Below are positions 1-8,227 of a stretch of DNA of 8,227 nt, in pieces. The notes beneath the pieces are model-generated. The model was not told where the DNA came from. It saw only the letters and a list, made by a program, of their open reading frames with translations, and searched no databases. Numbering within the stretch: the first letter of the stretch is position 1; every line of letters starts with the position of its first letter. The stretch spans positions 1 to 8,227 of the forward strand of contig DMBB01000245.1 in assembly GCA_003446295.1 (NCBI GenBank), written 5' to 3'. The stretch comes from Erysipelotrichaceae bacterium. GTDB taxonomy: Bacteria > Bacillota_I > Bacilli_A > Erysipelotrichales > Erysipelotrichaceae. Both the position numbers and the translations under genes were made by a program.

Positions 1-2
1 CT

Positions 3-404
3 GCTTACTACCGCAGCATCGGTTCTTCCATCAAACAGCGTCTGGAAGAGATCTATGCACAGTATGGCCGTTATCTGAACAAAGTCGACAGCTTCGAATT
101 CCCTGGTCTGTCCGGTATGGACAAGATGGCTGGAATCATGAGCAGTCTGAGAGAAACTCCTCCGACAGAATTCGCAGGCAAGGCAGTTGTTAAAGTAACT
201 GACTATACAAAGCCTGAAGAAACAGGTCTGCCGAAGGCAAATGTTCTGATCTATGATCTGGAAGACGGTGCTACAGTTGTTGTACGTCCTTCCGGAACAG
301 AACCGAAGATCAAGACATACTTCACAACATTAGGCAAGGATCTTGCAGAAGCAGAAGCTGAAAAGGCAGCTCTTGCTGAAGCAGTCAAGCCGATCCTTTC
401 CTGA
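3..404 (+). CDS. Phosphoglucomutase/phosphomannomutase family enzyme, C-terminal part (5' end outside window)
   Basis: This is the last 133 codons of an alpha-D-phosphohexomutase, which interconverts hexose 1-phosphates and 6-phosphates in the cytoplasm through a phosphoserine enzyme. The reading frame is open from the window edge (AYYRSIGSSIKQRLEE...) to the TGA at 402-404. The diagnostic element is the phosphate-binding loop of the C-terminal domain, VVVRPSGTEPKIKTYF, with RPSGTEPK encoded at 285-308. The segment before it (KVDSFEFPGLSGMDKMAGIM) fits the long, roughly 550-600 residue bacterial phospho-sugar mutases rather than the shorter GlmM type. The active-site serine and the metal loop lie upstream of the window, so substrate preference (glucose, mannose or a pentose) cannot be read. 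A strong terminator follows 23 bases after the stop, so this gene ends its transcription unit. The identification as a hexomutase is firm; the exact member is not. Confidence 0.93.
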   Translation, partial: AYYRSIGSSIKQRLEEIYAQYGRYLNKVDSFEFPGLSGMDKMAGIMSSLRETPPTEFAGKAVVKVTDYTKPEETGLPKANVLIYDLEDGATVVVRPSGTEPKIKTYFTTLGKDLAEAEAEKAALAEAVKPILS

Positions 405-427
405 TCACTGACAAATCACTGAAACAG

Positions 428-458
428 GCGTCCGGGACTTTGATTCCGGGCGTTTTTT
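428..458 (+). terminator. Rho-independent terminator of the phosphohexomutase gene
   Basis: A 10-bp stem (GCGTCCGGGA at 428-437 with TTCCGGGCGT at 444-453, including three G-T wobble pairs) closes a 6-base loop and runs into six T residues at 453-458. The GC-rich stem, small loop and U-tract form a classic intrinsic terminator. It separates the mutase from the operon beginning at 541. Confidence 0.92.
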
Positions 459-466
459 CTCTGTGA

Positions 467-482
467 TATGCACAGGTGCATA
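467..482. promoter_or_regulatory. Perfect palindrome, possible operator
   Basis: TATGCAC-AG-GTGCATA is a perfect 7-bp inverted repeat with a 2-bp centre. It lies just upstream of the extended -10 element at 510-518 and downstream of the mutase terminator, a position suited to a dimeric regulator acting on the operon at 541-4071. The loop of two bases is too small for a stable RNA hairpin, which favours a DNA site over an RNA structure. The regulator is unknown; none is encoded in the window. Confidence 0.4.
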
Positions 483-514
483 CCATGAAAGTTCAAATGA
501 GATGAAACATGGTA
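481..514. repeat. Inverted repeat TACCATG / CATGGTA around the promoter spacer
   Basis: TACCATG at 481-487 is the exact reverse complement of CATGGTA at 508-514, with 20 bases between. The left arm abuts the palindrome at 467-482 and the right arm enters the TGnTAAAAT -10 element. It could be a second operator half-site pair or a chance 7-mer match in a short AT-rich region. Confidence 0.3.
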
Positions 515-518
515 AAAT
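510..518 (+). promoter_or_regulatory. Probable extended -10 promoter of the MBL-membrane protein-helicase operon
   Basis: TG-G-TAAAAT matches the extended -10 pattern TGnTATAAT, with five of six bases in the hexamer. No good -35 box is present; TTCAAA at 492-497 is the nearest but gives a 15-base spacer. Extended -10 promoters can act without a -35 box. Initiation near 525 would leave a short leader that still contains the GGAG at 530-533. If transcription starts here, a start codon at 463 or 502 would be excluded. Confidence 0.5.
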
Positions 519-540
519 GGTCCTGAACTGGAGTGATAAT

Positions 541-1335
541 ATGTTTACACCGAAAGCACATAAAATAGATGACACGACATTCCGCATTACGGAATATGAC
601 AGAGGACATGCAGTCAATATGTATCTTCTGGTCGGCAAAGAACACGCATTGCTGATCGATACCGGACTGAACCTGACAAATGTTCCCAAGGCGATCCGCC
701 GTATTACCGATCTGCCTCTGTGGGTATGCAATACACACGGACACAGTGAACAGATCCTCGGAAATCACTGGTATCCTGAAGTCTTCTTCCCGGAAGAAGA
801 TGAAGACGTATTCCGGAAATACATGAATGAGAGTCCTTCCAGCAGGAATACACCTTCCGGCAGACTTGGAAGCCTTGTTTCCGCGGTATACAGTCCTCTG
901 CAGGACCTGATCCGCTATAATCGTCCATCCGAACATGAAGCGCTTCCTGAAGATGGATTCTTTGATCTTGGCGGAAGGATCGTCGGCATTCTGAAAACAC
1001 CCGGACATACACACGGCTCAGTCAGTTATCTGGATGAAGCATCCGGCAGACTGTTCTGCGGTGATCTGGTGGGTGAGAAGGAGATCCTGGTCGACTTTGC
1101 TGAGTCTTCTTCCCTGGATGTATATGAAACAACCGTTTCACTTCTGCTGGGATTGGTTGAAGACGGCAAAATCAGTCAGCTCTATCCGTCACATGGAAAC
1201 AGTCCGCTCTCAGCAGATATTCTCAGAACAGCACAGGAAGTAAGTTCCATGGTTCTCAGAGGTGACCACAAAGACGCAATGACGATCAATTATCAGGGAA
1301 TCGAATTCCGTTTCCGTCTTACGGGTAACCATTGA
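541..1335 (+). CDS. MBL-fold metallo-hydrolase with altered metal motif
   Basis: A 264-residue cytoplasmic protein of the metallo-beta-lactamase superfamily. The order of motifs is clear: an N-terminal beta segment ending in ALLIDTG (residues 36-42), the metal motif THGHSEQ (65-71), TPGHTHGS (153-160), FCGD (172-175) and YPSHGN (215-220). The predicted ligands H66, H68, H156, D175 and H218 are present. The usual HxHxDH reads HGHSEQ, so D and the third H are replaced by E70 and Q71. The second metal site may be lost or rebuilt, and substrate cannot be inferred. ATG 541 is chosen because GGAG at 530-533 lies 7 bases upstream and because homology-like sequence begins there; the frame stays open upstream to GTG 463, but that segment overlaps the palindrome and promoter. 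The stop TGA shares its last base with the next start, so the two genes are probably translationally coupled. No signal peptide is visible. Confidence 0.85.
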   Translation: MFTPKAHKIDDTTFRITEYDRGHAVNMYLLVGKEHALLIDTGLNLTNVPKAIRRITDLPLWVCNTHGHSEQILGNHWYPEVFFPEEDEDVFRKYMNESPSSRNTPSGRLGSLVSAVYSPLQDLIRYNRPSEHEALPEDGFFDLGGRIVGILKTPGHTHGSVSYLDEASGRLFCGDLVGEKEILVDFAESSSLDVYETTVSLLLGLVEDGKISQLYPSHGNSPLSADILRTAQEVSSMVLRGDHKDAMTINYQGIEFRFRLTGNH

Positions 1336-1925
1336 TGAACAGAAACAGGATCGGGATCCTGCTGAATGTGATGATCATGATCAGTTCACTTGCCGGATTA
1401 TTCATGGTACGGCATTTCGGATGGTCCATGCTGTTCTACTACACACAGGACAGCAACATTCTGGCAGTGATTGCATCTGCAATGTACCTGCTGAAGCACA
1501 GATCTGCACATCTGTTGAGATATGCTGCTTTTGTATGTCTGAATGTGACATTTCTTGTTGTGATATTTGTACTGATCCCGATCATGGGAAACGCAAGGTA
1601 CATGCTGTTCGGCGGAGGCATGCTGTTTCACCATACGCTCTCACCGATCCTCTCATGCATCAGTTTTCTGTTCTTTGAAGAGGGGAAGCATCTCTCACCC
1701 GGGGATCTGAAATACGGGATCATTCCTACGATCATATACGGAGCGATCGTGCTGATGCTGAATATTCTCAGGATCAAAAGCGGTCCTTATCCGTTCTTCT
1801 ACGTATACAGACAGCCTGTATATATGACGATCCTCTGGCTGAGCGGCATCGTTGCCGGAACGGCCCTGATAGCAGAAGCAGGCAGACGATTCAGGAATCA
1901 CATAATGGAGGCAGTTCATGGATGA
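1335..1925 (+). CDS. Six-helix integral membrane protein, Pr6Pr / AIG1-FAR-17a-like (tentative)
   Basis: A 196-residue hydrophobic protein with about six predicted membrane segments near residues 7-25, 33-53, 62-84, 96-114, 127-146 and 161-182. There is no cleavable signal peptide, and the short C-terminus is basic (RRFRNHI). Two polar intramembrane motifs stand out: YYTQDSN (35-41) and LFHHTLSP (97-104). A Thr/Ser-Asn motif in the second helix and a His in the fourth helix recall the bacterial Pr6Pr membrane proteins and the eukaryotic AIG1/FAR-17a hydrolases, where a Thr and a His are catalytic. That link is from memory of motifs, not from a search. The ATG at 1335 overlaps the stop of the upstream hydrolase (TGATG), and only a weak Shine-Dalgarno is seen, so translation probably depends on coupling. 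The 3' end overlaps the helicase gene by 8 bp. Function is unknown; a lipid- or ester-related role with the MBL protein is only a guess. Confidence 0.72.
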   Translation: MNRNRIGILLNVMIMISSLAGLFMVRHFGWSMLFYYTQDSNILAVIASAMYLLKHRSAHLLRYAAFVCLNVTFLVVIFVLIPIMGNARYMLFGGGMLFHHTLSPILSCISFLFFEEGKHLSPGDLKYGIIPTIIYGAIVLMLNILRIKSGPYPFFYVYRQPVYMTILWLSGIVAGTALIAEAGRRFRNHIMEAVHG

Positions 1926-4071
1926 TATTCTGGAAGGACTGAATCCTGAACAGCTTGATGCAGTGACATCTACGGAGGGATACATCCGTGTCATTGCATC
2001 AGCAGGCTCGGGAAAAACACGCGCCCTGACAAGAAGATTCGCATATCTGGTACTGGAACTGGGTATCCGTCCCGGCAATATTTTATGTGTCACATTTACC
2101 AATAAAGCAGCCAATGAAATGCGCAAAAGGATCCGTCAGCTGACAGGTGACAGTGATACCGGCTTTATTGTTACGTTCCATGGATTCTGTGTCAGAGTTC
2201 TCCAGGAAGAAAGCTATGCTGTTCAGTATCCAAAGTCATTCCTGGTGCTCGATAACGCTGATATCGATGCAATGCTGGAAGTGATTTATGAAGAACGGGG
2301 CCTGTCACTGCGTGATAAAACATATTCTGACGCCAGAGATATGTTTGAAATGCGCAAAGGCAAATATGAACCGCGCTATTTCCTGAATATGATCCAGATG
2401 TCTCTGGATGAACTCCATCAGAAATACATGGAAGCAGAATCGATCGACGATATCCTGTTCTACGGATATCTGTATCAGGAAAAGAAATGCTTCGGCCTCG
2501 ACTACAACGACCTGATCCGTTTTACTCTGTACATCTTTGAAATGCACGATGACATCAGGATCAAATGGCAGAAACGCCTGGAATACATCATGATCGACGA
2601 ATTCCAGGATATTGACCCGCTGCAGTATGAACTGATGGATGCGATCTGCCGTTATCATAACAATCTGTTTATCGTCGGTGATCCTGATCAGACGATCTAT
2701 ACATGGCGCGGCGCCAATGTCCGTTTCCTTGTTGAATTCGATAAGCATTATCCGGATGTCCGCACCATCATGATGAACCGCAACTACCGCTCTCAGGCAG
2801 GCATTCTGGAAAGTGCGGATACCCTGATCGCACGGAACAAACTGAGGATCGAAAAGCGCATGATTCCGGTGATCACGGAATCTGTAAAACCTGTCTATTT
2901 CCATGCGAAAACATCAAAGGAAGAAGCAGAATGGATCGAAAGCACGATCCGCTCTCTTCATGAGCAGGGCGTATCATACCGTGATACAGCGATCTTATAC
3001 CGTGCGCATTATGTATCAAGAAATCTTGAGGAAGTCTTCATCCGCAAACAGCTGCCGTACAGGATCTACAGCGGCATACAGTTCTATGAACGGATGGAGA
3101 TCCGTGACGCTATAGCATATCTGCGCATGATCGCATATAAGGACGATCTTTCATTCCTGAGGATCGTCAACAAGCCCAAACGAAATATCGGCAAGAGAAG
3201 GATCGCATATCTGAAGGAATACAGCGAGGCACATGGATGCACATTGTATGAAGCACTGCAGTTATGCGCTGAAGATGAACTCTTCCGTTCTACCCAGGCA
3301 CATTCATTTATCAATCTGATCGAATCATTCAATGCATCCTATTCAAGCCGCACGGTATCCCAGGTTCTTGCAGAGATCCTGGATGAGAGCGGATATGAAA
3401 AGATGCTCAGGACACAGGGTGCACAGGAACGCCTGGATGAACTGGCTGAACTGAAGCAGTCCGTATTTGAATTCGAAGCCTCCTGCGGAGAGGAAACAGA
3501 TCTGATCACATGGCTGAACCAGATCGCGCTGTTCACGCGGCAGGATATGCCACAAGGTTCTGATGAAGTCCGTATGATGACGATCCATACTGCAAAAGGC
3601 CTGGAATTCCCTTATGTGTTCCTGTGCGGCATGAGTGAAGGGATCTTCCCGTCCAGAAGGGCAGACAGCCAGACTGCCATGGAAGAAGAAAGAAGGCTGG
3701 CTTATGTAGCGATTACAAGAAGTGAGCGGAGACTTTATATATCTGATGGAGAAGGCAGAAACTTCGATATGACAGACAGGTATCCGTCCAGATTTGTACT
3801 GGAAATGAAAGATACGCTGGACTTCGTGAACGAACTTCCGGAAAGCCTTCTGAAAAACGCCTCTGCTTATATATCCGATCAGGAGGCAGGTCTTGCCGAA
3901 GCTGCTGACTTCCCGTTCACCATCGGAGACAGGGTAGCTCACCCTGTATTCGGAGAAGGAACGATCGAATCGATCGATCCCAAAGAAGGGGTCATCATGG
4001 TGAAATTCGATCAGCTCAATACATCCAGAGGAATTGCCTGGAAAGCTGCCAGGAAACTGAAAGTACTTTAA
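1918..4071 (+). CDS. PcrA/UvrD-type SF1A ATP-dependent 3'-5' DNA helicase
   Basis: A 717-residue superfamily 1A helicase that should unwind DNA in repair or replication restart. All core motifs are intact: Q motif around LNPEQLDAV (8-16), Walker A ASAGSGKT (27-34), Ia CVTFTNKAANEM (57-68), Ib TFHGFC (86-91), Walker B MIDEFQD (225-231), motif III VGDPDQTIYTWRGA (253-266), motif IV NRNYRS (287-292), motif V MTIHTAKGLEFPYVF (554-568) and motif VI RRLAYVAITRSERRL (592-606). The C-terminus (about 666-717, FTIGDRVAHPVFGEGTIESI...) is a Tudor-like domain, which in PcrA binds RNA polymerase. Length matches the PcrA/UvrD family. Wording such as YIRVIASAGSGKT and DYNDLI suggests the second clostridial PcrA-like paralogue rather than the main PcrA, but one window cannot tell. 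GGAGG at 1907-1911 lies 6 bases before ATG 1918 and fixes the start. The gene overlaps the membrane protein gene by 8 bp. No terminator is evident after it. Confidence 0.93.
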   Translation: MDDILEGLNPEQLDAVTSTEGYIRVIASAGSGKTRALTRRFAYLVLELGIRPGNILCVTFTNKAANEMRKRIRQLTGDSDTGFIVTFHGFCVRVLQEESYAVQYPKSFLVLDNADIDAMLEVIYEERGLSLRDKTYSDARDMFEMRKGKYEPRYFLNMIQMSLDELHQKYMEAESIDDILFYGYLYQEKKCFGLDYNDLIRFTLYIFEMHDDIRIKWQKRLEYIMIDEFQDIDPLQYELMDAICRYHNNLFIVGDPDQTIYTWRGANVRFLVEFDKHYPDVRTIMMNRNYRSQAGILESADTLIARNKLRIEKRMIPVITESVKPVYFHAKTSKEEAEWIESTIRSLHEQGVSYRDTAILYRAHYVSRNLEEVFIRKQLPYRIYSGIQFYERMEIRDAIAYLRMIAYKDDLSFLRIVNKPKRNIGKRRIAYLKEYSEAHGCTLYEALQLCAEDELFRSTQAHSFINLIESFNASYSSRTVSQVLAEILDESGYEKMLRTQGAQERLDELAELKQSVFEFEASCGEETDLITWLNQIALFTRQDMPQGSDEVRMMTIHTAKGLEFPYVFLCGMSEGIFPSRRADSQTAMEEERRLAYVAITRSERRLYISDGEGRNFDMTDRYPSRFVLEMKDTLDFVNELPESLLKNASAYISDQEAGLAEAADFPFTIGDRVAHPVFGEGTIESIDPKEGVIMVKFDQLNTSRGIAWKAARKLKVL

Positions 4072-4211
4072 ACAGCAATTTCAATTTATCAAAGAGCATC
4101 ATTTTGACTGACATTATCCATTGCGGCATATGCTGATCATTTCATAACTATTCAAGCTTGTTTTGAAATTTCATTTATTACCGGATATTCAACATAGATT
4201 AAACAGAATAT
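4072..4211 (+). other. AT-rich intergenic spacer between the two helicase genes
   Basis: No gene, tRNA or convincing hairpin terminator was found here. It is visibly more AT-rich than the gene on its left and resembles the gene on its right. It holds a weak promoter candidate (4104-4132) and a perfect 10-bp palindrome TGAAATTTCA at 4164-4173. It is the likely left edge of the accessory insert carrying the primase-helicase gene. No direct repeats or insertion-sequence ends were recognised by eye. Confidence 0.6.
4104..4132 (+). promoter_or_regulatory. Weak candidate promoter for the AEP-helicase-PLD gene
   Basis: TTGACT (4104-4109, five of six to TTGACA) is followed after 17 bases by CATATG (4127-4132, three of six to TATAAT); TATGCT at 4129-4134 is a better hexamer but at 19-base spacing. 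It would give an unusually long leader of about 70 bases. Read-through from the upstream operon is an alternative source of transcripts, since no terminator intervenes. Confidence 0.25.
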
Positions 4212-6995
4212 ATGGAGAAGACAAAAGAAGAATTACTGGCTGTCATTGAACAAAAAGATCGGCGGATCAATGAATTGGAAAGACTGCTGAAACAGTACGG
4301 TATTTTTATTACGGATCCGAACAATAAGTTATCTGCAGAAGAAAAGATCAGAGTGTTCCAGGATTACTTTCGCTGCAGAACTGATATTTATGCTGAGCGG
4401 TATTTCAGCAAAAAGAATAATAGATATGGCTGGGCACCTGCCTGCAGCAACAGTTTTAAGGAAAACTGTCCTAAAAAACATGGCAGATTTAATTGTTTTC
4501 AATGCACAAACAGATCTTTTCGGCCATTGACCGCGGATGTTCTGCGAGCTCATTTTCAAGGCAAAAACCAAGGAATCGGATTGTATCCTATGTTCGATGA
4601 CAATACATCATGTTTCCTTGCGATTGATTTTGATGATGATAACTGGATGGAAAACTTACTCAGTGTGTACAAAGAAGCAATAAAGTACAAAGTTTATCCT
4701 GTGATGGAAAGATCTCAATCCGGATATGGCGGTCATTTATGGTTTTTCTTTGCTGAGCCTATCAAGGCTGTTTCAGTCAGAAAATTCGGTGAGTTTTTCA
4801 TTCGCGAAGCAATGAAAAATAATAGAGGATTATCATTTTCTTCTTTTGACAGAATGTTCCCGAACCAGGATTATATTCCGGATGAAGGTAAAGGAAATCT
4901 GATTGCTGCCCCATTACGCTATGATGCTTTCCGTAAGGGGAATTCAGCATTTATCAATATTCAGCAGCAGGTAATACCAAATCAGATCGAATACTTGACG
5001 TCCAGACCGAAAATAACGCTGGAGGAGATCAATTCAATACTTGCGCTCAGAAGTACTGAAGACTATTTCTTTGATAATGATCAATTGTCTTTATCACTGA
5101 CAACAGATGTTAAATACGTCAGAAAAATATACGGTAGTGTATCAACATCATTGCAGCTTGAAAAAGAAGGAATGAATGCCGTTACCAGAAATATTCTTCT
5201 TCGATGTGCATCTATGTATAATCCGAAATATTTCGAACTGCAGCGGCTTCATAAACCGATTTATATCAATTCTGAGTTCAGCAGGGTTCTTTCATATTAC
5301 GAGGAAGATGATAAATATCTATACCTGCCGCGAGGACTATTTCCAGTTATTCAGCATGCAATGCCGGAAACACATTTTCAGATAGAGGATCATACTTGTT
5401 CAGGCAGTCCAATCGATGTCAGATTTCTCGGAATGCTGAGAGATGATCAGCTGGAAGCAGCTGAAGTGATGCTTAAATATGACATGGGTATTTTACAGGC
5501 TGTACCTGGCTATGGAAAAACCGTTATCGGGCTTTATTTAATTGCAAAGCTGAAAGTGAACACATTGATCCTTGTGGATAGTAAAGAGATCCAGGATCAA
5601 TGGGAAGAACGTATAGAACAGTTTTTAGAGTATCCGAAAGCACTAAGAAAAAAAGACAGATTCGTATGCAAATATAATGGGACTTCAAAACGGCTGAATG
5701 GTCATATTGATATCGCAATGGTCAGATCACTGAAAAATCATGAGGATCTTTCTTCTTTGTTAAAGGATTACGGATTAACTATCATAGACGAATGCCATCA
5801 TGTTGCATGCGATAGTTTTCTTCATGTAATGAGACATGTACGCAGTAAATATATATTTGGCTTGTCTGCAACACCAAAACGTGATGACGGTTTATTTAAA
5901 GTGATTACAATGTACTGCGGACAGATCAGAAAACAAGTCTCTGAAAAGTCAGTAAAAAGGACGTATTCATTCCGGCAGTATCTGATTCCGCGATATACGA
6001 ACTGTCGTGTCCTGAAAGATCGGTATTCGTATACATATATGTGCACAGAACTGATGAATGATCATGTACGAAACTATATGATCGTTAAGGATGTGCTTCG
6101 TGAATATCAAGAACGCAGTAATATCATTTTATTGACAGAAAGAATAGATCATCTGAAAATACTTTTTAAAATGCTGGAAACAGCATGTGACAATGTTTAT
6201 ATGCTGAATGGAGCGGCAGGCAGAAATGAACGTAAAGCAACTCTGGATGAAATAAGAAACATTAAGCATCAGTATATTCTTCTTGCGACCAGCAAACTTC
6301 TGGGTGAAGGATTTGATCTGCCATCGCTGAATTGCCTGTTCCTTGTGCTTCCGATCTCGTCTAAAACGAGAATCACTCAATATACCGGAAGAATTCACAG
6401 AACATCAGAACAGAAAGATCTGGTCAAAGTATATGATTACGTGGATACACAGATTCCAATGGCACAATCAATGTACTATAAACGTCTGAAACAATATCAG
6501 GCGGAAGGATATTATGTCTATACCGAACATGAAGAGATAAATGTTGATCAGATTTTGTATAGCAAAGAAAACTTCGAAGAAGTGCTGATTCAGGATATCA
6601 AAAATGCAGAGTCAGAAATAACTGTTTTTGCGGTCAAATCAATTCTATCAAGGGTAAAGAAATTCCATGGATTACTAATGAAAGCAGTGCAGAAAGGTGT
6701 GACTGTAAATTTTGTACAAAATTCTGAAAAACAGATCGATGAACAGGTGAGAGCGTATTTGGAAGGCTTAGGCGCAAATATTATTTTTGCTCAGCACGGC
6801 AAGCATTTCATTGTAATTGACAGGTCAATTGTCTGGAATTGCAGTTTTGATCTTTTCAGTAATATACCGTCTGATGGTTTTGCAACAAGAGATAAAAACA
6901 GTCAAACGGCTTCAGAGGTCATTTCTTCAATAGCTATAAATAAAGCCAAAGATGAAAAACCGGATTTGTTCAGTCTGTCAAGTAAAAATACTTGA
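4212..6995 (+). CDS. TOTE-type conflict protein: archaeo-eukaryotic primase, SF2 helicase and PLD-like domain
   Basis: A 927-residue multidomain protein. Residues 1-30 are a charged coiled coil. Residues about 40-270 match the AEP (primase-polymerase) domain of TOTE systems: Cys cluster C78, C86, C95, C98, catalytic DxD in FLAIDFDDD (D139, D141), the His motif SGYGGHLWFFF (H175), FDRMFPNQD (212-220) and NLIAAPL...GNSAF (229-247). Residues about 405-745 are an SF2 helicase: LRDDQ (409-413), Walker A VPGYGKT (431-437), DECHH (526-530), SATPKRDDG (552-560), LLGEGFD (696-702) and QYTGRIHR (723-730). Residues about 785-905 are PLD-like, with QHGKHFIVID (861-870) and IVWNCSFDLFS (873-883); the HKD is off register by one residue. 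Such proteins are predicted anti-element systems acting on nucleic acid; I know of no firm biochemical role for this subtype. ATG 4212 has no clear Shine-Dalgarno, but no better start exists before the coiled coil. A hand count gives 34% GC at 5041-5220 against 47% at 3061-3240 in the neighbouring helicase, suggesting acquisition by transfer. Confidence 0.88.
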   Translation: MEKTKEELLAVIEQKDRRINELERLLKQYGIFITDPNNKLSAEEKIRVFQDYFRCRTDIYAERYFSKKNNRYGWAPACSNSFKENCPKKHGRFNCFQCTNRSFRPLTADVLRAHFQGKNQGIGLYPMFDDNTSCFLAIDFDDDNWMENLLSVYKEAIKYKVYPVMERSQSGYGGHLWFFFAEPIKAVSVRKFGEFFIREAMKNNRGLSFSSFDRMFPNQDYIPDEGKGNLIAAPLRYDAFRKGNSAFINIQQQVIPNQIEYLTSRPKITLEEINSILALRSTEDYFFDNDQLSLSLTTDVKYVRKIYGSVSTSLQLEKEGMNAVTRNILLRCASMYNPKYFELQRLHKPIYINSEFSRVLSYYEEDDKYLYLPRGLFPVIQHAMPETHFQIEDHTCSGSPIDVRFLGMLRDDQLEAAEVMLKYDMGILQAVPGYGKTVIGLYLIAKLKVNTLILVDSKEIQDQWEERIEQFLEYPKALRKKDRFVCKYNGTSKRLNGHIDIAMVRSLKNHEDLSSLLKDYGLTIIDECHHVACDSFLHVMRHVRSKYIFGLSATPKRDDGLFKVITMYCGQIRKQVSEKSVKRTYSFRQYLIPRYTNCRVLKDRYSYTYMCTELMNDHVRNYMIVKDVLREYQERSNIILLTERIDHLKILFKMLETACDNVYMLNGAAGRNERKATLDEIRNIKHQYILLATSKLLGEGFDLPSLNCLFLVLPISSKTRITQYTGRIHRTSEQKDLVKVYDYVDTQIPMAQSMYYKRLKQYQAEGYYVYTEHEEINVDQILYSKENFEEVLIQDIKNAESEITVFAVKSILSRVKKFHGLLMKAVQKGVTVNFVQNSEKQIDEQVRAYLEGLGANIIFAQHGKHFIVIDRSIVWNCSFDLFSNIPSDGFATRDKNSQTASEVISSIAINKAKDEKPDLFSLSSKNT

Positions 6996-7019
6996 CAGAT
7001 CATTTACACGACATATAAT
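6992..7019 (+). promoter_or_regulatory. Perfect consensus sigma-A promoter of the rpsP operon
   Basis: TTGACA at 6992-6997 and TATAAT at 7014-7019 are both exact consensus, separated by 16 bases. Transcription should begin near 7026, giving a leader of about 26 bases with only the ribosome binding site in it. The -35 box contains the TGA stop (6993-6995) of the upstream gene. This suggests strong, constitutive or growth-rate-controlled expression of the ribosomal operon, independent of the accessory gene. Confidence 0.93.
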
Positions 7020-7051
7020 AGGTGATGTTCGTAATAAGGAGGAACAAAACT

Positions 7052-7339
7052 ATGGCAGTAAGAATCAGACTGACTCGTATGGGCTCAAAAAAGGCTCCGA
7101 GATATCGTATCGTTGTAGCAGATTCCAGAACACGCCGCGATGGCCGTGCAATCGAAACTCTGGGTTATATCAATCCTACAACTGAACCGGCTACAGTCAA
7201 TGTAGATGAAGAACTCGCACTGAAGTGGCTGAGAACAGGTGCACAGCCTTCTGACACAGTTCGCAACATTTTCTCTTCCCAGGGCATCATGAAGAAATTC
7301 GACGAAGAGAAAAAAGCGGCTAAAAAAGAGAAGAAGTAA
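7052..7339 (+). CDS. rpsP: 30S ribosomal protein S16
   Basis: A 95-residue small-subunit protein needed for early 30S assembly, where it binds 16S rRNA. The N-terminus [20 protein letters not shown] and the following DSRTRRDGR and IETLGYINP motifs are diagnostic of bS16. The tail ([15 protein letters not shown]) is lysine-rich, as is common in Bacillota. The start is ATG 7052: a full AAGGAGG at 7036-7042 stands 9 bases upstream, whereas the frame opens earlier at GTG 7022, which would lie at or before the transcription start. It is the first gene of the operon with khpA, rimM and trmD. In many Bacillota ffh precedes it; here the AEP-helicase gene does. Confidence 0.98.
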
Positions 7340-7345
7340 TTTCCT

Positions 7346-7594
7346 ATGGCAGAACTGGATCAGGTACTGAAAGATCTGGTTGCGCCGATGGTAAATGATC
7401 GCGAAAGTCTGGATATCAGGGTCACATCAGGTCCGAAAGACAGAGATGTTGTTCTGCATGTCTATGCAAAGAGCGATGACATTGCCCGGCTCATCGGAAG
7501 AAAAGGTATGATGGCGTCAGCACTGCGTCAGGTTATGTCTATCGCATCCCATTCAGAGGATAAGCGAGTCAGCATCAAGTTTGAAGAAATCTGA
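7346..7594 (+). CDS. khpA: KH-domain RNA-binding protein KhpA (YlqC family)
   Basis: An 82-residue single-KH protein. The KH signature is ARLIGRKGM (47-55) with the GxxG loop G51-R52-K53-G54, followed by the helix ASALRQVMSIAS and a terminal strand VSIKFEEI. In Gram-positive bacteria KhpA pairs with KhpB (EloR/Jag) and binds many RNAs, affecting cell elongation and division. Its place between rpsP and rimM is the standard Bacillota order. It begins 6 bases after the rpsP stop with only a purine-rich AAGAAG inside the rpsP end as ribosome binding site, so it is probably coupled to rpsP translation. Length is normal for the family (about 75-82). Confidence 0.95.
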   Translation: MAELDQVLKDLVAPMVNDRESLDIRVTSGPKDRDVVLHVYAKSDDIARLIGRKGMMASALRQVMSIASHSEDKRVSIKFEEI

Positions 7595-7621
7595 AAAAGG
7601 ATGTACAACGCATCCTTTTTT
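7594..7621 (+). terminator. Terminator-like hairpin inside the operon, between khpA and rimM
   Basis: AAAAAGGATGT (7594-7604) pairs with GCATCCTTTTT (7610-7620), counting one T-G wobble, around a 5-base loop, and six Ts (7616-7621) follow. It has intrinsic-terminator form, but the GC core is short (GGATG/CATCC), so it may only reduce transcription into rimM-trmD. The A-tract on the 5' side means it could also work on the opposite strand. The stem begins at the last base of the khpA stop codon. Confidence 0.6.
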
Positions 7622-7632
7622 GTGAGGTAGTC

Positions 7633-8142
7633 ATGGAATATATAGAGATCGGCAGAATCATCAACACCCATGGATTGAAAGGTGAAATGAAAATCGAAAG
7701 CTGGTCGGATTTTGACGAGATCCGATATCAGAAGGGAAAGACGGTATACATCCTGCAGAATGATGAATACCTTCCTTTCAAGGTGCGTTCATTCCGTGTG
7801 CACAAAGGCTTTCCGCTCGTAATGCTCGAAGGGATCCCGGATATCAATTCTGCTGAGCAGTATAAGAACTGTGTCATCTGCATGAACGCAGATGACCGTC
7901 ACAAGCTTCCTGCAGGAGAATTCTACGCTGATGAACTGATCGGGATGAAAGCAGAAGATGAAGAAGGCAGAAACATCGGTGAAGTCATCGCTGTAGAAGA
8001 AACCCGCGGAGCGCAGAAAAATCTGCGTATCCGCATGGCTGAGGGGAAGGAATTCCTGCTGCCGGACATTCCGTATTTTGTACTTCATGTCGATACGGAA
8101 AACAGGATCATCAGGATCCATATGGACGAGGGACTGTTATGA
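7633..8142 (+). CDS. rimM: Ribosome maturation factor RimM
   Basis: A 169-residue factor that binds S19 and helps mature the 30S head domain. The N-terminal RimM domain is recognised by IGRIINTHGLKGEMKI (6-21) and the FKVRSFRVHKGFPLVMLEGI stretch (49-68). The C-terminal PRC-barrel follows from about residue 95: GEFYADELIGM, IGEVIAV, FLLPDIPYFVLHVD and the closing EGLL. A small oddity is LLPDIPYF, where many homologues have LLPF.P; it is probably ordinary divergence. GAGGT at 7624-7628 precedes ATG 7633. The gene ends in an ATGA overlap with trmD, so the two products are likely made in step. The upstream hairpin at 7594-7621 may lower its transcript level relative to rpsP. Confidence 0.97.
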   Translation: MEYIEIGRIINTHGLKGEMKIESWSDFDEIRYQKGKTVYILQNDEYLPFKVRSFRVHKGFPLVMLEGIPDINSAEQYKNCVICMNADDRHKLPAGEFYADELIGMKAEDEEGRNIGEVIAVEETRGAQKNLRIRMAEGKEFLLPDIPYFVLHVDTENRIIRIHMDEGLL

Positions 8143-8227
8143 AGATCACTGTACTGACAATATTTCCCGACATGTTCCATGATTTCCTGAACACATCGAT
8201 CATCAGCAGATCGATCCAGAAGGGGCT
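8139..8227 (+). CDS. trmD: tRNA (guanine-N1)-methyltransferase TrmD, N-terminal fragment (cut by window end)
   Basis: Only the first 29 codons are present: MKITVLTIFPDMFHDFLNTS followed by IISRSIQKG. This is the signature N-terminus of TrmD, a SPOUT-class, S-adenosylmethionine-dependent enzyme that makes m1G37 in tRNAs and prevents +1 frameshifting. The catalytic knot lies beyond the window. GAGGG at 8128-8132 stands 6 bases before ATG 8139, and the start overlaps the rimM stop (ATGA). In the usual order rplS would follow. Confidence 0.96.
   Translation, partial: MKITVLTIFPDMFHDFLNTSIISRSIQKG

Follow-up and report, generated by a model that had tools for sequence, protein, structure and literature searches.

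In this study, we analyzed 8,227 nucleotides of an Erysipelotrichaceae bacterium (assembly GCA_003446295.1, contig DMBB01000245.1, positions 1 to 8,227; hereafter the window) and characterized a gene that fuses an archaeo-eukaryotic primase (AEP, PrimPol), an XPB-like superfamily 2 helicase and a PLD-fold tail in a single protein. The gene is accessory and is under purifying selection. With a probability of roughly one half, we read it as a horizontally acquired, stand-alone genome-conflict factor, a PrimPol-helicase that would act against mobile DNA and a non-CRISPR relative of the CAPP-helicase proteins. Its presence or absence at one exact site, the patchy matches among relatives, a remnant in genome G244 and a GC content of 0.376 against 0.45-0.47 in the surroundings speak for this reading. 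Two other explanations, replication of a mobile element and optional DNA repair, keep real weight.

Results

Domain Organization and Known Relatives

The first-pass annotation had read a primase, an SF2 helicase and a PLD-like module in one chain of 927 residues, and this reading held: the open reading frame is intact, and profile and fold matches were obtained (Table 1). It had also assigned the primase to the AEP-TOTE type and named a missing profile match as a reason to give this up; when the eight window proteins were scanned, Pfam PF22548 (AEP-TOTE domain) matched strongly, at 241.7 bits (E = 9.8e-72). The DxD, the histidine, the third acidic residue and the fold of the AEP/PrimPol superfamily are all present, and the fold matches of this part were crystal structures of CAPP PrimPols. 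The helicase part combines Walker A, DExH and motif VI with the fold of XPB-like SF2 proteins, its fold matches being XPB and UvsW, and the C-terminal tail has the fold of the PLD superfamily. No NCBIfam model reached its cut-off on the 927-residue protein, no PADLOC model named it as a system of its own, and scanning the window for tRNAs, and for Rfam families at gathering score, yielded nothing.

Table 1. Features in and around the primase-helicase gene (window positions). The motif names, among them AEP DxD for D139-D141, are those that we take to apply.
Feature	Position	Strand	Remark
UvrD/PcrA-like paralogue (left flank)	1918..4071	+	
Segment common to the window and G213	4070..6974	+	missing in G230, 91 bp instead; blastn vs loci L270/L271
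AT-rich leader, UvrD stop to open reading frame	4072..4211	+	GC 0.293
AEP/PrimPol - XPB-like SF2 helicase - PLD-fold protein	4212..6995	+	single intact open reading frame, 927 aa
N-terminal long helix, residues 5-28	4224..4295	+	AlphaFold2 secondary structure
AEP-TOTE/PrimPol domain, residues 44-275	4341..5036	+	
Cys cluster C78, C86, C95, C98	4443..4505	+	predicted Zn site
AEP DxD, D139-D141	4626..4634	+	186/186 rows
AEP His, H175	4734..4736	+	186/186 rows
AEP third acidic region, D213 and D220	4848..4871	+	D213 186/186, D220 185/186
XPB-like module, residues 303-773	5118..6530	+	includes XPB N-terminal region ahead of helicase core
Walker A, G435-K436-T437	5514..5522	+	K436, T437 in 186/186
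Motif II DECH, residues 526-529	5787..5798	+	D526, E527 in 186/186
Motif VI QYTGRIHR, residues 723-730	6378..6401	+	Q723, R727, R730 in 186/186
C-terminal PLD-fold domain, residues 771-905	6522..6926	+	
Re-registered HKD region, HGKHFIVID (862-870) and WNCSFD (875-880)	6795..6851	+	replaces HxK(x)4D...GSxN
Perfect inverted repeat CTGTCAAGTA-AAAA-TACTTGACAG	6975..6998	.	also in empty site
Consensus promoter TTGACA-16-TATAAT before rpsP	6992..7019	+	12/12 matches; same hexamers in G230, G213
rpsP (start probably ATG 7052, judged by eye), followed by khpA and rimM (right flank)	7022..7339	+	

The family itself is already known, as a named domain family and through the non-CRISPR relatives reported for CAPP. 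The CAPP study (Nat Commun 2021, PMC8211822) describes CAPP as a DNA primase-polymerase that is active and displaces strands, and states that its relatives outside CRISPR mostly carry a helicase domain and typically reside in mobile elements. The window protein resembles CAPP_A of the CAPP-Helicase type in placing a PrimPol before a helicase and in its AEP fold matches, which are CAPP structures, whereas the window has no cas genes and a PLD-fold tail goes unmentioned in the part of the study consulted. Among the other systems compared, DruE of Druantia III is described with no mention of a primase in the part of PMC13192584 consulted, and the window protein has one. The helicase differs from XPB (archaeal XPB-Bax1, TFIIH XPB) and T4 UvsW by its fusion to a PrimPol, and neither a Bax1-type nuclease gene nor a TFIIH partner gene lies in the window. 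SauUSI (ATP-dependent restriction endonuclease, 7clg) has, to our knowledge, no primase; in contrast to SauUSI and DruE, the sole PLD domain of the window is non-canonical. In the literature searched, mostly outside subscription papers, we found no experimental test of a primase-helicase-PLD member, and the parts consulted of PMC12458937, PMC8211822, PMC13192584, PMC13356809, PMC10952713 and PMC12839542 contain no test of the architecture.

An Optional Gene at One Exact Site

The window leads from the end of a phosphomannomutase-type gene through genes for a metallo-beta-lactamase fold, a membrane protein and a UvrD paralogue to the AEP-helicase gene, and on to rpsP, khpA and rimM; the flanking genes are not defence genes. 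The sister genome G213 keeps this order across the whole window (86.3% over 8264 columns). In contrast, the sister genome G230 aligns to positions 1-4069 (88.6%) and 6975-8227 (92.4%) with 91 bp between them, and 2905 bp of the window are missing; its best match to the protein is a weak one of helicase type (E = 2.6e-13, 25% identity). GC content is 0.376 in the AEP-helicase gene and 0.293 in the leader, whereas the six neighbours measured have values of 0.45-0.474. The leader (4072-4211) had no blastn match at E<=1e-3 to G230 or G213.

The right junction lies at the perfect inverted repeat adjoining the rpsP promoter. The last six codons of the gene and its stop fall inside this repeat (6975-6998), in sequence that the empty site has as well, and the stop TGA (6993-6995) lies within the -35 box of the rpsP promoter. 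Inverted repeat and overlapping consensus promoter occur in all three sister loci, with or without the AEP gene, and the element at 6975-7019 may be an operator or leader element.

Several further observations concern the surroundings of the site. In loci L228, L229 and L231 of relatives, the stretch of about 1.5 kb upstream of rpsP contains a gene recognised by eye as Ffh-like; the phosphomannomutase to UvrD block takes this place in the window. The small membrane protein (1332-1925) scored 23.9 bits against the MAGa3780 family NF046009, below the cut-off of 80. The UvrD/PcrA-like helicase (1918-4071) is a second paralogue, found at 57% identity or more in 23 of the 70 genomes of the genus set, most of which have, in addition, a PcrA-like gene with roughly 37-41% identity. 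A tandem repeat array with a period of ~150 bp and copies 82-89% alike lies some 6-7 kb past rimM in both sister genomes (L270 15034-15465, L271 4477-4908).

The family set of G001, an even sample of a larger group, comprised 195 genomes, and matches spanning at least 80% of the query were present in 18 of them (one with an in-frame TAG); in the genus set, which shares members such as G001, G107 and G146 with the family set, they were present in seven of 70 genomes (one with TAG). Of these seven copies, four share only 33-34% identity with the window protein, and quite different versions therefore exist within the genus. Other genomes retain pieces of the gene; in G244, for example, a remnant of the AEP gene corresponds to the first 49 residues at 55% identity (L288 9059-9205, minus strand), and the 16-kb locus held no further match to the protein at E<=0.01. 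Because of the empty site in G230 and these patchy matches, we regard the gene as accessory. Universal presence at the locus, which the first-pass annotation had listed as evidence against a conflict gene, was thus contradicted by its own proposed comparison of relatives, and a universal housekeeping gene is ruled out by the empty site and the patchy presence.

We infer that the gene was acquired horizontally. One old arrival followed by loss in G230 is the simplest history, others being possible. By dN, G213 and G230 are the closest pair in the metallo-beta-lactamase, membrane protein and UvrD genes (UvrD, 0.010 vs 0.023), but the dN of rimM (0.076 vs 0.073 for window-G230) and the dS of UvrD (0.502 vs 0.486 for window-G213) disagree. 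Independent insertions in the window and G213 are less likely, since the two have both junctions in common. The AEP dS between the window and G213 was 1.03, against 0.115-0.659 across six flanking genes, which may reflect a subsequent exchange of alleles or a higher rate of change.

Conserved Active Sites and a Divergent Tail

Conservation was counted over 186 aligned rows, comprising the 94 rows of alignment A4 (the window plus a choice of 93 among the top 120 of 2608 hits), together with G213 and 91 loci from genomes; near-copies occur among them, G213 for example being 100% identical to P0002. D139, D141, H175, D213, Q219 and C98 were found in 186/186 rows, as were K436, T437, D526, E527, Q723, R727 and R730 of the helicase; D220, C78 and C86 were found in 185/186 and C95 in 171/186. 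In loci L001-L080 the conservation of H175 and of the DEC in motif II is partly built in, because the two peptide patterns that found these loci included one or the other, and the remaining residues and the PLD region played no part in that search. Between the window and G213, dN/dS was 0.052 for the AEP part; the two halves of the helicase gave 0.070 and 0.053, and the tail gave 0.147. The primase-helicase-PLD gene is under purifying selection, and the low values of the AEP and helicase parts point to a function kept on the chromosome. Taken with the conserved residues, they make copying and unwinding look like a fixed core.

The tail showed a different pattern. HxK(x)4D was present in 57 of the 186 rows, the shifted HxK(x)5D in 28, the window included, and neither in 101, four of which have no PLD region altogether. 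The canonical motif required at least 10 state changes, eight of them forced by well-supported (starred) branches, on a FastTree tree of 185 rows; both such trees (185 rows each) carried long-branch warnings, and for one of them the open-reading-frame filter missed G200 and G202. In the window the active HKD nuclease signature, HxK(x)4D with GSxN, is replaced by HGKHFIVID and WNCSFD, and the PLDc_2 profile scored 15.6 bits against a cut-off of 27. PLD folds of the TrmB type are not known to be catalytic. The tail thus looks retained and the standard nuclease chemistry does not, and the nuclease implied by the first-pass annotation becomes doubtful, so the tail should not carry that name. A simple claim of a dead PLD was softened as well, because the HxK(x)5D kept by the window clade could be a re-registered active site. 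Across the family, these counts suggest that copying and unwinding, rather than cutting by the PLD domain, form the conserved core.

Relatives on Mobile Elements

Relatives of the protein also occur on mobile DNA. Among plasmids, 78 records matched at E<=1e-60, 22 of them over at least 80% of the query; of the 78, 33 belong to conjugative plasmids and 17 to mobilisable ones. A shorter E. coli relative of 788 aa found matches across 80% or more of its length in 681 of the 5426 complete genomes of this species, and since its match ends at residue 775 of the window protein, this relative lacks the PLD tail. The two chromosomal E. coli copies that we examined have an integrase gene and YfjI in their vicinity, whereas a plasmid copy adjoins AlpA and YfjI. 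Ten of the 80 loci kept were on viral contigs, with a match across both primase and helicase, and one of the ten (L081) is identical in match and length to a bacterial contig (L064); among phage records, none of 2009 matches covered 80% of the query, and the 20 matches listed were helicase-only. The record titles of the 80 kept loci include Bacillota, Bacteroidota and Proteobacteria/Deltaproteobacteria.

Two observations were made on individual loci. Tail-less E. coli relatives in L295-L297 come after an inovirus-type Gp2 gene, with YfjI slightly further upstream. On a conjugative plasmid of Lacticaseibacillus paracasei (L293 6818-9577), the annotation divides the homologous stretch into two genes, and its neighbours are an IS5-like transposase and a methyltransferase-helicase pair.

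Neighbour Screening for Defence Genes

We compared 148 proteins near the gene with 148 far proteins. The near set was taken in locus order, up to a cap, from 38 of the 53 loci that have three or more genes on each side, and the far set draws on a larger portion of this locus list; the sets are unmatched. Defence models were matched in both, and the screen did not separate near genes from far ones. Among the families listed for the near set, PADLOC gave PDC-S01 (6), mad2 (3), AbiEi (2) and type II methyltransferase (2), and Pfam gave Fic (3) and SLFN_AlbA_2 (2); among those listed for the far set, PADLOC gave mad3 (4), Cas1 and Cas2 models (2-3), SoFic (2), PDC-S24 (2) and PDC-S04 (2), and Pfam gave Fic (2). 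These comparisons covered the first 25 families of 165 near and 143 far for Pfam, and of 259 and 196 for PADLOC, and lone TPR or OB partners may escape them. A DUF4143-type ATPase cluster was enriched post hoc in the first upstream slot (10/84 vs 13/719 other slots, Fisher p = 3.4e-5, 94 loci); the cluster (23 genes) was named from the Pfam counts, and some loci, such as L252, hold several copies. The PADLOC name PDC-S01 matches as many near members as DUF4143. We treat the enrichment as weak, because PMC13356809, in the part consulted, ranks PDC-S01 first in frequency among the individual loci of rumen genomes.

Discussion

Our results fit best with a conflict factor, and a DNA-processing gene that is precise, GC-atypical, optional and strongly selected is what one would expect of a defence or conflict factor made of a single gene. 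What counts against this reading is that the flanks in the window are not defence genes, that defence-type genes occur among near and far neighbours alike, and that no NCBIfam model at its cut-off and no PADLOC system model names the protein. Four other explanations were weighed against this reading.

First, the protein may be the replication primase-helicase of a mobile element that was stranded in the chromosome, where, having once primed and unwound the element's own DNA, it was retained or domesticated. We consider this unlikely. Relatives on plasmids, on viral contigs and in islands of E. coli (beside integrase and YfjI, or AlpA and YfjI) argue for it, as does the typical occurrence of non-CRISPR, helicase-bearing relatives in mobile elements (PMC8211822, in the part consulted), and carriage on plasmids and islands fits element replication equally with defence. 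Against it, no integrase, relaxase or capsid domain was found in the eight window proteins, and selection on the active sites is strongly purifying at one chromosomal site in two species.

Second, an optional host enzyme of DNA repair or fork restart, joining PrimPol repriming to an XPB/UvsW-like remodelling motor with no part in defence, appears unlikely. The fold matches to XPB and UvsW would suit such an enzyme, and the gene follows a UvrD-type helicase in both the window and G213. However, it is patchy, missing or decayed among relatives, its GC content is atypical, and just two (G213, G107) of the 23 genus-set genomes with the close UvrD paralogue have a full-length AEP match.

Third, the first-pass annotation had taken the gene for a TOTE conflict architecture. 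TOTE stands for TPR, OB, TBP and Effector (Aravind, Iyer and Burroughs 2022, as quoted in the part of PMC12458937 consulted), and the AEP-TOTE type domain of the effector is indeed present (PF22548, 241.7 bits). The RefSeq name "TOTE conflict system archaeo-eukaryotic primase domain-containing protein", carried by 24 of the 25 E. coli rows listed, suggests a multi-gene system. The partners of that system were not found here: no TPR, OB or TBP domain was found at E<=0.001 in the eight proteins of the 8.2-kb window, and the TBP model PF00352, positive in four archaea among 14 control genomes, matched in none of 10 related genomes including G213, although a divergent TBP may escape it. We reject TOTE membership of the window locus on these partner genes, and a true TOTE effector with its TPR, OB and TBP partners elsewhere in the genome is very improbable. 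Three points of the earlier interpretation stand: the domain is of the AEP-TOTE type, the layout is that of a single gene, and the distribution is accessory and resembles that of conflict genes. The TOTE architecture is not supported, and the PLD nuclease is doubtful. At this locus the label "TOTE system" should be replaced by "stand-alone AEP-XPB-PLD-fold protein".

Finally, a CRISPR-adaptation polymerase (CAPP) working with Cas1-Cas2 is unsupported and equally improbable, with no cas gene among the eight window proteins and Cas1 in none of three related genomes (the sister carrier G213, G230 and G001).

If the protein is a conflict factor, it would probably act as a dimer. The XPB-like motor would load it onto branched or single-stranded intermediates of phage or plasmid DNA replication and would remodel or unwind them, and the PrimPol may then prime and extend DNA on these intermediates, derailing the replication of the invader. 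The PLD-fold tail would probably serve as a DNA-contact, dimerisation or regulatory domain and would be at most a modified nuclease; we do not propose a standard HKD nuclease role. Invaders would be the target, and the preserved activities, predicted to prime, extend and translocate, suit an attack on replicating invader DNA. A bolder and rather improbable version is an immunity of one gene whose effector is the primase itself: the XPB-type motor would find the intermediates, the PrimPol would overwrite or displace them by copying, and the tail would be a sensor that does not cut. Such immunity would explain why primase and helicase residues persist in 185-186 of 186 rows, whereas the canonical PLD motif is found in just 57 and requires its 10 or more state changes on the tree.

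The outcome is ordinary yet useful, and it confirms the architecture. Members of the wider family are common, as the frequency of the shorter relative in E. coli indicates, and the family bears the name of a conflict system. Sister genomes with and without the gene between the same flanks offer a clean handle on its role, and if that role is immunity, it would point to a polymerase as the effector.
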